Positions 1 through 64,000 of a DNA stretch of 64,000 nucleotides are shown here, in pieces; positions within the stretch are counted from its first letter, which is position 1; each line of letters opens with the position of its first letter. The translations under genes were made by a program, and so were the position numbers. This DNA comes from Clostridia bacterium (GTDB taxonomy: Bacteria > Bacillota > Clostridia > Peptostreptococcales > Acidaminobacteraceae). The stretch is from NCBI GenBank assembly GCA_016937975.1, contig JAFGVN010000141.1, positions 1-64,000 on the forward strand, in the 5' to 3' direction. The notes under the pieces were generated by a model. It was not told where the DNA came from. It did not search any database and worked only from the letters and a program-made list of their open reading frames with translations.

Positions 1-2
1 AA

Positions 3-224
3 AAAGTTTTTGGAGAGAAACTGACTAACGAGATTATGAAAAACGAGAATGATTTTGTGAAAATTCTAGATGTTGAAAAAATTACTCAATACGAAAAGGA
101 GATTTTAAAACAAGGAGGAAATTTAACGGTCCCTACAATGCGCTTAGATGCAAATAAAAGAGTAGCATATTTTAGTGATCCTAATGGCAATTTATTCGCA
201 TTATTAGAAAATGGCAACTCCTAA
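3..224 (+). CDS. VOC (glyoxalase/bleomycin-resistance) family protein, 3' end only
   Basis: The reading frame is open from the left edge, so the gene starts outside the window and only about 73 C-terminal residues are visible. An ATG at 36 exists but has no ribosome binding site, so I treat it as internal. The segment around YFSDPNGNLFALLE matches the last beta strands of the vicinal-oxygen-chelate fold, where the conserved glutamate is normally a metal ligand. Substrate cannot be told from this piece; family members include glyoxalases, isomerases and antibiotic-binding proteins. It converges on glutaminase and shares a short hairpin terminator with it. Confidence 0.72.
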   Translation, partial: KVFGEKLTNEIMKNENDFVKILDVEKITQYEKEILKQGGNLTVPTMRLDANKRVAYFSDPNGNLFALLENGNS

Positions 225-235
225 GAGTTGCCATT
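213..235. terminator. Hairpin terminator between convergent VOC gene and glsA
   Basis: Perfect inverted repeat GGCAACTC-CTAA-GAGTTGCC (213-220 and 225-232), overlapping the stop codon of the plus-strand gene. The U-rich tails are short on both strands, so termination strength is uncertain. Confidence 0.6.
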
Positions 236-239
236 CATT

Positions 240-1157
240 TTAGAATATACTTAAATCAAATGCATTGGATAATGCTTCAAGTAACTTGAATCCAGCAATA
301 GAGTTACCTTTTTTATCTAGAGATGGTCCATAAACACCAATACCATATTGTCTTGGAACTGCACATAATATCCCACCGCCAACACCACTTTTGGCTGGTA
401 TACCAACTTTTACTGCAAATTCACCTGACTCATCATACATACCACAGGTCGTCATCATAGCATTTATGATTTGAACTGGTCTTTTAGGAATAATTTGCTC
501 CTGTCTTACAGGATCATAACCTCTATTGGCTAAAACCAAACCAATTCTTGCAAGATCTCTACAATTCGCTTTAATAGCACATTGCATAAAGTACAAATCC
601 AAGATTTCATCAACATTACCATTTATATTGCCAATGGATTTCAAGAAATAAATCATTGACCTGTTACGGTCTCCTGTAACTTTTTCAGATAAAAAGACAC
701 TTGTATCTACATTGATATTCTCATTGTCTGCTAAGAGACGTATGAAATTAAGAATTTTTTCAATTCTTTCAATATTATCTTTTCCATTTATCAATGAAAC
801 AACAGAGATCGCTCCTGCATTAATCAAGGGATTTAGAGGTTTTCTTTTGTCAAATGTCTCTAATCGAATAATAGAATTAAACGGATCTCCTGTAGGTTCC
901 ATTCCAACTTTATCAAATACTGCTTCTTCCCCTAGTTCTATTAAAGCCAGTAATAAAACAAGCGGCTTCGAAATACTCTGAATCGTGAATTTAACCTCAT
1001 CATCGCCGAAAGAAAAATAGTTCCCATTATTATCGTAAATCCCAATACCTAAATTATTAGGATTTGCATTTCCCAAGGCTGGAATATAATCTGCTACTTT
1101 TCCTTCTTGTGTTAATTCCTTCAACTCACCAAAAATACTTTCAATATATTTTTCCAT
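240..1157 (-). CDS. glsA: Glutaminase A
   Basis: Hydrolyses L-glutamine to glutamate and ammonia in the cytoplasm. The 305 residues match the usual length of the serine-dependent, beta-lactamase-fold glutaminase family. The catalytic Ser-x-x-Lys is visible in TIQSISKPL, followed by the conserved NPLINAGAI and CGMYDESGEFA segments and the glycine-rich AKSGVGGGI near the C terminus. I start at 1157 because GGAGG lies 7 bases upstream of that ATG; an in-frame ATG nine codons earlier lacks a site. The gene is monocistronic: the upstream diguanylate cyclase ends in its own terminator. A role in nitrogen supply or acid resistance is general family knowledge, not shown here. Confidence 0.95.
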   Translation of the reverse strand: MEKYIESIFGELKELTQEGKVADYIPALGNANPNNLGIGIYDNNGNYFSFGDDEVKFTIQSISKPLVLLLALIELGEEAVFDKVGMEPTGDPFNSIIRLETFDKRKPLNPLINAGAISVVSLINGKDNIERIEKILNFIRLLADNENINVDTSVFLSEKVTGDRNRSMIYFLKSIGNINGNVDEILDLYFMQCAIKANCRDLARIGLVLANRGYDPVRQEQIIPKRPVQIINAMMTTCGMYDESGEFAVKVGIPAKSGVGGGILCAVPRQYGIGVYGPSLDKKGNSIAGFKLLEALSNAFDLSIF

Positions 1158-1191
1158 GGCATAGCCTCCAAATTTAAATTGCACCTAAGTT

Positions 1192-1232
1192 TACAAAATT
1201 AAATCCTATCTGTCAACTAGTCAGATAGGATT
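1192..1232 (-). terminator. Terminator of the diguanylate cyclase gene
   Basis: An 11-bp perfect inverted repeat, AATCCTATCTG (1202-1212) and CAGATAGGATT (1222-1232), with a 9-base loop. On the minus strand it is followed by TAATTTTG. The stop codon of the upstream gene lies in the loop. Confidence 0.75.
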
Positions 1233-2532
1233 CCATACCATTTTGTTTTATACTTCTATACTCAATTTTATTTTTGCCATTATGCTTTGCATGATACAAC
1301 AACTGATCCGCATCATAAATCAACTGTTCTCCGCTTGTAAACAACTGTCCAACGCCACCACTTATGGTTACTTTAATCTGATTCGGAAAGTCATGTTCCA
1401 TTACTGCAGTTCTAATACGATTACCTAATACCATTGCATCAAAACCTTCAGTTTCAGGCAAGATAATTATGAATTCTTCCCCTCCATAGCGTCCCACTAT
1501 ATCGCTATTCCGTACAGAATCTTTGATGATACTTGACACTTTCGTGAGAACCAAATCACCAAACTGATGACCATAGGTATCATTCACAATTTTAAAATCA
1601 TCTATATCCAACATAATCAAGGATAACGGACGACCATATCGTTTGGATAATTTTACATTGTTATCTAAAATTTCATGAATATGCTTATGGTTATATAAAT
1701 TCGTTAAACCATCTTTAATCGCTAATTCTTGTAGCATTTTCTTTTTTATTTCATTTTCTTTGAGTAGCATGAGTACACGTGAATTTGTGTACATCTTAGC
1801 TAGAAATACTTGTTCATTCAATGGCTTGGTGATATAATCGTTTGCTCCAATTGAAAGCACTCTTGCAATGGTCGATTTCTTTTCAATAGAAGAGATGCCA
1901 ATAATAACAGCATTTTCATATCTTTTTCGCATTTCGAGCATAACAATTTCGCCATCAACTTCTGGCAAAATCAAATCAATCAAATAAATATCATAGCGAC
2001 GTTTTACCTTTAACAAGGATTTTGGGTCATTATAAAAGTCCACATCATGAATTTGATTTCTATGAAGCATATCCTTAACAATAGCCAACTGTAAACGATC
2101 ATCATCTAGTACAGCAATTGACATATTTTTCAAACCTTCTTTAAAAGTCATATCACGATCGATACGATTAATCATTTCTAGGAAGTAATAGGTATTGCCT
2201 TTCACATAAAAATACGAAACACCTAAGTTGAAGAAATCACATCTTTCATCAACCATTTCATTTTTCATGGCCAACAGCATTGGTACTGTTGCATGATTAA
2301 TATGCTGATGATGACGTACTAGTTTTTCCACTGATTGGTAACCTTTTTCAGCTTCTATAATTAATAAATGAATTAAATTTGAGTTCATAATTTCATCAAT
2401 TATTTCAGATGTTTCCGCAACAAAAATATTAAAATTGCCTGCCAATTCTAATTCTGTGATTTCAGCTTTAAAACTATCCTTAGGTCCCCAAAACAAGACA
2501 TTTCTTATATTAGAAATCTTAATCTCATACAT
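1213..2532 (-). CDS. Response regulator diguanylate cyclase (pseudo-receiver, receiver, GGDEF)
   Basis: 439 residues. Residues 1-125 look like a receiver fold without the acidic pocket or phospho-acceptor. Residues 137-255 are a full receiver: DDD at 143-145, acceptor Asp186 in YLIDLILPE, and the Lys236-Pro pair. Residues 268-430 are a GGDEF domain with an intact GGEEF (350-354), which normally makes cyclic di-GMP from two GTP. The product-inhibition motif RxxD (341-344) sits five residues before it, as in feedback-controlled cyclases. There are no membrane segments. I start at 2532 because GAGGTGG precedes that ATG; a longer start six codons upstream has no site. No sensor kinase is adjacent, so its input is unknown. 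Confidence 0.9.
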   Translation of the reverse strand: MYEIKISNIRNVLFWGPKDSFKAEITELELAGNFNIFVAETSEIIDEIMNSNLIHLLIIEAEKGYQSVEKLVRHHQHINHATVPMLLAMKNEMVDERCDFFNLGVSYFYVKGNTYYFLEMINRIDRDMTFKEGLKNMSIAVLDDDRLQLAIVKDMLHRNQIHDVDFYNDPKSLLKVKRRYDIYLIDLILPEVDGEIVMLEMRKRYENAVIIGISSIEKKSTIARVLSIGANDYITKPLNEQVFLAKMYTNSRVLMLLKENEIKKKMLQELAIKDGLTNLYNHKHIHEILDNNVKLSKRYGRPLSLIMLDIDDFKIVNDTYGHQFGDLVLTKVSSIIKDSVRNSDIVGRYGGEEFIIILPETEGFDAMVLGNRIRTAVMEHDFPNQIKVTISGGVGQLFTSGEQLIYDADQLLYHAKHNGKNKIEYRSIKQNGMESYLTS

Positions 2533-2768
2533 ATACGCCACCTCTACCATATTATAACTTAAACTAGAAAAAAATTCCTTCTCAAATTTGAAAAAAATGA
2601 AAAAAAAATTGTATTTATCTATAATTCTAAAATTTTTTCTATAATAATAACAATTTTACGGATTGAAATGAAATTTTCTGGTTACTAAGAGAAAATAACA
2701 TATTCTTTCAAAGGGATATAAATTTATTTTTTTGATACATATATTTACTTAAAAATTCAAAAAATTAC

Positions 2769-2797
2769 TGGTAGAATACATAAACCTATGGTAAAAT
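2769..2797 (+). promoter_or_regulatory. Possible extended -10 promoter(s) of greA
   Basis: Two extended -10 candidates lie in the AT-rich stretch before greA: TGGTAGAAT (2769-2777) and TGGTAAAAT (2789-2797). Neither has a good -35 at 17 bases. The rest of the gap 2533-2827 is A/T runs with no recognisable gene. Confidence 0.35.
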
Positions 2798-2827
2798 CTT
2801 AGTATTGTAAGATTGGGAGTGTATATA

Positions 2828-3298
2828 ATGAAAAAAGTATTATTAACCAAGACAGCTTTAGCTAAGCTGGAAAAAGAATATGATGACTTAATGGTTAAAC
2901 GTTCAGTTATCGCTGATGAAATAAAAAAAGCAAGAAGTTTCGGTGACTTATCAGAAAATGCAGAGTATCATGCTGCTAGAGAGGCACAATCACTAAATGA
3001 AACAGAAATATTAAAAGTAAAAGCTTTACTAGAAAACTATGAATTAGTAGATGAAACGAATTTGGACAAAAGTAAGGTTTCGTTAAACTCAAGAGTTGAA
3101 ATCAAATTTGAAGATTCTGATTTTGTTGAGACGGTTCAAATTGTTTCTAAAATTGAGTCAGATCCTATTAACGGCTTCATTTCAAATGAATCTCCAATTG
3201 GAGAAGCTCTACTTGGGCATCATGAAGGTGACACCGTAGATTGTCAAACACCAAACGGTGTATCAAAAATTAAAATTATAAGTGTATTCCATGAATAA
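2828..3298 (+). CDS. greA: Transcription elongation factor GreA
   Basis: Binds RNA polymerase in the secondary channel and stimulates cleavage of backtracked RNA. At 156 residues it has the usual GreA length. The N-terminal coiled coil (about 1-75) contains the family signature GDLSENAEYHAAREAQ, whose acidic tip residues act at the polymerase active site. The C-terminal FKBP-like domain includes SNESPIGEALLGHHEGD. I start at ATG 2828, with GGGAG 8 bases upstream; a TTG at 2813 overlaps that site and is unlikely. The gene is single and ends in a strong terminator. Confidence 0.96.
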   Translation: MKKVLLTKTALAKLEKEYDDLMVKRSVIADEIKKARSFGDLSENAEYHAAREAQSLNETEILKVKALLENYELVDETNLDKSKVSLNSRVEIKFEDSDFVETVQIVSKIESDPINGFISNESPIGEALLGHHEGDTVDCQTPNGVSKIKIISVFHE

Positions 3299-3303
3299 AA
3301 AAC

Positions 3304-3335
3304 AAAACACATCAAATGATGTGTTTTTGTTTTTT
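3304..3335. terminator. Bidirectional terminator between greA and the thiamine operon
   Basis: Perfect 10-bp stem AAAACACATC (3304-3313) and GATGTGTTTT (3318-3327) with loop AAAT, followed by a long T run on the plus strand. The A run on the left gives a U run on the minus strand, so it can end both convergent transcripts. Confidence 0.9.
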
Positions 3336-3876
3336 AATAATAACATTTTAAATGCTTAATCCTACTACTAAGATTTTCACATAACAACCAAGACGACATC
3401 ATTGCAACATGATTCACATAATTTTTTAATAATCCTGCGTTTTCAAAGGTAATGCCTCCCAGAGCAATAATCTCATTCTTAGCTCCATATTCTGTCCAAT
3501 CTAAAGGTTTCTTCCCTGGCTTACAAGAAGTCTCAAAAGCTACACTAAACAAAGCATATTGATTGAGTCTCAAATGCTTTAACTCCTCTTTCCTATGTAT
3601 CGATACTGAAAAGGCATGCTCATCAAAAGCATGAAATGAAACATGATACTTAAGTTTTAACTTCTCTGCTATATTTTTATGGTGCGCAATGATCAACTCA
3701 GTTTTTGTATTTCCAATAATCTGTAAGATGATCAAGGCCAGATTTTCATATGCCTCTGGAGATAATTGTGGCTCTCTTAATAGAATATAATCTACTCCAA
3801 GCAAAGCTGCTTCCCTAATCTTACCTAACATTTTATTCTGTTCACATATTTCAAGACTCGTTACAAATATTATCAT
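3334..3876 (-). CDS. ThiE/TenI-like TIM-barrel protein (possible thiazole tautomerase)
   Basis: 180 residues, shorter than typical ThiE (about 210). It is related to, but clearly divergent from, the ThiE domain encoded two genes upstream. Family-like stretches are ILLREPQLS (in place of the QLREK strand), the SVSIH strand, [14 protein letters not shown] and the phosphate-loop strand IALGGI. TenI proteins aromatise the thiazole phosphate made by ThiG; ThiE proteins join thiazole and pyrimidine. As a full ThiE is already present, a TenI-like role is the better inference. Its ATG overlaps the thiC stop by four bases, so it is co-translated as the last gene of the thiamine operon. Confidence 0.72.
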
Positions 3877-5189
3877 GATTCCGATCTCAAGATATTCAAA
3901 TCCTTACCCTCGTGAATACGATTCATATTTCTCATCGAACACATCTTGCCACACATTGTACAGCTGTCATCATGCTCAGGTTTTGAAGCTTCTCTATATG
4001 CTTTTGCTTTCTCTGGATCCATAGCTAACTCAAACATTCTATTCCAATCCAATTCCTGTCTCGCCTTACTCATTTGATTGTCCCAATCCATTGCACCTTT
4101 AACATTTTTTCCAAGATCTGCAGCATGAGCCGCAATTCGTGTTGCAATAATTCCTTCTTTCATATCTTCCATGGTTGGTAATCTCAAATGTTCAGCAGGT
4201 GTTACATAACATAAAAAGTCTGCACCACTTGATGCTGCAATAGCACCACCTATTGCACTGGTGATATGATCATATCCAGGAGCAATATCCGTTACAATTG
4301 GACCTAAAACATAAAAAGGAGCATTGTAACATAGTTTCTTTTCTAAGAGCATATTTGCAGCTATTTCATTTAATGGCATATGTCCAGGACCTTCTATCAT
4401 CACTTGAACTTTTTTCTCCCAAGCTCTTTTAGTGAGTTCACCTAATACCATTAATTCTTTGATCTGTGAAGGATCTGTGGCGTCAGAGATGGATCCTGGT
4501 CGACATGCATCTCCCAAACTTAATGTAATATCATATTTTACACAAATATCAAGTAATTCATCGTAGTATTGGAAAAAAGGATTTTCTTGTTGGTTTAACA
4601 TCATCCAGGCATATATTAAGGAACCACCACGGGACACAATATTAGTCAATCTGGGATTTCTCTGATATACTTTTGCAGTTTCTAAATTCATACCAGCATG
4701 TATCGTTACAAAATCCACACCATCTTGACCATGTTTCTCAACAACTTCTAAAAATTCCTTTGCTTTTATATCCTTTAATTCTTTATCATAAAATCCTAGG
4801 GCATCATATACAGGTACAGTACCAATCATCACAGGCGAAACTTCGATTAATTTTTTTCTAAACTCTTCAGTCTTTCCAAATGAGCTTAAATCCATAATGG
4901 CATCAGCTTTCATTTCAATAGCCATATATACTTTATCCATTTCCACATTGACATCAGGGCAATCCTTTGAGATCCCTAGGTTAACATTAATCTTAGTTTT
5001 TAAACCACTACCTACACCTTCAGGATTAAGATTATGATGATATTTGTTAGCAGGAATAATAATTTCACCTTTTGCCATTTTCTCCATTAATAAATGGATC
5101 TCCATTTGCTCTTTTTCTGCTACAACTTTCATTTCTCTAGTGATTATACCTTTTGACGCAGCATCCATTTGTGTTGTAAATTTATTCAT
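3873..5189 (-). CDS. thiC: Phosphomethylpyrimidine synthase ThiC
   Basis: Radical-SAM enzyme that rearranges aminoimidazole ribotide into the pyrimidine (HMP-P) half of thiamine. 438 residues: the short clostridial form without the N-terminal extension of proteobacterial ThiC. Conserved stretches include [21 protein letters not shown] and [20 protein letters not shown]. The iron-sulphur cysteines lie near the C terminus in [11 protein letters not shown], spaced CX2CX3C rather than the CX2CX4C of the Escherichia coli enzyme. AAAGGAG precedes the ATG by 7 bases. It overlaps the thiD2-thiE stop by 8 bases and the next gene by 4. Confidence 0.96.
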
Positions 5190-6195
5190 TAATGCTCTCC
5201 TTTAATGTTTGAATATTTTTCTTAACATTTTCTGCACCTACAAGGGTACTAATCATGGCACAGCAAGCGCCAAATTCTGACACCAATCGTATATTGGTTT
5301 CATTGATGCCACCAATGGCTACATAGGGAATTTTTACAGTTTCTGAAACTTCCCTTAAAAATTTTAATCCTTCTGAAGCTTCTATATTCATCTTCGTTGA
5401 GGTCATAAACATTGGACCTACTCCAATATAATCCACTTGGTCTTCTAATGCTTCTTTTACCTGAGCCATATTATGAGTTGATTTTCCAATGATTAAATAG
5501 GGTGCTATCGTTTTCACAACAGACACAGGCAAATCGTCTTGCCCTAAGTGAATGCCATGGGCATGAGAAGCCATAGCAATATCCAAGTGATCATTCACAA
5601 TGAAAAGTGCGCTTTCTTTTTTTGCAAGTTCACAGATTGATTGACATTCACATAACTGTTCCTTTTTACTTTTATCCTTTTCTCTATATTGGATAACCTT
5701 AATACCAGCTTCCAGCATTTCCTGAGCAATTTCATAATTGGTTCGACCTTTTGAATAGGACTCCCCTAATATGCCATACAAATCTGTCTTGTAAAAAACT
5801 GGTTTAAGCATTACTTTCTCAAGATTGTAAACAAAATACCTTATGGTTTCACAGTTTTTTCCAAGTTCATAATCAAAACTGTTTTTTAGTACTTCTTCTA
5901 TACTTCTTAACCCCTCTTGACATCTTTTGCAGTTTGCTTTAACAAGATGATCAAAAGAAGTTTTCTTGTCTAATTGAGAATTGTGAGAAGTTACTTGTCC
6001 AACATCATTTTCAACAGATCTAAAGGCTTCCAAAGTGTATTTTGAAAACATTTTTCTCAACTTATGTTTTTCTATTCGAATAGATTCAGAAAGCACTTGA
6101 TTATCAAAATAAAATCTTGCCAAGTCTTCTAAAACCCTTAAACCTTCACAAACTCGATTCACATTTGCATCTATGATTCGCATTTCTTTCTTCAT
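5182..6195 (-). CDS. thiE: ThiD2-ThiE fusion: HMP-P kinase-like domain plus thiamine phosphate synthase
   Basis: 337 residues in two domains. Residues 1-135 ([19 protein letters not shown], then [11 protein letters not shown]) match the ThiD2 domain found fused to ThiE in cyanobacteria and some anaerobes, and reported to phosphorylate HMP-P. Residues 138-337 are a full ThiE barrel: [50 protein letters not shown] and the phosphate loop AIGGI. ThiE couples HMP-PP with thiazole phosphate to give thiamine phosphate. The ATG overlaps the thiH stop, showing translational coupling. No separate thiD is visible in the operon, so this fusion probably supplies both activities. Confidence 0.92.
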
Positions 6196-7220
6196 AAGGT
6201 AACCCAGTCTTTCATTGCTGGCTGATAACCTTTATTGATCAACATCTTCTTAATATCTTCTACAGATCGTTTATCTGAAATCTCAAATTGATGATCACCT
6301 TTTTGACTTGAATGTCCACCAACACCCGTTGAGACCCCTGCAGACATTTTTGATATCCCAAGAGGTAACAAGTGCTCTCTGAGATCCGAACTCTCTCTCG
6401 TGGATAAATTGATCCCAACTTGTGGTAATAACATTTTCACAGCCAAAATAATCTGTACTAAATTCTGATCTGAAATTTCCTGACTTTCAAATTGTTGCCC
6501 TTTAAAAGGTCTTATTCTTGGAACAGAAATACTGAAGGATACTTCAGGGTACTTCTTTGTTAATTCGAGAACGTGAATACCCAGTTCGTATACATCCTTT
6601 CTCCAATCAGATAAGCCTAATAAAACGCCTAGTGAAATGGCATACATGCCCGCTTTTGCACCTCTTTCAGGTGCATGATAACGATAATCATAGTTACTTT
6701 TAGGACCCTTTAAGTGAACTTTTTTATATTTTTCTACATTATAAGTTTCCTGATATATTGTTAGACCTTCAACGCCAGCTTTAATGAGAAGCCGATAATC
6801 TTCTTCATCAAGTGGATATATTTCAATCGTTACACTATCGAAATATTTTTTCATAATTCTAACAGCCTTTTCAATATATGCAACTGGGGTATGGACTTTA
6901 CTTTCTCCTGTTAACAAGAGTACATGACGAATCCCCATTTGATAAATTACTTTGGCTTCCATTTCTATTTCTTCCTCAGTCAATTGATGTCTCGTAATAG
7001 CATTGGAATGATTGTAACTGCAATAAGCGCATTGGTTTACACAGTAATTTGCCAAATAAATGGGTGTATAGATGCCAATTGTTCTTCCAAAAAAACGTGT
7101 ATGCTTTTCATGTACCCTTTGAGCAATCGCCTCCAGATGGAAAACAGCTTCATCGGTTAATAACCACTTAAAATCATCTGTACTAATTGATTCTTTTTCG
7201 AACAACTCGTCTAAAAACAT
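6192..7220 (-). CDS. thiH: 2-iminoacetate synthase ThiH (tyrosine lyase)
   Basis: Radical-SAM enzyme that cleaves tyrosine to dehydroglycine and p-cresol; dehydroglycine feeds the ThiG thiazole reaction under anaerobic conditions. 342 residues. The cluster-binding CX3CX2C is in YCVNQCAYCSYN. Other family stretches are LLLTGESK, EIYPLDEEDY, TIYQETYN, SVPRIRPFKG and the C-terminal YQPAMKDW. AGGAGG lies six bases upstream of the ATG, which overlaps the thiG stop. Use of ThiH instead of the oxygen-dependent glycine oxidase ThiO fits an anaerobe. Confidence 0.96.
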   Translation of the reverse strand: MFLDELFEKESISTDDFKWLLTDEAVFHLEAIAQRVHEKHTRFFGRTIGIYTPIYLANYCVNQCAYCSYNHSNAITRHQLTEEEIEMEAKVIYQMGIRHVLLLTGESKVHTPVAYIEKAVRIMKKYFDSVTIEIYPLDEEDYRLLIKAGVEGLTIYQETYNVEKYKKVHLKGPKSNYDYRYHAPERGAKAGMYAISLGVLLGLSDWRKDVYELGIHVLELTKKYPEVSFSISVPRIRPFKGQQFESQEISDQNLVQIILAVKMLLPQVGINLSTRESSDLREHLLPLGISKMSAGVSTGVGGHSSQKGDHQFEISDKRSVEDIKKMLINKGYQPAMKDWVTL

Positions 7221-7990
7221 TATTTGCCTCCTAGAAAACCTGTTAGTGGTGAGGAAGCAGAGGCATAATGTTTTGTCTTCGCCATCTTGGAAAGATAAGC
7301 TATTCGTCCCGCTTGCGTAGCCATTTTAAAGGCTTTACCCATTAATACTGGATCACCAGCTGTTGCTATAGCAGTATTGACAAGGACCGCTGCCGCCCCC
7401 ATTTCCATTGCCTTTGCAGCATGAGATGGTTTCCCTAATCCTGCGTCAACAATAACAGGAACATCAATTTCTTCAATTAAAATCCTTATCATTTCTTCCG
7501 TTAGAATGCCTTTATTGGTACCAATCGGTGCACCCAGTGGCATTACTGCAGCAGCACCAGCATTCACTAAAGCTCTTGCATCATATAAATCCGGGTTCAT
7601 ATAAGGAAAAACATAAAATCCCTCCTTCGATAATATTTCTGTTGCCTTAATAGTCTCTTGGTTATCTGGCAATAAATATTTGTGATCCGAAATCACCTCA
7701 ATCTTAACCCAGTCGCCACATCCCATGGCACGTGCCAATCTTGCAATTCGAATAGCTTCCTCAGCATTTCTAGCACCAGATGTATTCGGCAGTAAAATAA
7801 TATCCTTAGGAATATGCGAGATAATATTATCTTGTGGGTCATTTAAATTTAGCCTTCTAACGGCTAAAGTAATAACTTGTGCACCACTTTCATTCAATAC
7901 CTTTGGAATGACACTATGATCACAATACTTGCCTGATCCAGTGAATAAACGTGAGTTCAATTCTTTTCCACCAATTTTAAATATGTCCAT
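7220..7990 (-). CDS. thiG: Thiazole synthase ThiG
   Basis: Builds the thiazole phosphate ring from deoxyxylulose 5-phosphate, dehydroglycine and the ThiS thiocarboxylate. 256 residues. The Schiff-base lysine is in WVKIEVI; phosphate-binding and barrel motifs include [26 protein letters not shown] and [11 protein letters not shown]. Two adjacent ATGs occur at 7993 and 7990. The site GGAGGTGG touches the first, so I prefer the second, which gives 6 bases of spacing. The start overlaps the thiS stop. Confidence 0.95.
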
Positions 7991-8181
7991 CATCCACCTC
8001 CAACAAAACTTACAACTTCTACACAGTCATTTTCATTTAGAATGAAACTGTCAAAATCATTTTTTTTAATGATATTTCCATTAACCTCAACAACTACGAC
8101 TTTGGCATTAATCCCATTTACAATAAGAAGTTCCAAAATAGTTTTATTATGCCATTCAATTTTAATGCCATTTAAATACAA
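7990..8181 (-). CDS. thiS: Sulphur carrier protein ThiS
   Basis: 63-residue ubiquitin-like protein that carries sulphur as a C-terminal thiocarboxylate for ThiG. It ends in VSFVGGG, keeping the essential Gly-Gly tail that is adenylated by ThiF/MoeB-type enzymes; no thiF is in the window. It is the first gene of the thiamine operon, with AAGGAGG nine bases upstream of the ATG, and lies downstream of a TPP riboswitch and its terminator. Confidence 0.93.
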
Positions 8182-8311
8182 TTTTACCTCCTTTTGGAAA
8201 TAGATAGTTGAAAAAATACATGATCATCATCATGCCCCATCACAAACTGTAAACAGTTCCAATATAGTTATACTTCTATGTATTTTCATTTGCACGAAAA
8301 GTTATTCTACG

Positions 8312-8340
8312 CAAAAAAACTCACCAAATAGGCGAGTTTA
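8312..8340 (-). terminator. Riboswitch-controlled terminator ahead of thiS
   Basis: On the minus strand, AAACTCGCC and GGTGAGTTT pair (one G-U) around loop TATTT, followed by a run of six or more U. It lies directly downstream of the TPP aptamer and before thiS, so it is the expression platform: ligand binding should favour termination. Confidence 0.88.
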
Positions 8341-8352
8341 TAGATTCATTTT

Positions 8353-8434
8353 AAACTTCCCTACGCTAGTACTAACTAAATCAGGTTATGAGGGTCAGGA
8401 TTTTTCCTTCTCAGCACGCGGCTCCCCTAGTTCA
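8353..8434 (-). promoter_or_regulatory. TPP riboswitch (THI element)
   Basis: Read on the minus strand, the conserved THI-box pieces occur in order: CTAGGGGAGC, the core TGCTGAGA, the ACCCTCATAACCTGAT block, the variable arm, and the closing AGCGTAGGGAAGT. These are the parts that bind the pyrimidine and the diphosphate of thiamine diphosphate. It controls the following thiS-thiG-thiH-thiD2E-thiC-tenI operon through the terminator at 8312-8340. Confidence 0.97.
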
Positions 8435-8455
8435 TGTGATTCACTTGTCAATGCC

Positions 8456-8484
8456 ATTATAGTAAATTACTTCTCACTTGTAAA
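8456..8484 (-). promoter_or_regulatory. Promoter of the thiamine operon
   Basis: On the minus strand TTTACA (8484-8479) and TATAAT (8461-8456) are separated by exactly 17 bases. The expected start near 8449 lies just upstream of the TPP aptamer. Confidence 0.85.
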
Positions 8485-8553
8485 CGGATTGATGAAAAAA
8501 AAACAGAAATCTAAGACTATTTTCTCTTTTTTTAGCCCTGCAACTTCTCTATA

Positions 8554-8562
8554 TGGTATAAT
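8554..8562 (+). promoter_or_regulatory. Extended -10 promoter of the pseudokinase-like gene
   Basis: TGGTATAAT is a perfect extended -10. No good -35 is seen 17 bases upstream. It lies about 50 bases before the start codon of the tail-anchored protein. Confidence 0.6.
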
Positions 8563-8610
8563 ATATTTTGTATAAAAGGGGCTTATGCTCAAGAAAACTG
8601 AGGTGAAATG

Positions 8611-10512
8611 ATGCAAGTTAATCTACAGCAATATGAGATTATTGAGGTTTTTGAAGAAAATGCTAACCAATTGGTTTTGCTCGCCGTTGACAATTCACAA
8701 TATGAGGAAATTGTTATTATCAATAAAATTAACAAATCGAATATCATTGATGAACAATTCATTAAGGAATATAAATTAGTTGCTAATAGTTTGATTCAAG
8801 TTGGTGAAGAAGATGAACTTTTAATTGTTGTTAATGCTTATAAAGATTCTATCTCTTTAAAAGATTACTTAGTTCAACAAAGACTAGATTTTAACGAACG
8901 TATCCGCTTAAGTAAAAGTTTTCTATCACAAATTTCTAACTATGAGCGTTTTACGCCTGCCATGCAAAATTTATTCATTCATGAGGACCAACTAACCATT
9001 AAAAATGAATTGCTATTATTTAGTGACTATATTTTCCTTGAAAATTATAACCATACCTCTTCAAAGGAAAGGGTTTATAGTTCCATCGGGCATATATTGG
9101 ACACTATTTTGCAATTACATAGAGAAACCATTACTGGTGAAATTGCTTCATTGAAAGCTTTTCTTACAGATCTTTTAGAAAACAATGTGGATTTTGATTG
9201 TTTTAACGATGTCTACAATCAATTTAAAGTTCTTGCTAGTAAAATTGATTCAGTGGATCATGACATCAATTATTGTGATCTTTCAACCATTGAGGATGTT
9301 GAAGTACAAAAGATCGATTTGGAATATATAAAAGCAAAGAAAAAAGAAAAAGAAGTGATTTACTATGAACCTTCAAAGGAAGAAATTATTGAGGATTCTT
9401 ATGAAGAACCTATTTTAATCTTAACCGATCAGACAGATGAAATCTCTGGACAAGATGATCTTCCAACAATACAATTTGATCACGAAGAAGACCCCTTTGA
9501 GGATTTGGCTTTATCTCTAAATGATCTAGATATTAATCCTAATTTTCAAGATGCTTTTTCTGGGGATGACAGTATTGAAGATGAAGAAGCAAACAGTATA
9601 GAATCAGGTATACTTGATGCAATCAAGACCTTGCAGAATCAACCTGTAGAAGAATATATTCCTGATATGGAACCTTCAACACAAGAAGAAAAAATCGTTG
9701 TAGAATCTATTGTTGATGATTACGATGCCTCTTTTGAGGATGAACTTAATCATCTCATTCCTGATGATGTCTTTGAAAATTGGATGAATCAAGAACCTCA
9801 ACTCGTAGAAATTCATGATAAAGTTGAAGCAGTTGAAGAGGAATTAGATACTTTTGAAACCATTAAGTTTGATGAAGAGCTGTCTACAAGTGAACTTCAG
9901 CTACTAAATGCATTGGATTTAGAATTTGATGGAACTGAAGAAGACTTAAACAATGATGAACTCCTAGTATCACCAATTACAATTGAATCCATTGAAGAAA
10001 ATGATTTTGAAGACTTCTCTGAGGAAGTATATGAGTCTTTGGAAGTTGAAGAACTCATTAACACTTTAGAAGCGCTCTCTGATGATGACAAATCTGTTTC
10101 AGAACCAGAAAGTTGGTCAAATAAGTTCACATCTGAGGAACCTGAAGTAAGCATTTCTTCACAGCTTGATGACTTGGAAGAAGTGATTCAAAGTGTTAAA
10201 CCAAAATACAACGATAACAATGAATTATACGGTAGAGTTGACGAAAATGTTGTGTATCCAAATTTTCACCCTCAAGAGGAGCATCTGATCACTGAAGACG
10301 TATCCGCAAGTGATATTTCATTTGTTAAAGAACCAGTAGATCCTTTAAAAACTTTATTAGATCAAACTGAAAAAACTTATAATGATTTACAAATTTCTGA
10401 AGATAAAAAAGAAACGAGCAAAACTTATTATGTACCATCTTTCTTAGCTTTCTTTATTGCTCTTTTAATCATTACATCATTATTACTTTATTACACGGGG
10501 ACGTACATTTAA
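8611..10512 (+). CDS. Acidic tail-anchored protein with degenerate kinase-like N-terminal domain
   Basis: 633 residues, not a recognised named protein. The N-terminal 150 residues read like a protein-kinase lobe: YEIIEVFEE at the first strand, then LLIVVNAYKD at the hinge and SLKDYLVQQRLDFNERI after it. There is no glycine loop, HRD or DFG, so it is at most a pseudokinase. Residues about 255-600 are low-complexity, very rich in Asp and Glu, and probably unstructured. One membrane segment (about 610-630) lies at the extreme C terminus with almost nothing after it, so the protein is tail-anchored with the bulk in the cytoplasm. I start at the second of two adjacent ATGs (8608, 8611) for better spacing from GAGGTGA. 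A LytTR regulator follows after two bases. Confidence 0.72.
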   Translation: MQVNLQQYEIIEVFEENANQLVLLAVDNSQYEEIVIINKINKSNIIDEQFIKEYKLVANSLIQVGEEDELLIVVNAYKDSISLKDYLVQQRLDFNERIRLSKSFLSQISNYERFTPAMQNLFIHEDQLTIKNELLLFSDYIFLENYNHTSSKERVYSSIGHILDTILQLHRETITGEIASLKAFLTDLLENNVDFDCFNDVYNQFKVLASKIDSVDHDINYCDLSTIEDVEVQKIDLEYIKAKKKEKEVIYYEPSKEEIIEDSYEEPILILTDQTDEISGQDDLPTIQFDHEEDPFEDLALSLNDLDINPNFQDAFSGDDSIEDEEANSIESGILDAIKTLQNQPVEEYIPDMEPSTQEEKIVVESIVDDYDASFEDELNHLIPDDVFENWMNQEPQLVEIHDKVEAVEEELDTFETIKFDEELSTSELQLLNALDLEFDGTEEDLNNDELLVSPITIESIEENDFEDFSEEVYESLEVEELINTLEALSDDDKSVSEPESWSNKFTSEEPEVSISSQLDDLEEVIQSVKPKYNDNNELYGRVDENVVYPNFHPQEEHLITEDVSASDISFVKEPVDPLKTLLDQTEKTYNDLQISEDKKETSKTYYVPSFLAFFIALLIITSLLLYYTGTYI

Positions 10513-10514
10513 AT

Positions 10515-11222
10515 ATGAAACTAAACACAATTATTGTAGATGATAACAAAGAAATTCTAGAATCTTTAAAAAAGCATTTAAGTCGATTTGATTTTGTAAA
10601 TCTTCTTTATGCAACAATGGATAGCGAAGATTTCCTTGAAGTTGTATTAGAAAAGAAGCCAGATTTAGTCATTATGGATATTGATATGCCACGTTTAACA
10701 GGCATCGAGTTGGGGAAAATAATTCGTGAACACCTACCATATATTGAATTGGTATATGTTACTTCTCATGGCGAGTATATGCGTGAAGCTTTTGAAGTAT
10801 ATGCCAGCGATTTTTTGGAAAAACCTTATGATCACGATCGTTTAGCGGTTACTCTAAATAGGATTGCTAAGAAGCTTCAAATTAAAGAAAAGACCATAGA
10901 AGTAAAATCGCAAAAAAATACATATAATATCAGAGTTTCTGAAATTATATGCATTGAAGCCAGTAAAAGAAAATCCATTATTTATTTGGAGAACGATACC
11001 ATTGAAGTGACTTCTGCATTTAATGATTTGCTCAATGAAATTGATGCATCTTTCATTTATAAAAGTGGTCGTTCCTTTGCTATTAATCTAGTAAAAGTAG
11101 AAGGTATTCAACCTTACTCCCGAACGTCCTACGAAATTAAATTTCAAAACACAGATGTCACAGCTTTGTTATCTAAATCTCAATATGATGATTTTAAAGA
11201 ACAGCTTAAAAGCTATGAATAA
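10515..11222 (+). CDS. LytTR-family response regulator
   Basis: 235 residues. The receiver domain (1-120) has the acidic pair at Asp9-Asp10, the acceptor Asp55 in VIMDIDMPRLTG and the Lys-Pro in FLEKPYD. The LytTR DNA-binding domain (about 125-232) includes IICIEASKRKSIIYL and the typical FIYKSGRSFAINLVKVEGI. LytTR regulators bind direct repeats upstream of targets, often cell-envelope or peptide-signalling genes. Usually the partner is a membrane histidine kinase; here none is adjacent, and the gene starts two bases after the tail-anchored pseudokinase-like gene, so they are surely co-transcribed and may work together. Confidence 0.93.
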   Translation: MKLNTIIVDDNKEILESLKKHLSRFDFVNLLYATMDSEDFLEVVLEKKPDLVIMDIDMPRLTGIELGKIIREHLPYIELVYVTSHGEYMREAFEVYASDFLEKPYDHDRLAVTLNRIAKKLQIKEKTIEVKSQKNTYNIRVSEIICIEASKRKSIIYLENDTIEVTSAFNDLLNEIDASFIYKSGRSFAINLVKVEGIQPYSRTSYEIKFQNTDVTALLSKSQYDDFKEQLKSYE

Positions 11223-11252
11223 ACCGGATGGCATTGCCATCCGGTTTATATT
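11221..11252. terminator. Bidirectional terminator after the LytTR regulator
   Basis: Perfect 12-bp stem AAACCGGATGGC (11221-11232) and GCCATCCGGTTT (11236-11247) with loop ATT, between the convergent regulator and aminopeptidase genes. T-rich tails are modest on both sides. Confidence 0.8.
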
Positions 11253-11253
11253 A

Positions 11254-12492
11254 TTATTTAGCCATAAAAGCTTCAATGTCTTCTGGTTTGATAATGATCT
11301 CTTTTGAAAGTACTTCAGATCCCTCTTTAGTGATTAAGACATCGTTTTCTAAACGAATACCTATCTTTTCTTCAGCAATATATAAGCCAGGTTCAACGGT
11401 AAAGATCATGCCAGGTTCTAAATTCACTTCTCTAAAACCAATATCATGTACATCTAATCCCATAAAATGACTTACCCCATGATAATAATATTTGCCAAGA
11501 CCTGCTGCATCTTCAATTAAACCAATTTTAATAAGTTCTTCTGCTAAAACTTCTGAACATTTCTTATTTAAATCACTGAATGGTATACCTGGTTTCATGA
11601 TTTTAATCACTTCATCGTGTGCCTTTAAAACGATATTGTATAAAGTTCTTTGACGATCTGTGAACTTACCGTTAATTGGATATGTTCTTGTAATGTCAGA
11701 TGCATACTGATTCTTTTGAGCACCTAAATCCATTAAAATTAAATCTCCATCATTCATAACATTGTTATTTTCAACATAATGTAAGATAACTGCATTTTCA
11801 CCTGATGCAGCAATGGTATCAAAAGCATTGCCATCAGCACCATTTTTCATAATTGAATAATTAAACTCTGCTTGAGCAGCATATTCACGATCACCTGGTT
11901 TTAGATTCTTCATAATAGCTTCCAAACCGTTTTTCGTCAACTCAATTGCTTTTTTAATCTCGTCTATTTCAAAATCAGATTTAATCATTCTTAATTCACA
12001 CATTTGTTTGTGAATATTTTTGATTTGCAAACCTGGATAATTATCTTGAACTTTTTTTGCAAATGCCATTGCAGCTGTTGTTTCACCGTCAAATTGCATT
12101 CTTGCTAGGTCAAAGTATATTGCATCAAATTTTGTAGAGTAAATTAAACGGTTAAAGTATGCTTCAAAGCCACTTAAATACTGAATATTTTCAATACCAG
12201 AGACTTCTTGAGCATCTTCTTTCTTGAGTTTGCGACCAACCCATTTTTCAATGTCATAATCAGGTTTTTCAATAAATAATACAGCTTCTTCTTTCCCTTC
12301 ATATTTTGTCATTACTAAAATAAAAGCTTCTCTTGTTGTACCTGTTAAATAATAAAAGTTCTTATCTGCTCTAAAAACATAATGACTGTCAGCAGTACTT
12401 TGAGGTGCTTTACCAGCAAAGAAAACAGCTACATCACCATTGTTCATTTTATCAAATAAATTCTTTCTGTTTGTTGTAAAAAAAGTCTTCAT
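11254..12492 (-). CDS. M24B aminopeptidase (Xaa-Pro aminopeptidase)
   Basis: Metallopeptidase that removes an N-terminal residue preceding proline. 412 residues, the usual length for aminopeptidase P. An N-terminal creatinase-like domain (1-165) precedes the pita-bread catalytic domain. All five metal ligands are visible: Asp in ILMDLGAQ, Asp in SDITRTYP, His in HGVSHFMGLDVHD, Glu in FTVEPGLY and Glu in RLENDVLI. No signal peptide, so cytoplasmic. It is divergent from an XRE-cupin regulator and probably helps break down imported peptides. Confidence 0.93.
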   Translation of the reverse strand: MKTFFTTNRKNLFDKMNNGDVAVFFAGKAPQSTADSHYVFRADKNFYYLTGTTREAFILVMTKYEGKEEAVLFIEKPDYDIEKWVGRKLKKEDAQEVSGIENIQYLSGFEAYFNRLIYSTKFDAIYFDLARMQFDGETTAAMAFAKKVQDNYPGLQIKNIHKQMCELRMIKSDFEIDEIKKAIELTKNGLEAIMKNLKPGDREYAAQAEFNYSIMKNGADGNAFDTIAASGENAVILHYVENNNVMNDGDLILMDLGAQKNQYASDITRTYPINGKFTDRQRTLYNIVLKAHDEVIKIMKPGIPFSDLNKKCSEVLAEELIKIGLIEDAAGLGKYYYHGVSHFMGLDVHDIGFREVNLEPGMIFTVEPGLYIAEEKIGIRLENDVLITKEGSEVLSKEIIIKPEDIEAFMAK

Positions 12493-12586
12493 AAAGTTCC
12501 CCCTTTGCTCATTTGTTTTTAGGATATCATATAAGCTCGAAAAATAACAGTTTATTTTGATAGACTAAATAATTTATAAGAATTTA

Positions 12587-12595
12587 TGCTATAAT
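12587..12595 (+). promoter_or_regulatory. Extended -10 promoter of the XRE-cupin regulator
   Basis: TGCTATAAT is a perfect extended -10, 22 bases before the preferred start codon at 12618, which would leave a leader of about 15 bases. No clear -35 was found. Confidence 0.6.
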
Positions 12596-12617
12596 AGACA
12601 AGATGAAAGGATACTTT

Positions 12618-13178
12618 ATGAACGACATCAATATTGGGAAAAAAATCTCTGAAATAAGAAAACAAAAGAATTTAACCATAAAGGATTTAGCAACTCAGGC
12701 TTCTGTTACACCATCTATGTTGAGTCAATTGGAGAGAGGCTTAGCAAATCCTTCGATTAACACATTAAAAACTATTGCATCGGCTTTAGACGTCCCTCTT
12801 TTTACTTTCTTTATTGAAGACAACCATCAAGCTAATTTAGTCGTTAAACCTTCTGAAAGAAAGCAGGTTATTTTACCTTCTGAAGGAGATGAAATCATTG
12901 TATATGAACTGCTTTCACCAGATTTGAATGGTGATATTGAAATGGCCACTATGACCTTATCACCAGGAAGTCACACGTCCAAAGACAATTTTAAACATGC
13001 CGGTGAAGAAGTTGCTTACGTCATCAGAGGAAATGTTGTACTTTTTTTAAATGAGAACAAAATAGAACTGTTTCAAGGGGATAGCGTAAAAATACCACCT
13101 CAGATGTTACATCGGTGGTATAATCCATATGATAAAGAAGCAGAAGTCATTTTTGCGGTTACACCGCCTTCTTTCTAG
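12618..13178 (+). CDS. XRE-family regulator with C-terminal cupin domain
   Basis: 186 residues. An N-terminal helix-turn-helix (residues 8-65; TIKDLATQASVTPSMLSQLE) is followed by a cupin barrel (about 105-180; GEEVAYVIRGNVVLFL, then PPQMLHRWYNP). Members of this class (PuuR, SutR and relatives) repress or activate transport and catabolic genes in response to a small ligand bound in the cupin. I start at 12618 because AAGGA lies six bases upstream; an ATG five codons earlier has no site. It is divergent from the M24 aminopeptidase, a possible target. Its stop overlaps the convergent HD-GYP gene by four bases. Confidence 0.9.
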   Translation: MNDINIGKKISEIRKQKNLTIKDLATQASVTPSMLSQLERGLANPSINTLKTIASALDVPLFTFFIEDNHQANLVVKPSERKQVILPSEGDEIIVYELLSPDLNGDIEMATMTLSPGSHTSKDNFKHAGEEVAYVIRGNVVLFLNENKIELFQGDSVKIPPQMLHRWYNPYDKEAEVIFAVTPPSF

Positions 13179-14464
13179 TTGAAATTTGTAATCTCTTTAT
13201 TTTTCAACAATGTATCTACAGACTGCATTTTTTCATTAAATGCAGTCATATAATTTTTTTGGGCATTTATTCTTGTCATTTCCAATTTATTATATTCTCT
13301 AAAAAAAACTCTTAAAACTTCTTCAGATATATCTATGGTTTCACGTTTAAGTAATTCTAATATTTCTTCAGAAGAATAATCTTCTCTATAAGGTCTTGTT
13401 TCACTTAAAGCCGTAAAGATATCTGAGATTATTAAAATATCTACTTCTGCTGAAAATTCATTCCTATTCTTGTGAAATGGATAACCTGAGCCATCTCTTT
13501 TCTCATGGTGCATGGAAGCCCAATTACAAATGTCCTCCATGCCTTCAATATTTCTTAAAATGATGTTGGTATAATAGGCATGTGATTTCATAATTTCCAT
13601 TTCATTCCCCGTTAAATGACTTGGTTTGTCAATTAATTCTGTTGGCACCCCTATCTTACCAATATCATGTAAATACCCTGCTAGCCTTAATTTCTTGCAT
13701 ACTTCTATGGGTAATCCATAATACCTTGCAAGGGCATATGCAACCTCACCTACTCCAGTAGAATGTGTTGCAGTAAATTGAGACCTGTAATCCACAATAT
13801 TTGAAAAAACGATTGTTATTCTCTCTAAAATCATTAAATCAGCTTCAATCTTATGATCTGAATGAATCACTTCTCTTAAAAGGTTTTCAAAGTTGAAATC
13901 TGATAGACTTAACCAAAAGCCTTCATTTTTTTTTATTTTTATAAAAGCATCTACAGCATCCGGTTGAAAAATAGTACCTTTACGATTTAAAATCTCATTA
14001 ATAATATAATCAATTTGATTAAAGTAATATTCGTTGGGATCATATAAGATTTCTATACGATCAGCAAGATGTAAAACAAAACTTTCTAAAGGCACTTTCT
14101 TTTGTTCAAAATATTCACCTTGACCGTTTTTCCAATGTCTATGATGATGTAAAATAATATCTGAAACTGGAACAAAAAAATCCAAATTTTGTAAGAGCAT
14201 TTTCCCTCTTATAGCATGTTCTGCTGCATATGTTGTATCTAATTGAATTAACTCATCTCTTTCCTTTATATACAATGCACCAATATCATGTAAAGATGCA
14301 GCTACAACTAATCGCTTCATTTGCTCATCGCTCAACTCCATTGATTTTCCAATGTAATAAGCAATCACCGCAACACGTTTATGATGATTTTTTAATAAGT
14401 AATTCACCAAATCAATGGATTGAATTAATGAAATCATAATATCTTTCAAATACATGTTTTCCAT
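13175..14464 (-). CDS. Tandem HD-domain protein with C-terminal HD-GYP (putative c-di-GMP phosphodiesterase)
   Basis: 429 residues. The N-terminal half has an HD domain (His27/His28, His59-Asp60, then HHHRH about 106-110) without a GYP motif. The C-terminal half is a full HD-GYP domain: His234, LHDIGKIGVP at 265-274 and HHEKRDGSGYP at 319-329. HD-GYP domains hydrolyse cyclic di-GMP to pGpG or GMP. There are no membrane segments or receiver. GGGAGG lies five bases before the ATG. It would oppose the diguanylate cyclase at 1213-2532. The 3' end overlaps the convergent regulator and no terminator is seen there. Confidence 0.9.
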   Translation of the reverse strand: MENMYLKDIMISLIQSIDLVNYLLKNHHKRVAVIAYYIGKSMELSDEQMKRLVVAASLHDIGALYIKERDELIQLDTTYAAEHAIRGKMLLQNLDFFVPVSDIILHHHRHWKNGQGEYFEQKKVPLESFVLHLADRIEILYDPNEYYFNQIDYIINEILNRKGTIFQPDAVDAFIKIKKNEGFWLSLSDFNFENLLREVIHSDHKIEADLMILERITIVFSNIVDYRSQFTATHSTGVGEVAYALARYYGLPIEVCKKLRLAGYLHDIGKIGVPTELIDKPSHLTGNEMEIMKSHAYYTNIILRNIEGMEDICNWASMHHEKRDGSGYPFHKNRNEFSAEVDILIISDIFTALSETRPYREDYSSEEILELLKRETIDISEEVLRVFFREYNKLEMTRINAQKNYMTAFNEKMQSVDTLLKNKEITNFN

Positions 14465-14526
14465 AATAGCCTCCCTTATGGAATTTACCCTTCTAAAGTA
14501 ATCTCAAATCAAATTAAATCAAATAT

Positions 14527-14548
14527 AAAAAAGAACCCTAAGGTTCTT
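14527..14548 (-). terminator. Terminator of cheV
   Basis: On the minus strand AAGAACC-TTAG-GGTTCTT is followed by a run of T. The cheV stop codon lies inside the stem. Confidence 0.75.
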
Positions 14549-15452
14549 AATTTAATAACTCATCAATAACTTGTACTAATTTATCTATTTCTGGTTTACT
14601 CATTTGACCATCTGCACCAACGGATTCTCCCTTGTGCTTCAACTCATTAGTGATCAATGAAGAGAATATAACGACAGGAAGTTCGTGTAATATCCTATGT
14701 TCCTTCACTCTTCTCGTTAAAGTATGACCATCCATTTGAGGCATTTCAATATCCGTAATAAGAATATTTACATAATCTATAAAAGACTCACCGTGTTTCT
14801 CCCCTAAAGATTCTAAATAATTATAGGCTTCTTGACCATCATTAAAAAACTTCATATGTTCAATACCAGCTTTTGTTAAGGTCTTTAAAAGAACTTCTCT
14901 AATTAAAGGGGAATCATCGGCTAATACAACTTTATAATTTGAACGATCTCTATGTTCTACGGATGCCATACGATCCATAGTAATACCAGATTGAGGACTG
15001 ATGTCCATAACAATTTTTTCAAAATCCAGTAACATAACAATTTGATTCTTATAATTGATATTTCCAATAACCAGTGAAGTATTGGTGATTTCATTTGGTT
15101 TTTGAATATCAGACCATCTTATTCTTGAAATTCCTAGAACTTCTTCAATGGCAAATGCAACTTTTAATTGATTAAATTCGCAAACTAAAGTCATAGCCTT
15201 TTCGATATTAGGATTCTTTTTATTCTCAAGGACCTGCAGCATATCAATAATTGTAATGACCTCACCACGTATCAGAGAAACACCGGGAACTGCAGGATGT
15301 GCATTTGGTACTTTTGCAATATTATCAATATGCAACAGCTCACTTACTTTTACAACATTTATTGCATATAATTCTCCTGCTACTTTGAATCTTAAAATTT
15401 CAACTTCATTGGTCCCACTTTCCAACAAAATACCATCTTTGTTATTTTCCAT
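14547..15452 (-). CDS. cheV: Chemotaxis coupling protein CheV (CheW-receiver fusion)
   Basis: 301 residues. Residues about 15-150 are a CheW-like domain (EILRFKVAGELYAINVVKVSELL; GVSLIRGEVITIIDM) that links receptors to CheA. Residues about 172-300 are a receiver with DD in VVLADDSPL, acceptor Asp in ILITDIEMPQMDG and Lys in MSKPE. Phosphorylation of CheV is linked to adaptation in Bacillus subtilis. GGAGG lies six bases before the ATG. It is monocistronic and about 40 kb from the main che cluster in this window. Confidence 0.94.
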   Translation of the reverse strand: MENNKDGILLESGTNEVEILRFKVAGELYAINVVKVSELLHIDNIAKVPNAHPAVPGVSLIRGEVITIIDMLQVLENKKNPNIEKAMTLVCEFNQLKVAFAIEEVLGISRIRWSDIQKPNEITNTSLVIGNINYKNQIVMLLDFEKIVMDISPQSGITMDRMASVEHRDRSNYKVVLADDSPLIREVLLKTLTKAGIEHMKFFNDGQEAYNYLESLGEKHGESFIDYVNILITDIEMPQMDGHTLTRRVKEHRILHELPVVIFSSLITNELKHKGESVGADGQMSKPEIDKLVQVIDELLN

Positions 15453-15537
15453 ATCTTCCTCCTATATCGGATCCTTCACTGAATATTGGCTTTATACCCC
15501 TCAGAATAGGTTTCTATCATCATAATCATATTATACT

Positions 15538-15582
15538 ACAAAAAAAAAAAATCCAAAAGACGACTTGAATGCCGACTTTTGG
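15538..15582 (-). terminator. Terminator of kbl
   Basis: On the minus strand CCAAAAG(T)CG pairs with CG(T)CTTTTGG across a 10-base loop with one mismatch, followed by a run of about 13 U. Confidence 0.85.
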
Positions 15583-15596
15583 AAATATTGCTTGAA

Positions 15597-16787
15597 TTAA
15601 CCTATAATACCCATTTCTTTACCAACTGCTTCAAAAACATCTACAGCTTTTGCTAGCTGCTCTTCAGTGTGACCAGCTGTTACCATACAACGTACACGAC
15701 CACTGCCTTTTGGTACTGTAGGAAATACAATTGCAGAGACGTATACACCTTTATCTAACAATTTTCTCGAAAATTCCATCGTTTTTGCTTCATCTCCAAT
15801 AATAACTGGCGTGATAGGTGTTTCGCTTGCACCTGTATTGAAACCAAGTTTGCCCAATCTTTCTTTGAAGAATCTAGCATTTGACCATAGTCTATCTGTG
15901 TACTCAGTTGAATTCATAAGCAATTTAATCGCTTCAGTAATTGGAGCAACAGCAGCTGGAGGTAATGCAGTTGAGAATAAAATTGGTCTACCTCTATGGC
16001 TTAACCATTCTTTCATTACCTTGCTACCTGCACAATAACCACCAATAACACCAATACCTTTTGATAAAGTACCAATACAGAAGTCAACGCGACCATGTAA
16101 ATGGAAATGGTCCACTGTACCACGTCCTGATTCTCCCAATACACCTGAACCATGTGCATCATCTACATATGTCATACATTCAAACTCTTCTGCTAACTCG
16201 ACGATTTCTGGTAATTTAGCCAAATCACCATCCATACTGAAAACACCATCAGTAATGATTAATACTTGACTGTAGTCTTTGCGTCTTTCCTCTAGAATTC
16301 TTCTTAAATCAGCCATATCTGAATGTTTGAATACAGCTTTATCAGCTCTTGATAGTCTAACGCCATCAATAATACTTGCATGATTTAATTCATCTGAGAT
16401 AATTAAATCACCTTTATTTGTGATTGCCTGAATAACACCTGCATTACAGTTGAAACCTGATTGAAATACCATTGCTGCTTCTTCACGTTTGAATTCAGCT
16501 AATAAAACTTCAAGGTTTTCATGTAAATCCATGTTACCAACAATTGTTCTTACAGCACCAGCGCCAACGCCATATTTTTCTATAGCATCAGTTGCAGCCT
16601 TTTTTAACTTAGGATGGTTTGCAAATCCCAAGTAGTTGTTTGATGATAAGTTGATTACATTTTTTCCATTTAAAATGATTTCTGCTTCATTTGCACTTTC
16701 AAGGACTGGTAATTTTCTGTAAACACCTTGATCCTTTAATTCTTGAATACTATCTTGTAAATACTTTAATTCATGTACGTTACTCAT
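15597..16787 (-). CDS. kbl: Glycine C-acetyltransferase / 2-amino-3-ketobutyrate CoA ligase
   Basis: PLP enzyme of the alpha-oxoamine synthase family that splits 2-amino-3-ketobutyrate with CoA into glycine and acetyl-CoA (threonine breakdown). 396 residues, the typical Kbl length. Visible motifs are [37 protein letters not shown] and the PLP lysine in [13 protein letters not shown] start at 16787 with AAAGGAG six bases upstream; the longer frame has no site. No threonine dehydrogenase is adjacent. Close relatives make 8-amino-7-oxononanoate or serine palmitoyl precursors, but no biotin genes are near. A perfect palindrome overlaps its promoter. Confidence 0.85.
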
Positions 16788-16910
16788 TAATAGCTCCTTT
16801 CTATTATGAAACATGATTCTTATATGTAACTGAAGATAGAATTTTTCCATTCCCTCTTCTATAGAAAACAAGTTTTCCTTTTATCAAAATCCAACATCAT
16901 TGTACTATAA

Positions 16911-16939
16911 ATTATATCTACGTTCAATATATTGAACAG
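16911..16939 (-). promoter_or_regulatory. kbl promoter with overlapping 16-bp palindromic operator candidate
   Basis: On the minus strand a TATAAT (16916-16911) lies upstream of kbl; the expected -35 position falls at 16939-16934 (CTGTTC, weak). The perfect palindrome GTTCAATATATTGAAC (16922-16937) fills the space between, so a bound protein would block polymerase. It starts before the stop codon region of the upstream XRE-cupin gene, whose product is the obvious candidate. Confidence 0.6.
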
Positions 16940-16941
16940 AT

Positions 16942-17496
16942 TTAATCCTGGTAATACAGAAGAATTGTACCCCTTGCAGGCACATCTGAATCATTGATAT
17001 AAGCATGTGATTTATCTGCTTTAAAGGTAATGGCATCTCCTTGAGACAGTTTTATCTTTTTAGAACCAATAATCATCGTCATTTGACCATGTGTAACAAT
17101 AAAAAACTCTTCTACACCTTTAACATGAGCCTCAGAATCATGTTTGGCATTGGGTTCTAATTCAAAGGTATACATTTCAAATCGTTTGTCACGATCATAT
17201 GGAAAATAGGGATAAATTGTATACATCTCATCTTCTTGTGATATCTTGCTTAAATTCTCTTTTCTTACAACTTTAAAAGGTGTTACATCTTCATTTAATA
17301 GAGATGTGAAAGACACCCTTAAGCCATTGGCAATCTTCCAGATTGTTCCTACACTAGGATTTGTTTCTCCTTTTTCTATTTGAAAGAGCATGCTTTTACT
17401 CACTTGAACCATATCAGCTAAAGTTCCCAAGCTATATCCACGTTCTTCTCTTAATTGCTTTAAGTTGTCTCCAATAATTTTATTTACATCTTTCAT
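16942..17496 (-). CDS. XRE-family regulator with C-terminal cupin domain
   Basis: 184 residues. N-terminal helix-turn-helix (about 5-65; YSLGTLADMVQVSKSMLFQIE) and a C-terminal cupin barrel (about 110-182; GVEEFFIVTHGQMTMII, then FKADKSHAYIN). Only about one third identical by eye to the XRE-cupin protein at 12618-13178, so a paralogue and not a recent duplicate. I start at 17496 because GAGGTG precedes that ATG; 16 residues of upstream open frame lack a site. It lies between opp and kbl, and two perfect palindromes flank it (16922-16937 and 17518-17532). Confidence 0.9.
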   Translation of the reverse strand: MKDVNKIIGDNLKQLREERGYSLGTLADMVQVSKSMLFQIEKGETNPSVGTIWKIANGLRVSFTSLLNEDVTPFKVVRKENLSKISQEDEMYTIYPYFPYDRDKRFEMYTFELEPNAKHDSEAHVKGVEEFFIVTHGQMTMIIGSKKIKLSQGDAITFKADKSHAYINDSDVPARGTILLYYQD

Positions 17497-17517
17497 TTTG
17501 CACCTCACCAAGTTAAT

Positions 17518-17532
17518 CATATAAGTTATATG
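17518..17532. promoter_or_regulatory. 15-bp palindrome just upstream of the XRE-cupin gene
   Basis: CATATAAGTTATATG is a perfect palindrome around a central G, about 22 bases before the regulator's start codon. It may be an autoregulatory operator or may overlap the -10. Confidence 0.4.
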
Positions 17533-17618
17533 ACCTTTAGTCAATTCACTTCGAAATTTTAGTTCCTAATCAATTCAAAAGTCTGTACATACTATATTAT
17601 TCTACAATTTTAAGCAAT

Positions 17619-17651
17619 TAAAAACAGCTTAGGGAGTATAGTCCTAAGCTG
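17619..17651 (-). terminator. Terminator of the opp operon
   Basis: On the minus strand CAGCTTAGG and CCTAAGCTG (17651-17643, 17633-17625) form a perfect 9-bp stem with a 9-base loop followed by TTTTTAATT. Confidence 0.88.
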
Positions 17652-17705
17652 CTATCAAAATCTATATTGCGGTTAAGATTTCTTTATTGGATAATAAAGA
17701 TTAAA

Positions 17706-18650
17706 TTATTTGTATAAAGCTACCCACTTAGCTAATTCTTGATCATTTGCAAGAATAAAGTGACCAGGCTCTACTTCATGCCAGCTTGGTGGATTATTAG
17801 CATAATCATGTTCTTTAGCTGGTTCATATGCGATTCTTCTACGCGTTCTTTCAGTGATTGGATCTGGTAATGGAATCGCAGATAATAAGGATCTAGTATA
17901 TGGATGCAGTGGCTTCGCAAACAACTGCTCAGATGTTGTTAATTCAACGATTTTACCTTTAAACATAACAGCAATTCTGTCTGAAATGTACTTAACCATT
18001 GACAAGTCATGAGCGATGAACAAGTAAGTTAAACCTTTATGTTCTTTAAGCTCATTCATTAAGTTAACAACTTGTGCTTGAATTGATACGTCAAGTGCTG
18101 AGATTGGCTCATCAGCAATGATGAATTCTGGCTCAACTGCCATCGCTCTAGCGATACCAATTCTTTGTCTTTGACCACCAGAGAATTCATGTGGGTATCT
18201 CTCAAGATGTTGCTCATCAAGACCAACCAATTTGATAATATCGATAACCTTTTGACGTCTCTCTTCTTTAGTTTTTGCTAATTTATGAATATCAATACCT
18301 TCAGCTACGATATCAATAACTTTCATACGAGGGTTCAAACAAGCCATTGGATCTTGGAAAATCATTTGCATATTTCTGTTAACATAAGCAATATCTTCTT
18401 TAGGAATCTTGCCAGAAGCAAGTTTACCTTTCATCCAAACTTCTCCACCCGTTGGCTTATATAATCTAATCATGGTTCTACCAGTAGTAGATTTACCTGA
18501 TCCAGACTCACCAACAAGACCGAATGTTTCACCTCTGAAAATTTTGAAGTTAATACCATCAACGGCTTTAACTACACCGTGACGACCTAATTTAAAATAT
18601 TGTTGAAGGTCTTTAACTTCTACAAGAACTTCACGATCTTTGTAATCCAT
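17706..18650 (-). CDS. oppF: Oligopeptide ABC transporter ATP-binding protein OppF
   Basis: 314 residues, one of two ATPases driving peptide import. Walker A GLVGESGSGKSTTGR, Q-loop MIFQDPMACLNPRM, signature EFSGGQRQRIGIARA, Walker B FIIADEPISALD and the H-loop His in FIAHDLSM are all intact. The oligopeptide-type C-terminal segment follows (HPYTRSLLSAIPLPDP). AAGGAGG precedes the ATG. It is the last gene of oppA-B-C-D-F, three bases after oppD. Confidence 0.95.
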   Translation of the reverse strand: MDYKDREVLVEVKDLQQYFKLGRHGVVKAVDGINFKIFRGETFGLVGESGSGKSTTGRTMIRLYKPTGGEVWMKGKLASGKIPKEDIAYVNRNMQMIFQDPMACLNPRMKVIDIVAEGIDIHKLAKTKEERRQKVIDIIKLVGLDEQHLERYPHEFSGGQRQRIGIARAMAVEPEFIIADEPISALDVSIQAQVVNLMNELKEHKGLTYLFIAHDLSMVKYISDRIAVMFKGKIVELTTSEQLFAKPLHPYTRSLLSAIPLPDPITERTRRRIAYEPAKEHDYANNPPSWHEVEPGHFILANDQELAKWVALYK

Positions 18651-18653
18651 AGT

Positions 18654-19685
18654 CTAAACCTCCTTTAATCTTTCTCTACGCTTCCCGATAACAGCCGGAG
18701 GCGTTACTTTTGGCGCATCTTCATGTAGCAACCAAGTTGCTGCCTGATGAGTTTCTGAAACCTTGAAGAATGGTGGTTGCTCTTCAAAGTCAATTTGCAT
18801 TGCAAATTCACTTCTTATAGCAAAAGCATCTCCTTTTGGAGGTCTCAATAAGTTTGGAGGTGTACCTGGAATAGCATATAAATCGCCATCTGTATCTAAA
18901 TCTGGCATAGAACCAATTAGACCCCATGTATATGGATGTTGAGGATCATAGAAGATCTCATCAGCAGTACCAATTTCAACAATTCTACCAGCATACATAA
19001 CAGCTACTCTATCAGCAACGTTTGCAACAACACCAAGGTCATGTGTAATAAAGATTACTGATGCACCTATCTTTTGTTGTAAGTCTTTCATCAAGTCAAG
19101 GATTTGCGCTTGAATTGTAACGTCTAGAGCTGTAGTTGGTTCGTCAGCGATTAAGATTTTAGGCTCACATGCTAACGCAATCGCAATTACGATACGTTGT
19201 CTCATACCACCTGAGAATTGATGAGGATATTGCTTCATTCTATCTTCAGGGCTTGAGATACCAACTAATTCTATTAATTTAACAGCTTTTTGATAAGCTT
19301 CTGATTTTGAAACATTTTGGTGAAGCAAGATTACTTCCATAATTTGCTTACCGATTGTCATAGTAGGGTCCAATGAAGTCATCGGATCTTGGAATACCAT
19401 GGCAATTTGATTTCCTCTAACTGAGTGTAAATCTTTTTCTTTTGTTTTTGCAATATTTATATCTTCGTAGTTAATTTCACCACCAGCATAATAACCATTA
19501 CTAGCCAAAAGGCCCATAATCGCTTTTACAGTTACTGATTTACCTGAACCAGACTCACCTACGATAGCAAGGGTTTCACCTTCGTATAAATCGAAAGAGA
19601 TACCGCGTACCGCTTGTACGTCACCAGCATAGGTACGGAAATTAACTTCTAAGTCTTTAACTTCTAAAACCTTGTTGTTATTCAT
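18654..19685 (-). CDS. oppD: Oligopeptide ABC transporter ATP-binding protein OppD
   Basis: 343 residues. Walker A AIVGESGSGKSVTVK, Q-loop MVFQDPMTSLDPTM, signature QFSGGMRQRIVIAIA, Walker B ILIADEPTTALD and H-loop FITHDLGV are intact. In the C-terminal oligopeptide domain (about 270-343) the four cysteines that hold an iron-sulphur cluster in many OppD/DppD proteins are absent: the equivalent stretch reads PPKGDAFAIRSEF and HQAATWLL. The same cysteine-free form occurs, from memory, in the streptococcal AmiE type, so this is a subfamily trait. It is 13 bases after oppC. Confidence 0.94.
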   Translation of the reverse strand: MNNNKVLEVKDLEVNFRTYAGDVQAVRGISFDLYEGETLAIVGESGSGKSVTVKAIMGLLASNGYYAGGEINYEDINIAKTKEKDLHSVRGNQIAMVFQDPMTSLDPTMTIGKQIMEVILLHQNVSKSEAYQKAVKLIELVGISSPEDRMKQYPHQFSGGMRQRIVIAIALACEPKILIADEPTTALDVTIQAQILDLMKDLQQKIGASVIFITHDLGVVANVADRVAVMYAGRIVEIGTADEIFYDPQHPYTWGLIGSMPDLDTDGDLYAIPGTPPNLLRPPKGDAFAIRSEFAMQIDFEEQPPFFKVSETHQAATWLLHEDAPKVTPPAVIGKRRERLKEV

Positions 19686-19698
19686 CGTGGTTTCCTTT

Positions 19699-21123
19699 CT
19701 ATCTCATACGTGGGTCAAGAGCATCTCTTAAACCATTCGCCAATAAGTTAATTGATAACATCAACAATGACATGATAAACGAAGGTATCAATAACATTGC
19801 TGGGATAGTTTGAATTGAGTTATAACCATCTCTTAAAAGTACTCCTAATGATGCCATTGGAATTGGAAGACCCATACCGATAAAAGTAAGGAATGCTTCA
19901 TAATAAATCGCACCTGGAATAGTAAATGTCATCATTACCACTAACTGACCAATAATGTTAGGGAATAAATGTTTTTGCATCAATCTGATTTTACTTGCAC
20001 CAAGGGTTCTTGAAGCCAAGATGAATTCTTGATCACGTAATTTTAAGATTTGAGCACGTACAACCCTTGATACGCCAATCCATCCAGTTAATGACATCGC
20101 AACGATGATAATTAAAAGACGAACTGTTGTATATGTGATATTCGGGAATATACCGGAAATGAAGGTTTCTATTGGATCTATCAGCGAAATCATGATAATC
20201 ATGAATACTAACATAGGAATAGAACCGATAATTTCAGTGAAACGCATCATGATTGTGTCTATGATTGTACCTGCATAGAAACCTGCAACAGTACCATAAA
20301 CGATACCCATTGAGAAGTCTAATACCATAGAAGCTAATGCGATTAATAACGATACTCTAACACCAGTCCAAAGTCTAGTCCATACGTCAAGGGCTAACTT
20401 GTCAGTACCAAACCAGAAGTATAAGTTCTTGATGTTTTGAATTTCATAGTAGTCAGCATTGATCTTAATCATTTCAACACCTTTGTCATCTACTTCTGAA
20501 CTTACATATTCAAATGTACCATCTTGGAATCTTGTAAATTCTGAAATTAAATCAGCATATGGTAATTCAACAATTTCACCAGTAGCCAACACTTTTACTT
20601 TTGCAAAATTTACACCATCTTTTTTGAACATATCAATAAAGTTGATTTCAAAAGGATGGTAAGGAATTCCTAATGCTGCAATTAAATCTTTTCTTTTAAG
20701 TGGACTTTTTAAAGCATCCCATTCAGTTGTTTTTGGTAAGTTACCAATAAGAATATCCCAAGAACCTCTTTCGATTACAGTAAAACCGTCGAAAATTCCC
20801 AGTTTTTCAATACCTGGAATTCTAGGTGGTACGAATGAAATATCTTCTTTTGCTATTTCATTACCTTCTTCATCAAATAAAACTGGTGCTTTTTTATAAG
20901 AGAATGGTGTACCGTCTGCATTGTTAGGAACAAATGGCTCCATTGGTGCTGCGATTGCAAAGATAATCAAAACGAAAATCATCGCTAAACCAAACATTGC
21001 ACCTTTATTTTTTCTTAAACGTCTCCAAGCATCTTGCCAGAAAGTTAAGCTTTGCGTCTCAATTTTATCAACGTCTTCAAATTTATTTTGTACTAGTACA
21101 AATTTATCTTTGTTCACTGACAT
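19699..21123 (-). CDS. oppC: Oligopeptide ABC transporter permease OppC with large extracytoplasmic insertion
   Basis: 474 residues, against about 300 for ordinary OppC. The first membrane segment is at about 44-60, and the usual next motif (WFGTDKLALDVWTRL) comes only at about 237, so roughly 160 extra residues lie on the outer face between them. The remaining five membrane segments and the EAA loop (ASRTLGASKIRLMQKHLFPN) are normal. Other landmarks are EAFLTFIGMGLPIP and the C-terminal RDALDPRMR. The start follows the oppB stop directly. The insertion could contact OppA or peptide; in streptococcal Ami a comparable insert is in the OppB-like subunit. Confidence 0.92.
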   Translation of the reverse strand: MSVNKDKFVLVQNKFEDVDKIETQSLTFWQDAWRRLRKNKGAMFGLAMIFVLIIFAIAAPMEPFVPNNADGTPFSYKKAPVLFDEEGNEIAKEDISFVPPRIPGIEKLGIFDGFTVIERGSWDILIGNLPKTTEWDALKSPLKRKDLIAALGIPYHPFEINFIDMFKKDGVNFAKVKVLATGEIVELPYADLISEFTRFQDGTFEYVSSEVDDKGVEMIKINADYYEIQNIKNLYFWFGTDKLALDVWTRLWTGVRVSLLIALASMVLDFSMGIVYGTVAGFYAGTIIDTIMMRFTEIIGSIPMLVFMIIMISLIDPIETFISGIFPNITYTTVRLLIIIVAMSLTGWIGVSRVVRAQILKLRDQEFILASRTLGASKIRLMQKHLFPNIIGQLVVMMTFTIPGAIYYEAFLTFIGMGLPIPMASLGVLLRDGYNSIQTIPAMLLIPSFIMSLLMLSINLLANGLRDALDPRMR

Positions 21124-22083
21124 TTAGCTCTTACCTCCTCTTAAACGAATTCTTGGATCAATTACACCGTACAATAAGTCGATGATTAAGATAACAGTTA
21201 CGAATAAGAAACTGTAGAAAACGTTAACCCCAAGGATTAAGAAATAATCATTTTGACTTGTTGCGTTTAACAATAATCTAGATAAACCAGGTACACCATA
21301 GAACATTTCTATAACTAGGGAACCAGTTAAAAGACCGATTGTCATTGGACCAACAATTGTAATTACAGGTATTAAAGCATTTCTTAAAGCATGACGCATG
21401 ATTACTTGAGTTTTATTTAAACCCTTAGCTCTAGCTAAAAGGATGTAATCACTGTTCAATACTTCTACTAACTCTGAACGCATGTAACGCATCGTAGCAG
21501 AAATTACATATAATGATAACGAGAATGCCGGTAAAATCGATGAGTATAACGAATCCCAGACTGATATACCTCTCGTAGCATCGATTGGATTATAAAGATA
21601 GGTGAACATTCCCCACTCTGCAACAACATAATGTTGAAGTAAAGCAGCGAGTACCATCGAAGGAATCGAAACCCCTATAACGGCGAGAATTGTAACAAAT
21701 CCATCCCAGAAGGAACCTCTGTAAATCGCGGCCAGCGCCCCGAGCAGGATTCCGACAACAACACCAAATACAAGTGCCATAGACCCGATTTGCACTGTAT
21801 GAGGTAATCTCATCGCAATCAATTTTGTAACCGGTTGATCTTGTAATCTAAAAGATACACCAAAATCACCATGCAATACGTCATTTAAATAACGTAGGTA
21901 CTGAACACCAACTGGATCATCCAAACCATACTTACGCACCATTAATTCTTTTTGTGCAGGTGTGATTTTCGGATTATCAAATGGTGTACCAGGCATTAAT
22001 CTTAACAAGAAAAAGTTTATTGTTAAAACAACAAACAGTGTTAAGAAAATTAGAAAAAGTCTCTCCACTACATATCGTAGCAT
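21124..22083 (-). CDS. oppB: Oligopeptide ABC transporter permease OppB
   Basis: 319 residues, the normal length. The N-terminal membrane segment with LRLMPGTPFDNP is followed by the extracytoplasmic region YGLDDPVGVQYLRYL, then five further membrane segments. The EAA loop that docks the ATPases is LLARAKGLNKTQVIMRHALRN. I start at 22083: GGAGG is seven bases upstream, while the ATG two codons earlier is too close. It pairs with OppC to form the channel. Confidence 0.95.
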   Translation of the reverse strand: MLRYVVERLFLIFLTLFVVLTINFFLLRLMPGTPFDNPKITPAQKELMVRKYGLDDPVGVQYLRYLNDVLHGDFGVSFRLQDQPVTKLIAMRLPHTVQIGSMALVFGVVVGILLGALAAIYRGSFWDGFVTILAVIGVSIPSMVLAALLQHYVVAEWGMFTYLYNPIDATRGISVWDSLYSSILPAFSLSLYVISATMRYMRSELVEVLNSDYILLARAKGLNKTQVIMRHALRNALIPVITIVGPMTIGLLTGSLVIEMFYGVPGLSRLLLNATSQNDYFLILGVNVFYSFLFVTVILIIDLLYGVIDPRIRLRGGKS

Positions 22084-22160
22084 AAACATACCTCCATTTA
22101 ATTATACTCTGCTTAACCATGCAATATAGATGTTTGCCATATAATGTCAAACATAAAAGG

Positions 22161-22183
22161 TTGGCAGGGACTTTCCCTGCCAA
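22161..22183 (-). terminator. Intercistronic hairpin between oppA and oppB
   Basis: Perfect 10-bp stem TTGGCAGGGA (22161-22170) and TCCCTGCCAA (22174-22183). On the minus strand it is followed by CCTTTTATG, a weak U run. It probably ends part of the transcription or shields the oppA message 3' end, giving more OppA than permease. Confidence 0.65.
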
Positions 22184-22211
22184 TCCATTTTAACTTAGTT
22201 AGTTTTGTTGA

Positions 22212-24200
22212 TTATTGTGCAAGATCAACCCACTTGTAGATGATATCTGGACCAAATGATTGTCTGAACCAGTTCATGATTCTTGGATCTCTTAAACCAA
22301 CGCCTGATCTTTGGTATAAAGGAACGATAACTTGATCTTCTTCAAGAAGTTTCTTCTCAAGAGTTACTAAAGCTTCGAATCTTTCACCTGATTTTTCAGG
22401 AGCAGTTAAGTCACCAGACTTAGTAGCTTCGATTACTGCATCATAATCTGCGTTAGCATAACCAGTTGAGTTATGGCCACCGCCAGTTACCCACATATCC
22501 ATCCAAGTCATTGCATCTGGATAGTCAGGACCCCAACCGCCCCAGTTCAATGTGTAAGTACCTTCGTCAGATCTCTTAAGCTTTTCAGAGAATGGTAAAG
22601 CTTGAACGATTACTGTAACGCCTGGTAAGTTTTTCTCTAATTCGTTTTGGATGTGAGTACCAACTTGAGCAGCTGTATCACCTTGGTAAATGATTAATTC
22701 AAATTCAACTTCAGAAACACCTAGGTCAGCCATAGCAGCACCGAATAATTCAGCAGCCATTTCTGGATTGTAATGGTTGTAACCTTCGCCACCTCCATAC
22801 ATATCTTCAGCAACTTGTCTCCAGTCCTTGTTATCATGAGCTGCAGAACCTACGAATCCTTTTGGAACGAAGTAGTCAGCTGGTAAAGAACCGTTAGCAT
22901 AGATTACGTCAGTAATATAAGTTTTATCAATTGCCATGTTAATAGCTTTTCTTGCTCTTACGTCAGATAATAATTGTTTAGTAGTAGTCATTTCGCCTTT
23001 ACCTTGGTTAATTTCTAGGTAGAATAAAACAACGTCTTCTAATGGAACCATATCTGGTCTGTTACCATACTTTTCAACGTTTTCGCCTGATAAAGCAGTA
23101 GTAGCGATTTCGCCATCTAAGTACATTTGTACAGCTGTATCGTTAGATACACCTTCGATAACTCTGAAGTCGATAGCGTCTAAAGCTACGTTTTCAGCAT
23201 CCCAGTAATTAGGGTTTTTAGTTAAATAATGTCTTTCAGAGATTTTCCACTCTTTAAAGATGAAAGCACCATTGTATAAGAATGCATCGTTTGATTTAGC
23301 ATAAGAGTCACCTACTTCATTGTAGAATGCTTCGTTTGCTGGGAAGAACGATGGGAATGTCATTAAGTCGATGAAGTAAGGAACTGGGTTCGATAATTCA
23401 ACTACTAAAGTATGATCATCAACAGCAGTAACGCCTAAACCATCTCTTAAATCGCTAAGTGCTGTATAAGCAGCATCTATTGAACCATAAGTTTCAGTTA
23501 AAGAAGCTTCTTCAGCAGCAATTTTTTCTTCTAAAGCAGCTTTTGCTTCGTCATATTGTTGCTTAGCTGTTTTTTCATCTGTATCTTCGTAGTTAGCTGG
23601 ATCCATAGTTTCTAAGTTTTCTACGTCAGCTTCATAACCGATTAATTCTTCATTTAATGCAACAGCTTCTTTACCATTTTTGATAGAAGCAGTTGAAATC
23701 ATGAAAGAGTATTGTGATGCTTCAGCTGGATCTAATAATTTTTTCCAAGCGAATACGAAGTCGTTAGCTGTAACAGGTGCATAAACTTCACCATCAACTG
23801 TTGACCAGTCAGCATCTTTTAATTTGAATGTGTAAGTTAAACCATCAGCTGAGATATCTACTGATTCTGCGATATCAGCTACCGGAACACCGCCTTCACC
23901 TAATGTGTAAAGACCAGAACCGATGTTACCTAAGATTAGGAACGATACCGAGTCAGTTGCTTGCCATGTAGTTAATGAAGGGATGTTAGATGATTCTAAC
24001 AAGTTCAATACTTTAGGCTCAGCTGGAGTAGTGTCCGCTGGCTCTTCTGTGTTGCCAGTATCACCAGTGTTTGCTGGTTCATTCTCAGTGTTAACAACTG
24101 CATTGTTAGGTGCGTTGTTAGGCTCGTTGTTGTTACCACCACAAGCAACAAGTGAGAATACCATAGCTAAAACTAGTAACATTACTAAAATTTTCTTCAT
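22212..24200 (-). CDS. oppA: Oligopeptide-binding lipoprotein OppA
   Basis: 662 residues, about 100 more than typical OppA. The signal peptide ends in the lipobox LVAC with lipidated Cys20, followed by a low-complexity Asn/Pro/Thr/Glu linker to about residue 65. The substrate-binding fold (SBP_bac_5) includes YTFKLKDADWSTVDG, VTANDFVFAWKKLLDP and LTKNPNYWD. About 75 acidic, helix-rich residues (about 190-265) are inserted in the first domain. The protein sits on the outer membrane face and delivers peptides to OppB/OppC. GGGAGG lies eight bases before the ATG. Confidence 0.95.
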   Translation of the reverse strand: MKKILVMLLVLAMVFSLVACGGNNNEPNNAPNNAVVNTENEPANTGDTGNTEEPADTTPAEPKVLNLLESSNIPSLTTWQATDSVSFLILGNIGSGLYTLGEGGVPVADIAESVDISADGLTYTFKLKDADWSTVDGEVYAPVTANDFVFAWKKLLDPAEASQYSFMISTASIKNGKEAVALNEELIGYEADVENLETMDPANYEDTDEKTAKQQYDEAKAALEEKIAAEEASLTETYGSIDAAYTALSDLRDGLGVTAVDDHTLVVELSNPVPYFIDLMTFPSFFPANEAFYNEVGDSYAKSNDAFLYNGAFIFKEWKISERHYLTKNPNYWDAENVALDAIDFRVIEGVSNDTAVQMYLDGEIATTALSGENVEKYGNRPDMVPLEDVVLFYLEINQGKGEMTTTKQLLSDVRARKAINMAIDKTYITDVIYANGSLPADYFVPKGFVGSAAHDNKDWRQVAEDMYGGGEGYNHYNPEMAAELFGAAMADLGVSEVEFELIIYQGDTAAQVGTHIQNELEKNLPGVTVIVQALPFSEKLKRSDEGTYTLNWGGWGPDYPDAMTWMDMWVTGGGHNSTGYANADYDAVIEATKSGDLTAPEKSGERFEALVTLEKKLLEEDQVIVPLYQRSGVGLRDPRIMNWFRQSFGPDIIYKWVDLAQ

Positions 24201-24226
24201 GTGTCTTCCTCCCTATTTTTTTCCCC

Positions 24227-24247
24227 TCTAGAGTTAAATACTCTAGA
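24227..24247. promoter_or_regulatory. Palindrome in the oppA leader
   Basis: TCTAGAGT-TAAAT-ACTCTAGA, perfect 8-bp arms, between the predicted transcription start (about 24277) and the ribosome binding site of oppA. It could be an operator or an RNA hairpin. Confidence 0.5.
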
Positions 24248-24283
24248 AATATTTTATGAGATTAGTTGCCTAATCACTTGTAA

Positions 24284-24312
24284 AGTATATAATATTTTCA
24301 TTTCCTTGTAAA
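24284..24312 (-). promoter_or_regulatory. Promoter of the opp operon
   Basis: On the minus strand TTTACA (24312-24307) and TATACT (24289-24284) are separated by exactly 17 bases, about 85 bases before the oppA start codon. Confidence 0.75.
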
Positions 24313-24329
24313 GGGTCTGGACTGAAATC

Positions 24330-24388
24330 GGCCCCTCTCTAAGGCTTGAAACGACTATAAAGGCCCCTGAAACCCTTATATTTCAAGC
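24330..24388. promoter_or_regulatory. Inverted and direct repeats upstream of the opp promoter
   Basis: GCTTGAAA (24344-24351) and TTTCAAGC (24381-24388) form a perfect 8-bp inverted repeat with a 29-base spacer. GGCCCCT occurs twice (24330-24336, 24362-24368). The patch is clearly richer in G+C than its surroundings and lies 20-75 bases upstream of the -35. No gene is visible in the gap 24201-24556; it holds these elements and the promoters of oppA and of the small membrane protein. Confidence 0.45.
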
Positions 24389-24497
24389 AATCTGAAAGTA
24401 ATACATTTTTGTAACATTTAAGTTATTTTCCAAATAGTGAGAAAATTTAAACACCTGAATATGACAGATTATTAATATTATCGAAATGTAAAGTAAC

Positions 24498-24526
24498 TAT
24501 ACAATCTTATTTATTTACTATATAAT
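24498..24526 (+). promoter_or_regulatory. Promoter of the small membrane protein gene
   Basis: TATACA (24498-24503) and TATAAT (24521-24526) are 17 bases apart, 30 bases before the start codon at 24557. Confidence 0.6.
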
Positions 24527-24556
24527 TAGAGCTACAAAAAAAACAAAGGTGGTATT

Positions 24557-24979
24557 ATGAAACAATTAATTAAAAGGTCAATAAAATATGCAAGCATTAT
24601 CTTGTTAATCTGCTTTCTAATGACAGCGTTGTTCTACTATCAGTTCAACTCAAAAGAGCGAAGCTTGCCAATCGTATGGATTAACACTTCTTTTATTGTA
24701 ACAATATTGTTTTTCTGTTATGCACTCATTGCATTTGTTGTTCAAAGAGGTCTTTTTAATGGCATTCGTTATTCTTCAAAGCAAGTAAAAGCGACACTGT
24801 CAAAAACCCATAAGGTACTGCTTATGGATGAGAACAATCTAAGTAATGAAGATGATTTTAAGGACTTTATGAAGGAAAAATATTTATATACAAAACCTTA
24901 TTTCAAATCAACGTATCCTTTATTAATCAGTTCAACTATACTATTTATTGCATTTTCCATCGTGAGTTTTAATATGTAA
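24557..24979 (+). CDS. Small membrane protein, possibly DUF3899 family
   Basis: 140 residues with three likely membrane segments: about 11-28, 43-65 and 120-138. The stretch after the second segment, RGLFNGIRYSSKQVK, resembles the conserved part of DUF3899 proteins (small Firmicute membrane proteins of unknown function). This resemblance is from memory and unproven. A soluble, charged loop (about 75-115) should face the cytoplasm. AAAGGTGG lies close upstream of the ATG. It is monocistronic, with its own promoter and a strong terminator, so it is probably expressed independently of opp. Confidence 0.65.
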   Translation: MKQLIKRSIKYASIILLICFLMTALFYYQFNSKERSLPIVWINTSFIVTILFFCYALIAFVVQRGLFNGIRYSSKQVKATLSKTHKVLLMDENNLSNEDDFKDFMKEKYLYTKPYFKSTYPLLISSTILFIAFSIVSFNM

Positions 24980-24984
24980 AAAAC

Positions 24985-25020
24985 AAAGCCATCATATCCA
25001 AAGGTATGATGGCTTTTCTT
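24985..25020. terminator. Bidirectional terminator after the small membrane protein gene
   Basis: Perfect 12-bp stem AAAGCCATCATA (24985-24996) and TATGATGGCTTT (25005-25016) with an 8-base loop; TTCTT follows on the plus strand, and TTTGTTTTTT follows on the minus strand for the phosphatase operon. Confidence 0.88.
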
Positions 25021-25031
25021 ACTTTCTTCAA

Positions 25032-26684
25032 TTATACTTCCATGATGAAATATGTAATATCATCTTCATTGGATCCCATTTCTTCATTGATATAAGATTT
25101 TATTTTTTCGTTTAAACTTTTTAAACTTCGGTTTCTATAATCAAATAGGACCTCTTCCAAAGTCTCTTGTGAAATAGTATTGTTTTTTCTATTGTCAACC
25201 AGGCCATCTGTATAGAAAATAATTCGATCTCCTTTATCCAACTGTAAGATTTCACTTGTATAGGTTGGTGTAAAATAGGCACTCATTTTACAAATTGGAA
25301 AACCTTGACTTTTATCTAAATAACTTTTCGTACCATCTTTTTTCATTAAGATGGGATAACAGTTTATACCTCCAGAAGCATATGTTAAAATACCAGTTTC
25401 TATGTTATACGAGGCAAAAAACATTACCATGTACATCTCATCAGGAAATTTCATTTTATTGAATTCTTCATAGAAATGTTTTAGGTTTCTATGAGGCTTT
25501 AATCCTCTATATTTCATGATTAGTTTTTCTGATGATTTAATATAATTGTTGCAAAACATAGTCATTAAAGCAGCAGAAACACCATGTCCTGATACATCAA
25601 GAACATACATCCCTATATTTTCATCATCTAATCTATATATGTCAAAGAAGTCTCCACTTAATCTTTCACAAGGAAAGTATTCTGAAACAAAAATAACTTT
25701 GTTGAAATTGACTTTTCTAGCTGGCAACAAAGACTGTTGTATACTTTTTGCATACTCAATCTCTTGAATCAAACGCATGTTGTTGTTCTTCATTTCAGTG
25801 GTTCTACGATCAACAATAACCTCTAGATTTTCAGCATAAAGTTTTATTTGTTTTTCTTCGTTAATTAAATGTTGTATTGGACTTAAAATATTGTAACCAA
25901 AGATGGCATTGTATAAATATATATAGCCTATAAAAATATAACCCGTATATATAAAATGGAATAAATAGGTGTAATTCACAAAGGTTAAACGGATAATCTG
26001 TGCAATTAAAAGAATAATCAATCCGTTCATAAACAACATAAGATATCGATTCTTTTTAATGGCATAACTTCTATAATGAAATGCAAAGGTAAGAATTAAG
26101 ACAACTGATACCAAGTATTCAGTTATGGTATGTATATGCTCAGGGATTATAATATCCAATGCAATTCTCCCTGTATTTAGGGATAGAGCTACAATAACGG
26201 ATATTGTCCATAAACCATAAATAATGACTCTTAATAACGTCGCATTATAGTTTTCAATTGTTGCGTCGATGGAAACCATAGCGCCAAGCAGCATTCCTAC
26301 AGCGATGATTAGTCTACTCAAGGAAGATAAATATAATAAAGTGTCATAATTTAATTCTGAATTTAACCAATTTACATTCGCAAAAGCAATGAAACCAACA
26401 CCACCACCAAGTGCAAAAAAAACAGCATACAAAATCATCCTAGTTCGATTAGTTGTTTTTATGGCACGTCTACAAATATTTACAACGAGTAAGGAGATGG
26501 CTATAATACCAAATTCAAATACAAAGGGAATCCCTTGCATACCTGTAGTATTAATAAATTTTGTTAAGCTCGATTCCCAAATAAAGGATATAAAAAATAA
26601 AATCAGAAGAAGACCGATGGAAAATACCATCGATCCATATTCTGAATAAACAATTAATTCTTTAACTTTCTTTAGAGACTTCAT
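25032..26684 (-). CDS. Membrane SpoIIE/RsbU-type PP2C protein phosphatase
   Basis: 550 residues. The first 265 or so hold eight or nine membrane helices resembling a MASE-type sensor region. A coiled-coil linker (about 270-325) leads into a PP2C-like domain (about 330-550). The metal-binding acidic residues are in LSGDFFDIYRLDD, MYVLDVSGHGVSAAL, FYTDGLVD and the final EDDITYFIM. This class dephosphorylates anti-sigma-factor antagonists; no STAS antagonist or RsbW-like kinase is nearby. It is the last gene of a tight operon, 15 bases after the uridine kinase. What it senses is unknown. Confidence 0.9.
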   Translation of the reverse strand: MKSLKKVKELIVYSEYGSMVFSIGLLLILFFISFIWESSLTKFINTTGMQGIPFVFEFGIIAISLLVVNICRRAIKTTNRTRMILYAVFFALGGGVGFIAFANVNWLNSELNYDTLLYLSSLSRLIIAVGMLLGAMVSIDATIENYNATLLRVIIYGLWTISVIVALSLNTGRIALDIIIPEHIHTITEYLVSVVLILTFAFHYRSYAIKKNRYLMLFMNGLIILLIAQIIRLTFVNYTYLFHFIYTGYIFIGYIYLYNAIFGYNILSPIQHLINEEKQIKLYAENLEVIVDRRTTEMKNNNMRLIQEIEYAKSIQQSLLPARKVNFNKVIFVSEYFPCERLSGDFFDIYRLDDENIGMYVLDVSGHGVSAALMTMFCNNYIKSSEKLIMKYRGLKPHRNLKHFYEEFNKMKFPDEMYMVMFFASYNIETGILTYASGGINCYPILMKKDGTKSYLDKSQGFPICKMSAYFTPTYTSEILQLDKGDRIIFYTDGLVDNRKNNTISQETLEEVLFDYRNRSLKSLNEKIKSYINEEMGSNEDDITYFIMEV

Positions 26685-26699
26685 TCTTACTCCAACTTA

Positions 26700-28343
26700 T
26701 TACTCTGTAAAATAACTTCCACCAATAAATTCTTTCAGGATTGATGTGATTGGTACTAAAGTGTCATCATCAATAGATTTAAAATAAGATAAAAATTTCA
26801 ACAATCTTTTTGCTTCTCTATACTCAGGCAGATCTTCAGAAATCGCTTCTAAGAGTGGTTCTGCATGTTTCTTTAAAATAGATAATTCAAAACTTAAAGC
26901 AGAATTAAACATGGCATCAGCTTCTTCTTGAAATGGGAAAATATTCTTTTCTTCACCACGTCTTACGGAAGGCCATAGTTTAAGTGTTTTTAAAGCATCG
27001 TGACCTCTGTACTTGCTATCTCTTACTATTCTTCTGATTAAACGTGAATCCGTTGTAGGAATTCTGTTGTGTTCATCAATATTCAATTGTGTCAATGCAC
27101 TAATATATATTTTGAATTTATGCTCTGCTGCAATTTGTGCAGTCAATTTTTCGTTTAAGCCATGAATCCCTTCAATTATTATCGGCTGATGTTCATGAAT
27201 TTTTAAGGTTCTACCATTATATTCTCGTTCACCTTTAATAAAATTAAAAGTTGGAAATTCTACTTCTTTACCTTCAATTAAGCCTGCCAAGTCAATGTTA
27301 AATTGCTTAACATCTACAGCATCAATGGATTCAAAATCAGGATCACCTTTTTCATCGACAGGTGTAAATTCTCGATTAACAAAATAATCATCTGTTGACA
27401 ATGTAATGGGATCGTAGCCATTGACCATTAATTGTATTCTTAAACGATTTGCAAAAGTTGTTTTCCCTGATGAAGATGGACCAGCAATTAAAATGACCTT
27501 TTTGTCTAATGAGGTTATTTTATCAGCAATTTGTGCAACCTTTTTTTCTTGTAAAGCTTCACCTAAAATCATCAACTCTTTATAATTGTCTTTTTCAATT
27601 TCTTCATTTAATTCAAAAACATTACTGACACTTACAATATCTCCCCATTTTTCAGATTCTCTAAAAATGACACCAAGTTTTTTGTGATCTTCAAACTCAG
27701 GCAACTCAAATGGTGAAGAACTAATTGGATGCCTTAAAATTACACCATGATCATAAGGAATCAGATCAAAAGAATGAATATAATCCACTGATGGCATCAT
27801 ATAACCATAAAAATAGTTTTTTAACCACCCGCAGGTATAAATATTAATTTGATCATGTTCACGATATTTCAACAATTTGGCTTTAGAGTGAAATTCCAAA
27901 TCTTCAAATATTTTTTTTGCTTGTTCTAAATCCACATTCTCTTTATGAATTTTTTCCTTCGTTTCAATGATTTCACTCATTCTTGTTTTGATATTCTCTA
28001 TATCTTCATGTGTCAATTCACGATGATACTGAAAATCACAATACAGCCCCTTACTTAATGAATGTCTAATGTTCACTTGCAAATTCCTAAACAGTTCCAT
28101 AGCAGCACGAATGAAAACAAAGGACAAGGTTCTTTGATAAATACGTATACCATCAGACATGGTTAAATCTATCCACTCTATGGTTGCATCTTCACTAACT
28201 TCTTTAAACAGCTCTTGAAGTTTATTATTGACAATGGCAGCTACAATTGTTGGTTGGTCTTTTTTTTGATATTCATTTTTAAGATTTTCCAATAATACGG
28301 GTTGATTATATTCTAAAACGTCAGAACCTATTTTAAGTTTCAT
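26700..28343 (-). CDS. Nucleoside (uridine) kinase with N-terminal TGS and ThrRS-editing-like domains
   Basis: 547 residues. Residues 1-60 look like a TGS domain, 60-225 like the threonyl-tRNA synthetase second additional domain (HRELTHEDIENIKTRM), and 280-480 are a phosphoribulokinase/uridine kinase domain with P-loop GPSSSGKTT (288-296), the STDDYF strand, IIIEGIHGLNE and RRIVRDSKYRG. It should phosphorylate uridine or cytidine with ATP or GTP for pyrimidine salvage. This three-part layout is a known Firmicute/Thermotoga type. It is 13 bases after the HEPN gene and downstream of a pseudouridine synthase in the same operon. Confidence 0.9.
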   Translation of the reverse strand: MKLKIGSDVLEYNQPVLLENLKNEYQKKDQPTIVAAIVNNKLQELFKEVSEDATIEWIDLTMSDGIRIYQRTLSFVFIRAAMELFRNLQVNIRHSLSKGLYCDFQYHRELTHEDIENIKTRMSEIIETKEKIHKENVDLEQAKKIFEDLEFHSKAKLLKYREHDQINIYTCGWLKNYFYGYMMPSVDYIHSFDLIPYDHGVILRHPISSSPFELPEFEDHKKLGVIFRESEKWGDIVSVSNVFELNEEIEKDNYKELMILGEALQEKKVAQIADKITSLDKKVILIAGPSSSGKTTFANRLRIQLMVNGYDPITLSTDDYFVNREFTPVDEKGDPDFESIDAVDVKQFNIDLAGLIEGKEVEFPTFNFIKGEREYNGRTLKIHEHQPIIIEGIHGLNEKLTAQIAAEHKFKIYISALTQLNIDEHNRIPTTDSRLIRRIVRDSKYRGHDALKTLKLWPSVRRGEEKNIFPFQEEADAMFNSALSFELSILKKHAEPLLEAISEDLPEYREAKRLLKFLSYFKSIDDDTLVPITSILKEFIGGSYFTE

Positions 28344-28356
28344 ATGGTACTCCTTT

Positions 28357-29133
28357 CTAATTTAGATGATCAATTAATTCATAGATATACTCATTTATTT
28401 GTGCATATTTATATCGTTCAAGTTTTACATCCAATTTCTTTAAGCATTTATCAAAGTCATCTAAAACATTATATGGGTTACCATAATATCTATAGATGTC
28501 ATCAATTGAAACTCCTTTAAATCCGTGACCTACAATAGAATCATTTCGAAGTTCAATTAATGCTTTCATATGGTCTGAATTTAAGATTTTTTCTATTTCT
28601 GAGTACTTATATTCATTTTTAAGATATCGATGAATATAAGTGGTGATTCCATACATTAAATTAGAGTTGTAAATGCGATACTTCTTTCTAAGTTTCTTTA
28701 AAATTTCTCTTTTTTCCATTTGGAGATGAATCAGCGAAAATCTATTTTTATCAATGTGGTTACTTACAAAAATATATTTTAAAACAGCCTCTTTAAACCG
28801 ATAGACCCGACCTAAAAAATCAATATACTCCTCATTAACAATTTGAAACTTAATATTTTCCATCAACTCAGAAAAAATAGCATCAGGGTGTCCATCAATT
28901 AAAGCATCTAAATTTTTAGACATATCTTTCACATTTTGTCTACTTTTTTCTTTTTCAGATAAAGTACCTAGTAACTGACGCGCCGTTTTAAAATCAAAAT
29001 TCACTGCATATCGGCAGGAATTCATTACCTTTGCAACATCAGTTTCATGTAACCCTTTTTCATCAAGTAAATCTAATGCGCCACCGTAATCATAACGGTC
29101 AACTAGCTTTCTTAAAGTTTTATAAGTATCCAT
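28357..29133 (-). CDS. HEPN-domain protein resembling the Csm6/Csx1 ribonuclease module, without CARF domain
   Basis: 258 residues, no signal or membrane segment, rich in basic and aromatic residues and all-helical in appearance. Two stretches recall Csm6-type HEPN domains: VDRYDYGGALDLLDE near the N terminus with a second CRYAVNFDFKTARQLL, and the catalytic-type RX6H motif in ELRNDSIVGHGFKG (Arg196, His203). HEPN RNases use such a motif, as a dimer, to cut single-stranded RNA. There is no cyclic-oligoadenylate-binding CARF domain and no CRISPR locus in the window. It lies 11 bases after a pseudouridine synthase and 13 before a uridine kinase, so a housekeeping RNA role is possible. Family assignment is by eye. 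Confidence 0.65.
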   Translation of the reverse strand: MDTYKTLRKLVDRYDYGGALDLLDEKGLHETDVAKVMNSCRYAVNFDFKTARQLLGTLSEKEKSRQNVKDMSKNLDALIDGHPDAIFSELMENIKFQIVNEEYIDFLGRVYRFKEAVLKYIFVSNHIDKNRFSLIHLQMEKREILKKLRKKYRIYNSNLMYGITTYIHRYLKNEYKYSEIEKILNSDHMKALIELRNDSIVGHGFKGVSIDDIYRYYGNPYNVLDDFDKCLKKLDVKLERYKYAQINEYIYELIDHLN

Positions 29134-29144
29134 AAATGGCCTTT

Positions 29145-30041
29145 CTACATATGTTTTTTTACAAAATCATCTATTTCCTGAGAGGATTTTTCGAAAACAT
29201 GTGATTCGACTTCTACCTTGTAGGCATGTAATAGCTGATTCTTAATATTGTTAAAAGTTTTTCCATTATATTTTCGATCACCAACAATTGGATGTCCAAT
29301 ATATGCCAAGGAACTTCTAATTTGGTGAGTACGCCCTGTTAAAAGCTCTACCTCAACCAGTGTAAATCCATTAGCGGTATTCAAACTCCTATACTTTGTA
29401 TGAACAAATTTACTTTCATCTTTCTCATTTTTACTGATGACAACTTTGTTTTTTTCTTCATCTTTTACTAAGAATCCTTTAACCTCCCCTTCCCCTTTCA
29501 GAGTTCCCCATACAATGGTTAAATAGTATTTATGAATCTTACGTTCTCGCATTAAAGCATTATATCTTTTTAAGGATTCATAGGTTTTTCCAAAAATCAC
29601 AAGACCACTGGTGTTCTTGTCTAATCTTTGTATGGATGCAGGTTTAAAAGTTCTTGTACACAATGGTTTTAAATAAGTCTGCACCTTTGTGGCTAGAGTC
29701 TTTTTGTACTCACTTTGGTCTGGATGTGTCAGTAATCCTTTAGGTTTATTTACAACTAATATTTCATCATCTTCATAAATAATATCTAAGTCTACAGTTT
29801 CGGCATCAACTATTTCTTCAACTTTAATCAGTTCATCAATGGCATTATCATGTAAATGAATTTCAACAACATCGGCTTTCTTTAACATATAGTTTTCTTC
29901 TACACGATTACCATTAACTTTAATTCTTTTCTTTCTGATTAACTTATAGATGTTTGTTTTGGTAGTGTTATTTAAGTATTTAACTAAAAAACGGTCTAAA
30001 CGTTGCTCCATTTCATTCTCAGTAATAATGATGTTTTTCAT
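29145..30041 (-). CDS. RluA-family pseudouridine synthase with S4 domain
   Basis: 298 residues. An N-terminal S4 RNA-binding domain (about 10-75; RLDRFLVKYLNNTTKTNIY) is followed by the RluA catalytic domain. The catalytic aspartate is in SIQRLDKNTSGLVIF, and further motifs are VVNKPKGLLTHP and LLTGRTHQIRSSLAYIGHPIVGD. Members convert specific uridines of 23S rRNA (RluC/RluD type) or tRNA to pseudouridine. The layout is closest to RluC, but the exact target cannot be read from sequence. It is the second gene of the operon, seven bases after the acetyltransferase. Confidence 0.9.
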   Translation of the reverse strand: MKNIIITENEMEQRLDRFLVKYLNNTTKTNIYKLIRKKRIKVNGNRVEENYMLKKADVVEIHLHDNAIDELIKVEEIVDAETVDLDIIYEDDEILVVNKPKGLLTHPDQSEYKKTLATKVQTYLKPLCTRTFKPASIQRLDKNTSGLVIFGKTYESLKRYNALMRERKIHKYYLTIVWGTLKGEGEVKGFLVKDEEKNKVVISKNEKDESKFVHTKYRSLNTANGFTLVEVELLTGRTHQIRSSLAYIGHPIVGDRKYNGKTFNNIKNQLLHAYKVEVESHVFEKSSQEIDDFVKKHM

Positions 30042-30048
30042 ACTTCTC

Positions 30049-30885
30049 CTAAAATTCTATTTCAATAATACTAAACTCAATGGATTCAACAAATCCAATG
30101 GATTCATAAAGTGATACTGCGGAATGATTATCTTTCAGCACCGCCAGTATAGGAATACAGCCCTGTGATTGTATTGTTTGTATCAAAGTACATACAAGTT
30201 TTCTTGCCAAGCCTATTCCTCTTTTGTTTGGTACAACAAAAACACCACCAATTTGCCAAAATGCTTTTACTTTTTCCTCTACAAAACCCTGTCCAACAAC
30301 TTGATGATCACATTGAGCAAATAAATACTCACCCGTTCCCATTTTAAGCTCAATTCTCTTTTGAATTTGATTGATGGTCATGTGATTTCTTCCAAAGTGC
30401 TTTTCTACTGCCACAAGGAAATTTGAAGAAGCTTTTGCAACATTAAAGGTTGCCTCAACAATTTGTTGATCCACAGAAAAATCTAAAAGTTTTTCGTTAA
30501 GAACCATATACATGCTGTTTTTATAATTATACCTTTTTACCGTTCTTTCAAACATTTTCCAAATTAATGCAACCATGTCAGCGGGCCCTGACATATACTC
30601 TGGTTTGTGGAATTTAATGGCTTTGAGTAAATCTACTTTTCTTGTAACCTGCTCACTTTTAAAATGCAATAAGCACCTTTTATTATTGGTGAAAAGGAAA
30701 ACTCCTAAAAGTAATTTTTCCTCAAAATAACCATAGTATACACCAGAATCCTTATTGGCGATTTGATATTTTAAACCTGCTTTTTCATAGCATTTTATCA
30801 ATTCAATACAACCCCAAAAGTCACTGTAAAAATACTTTTCCACTTGGGCTTGATGTGCTTCATTTAATTTAATTATTTGACTCAA
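30049..30885 (-). CDS. GNAT-family N-acetyltransferase
   Basis: 278 residues. The C-terminal part (about 150-278) is a GNAT fold: the acetyl-CoA pyrophosphate loop is VVPNKRGIGLARKLV (pattern Q/RxxGxG/A), and VLKDNHSAVSLYESIGF is the final helix-strand. The N-terminal half (HQAQVEKYFYSDFWGCIELI) is a partner domain common in uncharacterised Firmicute acetyltransferases. Substrate unknown. It is the first gene of the operon leading to RluA, HEPN, uridine kinase and phosphatase. Confidence 0.85.
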   Translation of the reverse strand: MSQIIKLNEAHQAQVEKYFYSDFWGCIELIKCYEKAGLKYQIANKDSGVYYGYFEEKLLLGVFLFTNNKRCLLHFKSEQVTRKVDLLKAIKFHKPEYMSGPADMVALIWKMFERTVKRYNYKNSMYMVLNEKLLDFSVDQQIVEATFNVAKASSNFLVAVEKHFGRNHMTINQIQKRIELKMGTGEYLFAQCDHQVVGQGFVEEKVKAFWQIGGVFVVPNKRGIGLARKLVCTLIQTIQSQGCIPILAVLKDNHSAVSLYESIGFVESIEFSIIEIEF

Positions 30886-31023
30886 GTTATACTTCTCCTT
30901 CTATTCCATTATACGTGAAAACCACTGAATACTCCAACATGTTAAAAACATATTACTAAGAATTAATTATAATGAATTTTTTGCGATAATATGGTATTCT
31001 AATTATGGTAATAGGAGGACCTC

Positions 31024-31518
31024 ATGGAGAAAGTAAAAGATTTTTTATATGACATTAGTGATTTATTCTTTTCATTATTAATTATTGGTATTATATTTTT
31101 TGTGGTTTCATGGAAGTTAACAGACACCATGTCCGTTACATGGTTTTCAAATATAGATCGAGATGCCGTAAACGAATTGGAATTCAATCCAATTACAACA
31201 CCTGATGATTCATCTATTGTTGAACCGGATGATCCTGTTGTTGAAACGGAAGACCCAATCACAGAAGAACCCATCGTTGAAGAAGTTGAAAATCCCATCG
31301 TTGAAGTTAAAGAAGTAAGTTTTACAATTGAAAAAGGCAACACAGGTTATCAAGTCGCTGTAAAATTACAAGACGAAGGTCTTATCGAGAATGTAGATGA
31401 TTTCTTATCTAAACTTGGTGAAATGGATTTAGGCAACAAACTCCAAGCTGATACATTTAAATTGAACACTGGTATGACTACAGAAGAAATCATTTTAAAA
31501 CTTGCTAGACAAGATTAG
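31024..31518 (+). CDS. Membrane-anchored protein with MltG-like LysM subdomain, lacking the catalytic domain
   Basis: 164 residues. A membrane segment (about 17-36) is followed by a repetitive Pro/Glu/Val linker (about 60-100) and then a C-terminal domain (about 102-164). That domain reads like the N-terminal LysM-like part of the endolytic transglycosylase MltG/YceG: FTIEKGNTGYQVAVKLQDEG, then DTFKLNTGMTTEEIILKL. The catalytic YceG domain with its glutamate is absent, so it probably binds peptidoglycan without cutting. Similar short YceG-like proteins occur in other Clostridia. AGGAGG lies five bases before the ATG. Monocistronic. Confidence 0.78.
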   Translation: MEKVKDFLYDISDLFFSLLIIGIIFFVVSWKLTDTMSVTWFSNIDRDAVNELEFNPITTPDDSSIVEPDDPVVETEDPITEEPIVEEVENPIVEVKEVSFTIEKGNTGYQVAVKLQDEGLIENVDDFLSKLGEMDLGNKLQADTFKLNTGMTTEEIILKLARQD

Positions 31519-31521
31519 CAA

Positions 31522-31558
31522 AACAAAACACAATCTTTCGATTGTGTTTATTTTTTTA
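31522..31558. terminator. Bidirectional terminator between the MltG-like gene and rsuA
   Basis: Perfect 10-bp stem AAACACAATC (31526-31535) and GATTGTGTTT (31540-31549) with loop TTTC, followed by ATTTTTTT on the plus strand; an A run to the left serves the minus strand. Confidence 0.9.
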
Positions 31559-32263
31559 CTTCTCTAAAAGAAGTTTGATTTCATTTTCTTTTAGAGGCCT
31601 GTATTCGCCTCTTTTTAATGTTTGATCTAAAGATAAATTACCAATAGCTATACGTTCCAAATATTCAACTTCACAACCAATGCTTTTAAACATTCTTTTA
31701 ACTTGATGATACTTACCTTCAGTGATGGTCACTTTTATTTCTGAAAGATCTGAAGAAGACAATATTTCAAGTTCAGCTGGTAGACATTTGTAATCATCTT
31801 CCAAAACCACACCAATTTTAAATATTTCCTGATGCAATGGTAAAACTTTTCCTCTTACCTTTGCAAAATAAGTTTTAGAAACATGCTTCTTTGGTGACAT
31901 TAATTGATGATTGAATTCACCATCATCTGTAATAATTAATAACCCTTCAGTATCCTTATCTAATCTGCCTACAGGAGATAATTTTCTATTTTTGTGCTCA
32001 GAAATAAGATCCAGTACCGTTTTGTGCATATTATCTTCAGTTGCTGTAATATAACCGCTAGGTTTATTCAAAAGAAGATAAATATATTTTTCATAACTGA
32101 CTTCTTGATGATCTAGTAAAATTAGATCTGTATCGGGATTGATTTTCTCGTCTATTTTTTTTACCACTTGTCCATTGACCTGAACACGTCCTTGAAAAAT
32201 AATTTTTTTCACTTCACTTCTTGTCCCAACACTCATGTTGCTTAAATACTTATCCAGTCTCAT
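31556..32263 (-). CDS. rsuA: RsuA-family 16S rRNA pseudouridine synthase
   Basis: 235 residues. S4 domain at the N terminus (MRLDKYLSNMSVGTRSEVKK) and a catalytic domain with the aspartate in VGRLDKDTEGLLIITDDGE; GKYHQVKRMFKSIG is the other family signature. RsuA modifies U516 of 16S rRNA; RluB/RluE/RluF relatives act on 23S. The length fits RsuA. I start at 32263 because GGAGG lies five bases upstream and the ATG overlaps the rsmF stop as ATGA; the longer frame runs into rsmF. Confidence 0.88.
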   Translation of the reverse strand: MRLDKYLSNMSVGTRSEVKKIIFQGRVQVNGQVVKKIDEKINPDTDLILLDHQEVSYEKYIYLLLNKPSGYITATEDNMHKTVLDLISEHKNRKLSPVGRLDKDTEGLLIITDDGEFNHQLMSPKKHVSKTYFAKVRGKVLPLHQEIFKIGVVLEDDYKCLPAELEILSSSDLSEIKVTITEGKYHQVKRMFKSIGCEVEYLERIAIGNLSLDQTLKRGEYRPLKENEIKLLLEK

Positions 32264-33576
32264 TGCAACCTCCAAGCAGCGGGATACAAATTTTTCAATT
32301 TGCCATTTGACCACTTGCCCCAACCTATTGGATAGCCATCAACACAGATTAAATTAAAACCTGGTTTCCCTTCACAATATAAAGTTTCGCATTTAAGATA
32401 TTTCTCTACATCTGTGCTTTTTCTATCCAATTCAATAATTTGCTTGAATTCAGACGCCTTTAAACCTAAGGCAAAGGCATGTGAAGGTGTAAATCTATTC
32501 TTTTTCATTTCCCCTAAATACCAACCCTCTTTAATCATTTTTAAATTATTTTGGGGCAGTTTATATCTGGGCTTTAAAAAAACATGTTCTTTTGCCACAT
32601 GAAAATAACCTTTTATGGGCTTATTTAAATAGGTATCCATAAAGACCTTTAAATCTTCAGGGGGTTCATTATAAGCTTCTTCTTCTAACAACTCTGTTAG
32701 ATTCGATTGATTTTTTAGCTTTGCTGCGAAATGACCTTCTCCTTTAATCTTGTGAGGATAAACTCTTATCGCATCTGGCATATGTATGCCTGTCTCAAAC
32801 ATTGAAAAGGGATGATGCACTACATCTAAAGGATAAAGTTTTTGTACATAACGAATCATTTCTTCGTTTTCAAATTCATTAAAGGTACAAGTGGAATATA
32901 CCATCTCACCATTTTCTTTTAAGACTTCTGGTATTATATCTAAAATTCCTCGCTGCATCTCAGTACAATTTTCAACATCATAGGTTTCATAGGCAGATGT
33001 CGCATCATCATCTTTTTTGAACATTCCCTCACCAGAACATGGTGCATCAATAACAAGGGTATCCACTGTATGATGAAGGATTTTAGCAATATTCTCCTGG
33101 GTTTCGTTTAAAACAATAATATTTTTTAATCCCATCAATTCAGCATTTCGGACAAGCGCTCTTAATCTTTTGGAGCTAATGTCGTTTGAAATCAGAAGAC
33201 CTTCATCTTCAATCATTGCTGCAAGTTGCATGCTCTTGCCACCTGGCGCTGCACATAAATCCAAAACAATGCTTCCAGGTTTTGGATCTGCAAGCTCAGC
33301 CGGCAGCATGGCTGAAGGTTCTTGAATGTAATACAACCCTGCAAAATAGTGGGGATGTTTCCCAAGTTCTTCATGATTTACATAAAAACCATTTCTTGTC
33401 CATGGTACTTCAATTAAATCAAAATCCGTTATTTTCAGAAAATCCTCTACAGATATTTTTAAAGTGTTCACTCTTATGCCTTTTATGGTTTCTCTATTAT
33501 AACTCTCTATGAAAGCATCGAACTCATCACCTAATTGTGATTTCATACGATTCAAAAATGCTACAGGTAATTTCAT
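32260..33576 (-). CDS. RsmF/RsmB-type rRNA (cytosine-C5) methyltransferase
   Basis: 438 residues. Transfers methyl from SAM to C5 of a cytosine in 16S rRNA (RsmF type) or tRNA. SAM-binding motif LDLCAAPGGKSMQLA, first catalytic cysteine in VIDAPCSGEGMFKK and the second in MVYSTCTFNEFENE are all present. The C-terminal 130 residues match the RsmF-type RNA-binding region with a PUA-like end. I start at 33576 with GGAGAAG upstream; a TTG four codons earlier overlaps that site. It is translationally coupled to rsuA, so two 16S rRNA modification enzymes are made together. Confidence 0.9.
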   Translation of the reverse strand: MKLPVAFLNRMKSQLGDEFDAFIESYNRETIKGIRVNTLKISVEDFLKITDFDLIEVPWTRNGFYVNHEELGKHPHYFAGLYYIQEPSAMLPAELADPKPGSIVLDLCAAPGGKSMQLAAMIEDEGLLISNDISSKRLRALVRNAELMGLKNIIVLNETQENIAKILHHTVDTLVIDAPCSGEGMFKKDDDATSAYETYDVENCTEMQRGILDIIPEVLKENGEMVYSTCTFNEFENEEMIRYVQKLYPLDVVHHPFSMFETGIHMPDAIRVYPHKIKGEGHFAAKLKNQSNLTELLEEEAYNEPPEDLKVFMDTYLNKPIKGYFHVAKEHVFLKPRYKLPQNNLKMIKEGWYLGEMKKNRFTPSHAFALGLKASEFKQIIELDRKSTDVEKYLKCETLYCEGKPGFNLICVDGYPIGWGKWSNGKLKNLYPAAWRLQ

Positions 33577-33610
33577 AAACTTCTCCAATATATTTAGTCA
33601 TTCAAATAAC

Positions 33611-33665
33611 GTAGAATTGAAATGGACCACATGAAATAGGAAACGCTTTCCTAATTCAATTCTAC
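33611..33665. promoter_or_regulatory. Long inverted repeat with inner 17-bp palindrome upstream of fba
   Basis: Outer arms GTAGAATTGAA (33611-33621) and TTCAATTCTAC (33655-33665) are perfect 11-bp complements. Inside lies the palindrome TAGGAAACGCTTTCCTA (33637-33653), with a central CGC as in LacI/CcpA-family operators. It differs from the Bacillus cre consensus at three positions by my alignment. It sits between the divergent rsmF and fba genes. Confidence 0.5.
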
Positions 33666-33761
33666 TACTTTTTCTCCATTTTCCTAAGCATATATGGTAT
33701 CATATATAAGGATGTGGATAAAGATATTATACAACAATTTCATATCCATTAATAGAAATAC

Positions 33762-33789
33762 GTTTATACCCGAGATATTTTGGTATGAA
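33762..33789 (+). promoter_or_regulatory. Possible fba promoter
   Basis: TGGTATGAA (33781-33789) resembles an extended -10, with TTTATA 15 bases upstream of it. Weak. The rest of the gap 33666-33920 holds AT-rich sequence and a small leader hairpin, CAGAAC-AAA-GTTCTG (33871-33885); no gene. Confidence 0.3.
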
Positions 33790-33920
33790 TAAATTGGAGT
33801 CAATTATCTTTGACTTGCTAACCTTGTAAGGCTGCTTAAATTTGATAATTTAAGTTGTACATAGTTTTCTCAGAACAAAGTTCTGATGAATTTCACGAAT
33901 ATCATAATGGAGGTTATTCA

Positions 33921-34784
33921 ATGTTAGTTTCAGCAGAAAAAATGCTACAAGATGCAGTTGCTGGTCAATATGCAGTAGGTCAATTCAACATTAACAACTT
34001 AGAATGGACTAAAGCTATTCTTCAAACTGCTCAAGAAAACAACTCACCTGTAATCCTTGGTGTATCTGAAGGTGCAGCAAAATACATGGGTGGTTTTAAA
34101 GCAATCGTAGGTATGGTTGAAGGTATGATGGAATACTTCAACATCACAGTTCCAGTTGCAATTCACTTAGACCACGGTTCATACGAAGGTGCTAAAAATG
34201 CAATGGACGCTGGTTTTAAATCAATTATGTTTGATGGATCTCACTATGCAATCGAAGAAAACATTGCAAAAACTAAAGAAATCGTTGAATTAGCTCATGC
34301 AAAAGGTTTCTCAGTTGAAGCAGAAGTTGGTTCAATTGGTGGTGAAGAAGATGGCGTAGTTGGTGCTGGTGAAATCGCAGACGCTAAAGAATGTAAAATG
34401 ATCGCTGATTTAGGCGTTGATTTCTTAGCTGCTGGTATCGGTAACATTCATGGTAAATACCCTGCAAACTGGCAAGGTCTTAACTTTGAAGCATTAGCAA
34501 ACATCCAAAGAGAAACTGGTAAATTACCATTAGTTCTTCATGGTGGTACTGGTATTCCTGTAGAAATGATCAAAGAAGCAATCTCATTAGGTGTTGCTAA
34601 AATAAACGTAAATACAGAATGTCAATTATCATTTGCTGCTGCAACACGTGCTTTCATTGAATCTGGTAAAGATTTAGAAGGCAAAAACTTTGACCCAAGA
34701 AAACTTCTAGCTCCAGGTACAGAAGCTATTAAAGCTACTGTAAAAGAGAAAATGACAATCTTTGGTTCAGTTAACAGAGCATAA
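33921..34784 (+). CDS. fba: Class II fructose-1,6-bisphosphate aldolase
   Basis: Zinc enzyme cleaving fructose 1,6-bisphosphate to dihydroxyacetone phosphate and glyceraldehyde 3-phosphate. 287 residues, the class IIB length. Zinc-ligand and active-site stretches: IHLDHGSYEGAKNAMDAGF, MFDGSHYAIEENI, EAEVGSIGGEEDG, GIGNIHGKYP and LVLHGGTGIP. I start at 33921 because GGAGG lies seven bases upstream; an earlier in-frame ATG at 33855 lacks a site. Codon use is restricted and A/T-ending with few rare codons, suggesting high expression. Confidence 0.95.
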   Translation: MLVSAEKMLQDAVAGQYAVGQFNINNLEWTKAILQTAQENNSPVILGVSEGAAKYMGGFKAIVGMVEGMMEYFNITVPVAIHLDHGSYEGAKNAMDAGFKSIMFDGSHYAIEENIAKTKEIVELAHAKGFSVEAEVGSIGGEEDGVVGAGEIADAKECKMIADLGVDFLAAGIGNIHGKYPANWQGLNFEALANIQRETGKLPLVLHGGTGIPVEMIKEAISLGVAKINVNTECQLSFAAATRAFIESGKDLEGKNFDPRKLLAPGTEAIKATVKEKMTIFGSVNRA

Positions 34785-34788
34785 TCTT

Positions 34789-34820
34789 AAAGACGGTTTA
34801 TCCGTCTTTTTTTATTTTTA
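34789..34820 (+). terminator. Terminator of fba
   Basis: Perfect 8-bp stem AAAGACGG (34789-34796) and CCGTCTTT (34802-34809), loop TTTAT, followed by TTTTATTTTT. Confidence 0.9.
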
Positions 34821-34850
34821 AAATAAAAATAACGCAGGCAAGCCTGCGTT
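34820..34850 (-). terminator. Terminator of the clp-lon-engB-ppiB region
   Basis: On the minus strand AACGCAGGC-TT-GCCTGCGTT (34850-34831) forms a near-perfect stem followed by ATTTTTATTTT, 7 bases after the ppiB stop. Confidence 0.88.
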
Positions 34851-34856
34851 ATATTA

Positions 34857-35372
34857 TTATTTTGTTTCTGGTTCCGGATAAGTTTCACCAAATGTATCCA
34901 CTGTCATAGTTTCGATTCTTTGCTCAGCAATTGGACGATCCATATGATCTGTTTGACAAGTCGCAATAGCATTTACAACTTCCATACCTTCTACTACTTT
35001 TCCAAATGCAGCATATGATCCATCTAAATGTGGAGATGTTTTATGCATAATGAAGAATTGAGATCCTGCTGAGTTAGGCATTTGAGATCTAGCCATTGAA
35101 AGTACACCTTCTGAGTGTTTCAACTCGTTATTAAAGCCATTCATTTTAAACTCACCTTTAATACCATAACCTGGACCACCCATACCTGAACCTTCTGGGC
35201 AACCACCTTGAATCATAAAACCTTCAATAACTCTGTGGAAAATCAAACCATCATAGTAACCTTTTTCAACTAAAGAAATAAAGTTATTTACCGTGTTTGG
35301 TGCAATTTCTGGATACAATTCTGCTTTAATCACATCACCAGAAGTCATTTTAATCGTAACTATTGGATTCAT
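34857..35372 (-). CDS. ppiB: Cyclophilin-type peptidyl-prolyl cis-trans isomerase
   Basis: 171 residues. The cyclophilin active-site landmarks are present: FHRVIEGFMIQGG (catalytic Arg, Phe, Gln), MARSQMPNSAGSQFFIM and LDGSYAAFGKVVEGMEVV. No signal peptide, so cytoplasmic. It speeds proline isomerisation in protein folding. Its start overlaps the engB stop by four bases, and it is the last gene of the lon-engB-ppiB run before a strong terminator. Confidence 0.94.
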   Translation of the reverse strand: MNPIVTIKMTSGDVIKAELYPEIAPNTVNNFISLVEKGYYDGLIFHRVIEGFMIQGGCPEGSGMGGPGYGIKGEFKMNGFNNELKHSEGVLSMARSQMPNSAGSQFFIMHKTSPHLDGSYAAFGKVVEGMEVVNAIATCQTDHMDRPIAEQRIETMTVDTFGETYPEPETK

Positions 35373-36004
35373 ATGTCCTCCTTCTCCTGTTGTCTTTCAA
35401 AATGTACATCATAACCATTTACTTCAAACAATTCATTAAACGCATCCCAAATCTCATATTTCCCTTTTCTAGATTGTGTAGACGAGACCAAAAGAAAATC
35501 ATTTTGATCCATGCCAAAGGCATCACGAATTATTTTTTTATGCTTATCTAATTGACTCTTCTTAATTTTATCATGTTTGGTCCCCACAACAATACCATTA
35601 AATCCATAACTTTTAATCCATTGATACATCTCAATGTCTTCTTGTGTGGGTTTGTGTCTTAAGTCAACTAACAAGATTACTTCTAATAGGTTTTTACGAT
35701 TTTTAAGGTAAGTTTCTATAATCGTACCCCATGTTTTCTTTTGCTCTTTTGAGACTCGAGCATAGCCATAACCAGGCAAATCCACTAAAGTAAATTTTCC
35801 ATCTATATCGAAAAAATTTATCAGTTGTGTCTTACCCGGCGTTGAACTTGTTCTAGCTAAATTCTTTCTGTTAAGCATCATATTGATTAAAGAGGACTTC
35901 CCTACATTTGAGCGACCAACCATTGCAATTTCTGGCAAATCGCTTTCAGGATACTGCTCTTCCTTAACAGCACTAGTAACAAATTTACTTTCTTTTATTT
36001 TCAT
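35369..36004 (-). CDS. engB: Ribosome biogenesis GTPase EngB (YsxC/YihA)
   Basis: 211 residues. Essential GTPase needed for large ribosomal subunit assembly. G1 GRSNVGKSSLIN, G2-region TPGKTQLINFF, G3 LVDLPGYGYA, G4 VGTKHDKIKK and the G5-like SSTQSRKG are all intact. It starts directly after the lon stop, the classical lon-ysxC order of Firmicutes. Confidence 0.96.
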   Translation of the reverse strand: MKIKESKFVTSAVKEEQYPESDLPEIAMVGRSNVGKSSLINMMLNRKNLARTSSTPGKTQLINFFDIDGKFTLVDLPGYGYARVSKEQKKTWGTIIETYLKNRKNLLEVILLVDLRHKPTQEDIEMYQWIKSYGFNGIVVGTKHDKIKKSQLDKHKKIIRDAFGMDQNDFLLVSSTQSRKGKYEIWDAFNELFEVNGYDVHFERQQEKEDI

Positions 36005-38335
36005 TTACTTGCTCTCTTTCACTAAAGCATGTTCAAGTACTTCATTCATTGTTTTCACTGGAATCATTTCAACATTTTGCTTCACTGATTCTGGAATTTC
36101 ACTTAAATCCTTAATGTTTTCGTGTGGGAACAGTACTTTTTTAATACCAGCCCGTTCAGCAGCTAAAGTTTTTTCTTTCAACCCACCAATAGGCAATACA
36201 CGACCTCTCAAAGTAATTTCACCGGTCATAGCAACATCATTTCGAACTGGAATTTCAGTTAATGCAGAAATCACTGCCGTTGCCATGGTAATTCCAGCAG
36301 ATGGACCATCCTTAGGCGTTGCTCCTTCTGGAATGTGAACATGAATATCATACTTTTCATGGAACTGCTCATCAATATCATAAGAACTAGCAATAGAACG
36401 AATATAACTTAACCCAGCTTGAGCAGATTCTTTCATGACATCCCCAAGTTGACCCGTAAGAACAAGTTTTCCCTTTCCTGGAAGTTTAGCTACTTCTATA
36501 TTCAAAGTAGTTCCACCTACAGATGTCCAAGCTAAGCCCATCACTACACCAATTTGACTTTGATCTTCAATCTCATCATAACGATACATCGGTGCTTCCA
36601 AGTATTTTTCAATTTCTTCTGGTTGTACATCAATGAACTCTTTTTTATATTCTACAATTTCTATAGCAAGCTTACGCATTAACTTTGCAATTTTTCGTTC
36701 TAATTCACGTACACCAGATTCTCTTGTATAACCATTAATGATCTTTTTAACACTTTCATCTGGCAAATTAAACTGTTTAGATTGGATACCATGAATCTCT
36801 TGCTGCTTTTCAATTAAATACCTTTTAGCAATTTCAAGTTTTTCTCTTTCTGTGTATCCAGAAACTTGAATGACTTCCATACGATCCAATAACGGTCTAG
36901 GAATAGTACTTAAACTGTTGGCAGTTGTAACAAACATGACTTTTGACAAATCAAAAGGTACTTCTAAATAGTGATCTGTAAACTCTTTGTTTTGTTCTGG
37001 ATCTAGCACCTCTAATAATGCAGAAGCAGGATCACCTCTAAAATCTGAACTTAACTTATCAATTTCGTCGAATAGAAGGACAGGATTCTTATAACCCACT
37101 TCCTTAATCGCATTCATAATACGACCAGGAATTGCACCAATATAAGTTCTTCGATGACCTCGGATTTCAGCTTCATCACGGACACCACCTAATGACATAC
37201 GTATAAACTTTCTGTTTAAAGAGCGTGCTATCGATTTTGCTATGGAAGTTTTACCAACACCAGGAGGACCAACTAAACAAATTATTGGACCTTTCATACT
37301 CTTAGTCAATTGCTTAACAGCCAAGTACTCCAATACTCTTTCTTTCACTTCTTTCAAACCATAATGATCTTCATCTAAAATGGTTCTAGAGCGAGATAAA
37401 TCAAGGGCATCTTTGGTTTGCTTGTTCCATGGTAAATCCAAGATACTGTTCACATAAGTTCTAATGACATTGCTTTCCGCTGAATTTGGCGTCATTAATG
37501 ACAACCGCTTTACTTCTGTTTCTAGTTTTTCTCTTATATTTTTTGGAACCTTTGTTTTTTCAATACGGTCATACAACTCATCAATTTCTTCATCTTTAGA
37601 GTAATCTTCACCAAGCTCTTCACGAATTGCTTTGATTTGCTCTTTTAGATAATATTCTTTTTGCATTTTGCTGATTTGACTTTTTACTTTATCATTGATT
37701 TTCTTTTCAACCTCAATGATTTCTATTTCATTCAGCATATATTTGTACAAAACTTCCAATCGAAGTTTTGGAGAAATCGCTTCAATTAAGGTTTGCTTTT
37801 GTTCCATTTTTAATGCAATGTTTGAAGCAATTACATCAGCCAGTCGACCACAATTTTCAATAGATCTTACCGTCAATAAAATATCTGGTGTAATTTTACT
37901 GTTTAATTCCACATATTGCTCAAAGGTTTGTAATACAGAACGTTTTAAAGCCTCACATTCACGATCGATACCTTCTTCTTCATCAGAATATTCTTCAATG
38001 ATGACTTTGATATAAGGTTCTTCCTGTAAAACTTCCTGTATTTTTGCTCTAGATATACCTTCTACTAAAACACGGATTGTGTCGCCAGGCAATTTAAGCA
38101 TTTGCTTAACTTTACATAATGTACCGATATGATGAATTTCATCGATTGTAGGATTATCAACTTCAATACTTTTTTGTGTTGTCAAAAAGATTTTTTGATT
38201 TTTTAACATAGAGTCTTCCAAAGCCTTAACAGACTTATCACGGCCTACATCAAAATGAATCACCATATATGGAAAGATAGTCAGGCCACGTAGTGGAATA
38301 ACTGCAATTTCTCTTTGATTATTTTCAATTCCCAT
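36005..38335 (-). CDS. lon: ATP-dependent protease La (Lon)
   Basis: 776 residues, typical LonA length. N-terminal substrate-binding domain (about 8-200), a helical/coiled-coil region, AAA+ module with Walker [14 protein letters not shown] and Walker [12 protein letters not shown], and a C-terminal protease domain with catalytic Ser in [12 protein letters not shown] and Lys in [12 protein letters not shown]. It degrades damaged and regulatory proteins in the cytoplasm. GAGG lies seven bases before the ATG. It follows clpX after a hairpin, so it may be partly read from the clp transcript. Confidence 0.97.
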
Positions 38336-38410
38336 ATTTCGCCTCTTTTCTCTCTTTAGAAAATTGTCCCATAACCATTGGGAAAGTTATAGGATTTTCC
38401 CTTGCTTGTT

Positions 38411-38438
38411 TGAAAAACGAGTCCTAGGACTCGTTTTC
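38411..38438 (-). terminator. Hairpin between clpX and lon
   Basis: AAAACGAGT (38414-38422) and ACTCGTTTT (38429-38437) with loop CCTAGG. On the minus strand the stem runs into GTTTTTC, a short U run, so it is probably a terminator or attenuator of the clp operon. Confidence 0.7.
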
Positions 38439-38439
38439 A

Positions 38440-39690
38440 TTAAGATGCATTTTCATTATCGCTGTTTTTATTCAAAAGTAATGTAGGTTGCTGATTGTTT
38501 TCAATGGTTTCTTTTGTAATCACACACTTCTTAACATCTGTTCTAGAAGGAATTTCATACATAATATCCATCATTACTTTTTCAATGATACTTCTTAAAC
38601 CACGTGCACCAGTTTTTCTTTCAATTGCCAGCTTTGCAATTGATTTTAAAGCTTCTTCATTAAATTCAAGTTCAACTTCATCCATTTCAAAAAGTTTCTT
38701 ATATTGCTTCACCAAAGCATTCTTTGGTTCACTTAATATTTTAACAAGTACTTCCTCTGTTAATTCATGTAACGAAACCACAACTGGTAAACGTCCCACA
38801 AACTCAGGAATCAATCCAAACTTCAATAAATCTTGTGTTTCTAATTGCTCAAGTAATGCACCAATTTCAATATCCTTTTTACTTCTGATTTCAGCACCAA
38901 AACCTAAAGCTTTCTGACCTGTACGTTTTTCAATGATTTTATCAATACCATCAAAAGCACCACCACAGATAAACAAAATATTTGTTGTATCCAATTGGAT
39001 AAACTCTTGGTGTGGATGTTTTCTACCACCTTGTGGTGGTACATTGGCAACTGTACCTTCAATCATTTTTAATAAAGCTTGCTGAACACCTTCACCACTA
39101 ACATCACGTGTGATTGATGGATTCTCAGATTTTCTCGTAATTTTATCAATCTCATCGATATAAATAATACCACGTTGTGCTGCATCGACATCATAATCTG
39201 CCGCTTGAATCAGTTTCAATAAGATATTCTCAACATCCTCACCAACATAACCTGCCTCAGTTAACGATGTTGCATCTGCAATTGCAAAGGGTACATTTAA
39301 GATTTTTGCTAAGGTTTGAGCCAATAAAGTTTTACCTGAACCCGTAGGACCCATTAATAAGATGTTACTCTTTTGGAGTTCTACGTCATCTTCAACTTTG
39401 TGATTGATACGTTTATAATGGTTATAAACTGCAACAGCTAAAGCTCTTTTAGCACGTTCCTGACCAATAACATAATCATTCAAAGTCGTATTGATATCAT
39501 TTGGTTTTGGTAAATTATCAACGTCAAAATCATATAGCTCTTCAACTTCTTCAGAAATGATTTCTTGGCAAAGTTCAATACACTCATCACAAATGTACAC
39601 ATTTGGACCTGCGATTAATCTTTTAACTTGATCTTGAGATTTCCCACAGAATGAGCATCTCAAATGTTTTTTGTCATCATACTTTGACAT
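38440..39690 (-). CDS. clpX: ATP-dependent Clp protease ATP-binding subunit ClpX
   Basis: 416 residues. The N-terminal zinc finger has four cysteines in [10 protein letters not shown] and [10 protein letters not shown]. The AAA+ module has Walker [13 protein letters not shown], Walker [12 protein letters not shown], and the [11 protein letters not shown] pore-region segment. LGFGAEI matches the ClpP-docking IGF loop position. It unfolds substrates and feeds them to ClpP. It follows clpP after 11 bases. Confidence 0.97.
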
Positions 39691-39701
39691 AAAATCACCT
39701 C

Positions 39702-40283
39702 TTATCTTGAAGCGATAACTTTGTCAATAAGACCATACTCTAGTGCTTGATCCGCTGTAAGGAAATTATCTCTTTCAGTGTCCGCACAAATTTTATCATA
39801 AGGTTGACCAGTTCTATCGCTTAATATTTGATTTAGCTTTTCTTTCATTTTTACAATTCTTTCAGCATGAATCATAATATCTGTCGCCTGTCCACGTGTA
39901 CCACCAAGTGGTTGGTGAATCATCACTTCAGAGTTTGGTAAACAGAAACGCTTACCTTTTGCACCTGCTGCCAATAAAAACGCTCCCATACTTGCTGCCA
40001 TACCAACACAAATCGTTGATACATCCGGCTTAATGTACTGCATTGTATCAAAAATAGCAAACCCAGCTGTGATTGAACCACCAGGACTATTGATATACAA
40101 ATGGATATCTTTATCAGGATCATCTGCTTCTAAGAACAACAATTGTGCGACTACAAGACTTGCAGTTTGATCATTGACTTCATCTCCTAGGAAGATGATT
40201 CTATCTTTTAATAATCTAGAATAGATGTCATAAGTTCTTTCACCACGGTTTGTCTGTTCTACTACATAAGGTATAGTTGCCAT
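39702..40283 (-). CDS. clpP: ATP-dependent Clp protease proteolytic subunit ClpP
   Basis: 193 residues, the mature-type length. Catalytic Ser in [11 protein letters not shown], His in [13 protein letters not shown] and Asp in [10 protein letters not shown] form the triad. [18 protein letters not shown] is the conserved oligomer-facing segment. It assembles into a double heptamer barrel served by ClpX. I start at 40283 because GGAGG lies six bases upstream; an ATG two codons earlier is too close. It is the middle gene of tig-clpP-clpX. Confidence 0.97.
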
Positions 40284-40310
40284 TGTCAACCTCCTTTTCT
40301 ACATTTTGTT

Positions 40311-41594
40311 CTACTTTAATGTTGCGTTATCAACTAAGAAATCAACTACTTTTCTAACAGCTATTGTATTCTTTATATACTCAAAATTGTCTTGCTCAAA
40401 CATTTTCTTAATTGTTTCAGCATCTGTCTTTTGCGCTTCAGCGTATTTCTCAAACTCAGCATTTAAATCTTCTTCAGTTGCTTCAATGTTTTCTTGAGCA
40501 ATGATTTGATCTAATACTAAGTTTGTTTTAACACGAACTTTAGCATCTTCAGCCATTTGTTGTCTTAAATCAGCTTCTTTAGTATTTGTTAATTGATAAT
40601 ATTGGCTTAATTGTAAACCTTGATATTGTAATTGCATATCAAAATCTCTCAACATATGATCTACTTCATGTTGTACCATACCCTCAGGAATTTCAACATC
40701 AACTAAGTTAGTCACCGCTTCAATAACACGGTCTCTGATTGCAGCTTTATCAGCATTTTCAGTTTGCTCAACCATGATTCTTTTCAAATCAGCTTTATAT
40801 TCTTCTAAAGTATCAAATTCAGAAACATCTTTTGCAAACTCATCATCTAATTCTGGTAATTCTTTTCTACCAATTGAATTTACTTTAACTTTGAAAACAA
40901 CTGGTTGACCAGCTAAATGTTCAGCATGGTATTCTTCTGGGAATGTTACATTGACTTCAACTTCTTCACCAACTTTAGCACCAACTAATTGCTCTTCAAA
41001 ACCTGGGATGAATTGACCAGAACCAATTGTTAAATCATGACCTTCATCAGTACCGCCTTCAAATTGGTCTTCACCTAGGAAACCAGCGTAGTTAATGTTT
41101 GCAACATCTTTATCTTGAACTTCGCCTTCTTCTAAAGTTATCATTCTACCATTTTGATCTTGGATTCTTTTAAGTTCTTCTTCTACAGCTTCGTCAGATA
41201 CGGTATTTTCGATTTTTTCTACTTCGATACCTTTGTAGTTTTCTACAGTGATTTCAGGTTTAACATCTACTGTAGCTTCTAAAACAACACCTGTTTCATC
41301 CATTGATTTAATATCAACGTCTGGTCTATCAACTACTTCTAAGTTTAATTCATCAATAGCTTTAGGATAGTGTTCGTTTAATAAGATATTGATTGCTTCT
41401 TCGTAAAATACGCCTTCACCATATTGTTTTTCAATGATGCTCTTAGGTGCTTTGCCTTTTCTGAAACCAGGAATATTGAAACGACCTCTTTCTTTCATAT
41501 AAGCACTTTTAACAGCTTCTTTGAAACCTTCAGCACCAACCGTCATGCTTAAAGTTACTTTGTTATTTTCTTTTTTTAACAATTCATAATTCAT
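40311..41594 (-). CDS. tig: Trigger factor
   Basis: 427 residues, full-length three-domain trigger factor. The N-terminal ribosome-binding domain contains the signature-like GFRKGKAPKSIIEKQYG. The central FKBP-type domain (about 150-245) includes INYAGFLGEDQFEGG and FIPGFEEQLVGAKVGEEV. The C-terminal helical arms follow. It binds nascent chains at the ribosome exit and has prolyl isomerase activity. AGGAGG lies before the ATG. It leads the tig-clpP-clpX operon, a conserved order. Confidence 0.97.
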   Translation of the reverse strand: MNYELLKKENNKVTLSMTVGAEGFKEAVKSAYMKERGRFNIPGFRKGKAPKSIIEKQYGEGVFYEEAINILLNEHYPKAIDELNLEVVDRPDVDIKSMDETGVVLEATVDVKPEITVENYKGIEVEKIENTVSDEAVEEELKRIQDQNGRMITLEEGEVQDKDVANINYAGFLGEDQFEGGTDEGHDLTIGSGQFIPGFEEQLVGAKVGEEVEVNVTFPEEYHAEHLAGQPVVFKVKVNSIGRKELPELDDEFAKDVSEFDTLEEYKADLKRIMVEQTENADKAAIRDRVIEAVTNLVDVEIPEGMVQHEVDHMLRDFDMQLQYQGLQLSQYYQLTNTKEADLRQQMAEDAKVRVKTNLVLDQIIAQENIEATEEDLNAEFEKYAEAQKTDAETIKKMFEQDNFEYIKNTIAVRKVVDFLVDNATLK

Positions 41595-41688
41595 GTTACA
41601 GGATCCTCCTAATTATTGTTTATGATAAACCGTACTAGAAAACCTTCTATTTCTAGACGTGGCCATAGCAATTCTAAAGTACTAATAC

Positions 41689-41717
41689 ATACTAACTTAT
41701 ATAGTCATGGTTGTAAA
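41689..41717 (-). promoter_or_regulatory. Promoter of tig-clpP-clpX
   Basis: On the minus strand TTTACA (41717-41712) and TAGTAT (41694-41689) are 17 bases apart, leaving a leader of about 90 bases before tig. An imperfect hairpin (CTAGAAA...TTTCTAG, 41634-41655) lies in that leader. Confidence 0.55.
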
Positions 41718-41809
41718 TAGATTTTACAGTTTTTTTATTACTTTGCATATGTACCTTTTCGTTATATTTCAAGGATTACAACTCTTTTTTTCCATGACTG
41801 TATCATATG

Positions 41810-41818
41810 TGATATAAT
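41810..41818 (+). promoter_or_regulatory. Extended -10 promoter of the helicase gene
   Basis: TGATATAAT is a good extended -10, 42 bases before the start codon. No clear -35. Confidence 0.55.
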
Positions 41819-41859
41819 TCTTTGTAACGAATCAAGTTAAGACTCATAAAGGATTAAAT

Positions 41860-43950
41860 ATGTCACTCTTTTCAGAAAATTTAAAAATTCATTTAAATGA
41901 AGATCAAAAGCAAGCTGTTGAACATTTCAAAGGACCAGCACTTGTATTAGCAATTCCAGGATCCGGTAAAACCACGATGTTAATGTATCGTACATTAAAC
42001 CTCATAGAGACTTACAAAGTACCACCACATCGTATTTTATCATTAACCTTTTCAAAGGCTGCAGCATTAGATATGTCAAAACGCATGAATGATTTGTTTC
42101 CAAATGCGCCTTATAAGATTGGGTTTTCTACAATTCACAGATTTTGCTATTCAGTTTTGCTCAGTTATTTTAAAACCATTGATCGAACTTATACTTTATT
42201 AGAAGATGCTAATGCTCCCATAACAAAGCAGCAACTCCTTAGAAAAATCTATCACGAAATTAATCACGAATTTCTTACTGAAGATATCTATGAGGAACTC
42301 AACACTGCTATTAGCTATGTCAAAAATATGGATTTACAACCTGAAAATCATGAGGTCCCCTCAGTTCGAAGATTTTCGTTGATTGTTTCAAAATATGATG
42401 CCTATAAGAAAGAAAATTTCCTCATGGACTTTGATGATATGCTCACCATGTGTAAATTACTCTTTGAAGCAAAACCGCATATTTTGAAGCACTATCAGGA
42501 GAAATTTGACTTTATTCAATTGGATGAAAGTCAAGACACCTCAAAAGTACAACATCAAATCATTGAAATGCTTGCGCAACAGCATCAGAATATTTTCATG
42601 GTTGCTGATGATGATCAAAGTATTTATGGTTTTAGAGGAGCTGATCCCAATAGTATTCTGACCCTTCATAAGAAATATCCTGAATTAAAGGAATATCAGT
42701 TGAAAATCAACTATCGCTCCAGTGAAGAGATCATTCGTTTATGTGAACATATTATAACTAACAATCATAAAAGAAAGCGGAAAGTTTTCGAGTCCTTTCA
42801 TACCAGTAGTGGTAATATGCAATATATTCAACTTGATACCACAGAAAATCAATGTGATTTCATTTTAAATGAGCATTTGAAAAATGATGATGTTAAGGCT
42901 GTCCTTTTTAGAAACAACCTGTCCATGTTACCACTCGTGGATCATCTCGATCGCTCTGATGTGGATTTCAGTGTCAAAGAAAGTAATCTTTCATTCTTTA
43001 ATCACTGGACTGTATTAGATATGATGGCCTTTATGAAACTCTCCATGGTTCCTAATGATCTCAGTAGCTTTGAACGTATTTATTATAAAATGAATGCCTT
43101 CATTTCAAAAAATGAAATGAATTATATAAAGGATCACTATCGCGGTTCAAGTGTACTAGACTCTTTAGTGGATTTACCCGAAATAGAGAATTTTAAGCGA
43201 ACAAATCTAAGAAAAATAAAATCCTATTTTCAACAATTAGGTACTATGTCACCAGATCTGGTCATAGAATTCATAGAAGACGAACTCAATTATCGACAAT
43301 ACATGACGGATTATCTCAAGAAACATCAAATGCATAAAGATTCTTCCAACAAATATTTAGATATTCTAAAGTATATTGCCAAACACACCCAGTCCATTTC
43401 AGATTTTCTAGATCGCATGGATCAGCTTAAAAATACATTGTACAAAGCTAGGAAAAACAACAATCCCTTTGCCTTACATCTGATGACAATGCATGCTTCT
43501 AAAGGATTGGAATTTGATCATGTTTTTTTAATCGATATAGATCATCAGCTTTTCCCATCAAAATCGGCGGTTGATGCTTTTGAAGATAATAATTCTGAAC
43601 CTCTTGAAGAGGAACGCAGATTATTTTATGTTGCTCTCAGTCGAGCGAAAAAGGGTATCACCATTGTTCATACTAAATTTAAGAATGGTCAATACAATAA
43701 AGCTTCACAATTCATTACAGAATACCAGAAACATCATACCGTAGAACAAATTCAGGAAACAAGCAAAAAAGATGCAGAAATGAATCTTGCAGGGTTTAAA
43801 GTGAATGACAAGGTCTTACACACTTCATTTGGGGTTGGTACCTTAATTGACATTGACGGCGATCGTATTATGATAGAGTTCAAAGATGCTACAAAAACTT
43901 TATCCGCAGCTTTATGTAATGACAATAAAATCCTTATAAAAATAGATTAG
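41860..43950 (+). CDS. UvrD/PcrA/Rep-type superfamily 1 DNA helicase
   Basis: 696 residues. Motif I is LAIPGSGKTTMLMYR, motif Ia LTFSKAAALDM, motif II FIQLDESQDTSK (DESQ in place of the usual DExQ), motif III VADDDQSIYGFRGAD, motif IV INYRSS, motif V TMHASKGLEFDHVFLI and motif VI FYVALSRAKK, so it is a complete 3'-5' translocase. The C-terminal 55 residues (KVNDKVLHTSFGVGTLIDID) form a small tudor-like domain as in PcrA, where it contacts RNA polymerase. It is shorter than PcrA (about 730) and diverges in the 2B region. Likely roles are repair or clearing of blocked replication. Monocistronic, ending in a strong terminator. Confidence 0.92.
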   Translation: MSLFSENLKIHLNEDQKQAVEHFKGPALVLAIPGSGKTTMLMYRTLNLIETYKVPPHRILSLTFSKAAALDMSKRMNDLFPNAPYKIGFSTIHRFCYSVLLSYFKTIDRTYTLLEDANAPITKQQLLRKIYHEINHEFLTEDIYEELNTAISYVKNMDLQPENHEVPSVRRFSLIVSKYDAYKKENFLMDFDDMLTMCKLLFEAKPHILKHYQEKFDFIQLDESQDTSKVQHQIIEMLAQQHQNIFMVADDDQSIYGFRGADPNSILTLHKKYPELKEYQLKINYRSSEEIIRLCEHIITNNHKRKRKVFESFHTSSGNMQYIQLDTTENQCDFILNEHLKNDDVKAVLFRNNLSMLPLVDHLDRSDVDFSVKESNLSFFNHWTVLDMMAFMKLSMVPNDLSSFERIYYKMNAFISKNEMNYIKDHYRGSSVLDSLVDLPEIENFKRTNLRKIKSYFQQLGTMSPDLVIEFIEDELNYRQYMTDYLKKHQMHKDSSNKYLDILKYIAKHTQSISDFLDRMDQLKNTLYKARKNNNPFALHLMTMHASKGLEFDHVFLIDIDHQLFPSKSAVDAFEDNNSEPLEEERRLFYVALSRAKKGITIVHTKFKNGQYNKASQFITEYQKHHTVEQIQETSKKDAEMNLAGFKVNDKVLHTSFGVGTLIDIDGDRIMIEFKDATKTLSAALCNDNKILIKID

Positions 43951-43980
43951 AGGTTTCCAATTGGAAACCTCTATTTTTAT
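43950..43980. terminator. Bidirectional terminator between helicase and chemoreceptor genes
   Basis: Perfect 9-bp stem GAGGTTTCC (43950-43958) and GGAAACCTC (43963-43971), loop AATT, followed by TATTTTTAT. The A-rich left flank provides a U run for the minus-strand chemoreceptor. Confidence 0.88.
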
Positions 43981-46307
43981 AATTTGAATTGGCTGTCTAT
44001 TTCTGCACTAACGCGTTTAACCATTTCATTTAATTCTCTTGTATTTGAATCTAATTGTTCTAAGGAAGCTAACTGCTCTTCTGTTGCTGCTGATACTTCT
44101 TCACTTACGGCCGAAGAATCCTGTGCTAAGTCTGAAATTGTAGAAATTGAACTTGCAACAACATCTTTACTTTCAACAGCTGCTTGAAGATCTTGTTCAA
44201 TGGTATGCACTTTAACAACAATTTCATTAATCCAATCTGAAATACTGTTGAAGATTTTGAAAGACTCATCCACTTGAATGTTTTGTTGCTGAGCAATCTT
44301 TTGCATTGTATCTATGGCTTTAGAAGCATTATCCGCATCACTTAAGATTTCACTTAAAAGATCACCTATACCATGAACAGCTTTACTTGTTTCATCTGCA
44401 AGTTTACTGACTTCATTGGCAACAACTGCAAAACCTCTACCGTGCTCACCCGCTCTTGCAGCTTCTATGGAAGCATTTAATGCAAGCAAGTTGGTTTGTC
44501 TTGAAATATCATTAATTAAATTGATAATATTACTGATTTTATTTACACGACCACTAAGTGTATCCATTTCTTGAAGTACATGATTTGCTTTTTCTAAGTT
44601 CTCTTCAGAAATTTCCTTCAATTCACTTACACGTTCCATACCTTGAGCGCTTAACTCAATTGCATCACCTGAAGAATTTTTAATTTCCAGTGAAGAGTTA
44701 TTCACAGCCAAGATTTTAGCATCCATGTCATTAATCATTCTCACTGAATCATTGGTATTTTCAGCTTGAGTTTCTGCACCTTCAGCAACAGAAATCATGG
44801 ATTTTGAAATTTCGTTTGATGCTATGGTAGTTTGTTCAACGGCTAAAGTCAAAGTTTCAGCAAACTCTTCAACTGAGGTGAAGGTAGATTTCATATTTGA
44901 AATGATACTTCTTAAATGATGCACCATAACATTAAAACTATCACCTAATATTTTAACTTCAGATTTTGCATTTGTATTAAATTCTGCAGATAAATCACCA
45001 TCTTCAACTTTTTTCATAATGGAAATCAATTGACCAATAGGTTTTGTAATACGATTTGCGAATTTTAGACCTGCAAGTAATGCAATGACTAAAACGATTC
45101 CAACTACAATGAAAATCAATTTGAAAATAGGGAAAATCTTATCTGTAATCTCAGAAATCTCAAAGGTTGTCATTACAATCCAATCATTATCAACATTCTG
45201 AAGATAAGTTAAAACTCTTTCCCCACTGGATTCTGCGTCCCATTTATATTGTAGAAAATCAACAACTGCAACTTCTCCATCCTCTCTTAAAGCAGGATTC
45301 ACTCTTTCCTTACGGATATCAGTCATTTTACCATAAATTGAATCAGGTAAGTAAGTCCCAATAAGATCTGGATTTGGATGATAGATAATCATGCCGTCTC
45401 TTGCGGCAATCATGGCATATCCTTCACCTAATACTTTAATATCATCTGCAAAAGTTAAGATGTCTGTTAAATTAAGTTCCAAAACAAATAATGCATCTTC
45501 ATCTTTGTTTTTAACTTTCTTGGTTACTCTGTAAATTAATCGATTATATTCCAGTACAGGGTCTCCAACATAAAGCGATTTCTCCCATGCTTCTTGGAAC
45601 CATGCTTCATCTTTAACTTCATCTTTTAAAGGTAAACTAACACCTGATGAAGAATGCTTGAACTGGTTCTCAGTGATGACATAGGCTTCGTAAATATAAT
45701 CTGATGAGTTCTTGTAACGGGTTAATATTTCACGATAGTTTTCACCTAATTCACCATATTTTGTAGGCGCATAATCAATATCCTTTAATACAGGATCTAG
45801 ACCTGCCATAAAAGATTTTATTTTCTCATTGATCATCTCATTGGCTTGTAACACAAATACCGAAGCAGAATCATCAATATCCGAACGGTTATTCTTACTA
45901 ATGGTTGTAAAAATAACAATAGAAATAATGATTATAGGAAGTAAAACTGCCATAGCCAACATGAAGATGACCTGAGTTTTAAGACTATGAATGCCTAAAC
46001 CCAGTTTCTCACCTTTATCTTCTTGGTTTTTTGTAAACAAGCCTTTTAAAGAAAACTTCTTCTCACCAGTTTTCTCACGCTTCACTTTTTCCTTTTTTAC
46101 TTTTTCTTTTTTCACTTTAACTTTTTTCACCTTTTCTTTATTTGATGTATCAGTTGCAGTGTCAAAATCAGCTTTCAAAGCCTCTGGAATCCCTACCTTT
46201 ACCTCATCATCATCGCCATGAGTCTCTTCATTTAAAAGATTCTCATCCATCTCTTCATAGTCGTCCAAGTCTACGAAATCTTCAGGATTGTTTTTTTCAT
46301 CAAACAT
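43977..46307 (-). CDS. Methyl-accepting chemotaxis protein with dCache sensor and long charged N terminus
   Basis: 776 residues. Before the first membrane helix (about 113-135) there are about 110 cytoplasmic residues: an acidic block, then a lysine-rich repeat ([16 protein letters not shown]). The periplasm-side sensor (about 140-395) reads like a double Cache domain ([34 protein letters not shown]). A second helix at about 400-420 leads to a HAMP domain and a signalling domain with the hairpin tip [31 protein letters not shown]-type sequence. dCache domains bind amino acids or other small metabolites. No C-terminal CheR-tethering pentapeptide is seen. The next gene upstream ends 11 bases away. 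Confidence 0.92.
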
Positions 46308-46318
46308 TACATGCCTCC

Positions 46319-47089
46319 CTAGTGAACTGAAATTTCAATCCAGTCCATTTCAATACTGTGCCCCACACCAAAACCATAACCGTGAATATATAGCCTAATT
46401 TTCTCAGTTTTTAACTTCTCAGACCAAACAACATAAGATTTATCATTTATCTTGTATATGATTTTACCATTTGAATTGTCAAAGGTTAGTTCCTCTTCAA
46501 ACCATTGATTATAAATTGGTGATACCAGTTGATAGTTTCCAGTTACCCACTTTTTGAAAATACTTGGAATCCAATCATTTTCAGCCTCAACGGCCCAAGT
46601 TCTCGGTAATACTCTAAAAACATCTTTACCTGGTCTTTTACTATCCTCCACATTGCCTTTGGTATATTCTATCAAAACAAGTCCATTTCCCATTGTCTGT
46701 CCCTGTTGATTGAGTACAGAAGGTAACAGTCCTTCGTCGCTGGTTTCCATCAAAGCAAAGCCTCCAAAGAAGGGTTGCTCACCTGGCGTTAGTCTCACAC
46801 GGCGTTTAACCGTCAAAACTTGATCTTCTTCAACTGTAATTGGCTCGCTTAATAGTACTGGTCCAGCATCTACTGAATCAATTGTCAATTTAACTATCCC
46901 ATTATTCAAACGAATCTGATCATAAGCCGCAACTAAAGTTTTCCACTTCCCTGCATACCAAAATGTTGAGTCCAACTCGTCAAAATCATCATGGTAATAG
47001 AATTGATTATTATCTTGATTGTTAATTTTTATATAATATACCCCAAAAGCAAACAAAATAAAAACCAAGAGTACAATTATTTTTTTCAA
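46319..47089 (-). CDS. Membrane-anchored extracytoplasmic protein, beta-sandwich-like, function unknown
   Basis: 256 residues. An uncleaved-looking N-terminal membrane segment (about 4-21, no lipobox) anchors an outer domain rich in beta-prone stretches. [21 protein letters not shown] and the alternating [23 protein letters not shown] are like the concanavalin/laminarinase-type jelly roll seen in LamG and glycoside hydrolase 16 relatives. I see no clear catalytic ExDxE motif, so a binding role is more likely than an enzyme. It lies between a 30-residue membrane peptide gene and the chemoreceptor gene, 11 bases from the latter, suggesting co-expression with it. Confidence 0.6.
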
Positions 47090-47101
47090 ATTATACCTGC
47101 C

Positions 47102-47194
47102 TTACATAAATGCAGTTATAAAAGAAAAAACTGGTGCAATAATTAAAGCCGCAACGATTACTATCGCCACAATTCTTACTGTTTTTCTTTTCAT
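47102..47194 (-). CDS. 30-residue single-pass membrane peptide
   Basis: A short frame encoding MKRKTVRIVAIVIVAALIIA followed by PVFSFITAFM. It has a basic head, one hydrophobic helix and almost no tail. GAGGTGA lies 6 bases before the ATG, and the gene ends 12 bases before the exported-protein gene, so it reads as the first gene of that operon. It resembles in form the tiny membrane proteins found in many Firmicutes (for example the DUF4044 type), but I cannot name it. Its length, good ribosome site and clean hydrophobic profile support a real gene over chance. Confidence 0.68.
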   Translation of the reverse strand: MKRKTVRIVAIVIVAALIIAPVFSFITAFM

Positions 47195-47327
47195 ATATCT
47201 CACCTCATTCTAAAAATCTTGATACTATTATAACACAATTACCACCATTCCGTTAAGTGATGTAACATCTGATCTATCAAGTTATTATATTTCTCCAATA
47301 CACCATGAAACAAAAGATGCAAGAAAA

Positions 47328-47356
47328 TAGAAAAGACGTTGCTTTTGCAACGTCTT
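47328..47356 (-). terminator. Terminator of the PPi-phosphofructokinase gene
   Basis: AAGACGTTGC (47333-47342) and GCAACGTCTT (47347-47356) form a perfect 10-bp stem with loop TTTT. On the minus strand it is followed by TTCTATTTTC. Confidence 0.85.
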
Positions 47357-47361
47357 ATGAA

Positions 47362-48579
47362 TTATCTGTTTAAGATTTTTTCTACTCTTGGTGCTCTAAT
47401 TCTATGAGGTTCAGGCATATTAGATCCTACTAAAGGTCTAACATAGTTCACAAAGGCTTGCGTCACACCATTTCTTTCTTCATTGATGAATTCATCTGGC
47501 ATATGTTTTGTTTTAGCTGCAATCATTTCAAGTGGCACTAGTTGGTAATCCACTGCATAGTCACCAATTCTCTTGATTACAATTGAACCATCAACATTAT
47601 CCCAGATCGCAAATTGAGCAGCTTTTTCACCAACTTCTCTTGCTTCTCTTTGGTCAACATCTGATACAACACCTAAGAAAGAACGTTGTAAGTAACCAAA
47701 AGTATCTGAACGCACACGACCAATGCCTAATTTTTCTTTTACTTCTTTAACAAGTAAATCACCTAAAGCACCTGTACCTGAAAGTTGAACATTACCATGA
47801 GCATCTTTCTCAACATTATCCATTAATTTTGTGATAATAGCTGTACCTTCAGCATCTTGAATACCTTCAGATACTGCAATAATACAACGACCGTATTTTT
47901 CATAAGTCGCCTTAACATCTGCTAAGAACTTATCCATATCAAATGCGATTTCTGGTAAGTAAATCAAATGTGGACCATCATCCGGATATTTCTTGCCCAA
48001 GATTGAAGCAGCAGTTAAGAAACCTGCATGACGACCCATAACAACACCAATGTAAACACCTGGCAATGCACGGTTATCTAAGTTAATACCAGCGAAAGCT
48101 TGAGCAACAAATTTAGCTGCTGAACCAAAACCTGGTGTATGATCATTTTCTACTAAGTCATTATCAATTGTTTTAGGAATGTGAATCGCTCTAAACTCAT
48201 AGTTCGCTTTTTTCGCTTCATCGTTTACGATTCTTACTGTATCACTTGAATCATTACCACCGATGTAGAAAAAGTAACGAATGTCATGAGCTTTCATTAC
48301 ATCAAATAATTTTCTACAGTATGCTTCATCTGGTTTAACACGAGTAGATAATAAACCTGATGATGGTGTAATTGCAACTTTCTCTAAGTTGTTTGTTGTT
48401 TCTCTTGTTAAATCAACGAATTCTTCATTCATGATACCTTCCACACCATTAACAGCACCATATACAGCTGTTACTTGTGGGAATTTTCTTGCTTCTAAAA
48501 CAGCACCAACCATTGACTGGTTAATGACAGCAGTAGGTCCGCCACCTTGAGCAACCAATACTTTTCCTCTTAATTCCAT
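47362..48579 (-). CDS. pfp: Pyrophosphate-dependent 6-phosphofructokinase
   Basis: 405 residues. Phosphorylates fructose 6-phosphate with PPi in place of ATP, reversibly. The nucleotide-site loop reads FYIGGNDSSDTV, with Asp after GGN as in PPi enzymes instead of the Gly of ATP enzymes. PKTIDNDL and VMGRHAGFLTA are the substrate and PPi-type motifs. I start at 48579 with GGAGG seven bases upstream; the longer frame lacks a site. With fba nearby it supports an anaerobic glycolysis that saves ATP. Confidence 0.92.
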   Translation of the reverse strand: MELRGKVLVAQGGGPTAVINQSMVGAVLEARKFPQVTAVYGAVNGVEGIMNEEFVDLTRETTNNLEKVAITPSSGLLSTRVKPDEAYCRKLFDVMKAHDIRYFFYIGGNDSSDTVRIVNDEAKKANYEFRAIHIPKTIDNDLVENDHTPGFGSAAKFVAQAFAGINLDNRALPGVYIGVVMGRHAGFLTAASILGKKYPDDGPHLIYLPEIAFDMDKFLADVKATYEKYGRCIIAVSEGIQDAEGTAIITKLMDNVEKDAHGNVQLSGTGALGDLLVKEVKEKLGIGRVRSDTFGYLQRSFLGVVSDVDQREAREVGEKAAQFAIWDNVDGSIVIKRIGDYAVDYQLVPLEMIAAKTKHMPDEFINEERNGVTQAFVNYVRPLVGSNMPEPHRIRAPRVEKILNR

Positions 48580-48624
48580 GAAATTTCCTCCAATGTATTT
48601 AAATTCAATTTTTACCAACATTAG

Positions 48625-48643
48625 AGGGACGCATATCGTCCCT
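48625..48643. repeat. Hairpin between the M32 peptidase and pfp
   Basis: Perfect 7-bp stem AGGGACG-CATAT-CGTCCCT. There is no U run on the minus strand after it, so it is probably not a simple terminator; it lies in the 5' region of pfp. Confidence 0.5.
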
Positions 48644-48662
48644 ATAGCGTTTTATGTACCCA

Positions 48663-50153
48663 CTACAGATTATATAAGGATTTATACTTACTTGTCAAAT
48701 ACTCTACGTAATATTTACTGTCAAAACGTTTTCCTGTTGCATCAAGAAGCACTTTTTCTGGTCTTTTGAATGAACCAAATTTATGAATATGGTTTTTTAA
48801 CCAATCATTTACATTATTGTAATTTCCTTTTCTTAAATCATCAGGGACATCAAAAGCTTCTAACATGGCTTGGTAAAATTGTGCCGCGTATGCAGAACCT
48901 ATGGAATAGGTTGGAAAATAACCAAATAAACCAAAGGACCAATGCACATCTTGGAGTATACCCTGTTCATCGTCTGGAACATCAAGATTCATATATTCTT
49001 TCATTTTTTTATTCCATAAACTTGGCAATTCATCAACGGTCACTTGATTTTCCATAATTGCTTTTTCTATTTCATATCGTATAATAACGTGCAAAGAATA
49101 TGTCAGTTCATCAGCTTCCACTCTAATCAATGAGTTTTCCACCTTATTGATACCCGCATAAAAATCATCTAATGTTGTATCAAAAAGTTGGTCTGGGAAA
49201 AACGCTTTTAATTTTGGATAATAATACTCCCAGAAAGGCTTCGAACGACAAATCATATTTTCGTACATACGAGATTGAGATTCATGAATGCCACTGGATA
49301 CACCTGTATCCAATCCTGTAAATTCATACTGTTCATCTATGTGTTGTTCATAAAGACCATGACCGCCTTCATGGGCAGCAGAAAACAATGCTGAAGTAAA
49401 CATATTTTCAAAATATCTAATGGTAAAACGTACATCCTTAATATGCATAGCTGAAGTAAAGGGATGAACACTTTCATCAATATGTCCTGCTTCAAGATCA
49501 AAACCTAAATCCTTTACGAGTAAAAGACAAAATTCCTTTTGCTTTTCAATTGGGAATGAACGCTCTAAAAACGCTAAGTTGTAAGGCAATTCCTTTTCTG
49601 TGACAGCTTTAACCAAAGGGACTATGCCCTTTTTTAGTTCTTCAAAATATCGTTCTAAAATTTCTACTGTCATTCCTTCTTCATAATCGTCTAAAAGGGG
49701 ATTATAAGGATGAGCTTCATAACCCCTATAACCGACAAATTTCTTAAGATACGCTAGAATTTCTGCTAATACATCTTTAAAGAGCGCATAATCCTTTTTT
49801 TCCTTTGCTTCTTCCCAGATCATCTGTGCTCTCGCCTGAAGTTCAGCATAGGCAACCGCTTCATCATTGGGAATTTTGATTTGTTGGTCATAGGCTTTTT
49901 TTGTTAAAACATACATCCGTTTCACAACTTCATCTAATGTATCATATGATTGTTCAAGATTTACTAAGCAGTTTTTCATTTCTGCTCCAGTTAAAAGTTC
50001 TAAATGTAACTTCGTAAACTGTCCAATCATTTTACTTCTATAATCCATGCCTTTTTTACTGCCACCAGTGGACATATCCCAGCTTAACATATTTCCTGCT
50101 AATGAAAATGCAGCTATCTTTTCCCTAAGCGCTTTAAATTCATTTACCATCAT
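48663..50153 (-). CDS. M32-family carboxypeptidase (Taq/Pfu type)
   Basis: 496 residues, the usual length for thermostable-carboxypeptidase-1 relatives. It removes C-terminal residues from peptides using a metal. The HExxH motif is in AAHEGGHGLYEQ, with the third ligand Glu in SGIHESQSRMYEN. The IRVEADELTYSLHVIIRYEIE segment and WSFGLFGYFPTYSIG are conserved in the family. No signal peptide. I start at the first of two adjacent ATGs after GGAGG (50153; 50150 is as likely). With the Opp system and M24 aminopeptidase it would help digest imported peptides. Confidence 0.93.
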   Translation of the reverse strand: MMVNEFKALREKIAAFSLAGNMLSWDMSTGGSKKGMDYRSKMIGQFTKLHLELLTGAEMKNCLVNLEQSYDTLDEVVKRMYVLTKKAYDQQIKIPNDEAVAYAELQARAQMIWEEAKEKKDYALFKDVLAEILAYLKKFVGYRGYEAHPYNPLLDDYEEGMTVEILERYFEELKKGIVPLVKAVTEKELPYNLAFLERSFPIEKQKEFCLLLVKDLGFDLEAGHIDESVHPFTSAMHIKDVRFTIRYFENMFTSALFSAAHEGGHGLYEQHIDEQYEFTGLDTGVSSGIHESQSRMYENMICRSKPFWEYYYPKLKAFFPDQLFDTTLDDFYAGINKVENSLIRVEADELTYSLHVIIRYEIEKAIMENQVTVDELPSLWNKKMKEYMNLDVPDDEQGILQDVHWSFGLFGYFPTYSIGSAYAAQFYQAMLEAFDVPDDLRKGNYNNVNDWLKNHIHKFGSFKRPEKVLLDATGKRFDSKYYVEYLTSKYKSLYNL

Positions 50154-50252
50154 AACATCCTCCAAATTTTTTAAGAATAACCCTTTCTATTCTTAATTAT
50201 AGGAGATAATTGTCATTAGTTATAGGGAACAGTTGATTTCTAATATTTTTAT

Positions 50253-50281
50253 TTGTGAATTTCTTCACTCTATGATATACT
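50253..50281 (+). promoter_or_regulatory. Promoter of the SEC-C protein gene
   Basis: TTGTGA (50253-50258) and TATACT (50276-50281) are 17 bases apart, 34 bases before the start codon; the -10 is preceded by TGA, an extended form. Confidence 0.7.
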
Positions 50282-50315
50282 TTAACAAGCAAAAAACTAA
50301 GATTGAGGTGTTAAT

Positions 50316-50816
50316 ATGTCTATTTACAAATCATGGCAAGATCAAGCCAACCAAGAATTCACTCAAAGTGAATACGATGCATTTTGGAAAGAGTACTTAT
50401 TAAAAGAACAAAAGAATTATGAAACGATTTTAGAAACTAAGAATACTGCACTTAAAGGTAGTATTTCTGAATTATCAGAGTCTTTTAATATGGATGCAGT
50501 TACCTTTGCAGGTTTCCTAGATGGTATCAATACAAGTTTAGAAGAAGAACTTGATTTAGAAACTTTAGAAGAATCATCAGAAATTAATTCAACAATTGTT
50601 TGGGATAAATTATTCTTCAATATGCTTCAAGCAAAAGCAGATTGGTTATATGAAATTCCAGCATGGGATGGTATCCTATCTGAGGAAGAAAGAAAAACAA
50701 TCAAAAAAGAATACAACAAATCAAGAATTGTTGTAAACGAAGACAAAATCGGCCGTAACGATCCATGTCCATGTGGTTCAGGCAAAAAATACAAGAAATG
50801 TTGTTTAAACAAATAA
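50316..50816 (+). CDS. SEC-C zinc-binding motif protein
   Basis: 166 residues. The last 20 hold the SEC-C motif, [13 protein letters not shown], which chelates zinc at the SecA C terminus and there binds SecB or ribosomes. The preceding 140 residues are helical and acidic ([21 protein letters not shown]) and resemble an uncharacterised domain seen in other clostridial SEC-C proteins. No SecA motor domain is present. GAGGTG lies seven bases before the ATG. A role near ribosomes or secretion is a guess from the motif alone. Monocistronic. Confidence 0.8.
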
Positions 50817-50818
50817 GA

Positions 50819-50853
50819 AATAACCTGTTCACATGAACAGGTTATCTTTTTTA
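50819..50853. terminator. Bidirectional terminator after the SEC-C gene
   Basis: AATAACCTGTTC (50819-50830) and GAACAGGTTAT (50835-50845) form an 11-12 bp stem with loop ACAT, followed by CTTTTTTAT. Confidence 0.9.
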
Positions 50854-51558
50854 TAATTTTGAGATGATGACATCTCTTACTTTCTCTCTTAAGATATAAG
50901 ATTCTGTAGATTCATAGCCCGTCGATGGTATTGGTTCAGAAATCGTTAACTTCACCTCAGCAGGCTTAATCCTCTTTGATCCCTTTGGCATCATATCGTA
51001 TGTTCCTGATATGGTAACCGGTACAATCATGGCTTCTGCTTTCATGGCTAGCTTAAAGCTTCCTGGCTTAAATTCATCTACTTTCCCATCTACACTCCGA
51101 GTACCTTCAGGAAAGATAACAATGGCATGACCACTTTTAACAATCTCAATGCCTGACTTAATTGCTTTTAGCGCAGCTCTTGGATTCTCACGGTCTAAAA
51201 ATACACAACGCATATTCTTCATCCAACCACCAACAATTGGCATTTTCTCAGTTTCAGCTTTTGCGATGAAACCAATGGGACGATTCAGATAGCCAATTAA
51301 AGTTGGAATATCAAAATTGCCTTGATGATTTGCAACAAATACCACTGGACCTTCTGTTGGAATATTTTCTAGACCTTCAACAGACACTTTGCCTCCAGCC
51401 AATTTAATTAAGCTTCTTGCCCACTTTACAGTTTCAGTATACACTTCATCTGTAATATTATGGCCTTTATGAGATTTGCTTTTTAAGACAAAATATTTAG
51501 GTAAAGCAAACAATTGATACAACCAAAAATAAATATACCATGTAATCGTTCTAATCAT
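50851..51558 (-). CDS. plsC: 1-acyl-sn-glycerol-3-phosphate acyltransferase
   Basis: 235 residues. Adds the second acyl chain to lysophosphatidic acid to make phosphatidic acid at the membrane. The catalytic HX4D is in VANHQGNFDIPTL, and IFPEGTRSVDGKV is the substrate-binding motif. A hydrophobic N-terminal segment (about 5-22) should hold it to the inner face. AAGGAG precedes the ATG, which overlaps the 3' end of the YhaM-like gene by 8 bases. Confidence 0.92.
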   Translation of the reverse strand: MIRTITWYIYFWLYQLFALPKYFVLKSKSHKGHNITDEVYTETVKWARSLIKLAGGKVSVEGLENIPTEGPVVFVANHQGNFDIPTLIGYLNRPIGFIAKAETEKMPIVGGWMKNMRCVFLDRENPRAALKAIKSGIEIVKSGHAIVIFPEGTRSVDGKVDEFKPGSFKLAMKAEAMIVPVTISGTYDMMPKGSKRIKPAEVKLTISEPIPSTGYESTESYILREKVRDVIISKL

Positions 51559-52513
51559 TCTGCGACTCCTTGTAATTATATAATCTACGCTTATCTAAAA
51601 CCCAAACAGGTGCTGTGAAATCACCTACAGGGACATCTCTATAAGCCAATTCCATATCATACATACGCGCATCGATGATATCAATATAATGTAACAGTTC
51701 ACCTTCAGGCAACATCGGTTTCTTTGGACTTCCAAACTCTGGCTCGTAGTGATGAGACAGCACCAAATGCTGTAAGACCATAGACAATTCTGGATCTATA
51801 CCTAACGCTCTTGCCACCGTATCAATTTTTTTAATACCCATGATAATATGTCCAAGGAGTTGACCTTCTGTTGAGTAATCCGATACAATGCCTAAATGAT
51901 CAGAAACCATTTCATTTATTTTTTCCATATCATGAAGAATAATCCCTGCAATTAATAGATCTTCATTGATATGTGTGTAAATCTGACATAATGCTTTTCC
52001 TGTTTTAATCATACGCTTTAAGTGATAAAGCAAACCGGAACGAATGGCATGATGATTTGATTTTGCAGCAGGTGCTGTCAATAATGGCTCTTCATACTCT
52101 TTAACAATATGTAAAACAAGTCTTTTTAAATCATTATTTTTGAAACCATTGATAACTTCGACTAATTCATCAAACATTTCTCTTGGATCATAAGGTGCTG
52201 ATGGCACATAATCAGAAAGATTGATTTGATCTTCTTCTGTAGTCAATCTGATTTTTATGACTTTCAGTTGAACATTATTTTGCCATGATGTAATCGCACC
52301 ACGGACTTTAACCAAAACACCCGCTTGATACAATTCCTCGTACTCATCTTTTACATCCCATAACTTAGCATTCACTTCACCTGTACGGTCTGCCAAGGTA
52401 AAATCCAAATATTTTTTATTGTTACTTGAGGTTTTTACATTGAAAGACTTAATAATGAAAAAACCTTGAACTTCTTCCCCTACTTCAAATTCATTTATTT
52501 TTTTATCCAACAT
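51551..52513 (-). CDS. YhaM-like 3'-5' exoribonuclease (OB fold plus HD domain)
   Basis: 320 residues, close to YhaM (about 314). The N-terminal OB-fold domain (about 1-95) contains KKYLDFTLADRTGEVNAKLWD, a nucleic-acid-binding pattern. The HD domain (about 155-310) has LYHLKRMIKTGKAL, the metal pair in GIILHDMEKI and VLSHHYEPEFGSPK. Members degrade single-stranded RNA and DNA from the 3' end, with manganese. I start at 52513 because GGAG lies five bases upstream; the longer frame runs into the next gene. It is 10 bases after a small membrane protein gene and coupled to plsC. Confidence 0.88.
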   Translation of the reverse strand: MLDKKINEFEVGEEVQGFFIIKSFNVKTSSNNKKYLDFTLADRTGEVNAKLWDVKDEYEELYQAGVLVKVRGAITSWQNNVQLKVIKIRLTTEEDQINLSDYVPSAPYDPREMFDELVEVINGFKNNDLKRLVLHIVKEYEEPLLTAPAAKSNHHAIRSGLLYHLKRMIKTGKALCQIYTHINEDLLIAGIILHDMEKINEMVSDHLGIVSDYSTEGQLLGHIIMGIKKIDTVARALGIDPELSMVLQHLVLSHHYEPEFGSPKKPMLPEGELLHYIDIIDARMYDMELAYRDVPVGDFTAPVWVLDKRRLYNYKESQND

Positions 52514-52523
52514 GTTCACTCCA

Positions 52524-52955
52524 TTATTTCTTGTTGTTATTAACCAATTTAATTGCTGAAAAAGCACCATCTACAATTAATTGTACAATGATACCAACAA
52601 TCATGAATAAACTCATGATTTTTGCCATTTCCAACAGTGCTGGCAGAAATGCCATATCTACAGGTAAATAGCTTTCCAAAACTGTTTTGTAATGTCTCAA
52701 AGAAATAACAATACCAAGGGATGAAATTACAAAATTAAAGTACTTGTTCAATACCAAATATGAAAAATCTAATAATAAAACAGCAAATATCAATAACAAA
52801 CTCAGTTTATACGACAAATCAACATCCCCTATAAAATGAGGAATAGGTGTAAATTCTGAAACAACACTTAAATTCAAAGTTGACATATAATGTCTCGTAA
52901 TGAAGCTAAATATTACAGCCAACATTATGGCTACAGCAAATTTAATAACTTTCAT
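52524..52955 (-). CDS. Small multi-pass membrane protein, function unknown
   Basis: 143 residues. Likely membrane segments at about 5-20, 53-70, 76-93 and 112-130. No family recognised. It starts at 52955 with AGGAG six bases upstream; 15 further in-frame codons have no ribosome site. It is followed 10 bases later by the YhaM-like nuclease, so it opens a three-gene operon with that nuclease and plsC. The short loops carry no catalytic-looking motif. Confidence 0.65.
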   Translation of the reverse strand: MKVIKFAVAIMLAVIFSFITRHYMSTLNLSVVSEFTPIPHFIGDVDLSYKLSLLLIFAVLLLDFSYLVLNKYFNFVISSLGIVISLRHYKTVLESYLPVDMAFLPALLEMAKIMSLFMIVGIIVQLIVDGAFSAIKLVNNNKK

Positions 52956-53103
52956 ATAATTCTCCTTTTTCTTCACTGACTCAAATATTATACTATACAA
53001 TCTAGCTTTTCAAAAGTTTACACCCAAATATTTAATATTTTAGTCACATTGATTATATATGATATCATTAGGGTAATAGAACAATACAGAGAAAGGAAAT
53101 GGT

Positions 53104-53475
53104 ATGAAACTTAAATCAACTGTATTATATGTATCTGATAATAAATTTATGCACGTCATTATAAAAGACACTTTAAAGCCATACAATGTCATTGTTTATG
53201 ATGCCTATACAGCTGATGAAGCCCTTGAATATTTAAATAAACATGAACCGGATTTGATTCTTAGTGATATTGATATGCCTGGTATGTCTGGTTTGGAATT
53301 GTGCAAAAAAGTGCATACGGACCCTAATTTAAGAAGAATACCTGTTGTTATCTATTCTGGAAGTGAAAATAATGACGATATTGAAAATGCTTTTTTAGCA
53401 GGAGCTAAGGGATATATTATCAAAAAATATCACAAGGAAGTTTTAGCAGAAAAGATTATCCATTATATCCGTTAA
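53104..53475 (+). CDS. Stand-alone receiver-domain protein with altered acidic pocket
   Basis: 123 residues, a single CheY-like receiver. Acceptor Asp55 lies in LILSDIDMPGMSG, and the conserved Ser and Lys positions are filled (VIYSGSEN, YIIKKY). The acidic pair before the first helix is Ser11-Asp12 (YVSDNK) instead of Asp-Asp, so metal binding may be weaker. GAAAGGAAA precedes the ATG. It is monocistronic, divergent from the small membrane protein gene, 7 kb from cheY and next to a parvulin gene on the other strand. No kinase can be assigned. Confidence 0.88.
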   Translation: MKLKSTVLYVSDNKFMHVIIKDTLKPYNVIVYDAYTADEALEYLNKHEPDLILSDIDMPGMSGLELCKKVHTDPNLRRIPVVIYSGSENNDDIENAFLAGAKGYIIKKYHKEVLAEKIIHYIR

Positions 53476-53487
53476 GGCAATGTACAT

Positions 53488-53524
53488 GAACCTCTCATGA
53501 CTTCAGTTATGGAGGTTCTATTTT
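53488..53524 (+). terminator. Terminator of the receiver gene
   Basis: GAACCTC (53488-53494) and GAGGTTC (53512-53518) with inner partial pairing, followed by TATTTTAATG. Confidence 0.65.
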
Positions 53525-53532
53525 AATGCAAA

Positions 53533-53577
53533 AAAGAAAAAAGTTCGTTATAGTGAAACACTATCAACGAACTTTTT
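53533..53577 (-). terminator. Terminator of the parvulin gene
   Basis: A long stem of about 18 bp with one bulge: AAAAAGTTCGTTATAGTG (53538-53555) pairs with CACTATC-AACGAACTTTTT (53559-53577). On the minus strand it is followed by TTTTCTTTTTT. Confidence 0.88.
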
Positions 53578-53579
53578 GA

Positions 53580-54323
53580 TTATTTGATTTCAACATTGAT
53601 GTTTGCTTTAATTGAATCTACTTTTTCAATGTATTTTGCTTGTTGCTTTTGAAGCAATACAGTATTTTCAATTTCTGGCATAGCTTCTTCAAAAGATTTT
53701 TGAGCAGGCTGTTGTTTATCCGTTACTTTTATAATGTGGTAACCAAATTGAGTTTGTACAACGTCACTGATTTCATTCACTTCTAAATCAAAAGCAGCAT
53801 GTTCAAATTCAGGAACCATTTTTCCTCTTGTGAAATTACCTAAATTACCACCATTTTGTGAAGAAGGACAAGATGAATATTCTTGAGCTGCTGCTTCAAA
53901 AGATTTGTCACCTTTTAATTCTTCAATGATTTCTTTTGCCTTATCTTCAGTATCTACTAAAATATGACTTGCAGTTACACTTTCAGGATTTCTGAACATT
54001 GCACCGTTTGCATCATAGAATGCTTTCATTTCTGTTTCATCAACAGTAATTGAGTCTAACACAGAACGAATTGCATATTGCTTAATCATATTTTCTTTTA
54101 CATATGCTAATTCTTCTTGAAAAGCTTCTGTCTCATCAATTTTGTTTGCTAATCCGTCAATTAAAAATAATTCTTGATTAATCAACTCATCTAACAATTG
54201 TTTCTGCCCTTCCGGTGATTGAAATTGCATCGCTCTTTGTGGTCCAATTTGTTGTATTAAGAAATCAAAATCAGACTGACGGATTTCTCTTTCGCCAACG
54301 ATGGCTAAAACTTTGTTTTCCAT
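53580..54323 (-). CDS. Parvulin-type peptidyl-prolyl isomerase (SurA N-terminal-like plus rotamase)
   Basis: 247 residues. The N-terminal helices (1-100; QLLDELINQELFLIDG) resemble the SurA/PrsA chaperone part. The rotamase domain (about 115-215) has SHILVDTEDKAKEI, EYSSCPSSQNGGNLGNF, MVPEFEHAAFDL and TQFGYHIIKVTD. There is no signal peptide or lipobox, so it differs from PrsA and should act in the cytoplasm. I start at 54323 because AAGGAG lies seven bases upstream. Monocistronic with a strong terminator. Confidence 0.92.
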   Translation of the reverse strand: MENKVLAIVGEREIRQSDFDFLIQQIGPQRAMQFQSPEGQKQLLDELINQELFLIDGLANKIDETEAFQEELAYVKENMIKQYAIRSVLDSITVDETEMKAFYDANGAMFRNPESVTASHILVDTEDKAKEIIEELKGDKSFEAAAQEYSSCPSSQNGGNLGNFTRGKMVPEFEHAAFDLEVNEISDVVQTQFGYHIIKVTDKQQPAQKSFEEAMPEIENTVLLQKQQAKYIEKVDSIKANINVEIK

Positions 54324-54388
54324 GGTTATCTCCTTCAATAATTTATTTGTTTACAAATGTTAATGTTATCAGAAATAACCCTATTTGT

Positions 54389-54787
54389 CTACTCTTCAAT
54401 CAACCCTAGCTTCGTCATGACTTCAACTAATTTTACCGTATCAATCGGTTTCACTGCATAGGCTTCTGAACCCAATTCATATGTCTTAAAAATCCCATCT
54501 GGATCGTTAAGGGCAGTTGTCATAATGACTTTGCACCGCTTTTCAGGTGTAAGTTGTCGTTCTTCCTCTAAAAGTCGAATGGTTTTCAAGGCTTTTATAC
54601 CATCGACTTCAGGCATCATAATATCCAAGCAAACCAGGTCATAATAATGACCACTTTCCAAAGCTGAAAGGAATACTTCAACGGCCTCCATACCGTCAAC
54701 AGTTACATCACATTCACCAAATGTTGATAAAAATTTATACAAGAATTTTCTACTTACGTAATCATCTTCAGCGATTAATATTTTCAT
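54389..54787 (-). CDS. Stand-alone receiver protein downstream of the hybrid kinase
   Basis: 132 residues. Complete receiver: Glu-Asp-Asp near the N terminus (ILIAEDDYVSRK), acceptor Asp in LVCLDIMMPEVDG, Thr in KVIMTTALND, Lys-Pro in AVKPID. I start at 54787; AAGGAG lies nine bases upstream, and the start falls inside the last 20 bases of the hybrid kinase gene, so translation is coupled. It is very likely the kinase's output partner. There is no output domain, so it probably acts by protein contact. Confidence 0.9.
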   Translation of the reverse strand: MKILIAEDDYVSRKFLYKFLSTFGECDVTVDGMEAVEVFLSALESGHYYDLVCLDIMMPEVDGIKALKTIRLLEEERQLTPEKRCKVIMTTALNDPDGIFKTYELGSEAYAVKPIDTVKLVEVMTKLGLIEE

Positions 54788-57785
54788 GTATTTCAACTCC
54801 TTTCAACGAATCATCCGTTCTTGCATTAATATAGTCTATTATAGCTTGATAGCTCTTCACAATTTCTAATTCATTTTCTTTTCTAATGTGCAACTCCAAT
54901 GTAAATACCAATTTTCTTAAATCGTGCATCTTTATGGAAGTAACAAAGTTTTTGAATGCGTAACATCTTTCTTCCAGTTTTTCATATTCTCCCTTATTAA
55001 TGGATGAGGCAATATATTTTAACTGCATATTCATCTTTTCATAATGCATGTTGAAAAGTTTTCTTTCATCACTAGCATCCTTATGCTCATCAACATTAAG
55101 TTTTTCTAGAATTCTTTGAATAGCATGATCATCATTTTTCTTAGCTTTCAAATGGAAATCCAAGATTCTATAAAAATCATCTAAATCAATTGGTTTAGAA
55201 ATATAATCATCCATGCCTTTTTTAAGGAATTTTTCTTTATCCCCTTTTATGGCATAGGCCGTCAATGCAATAATTGGGATTTTATCTTGTGCCTTTTCAC
55301 GGATCAGACGTGTAGCTGTTAATCCATCCATAATAGGCATTTGAATATCCATTAGAATAAGATCAAATCTGCCATCTTCATAAATATCAAGAGCTTCTTG
55401 GCCATTGTTAACCATGGTAATGCCATAGCCTTTCCGTTTTAATAATCTCTGAGCCAGCTTCTGATTGATCTTGTCGTCTTCAACAACAAGGATATTGTAA
55501 CCAACACCAATGGCCTCATTTTTAATTGTAGCTTCTTCATGAGTTGTTGTTTTTCTCTTGAAATCTTTTTTAAATGGTAAAGTACAAATAAATTCTGATC
55601 CTTCACCATATTTTGAAGAGAATCCAATTGTTCCATTCATAAGTTCTACAATTTTTTTTGTAATGTTTAGCCCTAAACCAGTGCCACCAAATTTTCTGGT
55701 TACAGATCCATCTGCTTGTGAAAAAGATTGAAAGATTTTATGCTTATCTTCATCTTTTATCCCAATACCTGTATCTTTAACAAGGAATCGAATCCATTGG
55801 GTTTCATTATCTTCCTTAAAGCAGATTACTGAAAACTTAACATCACCAAATTCAGTAAACTTAATCGCATTGCCAATCAGATTCGTAACCACCTGAATAA
55901 CCCTTGTAATATCGCCTTCTAAAGTAGGACATATTTTTTCATCAATGAACATTTCCAAATTAATGTCTTTTTGGCTCGCTTGAATTTTAAAAGGTTTGAT
56001 AAACTTATTTAACTCTTCATTTAGATCCATACTGTGTGCTTCAATAGTAAGCTTCCCAGCTTCAATTTTAGAGAAGTCTAACACACTGTTAATAATTTTT
56101 AACAGGTTTTCAGCACTGTGTTTGATCATTGAAACGTTATCTTTTTGCTTACTGTCTTGCGTTTGCATCAAAGCAATATTCGCCATTCCTATAATCCCGT
56201 TTAAGGGTGTACGAATTTCATGACTCATATTGGCCAAAAACTCAGATTTTGCATTATTTGCAGCAATAGCAATTTCTTTCGAATGTACAATCTCCTGTTC
56301 AGCGATTCTCCTTTGTGTAACATCACGTCCATACAATATAAATGAGACGTCATTTTCATCATTTTCAATAAGTTTCATCATAACTTCCACCCAAATAGGT
56401 TCCTTCATTGCATTGATGAAACGTATCTCAAATTTTATATTACCTTGACTGTCCTTACATTTGAGCATCATTCTACGTAGAATCTCGTGATCTTCATCAT
56501 AGATATAATTGATGATACTCTGATTAATCAGTGATTCTTTCGTAGGACCAATCATATTTTGATAAGACGAGGAATAATATTCGATTTTCCCAAGAATTGA
56601 AATCTGAATAATAATATCCTGCATATTATCCGTAACCAATCGTAATTGTCTTTCATTTCTAGCAATAGTTCTTGCCATGTCCTTCTTGACTGTTTCATCT
56701 TCAAAGGAAAGTAAAACACATCTTTTTTCTGTTATATCAATAGGGACAGCATTGGCTTTAATCCAGGATTTTGTTTTTTTATCATGCTCCTCTTTAATTA
56801 GGAAGAACTCAAACCCTCTTACTTCATTATCTGATTTTAAAACTCTACCGATTAACTCAATTACAATATGGAGATTAGGATATTCTTCCACCATGGATAA
56901 AATATTTTGTGGGCGACTTAAGGGAACGCCTAGAACACTTCTACACTCCTCATTTATTTGTAGCACGCCGTACTCTTTAGTAACGGTCATCATGCCGATA
57001 GGTGCCCCGTTTACAATCGTACTCAAATTCTTTCTTTCATTAATGAGTAAACGTTGAGATTCCTTTTCAAAGGTCACATCCACTTCGGAAATCACATAAT
57101 TAATAATATTGCCTATTACATCAGTTAATGCAACAATTGAGACTCTATACCACTTTTCATCATAAGAATCGCCACGAACATCACCTACCCAGTACTTATC
57201 TTTTTCTAAGTCTTCGTACATGACCTCTTTTTCCATCCAAGTGATGTTGTACTTTGCAGTATCCCAAAAGTTACTTTTTAGAATGACATCTGATTGACCC
57301 AATCGCTTTTGTGAGCGATCATTCAGGTATTCAATATCCCACTTTCCATCTGTAATCACAACAGCTTCAATACTATTTTCAATCGCTTTTCTAAACTTTG
57401 ATAATTCCAACTCTGTATTCTTTAAACGACTAATGTCTTTAAAAAATATGACGACACCCTTAACACCGTTTTCTATAATAGGAGAAATACTTGCCGAAAC
57501 AAAAAAGTAATGATCCTTTCCAGTTCTTATGGCACTTTCTTTAAGCAAGCCAGTAGGTCTTTCCGTTTGAAATACTTCATCGACAAAATTATTATAAGGT
57601 TCTTTTGTATAATAATTATATATTCTGAAGACATCATGAACAGGTTGACCAAATAAATCATCATATTCTAGAATTTCTCGAGCACTAATGTTCGCATAAG
57701 TAATCACTCTTGATTCATTAACGATTAAAACACCATCTTTTCCATGATTCAAAATTTTACTTGCTTCTATTTTTAATGTATCCAT
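54768..57785 (-). CDS. Multi-PAS hybrid histidine kinase with receiver and degenerate Hpt-like tail
   Basis: 1005 residues, no membrane segment. Four PAS-like domains occur at about 1-125, 130-245, 250-370 and 375-495. HisKA has His522 in NMSHEIRTPLNG. The ATPase domain has the N-box at 635-640, DTGIGI at 671 and GGTGLGL at 700. A receiver (763-880) has acceptor Asp813 and Lys-Pro at 864. The last 100 residues are helical and look like an Hpt module, but the phospho-His position is Tyr942 (CYAFKNF). Cytoplasmic PAS domains suggest redox, ligand or light sensing. The start is two bases after cheW, so it is transcribed with the chemotaxis genes. Confidence 0.9.
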   Translation of the reverse strand: MDTLKIEASKILNHGKDGVLIVNESRVITYANISAREILEYDDLFGQPVHDVFRIYNYYTKEPYNNFVDEVFQTERPTGLLKESAIRTGKDHYFFVSASISPIIENGVKGVVIFFKDISRLKNTELELSKFRKAIENSIEAVVITDGKWDIEYLNDRSQKRLGQSDVILKSNFWDTAKYNITWMEKEVMYEDLEKDKYWVGDVRGDSYDEKWYRVSIVALTDVIGNIINYVISEVDVTFEKESQRLLINERKNLSTIVNGAPIGMMTVTKEYGVLQINEECRSVLGVPLSRPQNILSMVEEYPNLHIVIELIGRVLKSDNEVRGFEFFLIKEEHDKKTKSWIKANAVPIDITEKRCVLLSFEDETVKKDMARTIARNERQLRLVTDNMQDIIIQISILGKIEYYSSSYQNMIGPTKESLINQSIINYIYDEDHEILRRMMLKCKDSQGNIKFEIRFINAMKEPIWVEVMMKLIENDENDVSFILYGRDVTQRRIAEQEIVHSKEIAIAANNAKSEFLANMSHEIRTPLNGIIGMANIALMQTQDSKQKDNVSMIKHSAENLLKIINSVLDFSKIEAGKLTIEAHSMDLNEELNKFIKPFKIQASQKDINLEMFIDEKICPTLEGDITRVIQVVTNLIGNAIKFTEFGDVKFSVICFKEDNETQWIRFLVKDTGIGIKDEDKHKIFQSFSQADGSVTRKFGGTGLGLNITKKIVELMNGTIGFSSKYGEGSEFICTLPFKKDFKRKTTTHEEATIKNEAIGVGYNILVVEDDKINQKLAQRLLKRKGYGITMVNNGQEALDIYEDGRFDLILMDIQMPIMDGLTATRLIREKAQDKIPIIALTAYAIKGDKEKFLKKGMDDYISKPIDLDDFYRILDFHLKAKKNDDHAIQRILEKLNVDEHKDASDERKLFNMHYEKMNMQLKYIASSINKGEYEKLEERCYAFKNFVTSIKMHDLRKLVFTLELHIRKENELEIVKSYQAIIDYINARTDDSLKGVEIHENINR

Positions 57786-57787
57786 AA

Positions 57788-58252
57788 TTAATCTTCTCTA
57801 ATAAGTGCATCACAATCGATAATGATAACAACTGTATTATTATACTTACCAATACCTTTCATATATTGTTTTGCTTGGTCTGCTTCATGACCTGGAGGGT
57901 TTGCAATTTCATCTTCTGAAATATTAATGACTTCCAAAACTGTGTCAACGACTATTCCTATTTGAGCATCATCGATCTTTACAACTATGATGCAAGTTCG
58001 ATCATCATATGCCCTAAAGGACTTGTTAAATCTCAATCGAATATCAATAACTGGTATAATAATACCTCTTAGATTAATGACACCCATAAGATAATAAGGT
58101 TGTTCGGGAACTTTTGTAATATCTTGAACACCAATAATATCATCAATGTATTGAATATCTAGAGCAAATACTTCTTTTCCAATTGCAAAAGTTAAATATT
58201 TATCCTCTTCCAAGTTTTTTTCTTCCTGTAGATTCAAAATTTCTTTTTTCAT
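57788..58252 (-). CDS. cheW: Chemotaxis coupling protein CheW
   Basis: 154 residues. Bridges chemoreceptors and CheA. The CheW fold is clear in YLTFAIGKEVFALDIQYI, LMGVINLRGIIIPVIDIR and VVDTVLEVINI. I start at 58252, with GGGAG five bases upstream; the earlier in-frame ATGs lie in the cheA stop region. It overlaps nothing essential and is followed two bases later by the hybrid kinase gene. Confidence 0.94.
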   Translation of the reverse strand: MKKEILNLQEEKNLEEDKYLTFAIGKEVFALDIQYIDDIIGVQDITKVPEQPYYLMGVINLRGIIIPVIDIRLRFNKSFRAYDDRTCIIVVKIDDAQIGIVVDTVLEVINISEDEIANPPGHEADQAKQYMKGIGKYNNTVVIIIDCDALIRED

Positions 58253-58263
58253 ATGAACTCCCA

Positions 58264-60291
58264 TCAAGCCATCATAAATCCAGAAGGATCCAATATCATG
58301 GAAATACTACCATCTCCAAGCAAAGCAAAACCAGATATGCCTTTAACCTTCTTAACAAATTTTGATAAGCTTTTTACAACTACTTGTTGCTCGCCAATAA
58401 GTTCATCTGCATAAAGCAAGACTTGTTTATCATCATGCTCAATCATCACGAAAATTCCTTTGGCAAGTTCATTACTGGATTCAATATTGTAGTGATCAAG
58501 TAATCGAATCACTGGATAACATTCACCACGAATCATAACCATTTCTTGACCGTTTGAATCTTCAATGACTTCACTTTGCTCAACGATAAAAGATTCCTTT
58601 ACAGCCATAATTGGCAAAGTAAATATGGTTTCTCCCACGCGCATCATCATGCCATCTACAATGGCCAAGGTCAAAGGAATTAGTATAGAAATCTCTGAAC
58701 CTTTATCTTGTTCACTGTTGATTTGAATTGTACCACCCAAAGATTCAATATTTTTCGCTACAACATCCATACCTACACCACGTCCTGAAAATTCAGTGAC
58801 TTCAACTTTTGTAGAAAAACCTGCATGCATAATGAGTTGATAGATTTCTTGATCCGAACATTCTTCCATAGGTTTTGTAATCAAGCCTTTTTCATAAGCT
58901 TTATAATAGATGGCTTCTTTGTCTAATCCTTTACCATCATCTTTTACACTAATGACTACATCCCCACCTACATGGCTTGCAGAAAGTTGAATTCTACCTT
59001 CTGGAGATTTTCCCATAGAAAGTCTGGTTTTCTTATCTTCAATACCATGATCCATGGCGTTTCTGATGATGTGCATCAATGGATCTGCAATTTTTTCTAT
59101 CACATTTTTATCAACTTCTGTTTCCTCACCAATCAGTTCCAAATTCACATCTTTTCCAACTTTCTTTTTCATATCTCGCACAATACGAGACATTTTTTGG
59201 AACGTCATATTCAAAGGCACCATACGAACAGACATAATAACATCTTGCATTTCATTGATTACTAAACGTAGTTGTCGTGATGCCTTTTGGAAATTGTTGA
59301 GTTTTAAAGTTGCCAAATCTGGATTGTTAATTACCATTGACTCTGCAACAACCAGCTCACCAACCAAATCCATAAGTTTATCTACTTTATGAACATCAAC
59401 ACTGATGAAATTTTGCTTTGAAGTCATCTTTTCTGCCGTTTTAATAAACTCCTCATGAACAACTTCTTCAATTGTTTCTGGCTCTCCTGGAAGTCTTAAT
59501 TCCAACATTTCCTGATATTCACCTTGATCTAACTCTTTCATATCAAGTTTCTTTACAAAGGCCAAAGTCTCAAAATAACTATGCATTTTAGCTTCTGACT
59601 CACTTGTTTTAAACAGGATTTCAAAACCTTCAGCTTTTATGTATTCTATAGTTTCTTCATTTTCTACAATATCTGAAGGAAAATATTGCATCTCTGAAGT
59701 TAAATCTTTTAAATTATGTACAATGGAGAAAGCTCTTACATTTTCCATTTGCGCATCATCATCAAAAAAAATCTTGATGTAATAGTATTCTGGAATACTT
59801 TCTCTAAACAGAATATCTGTTTTTGAATTGGATGGTGCAATAAAATATTTTTGATTTTCAACTGTAGGTTTTGTATTGGATTCAGGTTTTTTTTCGCCAT
59901 GGATCTCTGTTAAGAAATCATCTATCTTTTGGACGAAATCCTTAGAATCACCATTAGCTTCTGCACCCATTTCAAGCTTACTTATTTCTTCCTTGAAGAA
60001 ATCTATGGCTTCAAAGTTGTAATCAATAATTCTTTCGATGTATATTTTAGATAAATCTACACCCTTTAGATAATCAAACAAATCTTCAATACGATGAGCG
60101 ACTTTACCGATATCTTCAAGCAACATCATCATTGAATTGCCTTTTATTGTGTGCATAATCCTAAAAATTTCAGGAATTTCATCTGTAATATCTTGTTTTC
60201 TTTCAGAATCCATACACAGTTGTTCAAGCCTGTTTAATAACTGATTCGTTTCAAACAGGTACATCTCCATCATTGGATCATGTGTTCCCAT
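58264..60291 (-). CDS. cheA: Chemotaxis histidine kinase CheA
   Basis: 675 residues. The P1 Hpt domain has the phospho-accepting His47 in IMHTIKGNS. A CheY-binding-like region (about 165-260) follows, then the dimerisation domain (VGELVVAESMV), the ATPase domain with MHIIRNAMDHGIE, VKDDGKGLD and GRGVGMDVVAKNI, and a C-terminal CheW-like domain (about 540-675). It takes phosphate from ATP to CheY under receptor control. AGGAGG lies four bases before the ATG. Middle of cheY-cheA-cheW. Confidence 0.96.
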   Translation of the reverse strand: MGTHDPMMEMYLFETNQLLNRLEQLCMDSERKQDITDEIPEIFRIMHTIKGNSMMMLLEDIGKVAHRIEDLFDYLKGVDLSKIYIERIIDYNFEAIDFFKEEISKLEMGAEANGDSKDFVQKIDDFLTEIHGEKKPESNTKPTVENQKYFIAPSNSKTDILFRESIPEYYYIKIFFDDDAQMENVRAFSIVHNLKDLTSEMQYFPSDIVENEETIEYIKAEGFEILFKTSESEAKMHSYFETLAFVKKLDMKELDQGEYQEMLELRLPGEPETIEEVVHEEFIKTAEKMTSKQNFISVDVHKVDKLMDLVGELVVAESMVINNPDLATLKLNNFQKASRQLRLVINEMQDVIMSVRMVPLNMTFQKMSRIVRDMKKKVGKDVNLELIGEETEVDKNVIEKIADPLMHIIRNAMDHGIEDKKTRLSMGKSPEGRIQLSASHVGGDVVISVKDDGKGLDKEAIYYKAYEKGLITKPMEECSDQEIYQLIMHAGFSTKVEVTEFSGRGVGMDVVAKNIESLGGTIQINSEQDKGSEISILIPLTLAIVDGMMMRVGETIFTLPIMAVKESFIVEQSEVIEDSNGQEMVMIRGECYPVIRLLDHYNIESSNELAKGIFVMIEHDDKQVLLYADELIGEQQVVVKSLSKFVKKVKGISGFALLGDGSISMILDPSGFMMA

Positions 60292-60299
60292 ACGACCTC

Positions 60300-60653
60300 C
60301 TATATACTGTTCATCACTTTCACAACTATATCTTCTGTAAAAGGTTTGACGATAAAATTAGCTGCGCCCAATTTTAAAGCTTCCATAACATGTCCATGAT
60401 CTCCTGCTGCAGTAATCATAATTACAGTTGCATCAGGATCAAAAGATTTTATTTCCTTCAAAGCATCCAAACCTCCCATCTCAGGCATATGTATATCCAT
60501 AGTCACGACATCAGGCTTTAATGCTTTATATTTTTCAATGGCTTCCATACCATTTTGTGCTTCTCCAACAATTGTATAACCATCCTTTACTAACATCATT
60601 TTCAAAGTGTTTCTCATAAACATGGCATCATCTACAATTAAAACATTTTTCAT
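60300..60653 (-). CDS. cheY: Chemotaxis response regulator CheY
   Basis: 117 residues, single receiver. Asp-Asp in LIVDDAMFMRN, acceptor Asp in VVTMDIHMPEMGG, Thr in VIMITAAGD and Lys-Pro in FIVKPF are intact. TMDIHMPEMGGLDALKEI is typical of Firmicute CheY, which binds the flagellar switch. AGGGG lies eight bases before the ATG. It opens the run cheY-cheA-cheW-hybrid kinase-receiver; gaps are 2-11 bases or overlaps. Confidence 0.93.
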   Translation of the reverse strand: MKNVLIVDDAMFMRNTLKMMLVKDGYTIVGEAQNGMEAIEKYKALKPDVVTMDIHMPEMGGLDALKEIKSFDPDATVIMITAAGDHGHVMEALKLGAANFIVKPFTEDIVVKVMNSI

Positions 60654-60771
60654 AACATTACCCCTAGTCTATTTTCTATGGTATTTTTACACCAATTTTA
60701 TTTATTTTAATCAAATTATATAAATTTATAGTTCCTTTTTTCACATTTTGTTAAATTTTATAAAAAAAGTG

Positions 60772-60800
60772 TTTACTTTTAGATTACAATCACTTATACT
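60772..60800 (+). promoter_or_regulatory. Promoter of the lysine operon
   Basis: TTTACT (60772-60777) and TATACT (60795-60800) are exactly 17 bases apart, placing the start about 25 bases before the lysine aptamer. The remaining part of the gap 60654-60771 is AT-rich and holds the opposing cheY promoter region; no gene is visible. Confidence 0.75.
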
Positions 60801-60827
60801 TTGTTTTAAATATCAACTGAATACGTT

Positions 60828-60975
60828 GTGTGCTATTAGAGGCCGCGATTAAAAAGAGTACGTAAGGAAAGGGTTAATCGCCGAAACATGAAAATGTTGG
60901 GATTATGCATAACATGCATAATACTGTCTGTCATTCACTACCCAGTGATTGATAGGAGTGCTATATCACGCTGGG
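60828..60975 (+). promoter_or_regulatory. Lysine riboswitch (L box)
   Basis: The conserved L-box elements occur in order: TAGAGGCCGCGATT, AAGAGTA, GGAAAGGGTTAATCGCCGAA, then an arm with ACTGTCTGTC and the closing GATAGGAGTGCTAT. CCCAGTGAT (60941-60949) can also pair with ATCACGCTGGG (60965-60975), a possible alternative stem. It precedes a terminator and then lysA and aspartokinase, so lysine should switch the operon off. Confidence 0.95.
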
Positions 60976-60995
60976 TAAAATCAAATCTGTTCAAT

Positions 60996-61030
60996 AAACA
61001 GACATGTTTTTACGCGTGTCTGTTTTTTTG
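60996..61030 (+). terminator. Riboswitch-controlled terminator ahead of lysA
   Basis: AAACAGACA (60996-61004) and TGTCTGTTT (61017-61025) form a perfect 9-bp stem with a 12-base loop, followed by seven T. It lies directly downstream of the lysine aptamer and 20 bases before the lysA start. Confidence 0.9.
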
Positions 61031-61047
61031 TATATTAAGGAGGCGTT

Positions 61048-62325
61048 ATGCGATTATTTGAACACATGAACATTGAAAACAATGTATTAACCATTGGCGG
61101 CATTAAAACAACTGATCTTGCAGAAAAATACAATACACCACTTTACATTTTAAATGGAGATGCCATTCGAAAACAGTGTCGTATGCTCAAACGCGAGTTT
61201 AATCACCCCAAACTTAAGACGACTATACTTTATGCTTCAAAGGCGTTTTGTTCAAAGGCAATGTATCAGTTAATTGCTGAAGAAGACTTGTCCATTGATG
61301 TTGTATCTGGAGGAGAACTTTACACTGCAATCCAAAGTGGTTTTGATCCTAAAAAAATATATTTTCATGGAAACAACAAATCTATGGATGAAATACAAAT
61401 GGCTGTAGATTACAAGATTCAAAGAATTATTGTAGACAACTTAATGGAATTGGAATACCTAAATAGTTTAGACGCGCCAATGGAGATTTTACTACGAGTA
61501 AATCCAGGTATTGAGGCACATACCCATGAGTATATTCAAACAGCAAAAGAAACCTCTAAATTTGGCATTAGCTTTGAATCTTATGATCTCGGTAAAGCAA
61601 TAGAATTGATTCAGAACTCTGATACCATGACTTTAAAAGGCTTACATTGCCACATTGGTTCACAAATACACGAAATATCAACCTTTGAGAAAACAGCTCA
61701 AGTTATGTTGGACCAAATCAAATTATTAGAACACAAATATCACTTGAAATTAGAGGAGCTTAATCTTGGTGGAGGGTTTGGTGTTTATTATTTTGAAGAT
61801 CAAGAAATAAAAAATTATGATTTTCTAAATGTTTTACTACAGTACATTTATGGTTATATTTCAAAAAATAATTTGTTCATTCATCACATTATGATAGAAC
61901 CAGGCAGACTAATTGTTGCAAATGCAGGTATCACCTTATACGCTGTAGGCTTTTCAAAAGAAACCCTGTCAGGTAGAAAGTATATTTTTGTCAATGGCGG
62001 TATGACTGACAATATCAGACCTGCACTTTATCAAGCCAAATATGAAGCATGCGTTGCCAATAACATGACAGCAGAGAATACAAGTCTATACACCATTGCC
62101 GGTAAATGCTGTGAATCTGGCGATGTTCTCATTGATGAAGTATCATTACCAACACCTAAAATAGGAGATATTCTTGCAGTAATGAGTACCGGTGCTTATG
62201 GTTATAGCATGGCAAGTCATTACAATAGAATTCCTAATCCTGCAGTGGTCATGGTAGAACAAGGCAATTCCAAAGTCATTATTCAAAGAGAAGCATATGA
62301 AGATTTAATAAGATTAGATTTATAG
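61048..62325 (+). CDS. lysA: Diaminopimelate decarboxylase
   Basis: 425 residues. PLP enzyme that makes L-lysine from meso-diaminopimelate, the last step of the pathway. The PLP lysine is in YASKAFCSKAM, with HGNNKS, LKGLHCHIGSQI, LNLGGGFGVYY, EPGRLIVANAG, CCESGD and MSTGAYGYSMAS as conserved segments. AAGGAGG lies four bases before the ATG. It is the first gene after the lysine riboswitch and its terminator. Confidence 0.96.
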   Translation: MRLFEHMNIENNVLTIGGIKTTDLAEKYNTPLYILNGDAIRKQCRMLKREFNHPKLKTTILYASKAFCSKAMYQLIAEEDLSIDVVSGGELYTAIQSGFDPKKIYFHGNNKSMDEIQMAVDYKIQRIIVDNLMELEYLNSLDAPMEILLRVNPGIEAHTHEYIQTAKETSKFGISFESYDLGKAIELIQNSDTMTLKGLHCHIGSQIHEISTFEKTAQVMLDQIKLLEHKYHLKLEELNLGGGFGVYYFEDQEIKNYDFLNVLLQYIYGYISKNNLFIHHIMIEPGRLIVANAGITLYAVGFSKETLSGRKYIFVNGGMTDNIRPALYQAKYEACVANNMTAENTSLYTIAGKCCESGDVLIDEVSLPTPKIGDILAVMSTGAYGYSMASHYNRIPNPAVVMVEQGNSKVIIQREAYEDLIRLDL

Positions 62326-62334
62326 GAGGAAAAT

Positions 62335-63537
62335 ATGATTTCCGTTTTAAAATATGGCGGTACAAGTGTCGCTACAGTAGAAAAAATTAAAAGTATTGCA
62401 GAGGCGATTCAAAGTAGATACCTTCAAGGGGAGCAAATCGTGGTTGTCGTTTCTGCTATGGGAAAATCCACAGATCAATTGCTTCGACTAATACATGATG
62501 TGAATCCACATCCGTCAAAACGAGAGTTGGATATGCTATTGGCAACAGGAGAACAGGTCACCATTCCCCTCTTGTCTACAGCTTTAAAGGGTTTGGGATT
62601 AAATGCGATTTCCTTAACTGGAGCACAAGCTGGAATTCAAACAGATGATCAACATTCCAAAGCAAGAATTGAATCTATTGATACAGATTTAATAAGAATG
62701 CATTTGGATGCTGGTACGATTGTGGTTGTGGCTGGTTTTCAAGGCATTAGTCCTACAGGTGATATTACGACACTTGGTAGAGGAGGATCAGATACGACAG
62801 CAGTAGCTTTGGCTGTCGCTTTGGAAGGAAAATGTGAAATCTACACAGATGTAGAGGGTATCTTTACAGTGGATCCAAGATATCATGAAAACGCTAAGAA
62901 ACTAGACCAGATTTCATATGAAGAAATGTTGGAAATGGCAAGTTTGGGAGCAAACGTTCTGGAAACGCGAGCAGTAGAATTGGCTCATAAATTTAATGTA
63001 CCCTTGTATGTTGCCAAAAGCCATGAGAATATTCCAGGAACTTATATCATTGATCGTTCAACATCTCTAGAAACCCCTGCAATAACAGGTATCTCCATTG
63101 ATGAAAGATCTATTATGGCTTCTGTAAAGCATCTGCCATTTTCTCAAGACAACATTGCAAAGTTATTTGTTAAATTGGCTGAAAGAAATTTGTACATTGA
63201 TATGATTTCAATTGCTGCGCCTTATCATGACCATGTCACTGTATCCTTTACGGCATTGAAAGATGACTTAAATGAAATTCAAAATGTGATTAGGACTCTT
63301 CAGAATGACTTTGAAGATATAGATATCACTACAAATGACAAAATAGTAAAGTTATCGGTTGTTGGGATTGGCATGGTTAGTCATTCAGGTGTAGCTGCGA
63401 ATATTTTCAGATTGTTTGCTGAAGGCAATATCCATTACTACCAAGTAACCACTTCTGAAATCAGTATTTCTTATACGGTTCTGCAAGAAGATGTCAATAG
63501 AGCCATTGAACTCATTTCAAAAGCATATCATTTATAA
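62335..63537 (+). CDS. lysC: Aspartokinase
   Basis: 400 residues, monofunctional. Phosphorylates aspartate, the first step toward lysine, methionine and threonine. Kinase-domain motifs are VLKYGGTSVA near the N terminus, VVVVSAMGKSTDQL, LGRGGSDTTAVALA and YTDVEGIFTVDPR. Two ACT-type regulatory domains follow at about 255-400 (the last has GVAANIFRLFAEGNIHYYQV), usually the site of lysine or threonine feedback. AGGAGG is close before the ATG, 10 bases after lysA. It shares the lysine riboswitch, giving control at both RNA and enzyme level. Confidence 0.95.
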   Translation: MISVLKYGGTSVATVEKIKSIAEAIQSRYLQGEQIVVVVSAMGKSTDQLLRLIHDVNPHPSKRELDMLLATGEQVTIPLLSTALKGLGLNAISLTGAQAGIQTDDQHSKARIESIDTDLIRMHLDAGTIVVVAGFQGISPTGDITTLGRGGSDTTAVALAVALEGKCEIYTDVEGIFTVDPRYHENAKKLDQISYEEMLEMASLGANVLETRAVELAHKFNVPLYVAKSHENIPGTYIIDRSTSLETPAITGISIDERSIMASVKHLPFSQDNIAKLFVKLAERNLYIDMISIAAPYHDHVTVSFTALKDDLNEIQNVIRTLQNDFEDIDITTNDKIVKLSVVGIGMVSHSGVAANIFRLFAEGNIHYYQVTTSEISISYTVLQEDVNRAIELISKAYHL

Positions 63538-63624
63538 TGAATTTTATCTCTATATTGCTTTCTTTAGTAAAGGTATCTATTAAAAAGAAATAAATTTTAT
63601 ACATTAAGCACATCACTTCAAACA

Positions 63625-63660
63625 AAAGATCTTTAGAGAATTCTAAAGATCTTTATTTTT
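63625..63660. terminator. Bidirectional terminator after the lysine operon
   Basis: Perfect 13-bp stem AAAGATCTTTAGA (63625-63637) and TCTAAAGATCTTT (63642-63654) with loop GAAT, then ATTTTTTT. The stop codon of the opposing gene is inside the stem. Nothing else is seen in 63538-63624. Confidence 0.92.
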
Positions 63661-63999
63661 TTCTACAATATATTCTAATGTAAGGTGTAATTGATGAAGT
63701 GATTTTTCCAATATTGAAATTTCGTAAATTAAATTGTCATCTTTTATTTTAGCCATTTGTTCCATACTCATAACCAACTGAAGCGCTGTTACAGGAGCAA
63801 AATAAGACATCGAACCCTTAAGTCTATGAAGTAAAATCTGTACTTGATCATAATTATCAACAGCCAATAGTTGTTTGATTGCAGCAATTTCTTCAAGTGA
63901 ATTGTGTTTGAATTTTTCAACCAGTTCAAAGAAAACTTCAAATCCTACCCCTTCTATTGTATCATACAGTTTTTTATAACTGATAATACTCGGATCGAT
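63643..63999 (-). CDS. Hpt-domain protein, C-terminal part only (cut by window edge)
   Basis: The frame is open to the right edge, so the gene begins outside the window. The visible 118 residues form one histidine phosphotransfer domain: VFFELVEKFKHNS, EEIAAIKQLL, then the phospho-accepting site ILLHRLKGSMSYFAPVTALQ, followed by two further helices. Hpt domains relay phosphate between a hybrid kinase receiver and another receiver. Whether it is a free Hpt protein or the tail of a hybrid kinase cannot be told. Confidence 0.85.
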   Translation of the reverse strand: MDPSIISYKKLYDTIEGVGFEVFFELVEKFKHNSLEEIAAIKQLLAVDNYDQVQILLHRLKGSMSYFAPVTALQLVMSMEQMAKIKDDNLIYEISILEKSLHQLHLTLEYIVEKNKDL

Positions 64000-64000
64000 A

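Follow-up and report, generated by a model that had tools for sequence, protein, structure and literature searches.

A putative CARF-less ribonuclease of the Csx1/Csm6 type, probably a core chromosomal gene product in part of Peptostreptococcales

The window, the whole 64 kb stretch of DNA analysed here, carries a run of genes for a GNAT acetyltransferase, an RluA-family pseudouridine synthase, a HEPN protein, a ThrRS-like/P-loop kinase fusion and a SpoIIE-type phosphatase (Table 1), and the order GNAT-RluA-HEPN-kinase-SpoIIE probably represents one transcript. The HEPN gene is separated by 11 bp from the pseudouridine synthase gene and by 13 bp from the kinase gene, and Shine-Dalgarno-like sequences, read by eye, precede its start (AGAAAGG) and that of the kinase gene (AAAGGAG). 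The plus-strand frame across the same interval contains 23 stops, and the open reading frame is real on the minus strand, running from 29133 to 28357. A repeat scan (copies of at least 22 nt, spaced at most 150 bp apart) found no CRISPR array in the 64 kb and only two imperfect two-copy repeats. The original prediction had described this gene, its spacing, its pseudouridine synthase neighbour and a window free of CRISPR, all of which held; its label of uridine kinase for the other flanking gene fared less well, as set out below.

Table 1. Genes and features of the HEPN locus, in window coordinates
Feature	Coordinates	Strand	Basis
GNAT acetyltransferase gene, probable first of run	30049..30885	minus	PF00583 E=8.8e-11
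RluA-family pseudouridine synthase gene, upstream neighbour	29145..30041	minus	TIGR00005 206.7 bits, cut-off 192.7
CARF-less Csx1/Csm6-type 6H-HEPN protein gene, 258 aa	28357..29133	minus	ORF, Csx1 profile match, motif
Weak Csm6 6H linker match, residues 8-28	29050..29112	minus	PF22206 E=0.015, under cut-off
HEPN domain, residues 87-212	28498..28875	minus	Pfam PF09670 (Csm6 HEPN) E=1.1e-5
RX6H motif, Arg196 to His203	28525..28548	minus	R196, G202, H203 and G204 invariant in 74/74 orthologues
ThrRS-like/P-loop kinase fusion gene (uridine kinase-like), downstream neighbour	26700..28343	minus	PF00485 E=2.5e-15; TIGR00418
SpoIIE-type phosphatase gene, last of run	25032..26684	minus	PF07228 E=9.4e-30
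Terminator-like hairpin after SpoIIE gene	25016-24985		

Judged by its profile matches, the gene product is a Csx1/Csm6-type 6H-HEPN protein that starts where a CARF domain would end, because the PADLOC, Pfam and hhalign matches all cover the post-CARF part. The PADLOC Csx1 model PDLC01509 matched the protein at E=1.1e-34, with residues 4-253 falling on profile positions 187-438 of 440, and a profile of 22 family members aligned by hhalign with nine longer relatives from outside the order (99.7% probability, E=7.7e-26), residues 3-232 falling on columns 178-424 of 460. The Pfam HEPN score of the window protein was 25.6 bits, just under the curated cut-off of 27. Across the family, PDLC01509 was matched by all 22 scanned members (E<=0.001), PF09670 by 17 (E<=0.01) and the 6H linker model PF22206 by nine (E<=0.01; best 3.1e-6). 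No CARF part of any Pfam or PADLOC profile matched the window protein. The Csm6/Csx1-like HEPN identity, the RX6H motif and the missing CARF domain had all been proposed from the sequence by eye and were borne out, the profile searches suggested at that stage having returned Csx1/Csm6 HEPN matches. The two stretches taken for parts of the HEPN domain (YDYGGALDLL and NFDFKTARQLL) were misplaced, as both precede it, on the side of the 6H linker. A chance occurrence of RX6H was also considered and is ruled out by the Csx1 profile match and the alignment to longer relatives. Sequence searches with the window protein, the 22-row profile and one longer relative found no related solved structure, and an AlphaFold prediction made from three sequences only had a mean pLDDT of 41.5.

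Outside the order, the class sample yielded matches in 3 of 391 genomes, with open frames of 440-548 aa, and the phylum sample in 7 of 398, with open frames of 451-523 aa except in G832. The nine intact ones among these relatives measure 432-546 aa and have the HEPN block at the C-terminus. A Pfam CARF model was found in five of them at E<=0.01 (L082, L083, L092, L093 and L094; three under the curated cut-off), and the remaining four (L081, L088, L089 and L091) probably carry the domain too, given their length and a Gly-Thr pair that is invariant in all nine and which we take to be part of the CARF motif. The surroundings of L081, L088 and L089, the three examined, are type III CRISPR loci in which the gene lies beside Cas10 and Cmr4 or Csm3. 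The window protein shares with these Csx1/Csm6 CARF-HEPN ribonucleases (PDLC01509; PF09670 with PF22206) the 6H-type linker and the HEPN domain with RX6H over the aligned residues, but is shorter (258 aa against 432-546), has no CARF domain, and is encoded outside a type III locus by a gene that, in most of the genomes of its family, is single-copy and keeps its synteny. By sequence the family is a Csx1/Csm6 relative, yet by its lack of CARF and of type III context it is not a Csx1/Csm6 effector. The exceptional G832 (L090, C86:16255-17088) holds a short relative, a 304-aa frame with a stop inside the match and an ORF of 280 aa, which could be the remnant of a CARF-HEPN gene or another short form and is taken here for a broken gene. 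In a tree with long branches, only 34% of bootstraps gave the short form one origin; CARF may have been lost, or its absence may be ancestral.

The distribution of the gene was followed in a sample of 297 Peptostreptococcales genomes, 133 of which belong to four families, f1 (the family of the window's own genome), f3, f5 and f11. An intact single copy is present in 89 of these 133 (f1 39/41, f3 35/71, f5 5/5 and f11 10/16), in open frames of 255-316 aa, and among good-quality f1 genomes it is present in 28 of 28. The order-wide search, made with one query sequence and at most eight candidates scored per genome, matched 90 of 297 genomes at E<=0.001, and by subtraction no copy was found in the remaining 164 genomes sampled from the order. 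A 36th match in f3 (G172) is weak and lies inside a 458-aa frame. Nine small genomes of the window's own family (1.4-2.1 Mb; G005-G012 and G036) retain the gene, though two others, G035 and G037, which are 63-70% complete, do not have it. A locally truncated or decayed Csx1 was rejected because the same short frame occurs in 89 genomes and all 74 aligned copies keep the motif. No relative was found in plasmids, phages (tblastn, E<=1e-5) or viral contigs, which removes a mobile-element gene from consideration. The distribution looks vertical and supports long residence of the HEPN gene in the chromosome.

The orthologue alignment comprised 74 sequences (39 from f1, 21 of 35 from f3, five from f5 and nine of 10 from f11). 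Conservation of Arg196 and His203 among orthologues had been proposed as a check on the original prediction, and both residues are present in every sequence; further invariant positions include E89, D105, R109, Y111, R112, E115, K119 and F122. A HEPN protein that binds RNA and has the fold but no longer cuts would suit the pseudouridine synthase gene adjoining it in most f1, f5 and f11 loci. This is improbable, as both catalytic residues are invariant in 74 sequences that are 32-79% identical to the window protein. Of 24 pairs compared, 17 had a finite dS, and in these dN/dS ranged from 0.013 to 0.163, a range like that of the neighbouring genes; the ratios are rough because several dS values exceed 1 and approach saturation. 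The HEPN gene is under strong purifying selection.

Position 197, directly after the catalytic Arg, is Asn in 40 of the orthologues and His in 34. The motif R, N and H recur with the same spacing in all nine longer relatives, so that each of these has Asn at position 197. According to PMC10897365, the corresponding Asn of TtCsm6 is paired, in the apo form, with the His of the partner chain, and binding of cA4 frees it. A relaxed position 197 would fit the loss of CARF-type locking, or His may simply be allowed there.

Type III CRISPR systems were sought with two markers. The Cas10 palm model PF22335 matched 31 of 41 f1 genomes, mostly weakly, and also matched E. coli; it cannot by itself mark type III CRISPR, and the presence of such systems was therefore tested with the RAMP model PF03787 instead. 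Seven of the PF22335 matches were examined. The five in the window's own genome (L131-L135) are GGDEF proteins, three of them above the cut-off in the genome search. The RAMP model identified such genes in 2 of 41 genomes of f1 and in 10 of 71 of f3, and 68 of the 74 carriers of the HEPN gene in f1 and f3 have none, the window's genome among them, the exceptions being G016, G039, G097, G149, G154 and G198. In f1 and f3 the HEPN gene is independent of type III CRISPR. A type III system in the window's own genome was likewise rejected, RAMP genes being absent from it and its Cas10 palm matches being GGDEF proteins. The six RAMP-bearing carriers are the one point in favour of an effector acting in trans, in which a CARF domain from another protein would confer a response to cyclic oligoadenylate (cOA); this is extremely unlikely against the 68 carriers without RAMP genes and an own genome in which every Cas10 palm match is a GGDEF protein. 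Among the exceptions, G016 and G039 are the two f1 genomes with RAMP genes. The PF22335 match in G039 is a real Cas10, and that in G016, though weak, adjoins RAMP genes, has no GGDEF model match and is probably Cas10 too. The G016 genes (L113) form a III-D-like set and those of G039 (L112) a Cas10a set, and close to the latter is a gene that resembles an RT-protease (PADLOC RT-Protease_XI, E=2e-16).

The neighbourhood of the gene varies between families. The RluA gene lies directly upstream in 34 of 39 f1, 5 of 5 f5, 7 of 9 f11 and 0 of 21 f3 loci; in f3 this place is taken by an RsmF-like methyltransferase gene in eight of the 21 loci and by other genes in the rest. Directly downstream is the kinase gene in 26 of 39 f1 loci, or lepB, encoding signal peptidase I, in 12 of 39 f1, 5 of 5 f5, 9 of 9 f11 and 21 of 21 f3 loci, and in 67 of 74 loci the kinase gene is no more than four genes downstream. 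Of the seven remaining loci, five are truncated by the end of a contig or locus. Pfam assignments for recurrent neighbours, one member each, gave signal peptidase, TIM-barrel, CBS, PrsW and RsmF. A survey of orthologues for RluA and kinase neighbours, proposed at the outset, thus recovered the kinase broadly and RluA in three families but not in f3, and this absence counts against the suggested tie to rRNA/tRNA modification.

Genomes lacking the HEPN gene bear on its relation to these neighbours. Eighteen of the 44 genomes without an intact copy were searched for the kinase gene, which was found in 17, and in each of these 17 loci lepB is no more than two genes upstream of the kinase gene. The lepB-kinase pair is kept where the HEPN gene is missing, so the neighbourhood exists independently of it. 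In seven of the 17 loci (L118, L119, L121, L123, L126, L128 and L130) only 16-142 bp separate lepB from an RsmF-like gene, too little to accommodate the HEPN gene, which was either cleanly lost or never gained there; in the other ten the stretches end too early or are ambiguous. Since six genera of one family are without the gene, these seven loci have no room for it, and the copy in G079 (f11) is broken, the HEPN gene is dispensable. The G079 remnant, at the usual place (C3:98532-98948, locus L074), consists of fragments with two TGA in one reading and is consistent with recent loss. Together, synteny and the HEPN-less loci point to old vertical residence and clean absence and not to a functional tie to the neighbours, and the case for an operon-based function of the HEPN protein is weak.

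The kinase itself may not be a uridine kinase. The uridine kinase model has a cut-off of 220.3 bits and scored only 74.5, and residues 77-194 form a ThrRS-like part (TIGR00418 E=5.3e-11, under cut-off) that precedes the P-loop kinase part. By architecture the protein belongs to the same family as a three-domain Thermotoga maritima protein of ThrRS-like/P-loop make-up, for which PMC10248530 describes ATP splitting in the presence of uridine and no formation of UMP. The annotation as uridine kinase is therefore doubtful, and the proposed role in uridine recycling is weakened by this behaviour of the T. maritima enzyme and by the persistence of the lepB-kinase pair without the HEPN gene. A different pairing was also considered, in which the HEPN protein would cut RNA and the ThrRS-like/P-loop kinase would act on the 5'-OH ends. 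A HEPN nuclease with a polynucleotide kinase is the arrangement of Las1-Grc3, Las1 being the eukaryotic HEPN RNase of ITS2 processing (PMC10942766); the likeness lies in ordinary RNA processing beside a kinase and is one of analogy only, with no sequence relation claimed. The frequent nearness of the two genes and the ATP splitting of the T. maritima protein would suit such a pair, which is nevertheless very unlikely as a complete explanation, since the kinase and its linkage to lepB are kept in HEPN-less genomes and two loci (L066 and L072) retain the HEPN gene with no kinase in reach.

A role in defence deserves more weight, although it too is unlikely. The gene, fixed in the chromosome, could encode an RNase for defence or growth arrest that stays silent in normal growth and is activated by some trigger in infection or stress, which would make it a CRISPR-free abortive-infection gene. 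Csx1/Csm6 and many HEPN families work in defence (PMC3710099), whole genera are without the gene, and a weak Abi_C match covers the motif of the window protein (E=0.007, 16.9 bits against a cut-off of 24). Such a gene would nevertheless sit oddly with the empty searches of phages, plasmids and viral contigs, with recurrent neighbours that are RluA or RsmF-like, lepB and kinase genes and not defence genes, and with its carriage by nearly every f1 genome and all f5 genomes at housekeeping-like dN/dS. HEPN-MNT and Abi HEPN toxins share the RX4-6H motif (PMC3710099), but the best HMM matches of the window protein are to Csx1/Csm6, and no MNT antitoxin gene was seen among the window neighbours (GNAT, RluA, kinase and SpoIIE) or the recurrent neighbours checked by Pfam elsewhere.

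The best explanation, with a probability of roughly 0.6, is that the gene encodes a Csx1/Csm6-type ribonuclease that has no CARF sensor and now belongs to the chromosomal core of part of Peptostreptococcales. This suggests that an enzyme of defence was adapted to everyday work on RNA. A fuller version, held at about even odds, is exaptation of a type III effector nuclease: CARF would have been shed early in part of Peptostreptococcales, leaving a vertically kept core HEPN ribonuclease that acts on a physiological RNA, possibly paired with the ThrRS-like kinase in the manner of Las1-Grc3 and doing the cutting in that pair.

Csm6/Csx1 RNases are known for being indiscriminate and for being switched on by an alarm molecule through the CARF domain. 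In the CARF-less ribonuclease proposed here the 6H and HEPN parts are retained, and two chains should dimerise, their two Arg196/His203 motifs forming one metal-independent site that would cut single-stranded RNA. Other HEPN RNases produce 2',3'-cyclic phosphate and 5'-OH ends, and by analogy cleavage would leave the same ends here. Control would lie in expression, a partner or substrate shape, as there is no CARF and most carriers tested have no type III genes for cyclic oligoadenylate. Since an active RNase that cut without discrimination would harm the cell, the activity is probably low, selective or tied to a partner. The protein may contribute to RNA processing or turnover in a modest and selective way, with substrate choice made without cOA. 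PMC10897365 supplies two precedents, stating that the HEPN nucleases studied so far require dimers and that some Csm6 proteins cleave without cOA.

The original prediction had called a HEPN ribonuclease in such a housekeeping setting unusual, and a CARF-less Csm6/Csx1-type HEPN protein among housekeeping genes stands as such. Among the literature matches listed, titles and the starts of abstracts contained no description of a CARF-less Csm6/Csx1 core protein. A sensor-free member under strong purifying selection across several families would mean that the HEPN core can be kept in check with no CARF domain, and the family offers a direct test of what CARF and the 6H part each contribute to control. 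If the proposed reading is true, machinery of immunity has been turned to ordinary RNA metabolism. Defence-finding tools may report an orphan Csx1 in these genomes, every scanned member of the family (22 of 22) matching CRISPR effector models.
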